In this document: one piece after another, positions 1 to 8,071 of the stretch
Numbering within the stretch: position 1 is the stretch's first letter
Layout of the letters: each line of letters starts with the position of its first letter
Assembly (NCBI GenBank): GCA_946613735.1
Contig: CAMOFS010000055.1
Coordinates: forward strand, 1-8,071
Source: an uncultured Lachnospiraceae bacterium
GTDB lineage: Bacteria > Bacillota_A > Clostridia > Lachnospirales > Lachnospiraceae
Direction of reading: 5' to 3'
DNA length: 8,071 bases
Notes under the pieces: model-generated
What the model was told of the DNA's origin: nothing
The model's input: only the letters and a program-made list of their open reading frames with translations
The model's database searches: none
Made by a program: the position numbers and the translations under genes

Positions 1-92
1 TCGGCACCCAGTTCTGGAACCAGGGCCGTACCCAGGAGATCAAGGATCGCGTGCTCCATACCTCCAGCAGTTCTTTTTCAAAGTGCGGTTAA
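1..92 (+). CDS. nrdD: Anaerobic ribonucleoside-triphosphate reductase, C-terminal end (partial)
   Basis: Only the last 29 codons are present, read from base 3 to the TAA at 90-92. The peptide begins GTQFWNQGRTQEIKDRVLH. That resembles the segment just after the glycyl-radical loop (RVxGY) of class III ribonucleotide reductases, so the radical glycine should lie just outside the left edge. NrdD makes dNTPs from NTPs under anaerobic conditions, with formate as reductant in characterised members. The identity is supported by nrdG, its dedicated activase, starting 3 nt after this stop. The tail (TSSSSFSKCG) is low-complexity and shows no further motif. The Cys4 zinc site and catalytic residues cannot be judged from this fragment. 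Confidence 0.88.
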   Translation, partial: GTQFWNQGRTQEIKDRVLHTSSSSFSKCG

Positions 93-95
93 GCC

Positions 96-623
96 ATGCA
101 TGTAGGTGAGATAAAAACAGCTGATACCGCCAACGGTATCGGCATGAGGGTAACGGTATTCGTGTCCGGGTGCACGAATAAGTGTCCCGGCTGTTTTCAG
201 CCTGAGACCTGGGACTTTGGATATGGAAGAGAGTACACTCCCGAGATGGAGCAGTTTATCCTGGATGAGCTGAAAAAAGGTTACTATGACGGGCTGACGC
301 TCTTGGGTGGTGATCCCATGGAGGAGTCCAATCAGCGCGGACTACTTGATCTGGTAAAGCGGCTTAAGGCAGAACAGCCGGATAAGACCATCTGGGCTTA
401 TACCGGTTTTGTCTATGACAGGGATCTGATACCCGGCGGCAAACGATACTTTGACATTACGGATGAAATGTTGGATAATATAGATGTTTTGGTAGACGGT
501 CCTTTTATTCAGTCTCAAAAAAACATCAGGCTGAGATTTAGGGGCTCTTCCAACCAGAGGGTAATAGACCTGAAGGAAACAAGACGTAGAGGAGAGGTAG
601 TGTTAGCAAAGGAGGGTGAATGA
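96..623 (+). CDS. nrdG: Anaerobic ribonucleotide reductase-activating protein (radical SAM)
   Basis: A 175-aa cytoplasmic radical SAM enzyme that makes the glycyl radical on NrdD using a [4Fe-4S] cluster and S-adenosylmethionine. The cluster ligands are C26, C30 and C33 (GCTNKCPGC, CxxxCxxC). The SAM-contacting GGDP motif is at residues 71-74, VDGPF at 133-137, and LRFRGSSNQRVID at 146-158; all are typical of NrdG. Length is normal for the short NrdG family. The start MHVGEIKTADTANG matches the usual N-terminus (residues like GEIK...ANGxGxR before the cluster loop). No good Shine-Dalgarno lies upstream and the gap to the nrdD stop is 3 nt, so translation is probably coupled to nrdD. The 3' end overlaps the next small gene. 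Identity is firm. Confidence 0.96.
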   Translation: MHVGEIKTADTANGIGMRVTVFVSGCTNKCPGCFQPETWDFGYGREYTPEMEQFILDELKKGYYDGLTLLGGDPMEESNQRGLLDLVKRLKAEQPDKTIWAYTGFVYDRDLIPGGKRYFDITDEMLDNIDVLVDGPFIQSQKNIRLRFRGSSNQRVIDLKETRRRGEVVLAKEGE

Positions 624-901
624 TGAGCGCTGAACCTATCATAATAAGGATACATGAGGCGAATTCGGACGGCAATGGTACACCATGTGAGGTGGATATC
701 TATGTTGACAGGGAGCCGTCGGAGGACGATATTTCCATAGTAAGTGATGCGATATCTGCTTTCCAGGAGGAGATGAAGGACAACTCCACGGAATGGGAGA
801 CCAAGACTCTCGCTCGGGTAGCTGCAGAGAAATTCATAAGCCTGGGATACAGCAGTGGGGTCGTTAAGCCTGACCATGTTATAGAAGTTAAGAGTATTTA
901 G
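620..901 (+). CDS. Small hypothetical protein coupled to nrdG
   Basis: A 93-aa protein I do not recognise. It is acidic, has one cysteine (C23) and no signal peptide or membrane segment, so it is probably cytosolic. By eye the pattern is two short strands (about 5-13 and 23-30), two amphipathic helices (about 34-54 and 60-76) and a last strand (86-92). ATG at 620 overlaps the nrdG stop as ATGA, and a second ATG follows at 623. The strong AAAGGAGGG (608-616) serves either; spacing from GGAGG is 4 nt to the first and 7 nt to the second, so 623 may be the true start. Good RBS, tight coupling and a terminator just downstream argue that it is a real last gene of the nrdDG operon. A role in anaerobic nucleotide metabolism is inferred from position only. 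Confidence 0.8.
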   Translation: MMSAEPIIIRIHEANSDGNGTPCEVDIYVDREPSEDDISIVSDAISAFQEEMKDNSTEWETKTLARVAAEKFISLGYSSGVVKPDHVIEVKSI

Positions 902-918
902 AGTTGATTTTTCGTTGC

Positions 919-952
919 AAAGGCACCGTTATGCGGTGCCTTTTGGGTTTTT
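919..952 (+). terminator. Intrinsic terminator of the nrdD-nrdG-orf93 operon
   Basis: A 10-bp stem (AAAGGCACCG at 919-928 pairing with CGGTGCCTTT at 934-943) with a 5-nt loop (TTATG). It is followed by TTTT, a GGG interruption and a second run of five T at 948-952. The interrupted T-tract suggests possibly incomplete termination. The hairpin ends only about 11 nt before the Shine-Dalgarno of the response regulator gene, so it could also act as a leader attenuator for that gene. Confidence 0.8.
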
Positions 953-963
953 ATGGAGGAAAA

Positions 964-1635
964 ATGAGATTACTTCTGGCAGAAGATGAAAAGGAAATGT
1001 CAAATGCTGTTTGCGCCGTGCTTAAGCATGAGCATTTTTCCGTGGATGCGGTTTACGACGGACAGGATGCTTATGACTATCTGGAGACGGGTGAATACGA
1101 CGGAGCCATTTTGGATATTATGATGCCCAAAATGGATGGGATCGAGGTGCTAAAAAAAATAAGGGCAAAGGGGATATCTACCCCGGTGATCATGCTCACG
1201 GCCAAGTCACAGCTGGATGACAAGCTAGAGGGGCTGGACGCGGGAGCCGACGACTATCTGACCAAGCCCTTTGCCATGAAGGAGCTTATAGCCAGGGTAA
1301 GGGCCATCACCAGGCGGATGGGAGAGGTGTCGGATAACGTGCTGACCTTTGCCGATATTTCCCTGTCGCGCAATACCTTTATCTTAAAATCCACATCAGG
1401 GGAGGAGCGACTGGCTAACAAAGAATTCCAGATGTTGGAGATGCTGATGGAGCATCCCGGTCAGGTGATATCCGCCGACCAGTTCATGGACAGGATCTGG
1501 GGATATGACACCGATACTGAGTCAAATGTGGTGTGGGTAAATATTTCCAACCTCAGAAAGAAGCTTAAAAAAATGGGGTCGACAGTGAATATAAGGGCAG
1601 CAAGGGGACTGGGGTACAGTATCGAGGCCGGTTAA
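964..1635 (+). CDS. OmpR/PhoB-family two-component response regulator
   Basis: A 223-aa DNA-binding response regulator. The receiver domain spans about residues 1-118: acidic pocket E7/D8, phospho-acceptor D51 (LDIMMP), T79 (MLTA) and K101 (TKPF). The OmpR-type winged helix spans about 126-220, with the recognition-helix region SNVVWVNISNLRKKL at 187-201 and the wing RGLGYSI at 214-220. ATG 964 is chosen because GGAGGA (955-960) lies just upstream and the protein then starts MRLLLAEDE, the normal family start. An in-frame TTG at 904 would add 20 residues translated through the terminator hairpin. The histidine kinase 64 bp downstream is the likely phosphodonor. No clear promoter is visible in the 60 bp upstream. 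The target genes are unknown; the adjacent sugar operon is a possibility only by position. Confidence 0.95.
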   Translation: MRLLLAEDEKEMSNAVCAVLKHEHFSVDAVYDGQDAYDYLETGEYDGAILDIMMPKMDGIEVLKKIRAKGISTPVIMLTAKSQLDDKLEGLDAGADDYLTKPFAMKELIARVRAITRRMGEVSDNVLTFADISLSRNTFILKSTSGEERLANKEFQMLEMLMEHPGQVISADQFMDRIWGYDTDTESNVVWVNISNLRKKLKKMGSTVNIRAARGLGYSIEAG

Positions 1636-1637
1636 TA

Positions 1638-1690
1638 GGATCCTTCGCTACGCTCAGGATGACAAGAGGAGGGGGCGGAATGACAGAGGA
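1638..1690 (+). repeat. Dispersed-repeat-like intergenic sequence between regulator and kinase genes
   Basis: The gap contains GGATCCTTCGCTACGCTCAG followed by GGATGACA, then a G-rich stretch and GGAATGACAGAGGA. Two 14-nt half-repeats are visible: GGATGACAAGAGGA (1657-1670) and GGAATGACAGAGGA (1677-1690). ATCCT at 1640-1644 and AGGAT at 1656-1660 can pair around a TCGCTACGCTC loop. From memory, sequences of the form ATCCTTCGCTNCGCTCAGGATGACA recur between genes of many bacteria as short dispersed repeats. The copy number here cannot be checked. The last half-repeat supplies the GAGGA (1686-1690) that appears to be the ribosome binding site of the kinase, 9 nt before its ATG. Confidence 0.55.
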
Positions 1691-1699
1691 AAGAAGAAT

Positions 1700-3016
1700 A
1701 TGATAAAAGGGTTGCGAAAAAAATTCATTTTGGTGGGAATGCTTTCAGTCATCATAGCAGAGCTTTTGATGATAGGTACTATAGATGCCATGAACTACAA
1801 GAGCACCCTAGATAACATCCGGGGACAGATGGAGATATTGGTGGAGAATGACGGCGATCTGTCTTCATTGCTGGAGAGGGATGGGGATCAGGGGATGGGT
1901 CCCTTCGGACAGGATAAGCCCGAGGAAGGCTCATTACCTCCAAAGGAAGGCTCATTACCTCCGGAGGACAATCCTACGAAAAAGAACTTCGGACACGGAG
2001 GGGGAAGAGGGATAAATGAAGAGACCCCCTTCATGCTGAGGTTCTTTACGGTGACGGTGGATGAGACGGGCCAGGTCACCGGCTGCGACACGACACATAT
2101 CGCCATGGTAGATGATGCCGGGGCTTCGGAATACGGCCGGGCAGTGTGGCCCATAGGAAGACAAAGCGGCTTTTATGATGAATACTATTACAGCAGGACA
2201 GACAGCGGCCTCATCATTTTTTTGGACTGCCGGCCCGATATCACATCCTTTGAATCATTCAGAAACATAAGTATAGTAGTGGGCCTGGTGGGAGCAGTGC
2301 TGGTGCTTTTGATACTGATCCCAATCTCAGGCAGGGTACTGGCCCCTGTGGAGGAAAGCTACAAAAAACAAAAACGGTTCATCACCGATGCCAGCCATGA
2401 GATAAAGACCCCCCTTGCCATTATCTCAGCCGATGCCGAAGTGCTGGAGCTGGATAATGAGGAAAATGAGTGGATCGAAAGCATCAAAAACCAGGTAAAA
2501 AGATTATCCGAGCTTACGGAGAAGCTGGTGTTTTTATCCAGGATGGATGAGGGCGCGTCAAGCTTTGACATGACCGAGCTTGATCTGTCGGAGATCATGT
2601 ATGAGGTGACAAAAAGCTACAAGCCCCTGGCAGAGACCTCCGGGAAAAAGTATATAACCGACATTGAATATGATGTGCTTATCACCGGAGACAAGGCCAA
2701 CCTCACCCAGATGATCACCCTGCTAATTGACAATGCCTTTAAGTATTCCGATGATAAGGGAACCATCAAAGTGAGTCTCAAGAGAAGGGGCAAAAAGAAG
2801 GAGATCACGGTCTACAATACCGTGGATGAGATAGCGCAGGGTGACCTGGGTGTGCTTTTTGAGCGTTTTTACCGGGATGATGCATCCCGAAGCACTAAGA
2901 CCGGGGGACACGGTATAGGTCTTTCGGTGGTGGCCGCCATAGCTGAGGCACATCGTGGGACTGCTACGGCAAGAAGCGAGGACGGCAGATCTGTTACCTT
3001 TACCATATGTATATAG
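1700..3016 (+). CDS. Membrane sensor histidine kinase (VanS-like, HAMP-less)
   Basis: A 438-aa sensor kinase partnered with the upstream regulator. TM1 is about residues 9-28. An extracytoplasmic sensor region of about 155 residues follows, including a Pro/Gly-rich low-complexity part (62-105) and a folded part (about 110-180, with FFTVTVDETG and IIFLDCRPD). TM2 is about 190-209. The phospho-acceptor H233 (DASHEIKTP) comes about 24 residues after TM2, leaving no room for a HAMP domain. The ATPase domain has N345 in the N box (LLIDNAFKYS), an F box FERFYR (387-392) and a G2 box GGHGIGLS (402-409). The canonical DxGxG G1 box is absent; that position reads VYNTVDEI (371-378), a form I associate with clostridial kinases of this type. 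The start is supported by GAGGA at 1686-1690. The ligand is unknown. Confidence 0.94.
   Translation: MIKGLRKKFILVGMLSVIIAELLMIGTIDAMNYKSTLDNIRGQMEILVENDGDLSSLLERDGDQGMGPFGQDKPEEGSLPPKEGSLPPEDNPTKKNFGHGGGRGINEETPFMLRFFTVTVDETGQVTGCDTTHIAMVDDAGASEYGRAVWPIGRQSGFYDEYYYSRTDSGLIIFLDCRPDITSFESFRNISIVVGLVGAVLVLLILIPISGRVLAPVEESYKKQKRFITDASHEIKTPLAIISADAEVLELDNEENEWIESIKNQVKRLSELTEKLVFLSRMDEGASSFDMTELDLSEIMYEVTKSYKPLAETSGKKYITDIEYDVLITGDKANLTQMITLLIDNAFKYSDDKGTIKVSLKRRGKKKEITVYNTVDEIAQGDLGVLFERFYRDDASRSTKTGGHGIGLSVVAAIAEAHRGTATARSEDGRSVTFTICI
1921..1962 (+). repeat. Two tandem 21-bp units inside the kinase sensor region
   Basis: AGGAAGGCTCATTACCTCC occurs at 1923-1941 and again identically at 1944-1962, a 21-bp period. 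It encodes two heptads, EEGSLPP (75-81) and KEGSLPP (82-88), in the extracytoplasmic linker of the histidine kinase. Because the unit is a multiple of three, gain or loss of a copy keeps the frame. The near identity of the units suggests a recent duplication. Confidence 0.85.
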
Positions 3017-3017
3017 T

Positions 3018-3043
3018 GTTTGTCACTTTTGCATGTGACAAAC
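3018..3043 (+). other. Inverted repeat after the kinase gene (weak terminator or operator)
   Basis: A perfect 9-bp inverted repeat, GTTTGTCAC (3018-3026) and GTGACAAAC (3035-3043), separated by 8 nt, starting 2 nt after the kinase stop. No T-run follows the stem directly; the next T-run is at 3063-3067. It is therefore a poor intrinsic terminator. Its centre lies about 75 bp upstream of the predicted start of the fruK transcript, a position compatible with a regulator site for the sugar operon. The sequence cannot tell which. Confidence 0.5.
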
Positions 3044-3070
3044 TTGCCTGATCCCCTGTCCCTTTTTCTG

Positions 3071-3099
3071 TTGAAAACGTTACATTTTTTTCATATAAT
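3071..3099 (+). promoter_or_regulatory. Sigma-A-type promoter of the fruK-PTS-symporter operon
   Basis: The -35 TTGAAA (3071-3076) and -10 TATAAT (3094-3099) are separated by exactly 17 bp. Both boxes are at or one base from consensus. Transcription should start near 3106, giving a leader of about 26 nt before the fruK ATG at 3132, with the Shine-Dalgarno AGGGGGAG (3121-3128) inside it. This is the only strong promoter seen upstream of the five-gene run ending at the 7915 terminator. Confidence 0.85.
3072..3085 (+). promoter_or_regulatory. Weak cre-like element over the -35 box
   Basis: TGAAAACGTTACAT resembles the catabolite-responsive element consensus TGWNANCGNTNWCA in its first eleven bases. 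The right arm deviates, as if one base were missing (CGTTACA rather than CGNTNWCA). Overlap with the -35 would fit CcpA-type repression of a sugar operon. The AACGTT core could instead belong to another LacI-family site or be chance. Confidence 0.3.
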
Positions 3100-3131
3100 G
3101 AAAAAGGGTTTCTTTGAAAAAGGGGGAGCAT

Positions 3132-4049
3132 ATGATCTATACAGTGACTTTCAATCCATCACTTGATTATATCGTTTCAGTCGATCATTTTCACCTGGGA
3201 CAGGTCAACCGTACCAGCGAGGAGCTAATGTTTCCCGGTGGTAAGGGGATCAACGTCTCAATGGTTCTTAAGAATCTCGGCATAGACAGTACGGCGCTGG
3301 GCTTTATGGCCGGCTTTACAGGAAATGAGATCGTGCGTCTTTTGGACGAGATGAGTGTTAAAAGTAAGTTTATTACAGTAGATAAAGGTATTTCCCGCAT
3401 TAATGTCAAGCTTAGGAGCGATGAGGAGAGTGAGATCAACGGCATGGGACCTGCCATTGATCACGAACACATCCAAAAGCTGTACAGCCAGTTGGATAGT
3501 CTTAAAAAAGACGACATCCTAGTGATCTCAGGCAGCATACCTTCGGTAATGCCGGAGACCATGTACAGTGACATCATGAAATACCTGTCAGGACGTGGCA
3601 TCAGGATAGTTGTTGATGCCACCGGAGATCTTTTGATGAATGTGCTTTCATATGAGCCGTTTTTGATAAAGCCCAACGACCACGAACTGGGGGAGATCTT
3701 TGGTGTAAAGATCAAGACCAGGGATGATGTTATCCCTTATGCCGAGAAGATGCAGAAAAAAGGTGCGAAAAACGTACTGGTATCCATGGCATCAAAGGGA
3801 GCCATATTAGTGGCGGAGGATGGCAAGGTGTATCAGTCGGATCCGCCCAAGGGTGTGGTTAAAAACTCGGTGGGAGCGGGTGATTCCATGGTGGCAGGCT
3901 TTTTAGCAGGCCTGATCTATGGCAACGGCGACTATGACAGGGCATTTTATACAGGTCTTTGCACCGGAAGTGCGTCCGCCTTTTCGGATGAGATGGCTAC
4001 GGAGGCTGAGGTGAGGAGCCTGTTGGCGCAGATGGGAAAACATTATTGA
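3132..4049 (+). CDS. fruK: 1-phosphofructokinase (PfkB family)
   Basis: A 305-aa cytosolic kinase that converts fructose-1-phosphate plus ATP to fructose-1,6-bisphosphate, the step after fructose-PTS uptake. N-terminal TFNPSLDYI (6-14) and PGGKGINVS (35-43) form the substrate-binding signature. EINGMGP (101-107), KPN (180-182) and NSVGAGDSMVAGF (245-257) follow, with catalytic base D251. Length is normal. ATG 3132 is chosen because AGGGGGAG at 3121-3128 precedes it and the protein then starts MIYTVTFNPS, the usual family start; an in-frame TTG at 3114 would add six residues and bury the RBS. It is the first gene of the operon, 19 nt before EIIB. Tagatose-6-phosphate kinase is the nearest alternative; the EIIB-Fru neighbour favours 1-phosphofructokinase. 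Confidence 0.93.
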   Translation: MIYTVTFNPSLDYIVSVDHFHLGQVNRTSEELMFPGGKGINVSMVLKNLGIDSTALGFMAGFTGNEIVRLLDEMSVKSKFITVDKGISRINVKLRSDEESEINGMGPAIDHEHIQKLYSQLDSLKKDDILVISGSIPSVMPETMYSDIMKYLSGRGIRIVVDATGDLLMNVLSYEPFLIKPNDHELGEIFGVKIKTRDDVIPYAEKMQKKGAKNVLVSMASKGAILVAEDGKVYQSDPPKGVVKNSVGAGDSMVAGFLAGLIYGNGDYDRAFYTGLCTGSASAFSDEMATEAEVRSLLAQMGKHY

Positions 4050-4068
4050 CAGATTTAGGAGGCTTAGC

Positions 4069-4521
4069 ATGGGATCGGAATATGACTACGTGGCGGTGAC
4101 CGCCTGTGACACCGGAATAGCACACACATATATGGCTGCAGAGGCATTAAAGAAGGCTGCCGAGGCGGCAGGGCATACGATAAAGGTGGAGACTATAGGC
4201 TCATCGGGAGCCAAAAATCTGCTCACAGCTGAGGACATAGAGAGTGCAAAGGGGGTCATCATTGCTGCAGATTCCGAGGTGACCATGGAAAGATTTATCG
4301 GCAAGCCGGTGGTTAAAACACCGATAGCCGAAGGTATCGATAAGGCAGAGGAGCTCATTAAAAGCGTTACCAAGGCTCCGGTATATCAGGGAGGCGAGGT
4401 GCAGATGCTACCTGACAGACCGAGGGGAGGCGCAAAGATTGCGGCAGCAATAGTCGCTGCCTGTGGCGTGATAGCTGCAGCGGCATACTATGTATTTGCC
4501 GTAATGGGCTTCAGATTTTGA
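4069..4521 (+). CDS. PTS fructose-type EIIB with C-terminal membrane anchor
   Basis: A 150-aa protein. Residues 5-100 are a fructose-family EIIB domain: VAVTACDTGIAHTYMAAEAL carries the phospho-cysteine C13, followed by IKVETIGSSG and VIIAADSEV. EIIB takes phosphate from EIIA and passes it to sugar held by EIIC. The linker APVYQGGE (103-110) matches the position where FruA-type EIIBC proteins lead into EIIC. Here it runs into one hydrophobic segment (about 121-146, Ala-rich) and stops, so the domain is probably tethered to the membrane with the catalytic part in the cytoplasm. The usual CPTG loop reads CDTG. AGGAGG (4057-4062) lies 6 nt before ATG. Neither EIIA nor EIIC is encoded in this window. 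Identity of the EIIB domain is firm; its partner and function are open. Confidence 0.9.
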   Translation: MGSEYDYVAVTACDTGIAHTYMAAEALKKAAEAAGHTIKVETIGSSGAKNLLTAEDIESAKGVIIAADSEVTMERFIGKPVVKTPIAEGIDKAEELIKSVTKAPVYQGGEVQMLPDRPRGGAKIAAAIVAACGVIAAAAYYVFAVMGFRF

Positions 4522-4542
4522 TTTGATCCAAGAGGTTTTAAA

Positions 4543-4802
4543 ATGAAAGAGTTAGTTATGTTATAGCAGATCCCCAGGGGATACATGCGCGTCCCGCAGG
4601 ACAGTTTGTCAAGGAAGTGGGTTCTTACGCTGATACGAGCATCACCTTGGTTAAGGGTGACAAGGAGGTGGACGCCAAGAGGATACTTTCTGTGATGAGC
4701 CTGGGGGTAAAGCAGGGTGAACAGATCACAGTTAAGTGTGATGGTCCACAGGAGGATGAGGCCGCGGCTAATTTGGAGGAGTTCTTAAAGAGTAATTTAT
4801 AA
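4543..4802 (+). pseudogene. ptsH: Phosphocarrier protein HPr with apparent 1-nt frameshift at codon 4
   Basis: HPr relays phosphate from Enzyme I to EII proteins. AAGAGG (4529-4534 region) and ATG 4543 form a good start, but that frame reads MKELVML and stops at 4564-4566. The rest of HPr is intact in the frame one base back: from 4557, YVIADPQGIHARPAG with phospho-His (H15 if the frame is restored), then VMSLGVKQGE and a normal C-terminus to TAA 4800-4802. The joined protein would be 86 aa, normal for HPr. One missing base in GAGTT|AGTTAT (expected GAGTTTAGTTAT, MKEFSYVIADP) explains the break. No in-frame ATG, GTG or TTG precedes the histidine; a GTG at 4617 would give a 61-aa piece lacking it. 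A sequencing error, a true mutation and recoding remain possible. The Ser46-equivalent position is Arg (residue 47). Confidence 0.88.
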
Positions 4803-4825
4803 TCTTTTCCTTCGGAGGAAGTAAT

Positions 4826-6448
4826 ATGGTCAGATATAAAGGAAAAAGCGTGTTTGCCGGTATAGCTATCGGCAAACTTGCTGTTTATCAAAAAAAAGAG
4901 AATACCGTGCGTCGTGAAAAAGTAGCTGACGTGGAGGCTGAGGTAAAGAGGTGGCAGGCAGCCAAGGAGACAGCAAAGGAGCAGTTGGGTGACCTGTATG
5001 AAAAGGCGCTGACTGAGGTGGGCGCTGCCAATGCAGAGGTTTTCGAGGTACATCAGATGATGCTTGATGACCTTGATTATGTGGAGTCCGTGGAGAATAT
5101 CATTCGTACACAGGAGGTGTGTGCGGAATATGCCGTTGCTACCACGGGTGATAATTTTTCCCAGATGTTTGCAGCCATGGATGACGAGTACATGCGTGGC
5201 AGGGCAGCGGATCTTTTGGATATCTCAGACAGGGTGGTCAGTGTATTGACGGGCGCCGTATCGGGAGGACTTGATGCCACGGAGCCGGTGATCCTTTTGG
5301 CGGATGACCTGGCGCCTTCGGAGACTGTGCAGCTGGACAAATCACTGGTGCTATCCTTTGTGACCCGTCACGGCTCGACCAATTCACATACATCCATTCT
5401 GGCCCGGACAATGAACATCCCGGCCCTTATCGGGATCGACTTCATCGATGATATGAACGGCCATGATGCCATAGTTGATGGTTTTACCGGAGAGCTGATC
5501 TTAGATCCCGACCAGGCTACAGCCGATTCATATGCAGCAAAAAAGGCAGAGCTTTTGGAAAAAGAGCGGATGCTTTTGGAGCTTAAGGGAAAAGAAAATA
5601 TCACTTTAGATGGAAAAAAGGTCAATATATATGCTAATATAGGTAGCGTAGCTGATGTGGCAGAGGTATTGAAAAACGACGCGGGCGGCATAGGACTTTT
5701 CCGCAGTGAGTTTTTGTATCTTGAGTCCGATACCTATCCCACAGAGGAGGAGCAGTTCAAGGCCTATAAGACCGTTGCCGAAAACATGGCAGGTAAAAAG
5801 GTCATCATACGAACCCTTGATATAGGCGCCGACAAGCAGGTGGACTACTTTAATCTGGCCCACGAGGACAACCCGGCCATGGGTTACCGGGCCATCCGTA
5901 TCTGTCTGGACCGTGTGGATATTTTCAAGACGCAGCTTAGGGCACTTTACCGTGCCAGCTACTATGGAAATATAGCCATCATGTTTCCCATGATCATCTC
6001 CGTGGACGAGGTGAGGCGGATCAAGGAGATCGTCTCCGGGGTAAAAGCAGAGCTTACGGAGCAGGGGATCTCCTACGGTGAGGTAGAGCTGGGGATCATG
6101 ATAGAGACTCCGGCAGCCGTATGGATGAGCGAGGAGCTGGCAAAAGAGGTTGACTTTTTCTCCATAGGAACCAACGACCTGACTCAGTACACATTGGCTA
6201 TTGACAGACAAAACCCTGCATTGGATAATATACGTGATGCCCATCATCCCGCCATCTTAAGGTCTATAAGGATGACAGTGGAAAACGGTCACAAAGGCGG
6301 TGCGTGGGTTGGCATATGCGGAGAGTTGGGAGCCGACACCTCGCTTACTGAGGAGTTTTTACGAATGGGAGTTGATGAGTTATCTGTTAGTCCTTCCAGG
6401 GTTCTGGCAGTCCGCGATGCAGTCAGACGCATAGATCTGTCAAAATAG
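4826..6448 (+). CDS. ptsI: PTS Enzyme I (phosphoenolpyruvate-protein phosphotransferase)
   Basis: A 540-aa cytosolic enzyme that takes phosphate from PEP and gives it to HPr. The N-terminal part (about 1-250) carries the HPr-binding helices and the phosphohistidine H188 in GSTNSHTSILART. The C-terminal PEP-binding barrel has GLFRSEFLY (290-298), RTLDIGADK (329-337), IETPAAVWM (426-434), FFSIGTNDLTQYTLAIDR (444-461) and the catalytic cysteine C498 in ICGELGAD. Length is within the usual EI range and no key residue is missing. GGAGGAA (4814-4820) precedes the ATG. It lies 23 nt after ptsH, the common ptsHI order, but here inside a fructose-type operon. The intact EI argues against decay of the whole relay and favours a sequencing error or special decoding in ptsH. 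Confidence 0.96.
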   Translation: MVRYKGKSVFAGIAIGKLAVYQKKENTVRREKVADVEAEVKRWQAAKETAKEQLGDLYEKALTEVGAANAEVFEVHQMMLDDLDYVESVENIIRTQEVCAEYAVATTGDNFSQMFAAMDDEYMRGRAADLLDISDRVVSVLTGAVSGGLDATEPVILLADDLAPSETVQLDKSLVLSFVTRHGSTNSHTSILARTMNIPALIGIDFIDDMNGHDAIVDGFTGELILDPDQATADSYAAKKAELLEKERMLLELKGKENITLDGKKVNIYANIGSVADVAEVLKNDAGGIGLFRSEFLYLESDTYPTEEEQFKAYKTVAENMAGKKVIIRTLDIGADKQVDYFNLAHEDNPAMGYRAIRICLDRVDIFKTQLRALYRASYYGNIAIMFPMIISVDEVRRIKEIVSGVKAELTEQGISYGEVELGIMIETPAAVWMSEELAKEVDFFSIGTNDLTQYTLAIDRQNPALDNIRDAHHPAILRSIRMTVENGHKGGAWVGICGELGADTSLTEEFLRMGVDELSVSPSRVLAVRDAVRRIDLSK

Positions 6449-6487
6449 CATCAAAATCGGATTCCGACAAGGAGGGAGAAGTAAAAA

Positions 6488-7897
6488 ATGAGTGAGGAAA
6501 AGACAACACAGACTACGGAGAAGCTTTCGGCGAAGAATATCATCGGATACGCCCTGGGGGATACCGGCGGAGTGCTGGCATTCGGCGTTATCAGTACATT
6601 TCTTAATGTGTACTACACCGATGTATTTGGTATAGATCCCGCAAAGCTTACGATACTGTTTTTGGTGGCAAGATTATGGGACGCTATCAATGATCCCATG
6701 ATGGGAGCATTTGTAGATTCCAGGAAGCCCAATCCCAAAGGACGCTTCAGACCCTGGGTGTATCGGTTTTCATGGGCAATGATGGTATCTTTGATACTTC
6801 TGTTTTTACCCATCAATGACATCATCCCCAACTTTAACCACTACCTGTTGTATGCCTACATCACATACATCTTTTACGGCATGATGTACACCGGTGTTAA
6901 TATCCCCTACGGCTCCATGGCTACGGTTATGACCCGTGATATCAAGGAGCGCTCCACACTTTCCATGGCTCGTACATTCGGTGCGGGTATCGGACAGATG
7001 GCAGGCTCCGTGATCCTGCCGCTGGTGGTATATTCTACAGCATCTAACGGAGCAAAGTATCTTGACAACCACAAGATGTTTTCAGCAATACTTGTCATCG
7101 TGCTGTTGCAGCTTGTTGCTTATCAGCTCAACTACAGGCTGACAAGGGAGACGGTTATCGCTCCTCCAAAGGAAAAGGGAGATACTGTATTTACAGTGCT
7201 TGGCTCTCTGGTTAAAAACCGCCCCTTTGTTACACTTTCACTGGCATCCATGCTTTTGATCGCCGGCAACATGTACTCCAATACAGCCAACACCTATCTT
7301 TTCAAGAACTACTATGAGGCACCCGGCATGCAGGCGCTTGTTCCCGTGGCTACATACCTGCCCATGGCACTCTTTATGCCGTTTCTTAATAAGCTGGTCT
7401 TAAAGTTCGGAAAAAAGGAGCTTTGTGCGTTCGGAGCATATTTGGCAGCTGCGGTTTATCTGATCATGTATTTTGTAAAGCTGCCCAGTGCGGTTCTGTT
7501 TCTGGCAGGTCTTTTTATTACAGGTATCGGCCTTACCTTCTTTACTATGGAGGTATGGGCACTGGTATCCGACGCCATCGACTACCAGGACAAGCTGACT
7601 CACAAGCGTGAGGAGGGTACGTCCTATGCCATTTTCTCCTTCTTCAGAAAGATGGGACAGACCATAGCAGGTGTCAGCTTCAATGCACTTTTGGCAGGCA
7701 TAGGTTATGTGGCAGCTACCGCCGGAAGCTCTGAGGTAGTAAAGCAGACCACGGAGGTCAACAATGGCATATATACACTGGCGACTCTATTGCCCTTCGT
7801 GATGTACATCATCATGGCTTTGCTTTTGCATTTTGGATACAACCTTGGAAAAGATGAGGTTGTGGCTTTAAATGAGGAGCTTGCTTCAAGGAAATAA
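6488..7897 (+). CDS. GPH-family sugar:cation symporter (MelB-like)
   Basis: A 469-aa membrane protein with about 12 hydrophobic segments, of the glycoside-pentoside-hexuronide:cation symporter family within the MFS. Family marks are YALGDTGG (21-28), RLWDAINDPMMG (62-73), KGRFRPW (84-90) after TM2, YGSM (141-144) and the late loop SDAIDYQDKLTHKREEGTSY (361-380). D65 and D69 align with the Na+-site D55/D59 of E. coli MelB. The positions of MelB sugar residues D19 and D124 are V29 and N138, so melibiose-type binding is unlikely. There is no fused C-terminal EIIA domain as in LacS. AGGAGGG (6470-6476) precedes the ATG. Last gene of the operon, 39 nt after ptsI. The substrate is not determined; a fructose-related sugar is inferred from fruK. 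Confidence 0.9.
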   Translation: MSEEKTTQTTEKLSAKNIIGYALGDTGGVLAFGVISTFLNVYYTDVFGIDPAKLTILFLVARLWDAINDPMMGAFVDSRKPNPKGRFRPWVYRFSWAMMVSLILLFLPINDIIPNFNHYLLYAYITYIFYGMMYTGVNIPYGSMATVMTRDIKERSTLSMARTFGAGIGQMAGSVILPLVVYSTASNGAKYLDNHKMFSAILVIVLLQLVAYQLNYRLTRETVIAPPKEKGDTVFTVLGSLVKNRPFVTLSLASMLLIAGNMYSNTANTYLFKNYYEAPGMQALVPVATYLPMALFMPFLNKLVLKFGKKELCAFGAYLAAAVYLIMYFVKLPSAVLFLAGLFITGIGLTFFTMEVWALVSDAIDYQDKLTHKREEGTSYAIFSFFRKMGQTIAGVSFNALLAGIGYVAATAGSSEVVKQTTEVNNGIYTLATLLPFVMYIIMALLLHFGYNLGKDEVVALNEELASRK

Positions 7898-7914
7898 CAT
7901 CTCTTGCATATTTC

Positions 7915-7943
7915 CCCCGGATCTGTAGGATCCGGGGTTTTTT
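7915..7943 (+). terminator. Strong intrinsic terminator of the sugar operon
   Basis: A 9-bp GC-rich stem, CCCCGGATC (7915-7923) with GATCCGGGG (7929-7937), a 5-nt loop (TGTAG), and a run of six T (7938-7943). It begins 17 nt after the symporter stop. It separates the sugar operon from the CorA-like gene. Confidence 0.93.
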
Positions 7944-7946
7944 AGT

Positions 7947-7975
7947 TTGCCTATGTCAGTAAATAAGAGTATAAT
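7947..7975 (+). promoter_or_regulatory. Sigma-A-type promoter of the CorA-like gene
   Basis: TTGCCT (7947-7952) and TATAAT (7970-7975) are 17 bp apart. It sits directly after the operon terminator. Only 7 nt separate the -10 box from the ATG at 7983, so the predicted transcription start coincides with the start codon and no Shine-Dalgarno fits between. Confidence 0.75.
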
Positions 7976-7982
7976 GTGTTTT

Positions 7983-8071
7983 ATGATCAATATTTACAGG
8001 ACAGACGACCGCATCATCAGTGAGATCGCAGATTATGATATTGGCTGCTGGGTCAAGCTTACGGATCCCAC
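7983..8071 (+). CDS. corA: CorA-family magnesium transporter, N-terminus (partial)
   Basis: The first 29 codons, running off the right edge. The peptide MINIYRTDD...GCWVKLTDPT resembles the N-terminal cytoplasmic domain of clostridial CorA-type Mg2+ channels (MI.IYKT...GCWI.L..PT). The defining GMN motif and the two C-terminal membrane helices would lie outside the window, so the family call rests on this short match. No ribosome binding site is present in the 7 nt between the -10 box and ATG; an AAGAG at 7964-7968 is too far away and lies inside the promoter. Confidence 0.65.
   Translation, partial: MINIYRTDDRIISEIADYDIGCWVKLTDP

Follow-up and report, generated by a model that had tools for sequence, protein, structure and literature searches.

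Gene Content of the Locus

The window analyzed here (the whole stretch of 8,071 nt, contig CAMOFS010000055.1, from an uncultured Lachnospiraceae bacterium) raises the question of what a fructose-type PTS does when its relay proteins lie next to a 1-phosphofructokinase and a sugar symporter but its EIIA and EIIC domains are missing. All genes lie on the forward strand, beginning with an nrdG-type activase (96-623; TIGR02491), a small unknown frame (620-901), a response regulator (RR, 964-1635; PF00072 and PF00486), and a sensor histidine kinase (HK, 1700-3016; PF00512 and PF02518) directly upstream of fruK. The 1-phosphofructokinase gene fruK (3132-4049; TIGR03828, 330 bits against a cut-off of 292) is followed by a gene for a fructose-type EIIB with a C-terminal helix, here termed EIIB-TM (4069-4521; TIGR00829, 108 bits against a cut-off of 76.85), ptsH coding for HPr in a broken frame (4543-4802; delimited by three-frame translation, start codon position, and HPr alignment), ptsI coding for EI (4826-6448; TIGR01417, 588 bits), and a GPH (melibiose-type) symporter gene (6488-7897; TIGR00792, 294 bits against a cut-off of 231, and PF13347). 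The five genes fruK-EIIB-HPr-EI-GPH are arranged head to tail with intergenic gaps of 19, 21, 23, and 39 nt.

The preliminary description placed EIIB and EI beside a 1-phosphofructokinase, which was borne out by family profiles above their cut-offs (TIGR03828 and TIGR00829) and by TIGR01417, and its claim that EIIA and EIIC are absent from the locus agrees with the domain scan, in which neither domain was found among the nine window proteins scanned. Its gene content for 4069-7897 stands for EIIB, EI, and the GPH symporter and falls short for HPr, whose frame is not intact, while the unit extends further 5' than described, with fruK beginning at 3132. A promoter-like site upstream of fruK (TTGAAA-17-TATAAT, 3071-3099, forward strand; 11/12 in a consensus scan) has both hexamers conserved in the related genomes G001 and G002, and a terminator-like hairpin followed by a T run lies downstream of the symporter (7915-7937, forward strand). 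Since the window held 13 promoter-like sites against 11.5 expected and 15 terminator-like sites against 6.2 expected, any one such site weighs little alone.

Distribution and Genus Comparison

A search of a 5.8-billion-protein database gave 578 EIIB relatives, of which 120 were listed and 18 sequences of those examined; among these 18, P0001, P0002, P0003, and P0006 were 148-150 aa long with a tail alignable to that of the window protein. In a genome scan covering the best 80 of 568 relatives, the EIIB domain lay inside a frame of 450-900 aa, the size of FruA, in 78 cases, and the remaining two (locus L001 in G001 and L023 in G002) both combined EIIB-TM with EI and a GPH symporter. Identity to the window was 93% (L001) and 91% (L023) for EI and 100% (L001) and 92% (L023) for the symporter, and L023 also displayed nrdG-orf-RR-HK-fruK upstream together with an intact HPr. 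The permease-less PTS relay noted earlier is therefore not a contig fault, as it recurs in both loci. The EIIB-TM profile was matched by 147 of the 397 genomes of the family of G002; among the matches listed, only G002 had the whole profile in a stand-alone frame and the others were mostly of FruA size, with some stand-alone frames of ~110-130 aa, a few of them with stops. According to this survey, in which only nine candidates were scored in some genomes, EIIB-TM proteins are uncommon across the wider family. The stripped fructose PTS with EIIB-TM occurs in a small group of gut bacteria.

The genus comparison comprised eight genomes, all drafts (G001, G002, G006, G045, G362, G407, G408, and G409), including G001 with only 1.3 Mb and G002 with 2.7 Mb. 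EIIA was searched with PF00359 (EIIA_2) and PF03610 and EIIC with PF02378; glpK, DhaL, DhaM, and nrdG were identified by NCBIfam, the DeoR-type regulator was Pfam-tested in G045 only, and the truA and nrdD assignments are our own reading of the sequences. EIIA_2 was present in four of the eight genomes, the same four that carry FruA (G006, G045, G407, and G408, the last with FruA split over two contigs), and had no match in the draft genomes G001, G002, G362, and G409. An EIIC match was found in 6/8 genomes, with no PF02378 match in G001 and G409; the sole match of G002 was an EIIC-EAL protein, and the EIIC protein of G362 had no EIIA or EIIB match and loses its C-terminus at a contig end. G006 and G407 each gave a second EIIC match (C259 and C86, respectively).

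A DeoR-type regulator-fruK-fruA(EIIABC) order was conserved in G006, G045, and G407, with ptsH-ptsI also present in full in G006 and G045, and in G408 the same order of regulator, fruK, and fruA was spread over two contigs. FruK was identified in six of the eight genomes, the window protein sharing 84% identity with that of G002 and 92% with the G001 piece; identity to the FruA-bearing members was 77-80% for FruK and 79-81% for EI (one EI being partial). FruK was not found in G362 and G409, suggesting that the PTS unit may be on its way out: G409 displays RR-HK-EIIB-TM-EI with neither fruK nor HPr between, and G362 a truA-like frame-EI-glpK-GPH. The gene order first described held in part, fruK-EIIB-EI-GPH being found in three of the four EIIB-TM loci (in G001 over two contigs) and HPr between in only two of the four, one of them broken.

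Structure and Active-Site Loop of EIIB-TM

EIIB-TM consists of an EIIB domain (approximately residues 1-106), a linker, and one hydrophobic C-terminal helix (approximately 122-148), so that the protein is a fructose-type EIIB, as had been proposed, but not a plain soluble one. The window EIIB domain superposed on the B. subtilis fructose EIIB structure 2r48 at 0.8 Å over 102 columns (Foldseek) and also matched structure 2r4q. AlphaFold gave a pLDDT of 86-94 for the block of residues 11-100, below 50 for the linker, and 46-53 for the blocks of helix 122-148, the helix being modeled at low confidence. Each of the five EIIB-TM proteins tested had a hydrophobic C-terminal helix, that of G409 being different in sequence, and in each the best 19-residue hydropathy fell inside this helix (2.13-2.24; window 2.24). 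EIIB-TM is thus predicted to be held at the membrane by its C-terminal helix. The FruA profile aligned on EIIB-TM only up to residue 116, and the idea that the helix is a leftover of the first EIIC helix found no support, since shuffles against 78 FruA sequences yielded no signal (P from 0.20 to 0.81, compared with 0.44 to 0.83 for four control helices).

The active-site loop of the window protein reads CDTGIAH, with Cys13 (codon 4105-4107) followed by Asp14 instead of Pro. The residue after the phospho-Cys was Pro in 78/78 FruA proteins (CPTGIAH, CPNGIAH, or CPNGVAH) and Asp in all five EIIB-TM alignment rows retaining the Cys; the G409 protein has no Cys and reads ADTEGVAH. The Asp after Cys and the loss of Cys in G409 together argue against ordinary phosphate transfer to sugar.

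Origin and Selection

The EIIB-TM proteins formed one clade of five rows with support of 100/98 against four genus FruA rows and 99/94 in an 86-row tree from which the FruA of L070, a locus of the G006 genome, was excluded. In this tree, which rests on 108 columns, EIIB-TM did not fall inside the genus FruA and the stem of the clade was long (0.36). A single clade with a long stem makes one origin of EIIB-TM likely, with fast early change and constraint afterwards.

EIIB-TM had dN/dS values of 0.09-0.21 in the five of six pairs that were computable (dS could not be computed in the sixth), values that are rough since silent sites are close to saturation, and conservation was 0.67-0.81 at codon positions 1 and 2 and 0.31-0.42 at position 3. 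Judged by these values, EIIB-TM is under purifying selection. The corresponding dN/dS was 0.06-0.08 for EI (window, G001, and G002) and 0.03-0.08 for the symporter where computable. Relative to EI of the same three genomes, EIIB-TM had a dN 5 to 7 times higher and a dN/dS 1.2 to 3.7 times higher, which is also compatible with weakened constraint. DNA identity between the window and G001 was uneven, at 97-100% per 100-column block from ~6280 to 7980, 87% across EI, and 68% in the gene for EIIB, a pattern that points to either recombination or a chimeric contig.

HPr, EI, and Other PTS Clients

The HPr frame of the window lies one base off from its start codon (4543) and is open from a start codon only at 4617-4802, the fragment on which PF00381 was matched; GIHARPAG, the active-site His region, is present in the downstream frame. 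An HPr on another public contig (P0241) is intact, reading through from MKEF with 98% identity over 95% of the query, so the break in the window is either strain-level or a sequencing fault. No HPr gene is present between EIIB-TM and EI in G001 and G409, the gap in L001 being 19 nt and leaving no such gene between. Loss of Ser-46 (our assumed numbering) as a peculiarity of the variant HPr was ruled out, because Arg is also found in the compared HPr of FruA-bearing genus members.

The window EI contains the motif NSHTS (His codon 5387-5389), the His of which we take to be the phosphohistidine. EI was found in 8/8 genus genomes, with identity to the window of 55% in G362 and 42-58% in G409, where it is in pieces on two contigs. 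In an EI tree of 30 rows, restricted to motif-filtered frames and excluding the N-terminal G409 piece, G362 and G409 were long branches grouped with the other genus EI at weak support (63/1). The G362 EI retains the His and the SHTS motif, and the active-site His stretch of G409 falls in the gap between two contigs.

Other clients may depend on this relay. G002 encodes DhaL and DhaM of a PTS-dependent dihydroxyacetone kinase beside a partial frame that we read as DhaK, and these could alone explain the retention of EI and HPr; DhaM was present in one of the eight genus genomes (G002). Four HPr-family matches were found in G002, including a protein with GFHLRPAG and Ser where the operon HPr has Arg, the neighbors of which we read as cdaA and ybbR.

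Genomic Context of the PTS Unit

PTS genes lie directly behind the HK in all four EIIB-TM loci (window, G001, G002, and G409) versus none of five other genus genomes, and a response regulator is found upstream of the PTS unit in the same 4/4 loci. The G001 locus is divided between two contigs, the first with HK-fruK and the second with the end of fruK and EIIB-TM, and G408 shows only the HK end. The RR-HK pair of the genus occurs with or without PTS genes behind it. The adjacency to HK is confined to one clade and so counts as one event, and as fruK keeps its own promoter-like site, the adjacency is no proof of a common transcript. Alpha-proteobacteria are described as having a PTS that lacks a permease and is linked to a two-component system (PMC2937029).

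The symporter is 469 aa long with MFS domains only and a MelB chain match at E 3e-31, and the domain scan identified no C-terminal IIA domain, in accordance with the earlier statement that no EIIA is fused to it. A GPH ortholog with at least 76% identity was present in 7/8 genus genomes (partial or split in G006 and G407; not in G408), and identity to the window was 92% in both G362 and G409 and ~80% in G045. In G045, G407, G362, and G409, among them two FruA-bearing genomes, it directly follows glpK, an arrangement that speaks against the special EIIB-symporter partnership of the preliminary description and for which a symporter replacing EIIC was dropped as the leading idea. In the genus comparison, the window, G001, and G002 are the only cases in which ptsI directly adjoins the GPH gene, and these have lost the linked glpK (no match to the symporter-linked glpK better than 66-67% in G001 and G002). 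Judging from the position behind glpK in four genomes, EI and GPH most likely became neighbors in the lineage that comprises the window, G001, and G002, and the pairing of PTS and symporter looks secondary.

GlpK as the remaining PTS client was weakened as a candidate, since the expected His, at what we take to be the phosphorylatable position, is replaced in all seven glpK copies compared (DPSFFG or DPSYFG in the four linked copies and DPEFFG in the three others). Phosphorylation of GlpK by P-His-HPr has been described in other Firmicutes (PMC3146418).

Proposed Role and Competing Explanations

The favored explanation, with a probability of about 0.5, is that the fructose PTS is transport-dead and that its EIIB domain was turned into a regulatory or scaffold protein tethered to the membrane. 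It draws on the missing domains, the hydrophobic helix, the altered loop, selection, and the conserved neighbors, all read from sequence. Within a Lachnospiraceae genus, one sub-group would have a fructose PTS operon that no longer serves sugar transport: relative to the sister fruK-fruA(EIIA-EIIB-EIIC)-ptsH-ptsI, the EIIA domain and EIIC channel would be gone, the DeoR-type regulator would no longer adjoin fruK, the unit would sit behind an nrdG-two-component cluster, and the remainder of FruA would be an EIIB domain attached to a membrane helix. EIIB-TM would bind PTS partners (EI or HPr) or the neighboring sensor kinase and report the PTS (PEP) state, would no longer pass phosphate to fructose, and would have in the symporter a co-transcribed neighbor importing its own unphosphorylated substrate. 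We infer that EIIB-TM descends from FruA through loss of domains, that it regulates and has a partner in doing so, and that the unit is co-transcribed; Cys13 may or may not ever be phosphorylated. Phospho-EIIB as the acting form, the regulator of the preliminary description, is doubtful because no EIIA was found, Asp takes the place of Pro-14, and the G409 protein has no Cys. A narrower proposal, that EIIB-TM is a new adaptor sensing the EI/HPr (PEP) state partly without the Cys and signaling to the adjacent HK, is rather speculative. The draft gene content of G001 and G002 would fit a regulatory permease-less PTS.

The main rival, less probable than the favored explanation, is a relic in decay: the fructose PTS would be undergoing stepwise loss, with EIIB-TM, HPr, and fruK as remnants that now do little or nothing, and EI and HPr would be kept for another client such as DhaM in G002. 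It is consistent with a graded series in the genus from the FruA operon (G006, G045, G407, and G408) via EIIB-TM with fruK (window, G001, and G002) and an EIIB-TM locus that lacks the Cys, fruK, and a local HPr (G409) to EI without fruK, FruA, or local HPr (G362), with DhaL and DhaM in G002, and with the broken HPr of the window. A useless remnant should be broken, however, whereas EIIB-TM is open in 4/4 loci with the low dN/dS given above (0.09-0.21 in 5/6 pairs, silent sites near saturation), the hydrophobic helix persists in all five proteins tested, and DhaM occurs in 1/8 genomes only.

Explanations that preserve transport or involve the symporter are far less probable. Direct regulation of the GPH symporter by phospho-EIIB or EIIB-TM, as the PTS does for LacS, would suit neighboring genes in the same unit (window, G001, and G002) and two proteins both predicted at the membrane, but it is improbable given a symporter without an EIIA domain that follows glpK in four other genus genomes and is kept at 92% in G362, which is not among the genomes matching the EIIB-TM profile. 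Even less credible is a split permease, with GPH replacing EIIC and the tethered EIIB phosphorylating the incoming sugar to fructose-1-phosphate for FruK; three of the four EIIB-TM loci retain fruK (that of G001 lying on two contigs), one promoter-like site upstream and one terminator-like hairpin downstream bracket the whole unit in the window, and EIIB is predicted to be membrane-tethered, yet no fructose-type EIIA was found to charge EIIB, Pro-14 is Asp, G409 keeps GPH at 92% despite its lack of Cys, and G045 keeps a GPH ortholog at ~80% behind glpK despite having FruA. An ordinary fructose PTS completed by EIIA and EIIC elsewhere in the genome, the plainer alternative of the preliminary description, is just as hard to sustain: the genome-wide searches cover relatives rather than the window's own genome, but the claim is contradicted in draft G002 (2.7 Mb), which had zero EIIA_2 (PF00359) matches, no first-look candidate, and only the EIIC-EAL protein, and EIIA_2 had no match in G001, G362, or G409 either (PF00359 and PF03610 searched).

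Relation to Known Systems and Significance

The window resembles the fruK-fruA-ptsH-ptsI operon of Lachnospiraceae in the order and identity of fruK, EIIB, HPr, and EI, but differs in having no EIIA, EIIC, or DeoR-type regulator beside fruK and in its EIIB, which stands alone as a small protein, carries a hydrophobic helix, and has Asp following the Cys. The PTSNtr-type or alpha-proteobacterial PTS likewise has EI and an HPr-type relay without a permease beside a two-component system (PMC2937029); in comparison, the end protein of the window is a membrane-anchored EIIB instead of EIIA, its EI is of the sugar type (TIGR01417), and it belongs to the phylum Bacillota. Symporters of the LacS/RafP type, which have a IIA-Glc domain fused to them (PMC2848229), are likewise non-PTS sugar symporters in a PTS context, whereas the window symporter has no IIA domain and is linked to the PTS by position only. 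A soluble-type PTS domain at the membrane is also found in EIIA-Glc with its N-terminal amphipathic helix, where regulation of membrane partners depends on the tether (PMC6123446); the window instead has EIIB and a hydrophobic C-terminal helix. No title among those listed in searches of the open-licence PMC literature concerned an EIIB-only, membrane-anchored remnant, although one may exist in print.

One genus spans a series from a sugar PTS with a permease to EI without one, in the middle of which a transport domain persists as a protein of its own, anchored in the membrane and under selection. Annotation as a fructose-type EIIB need not imply fructose transport. The series constitutes a natural experiment in how regulatory PTS branches may come from transport PTS and, if true, the adaptor reading would be a direct link from the PTS to a two-component system in a Gram-positive bacterium.

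Gene neighborhood of the PTS unit

The genes beside the PTS unit were compared between the window and its three relatives carrying the fructose-type EIIB with a predicted membrane anchor (draft genomes G001, G002, and G409). The response regulator shared 89-94% identity with all three relatives compared to a far lower 63-76% for the histidine kinase, whose N-terminal half in the window contains a short in-frame repeat, EEGSLPP/KEGSLPP (1920-1970). The two genes directly adjoin each other in the window, G002, and G409, unlike in G001, where a 229-aa frame of no assigned function separates them (locus L199, 2418-3107). The nrdG-type gene of the window (96-623) was 96% identical to the G002 copy and only 51-54% to those of G409 and G001, although the neighboring response regulator is similar to all three, suggesting that the nrdG-type gene may have been replaced. 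A conserved 93-aa frame lies between these two genes (620-901), is also present in the G002 locus L023, and gave no match in a Pfam scan.

At the other end of the unit, window positions 6280-7980, spanning the EI end, symporter, and terminator-like hairpin, were 97-100% identical at the DNA level per 100-column block to the G001 locus L001, compared to 68% for the EIIB gene and 87% for full-length EI. This contrast in sequence identity may reflect either recent recombination or a chimeric contig.

HPr and EIIC proteins

The operon HPr carries Arg at the site where HPr usually has its regulatory serine, in both FruA-bearing and variant species (loci L160, L153, L157, and L023 compared). G002 encodes a fusion protein with EIIC and EAL domains (L089, 676-2487), and a further congeneric draft genome, G362, encodes a similar EIIC protein truncated by the contig end (L171, 1-1425). 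These EIIC proteins perhaps serve as sensors in genomes lacking the fructose permease.
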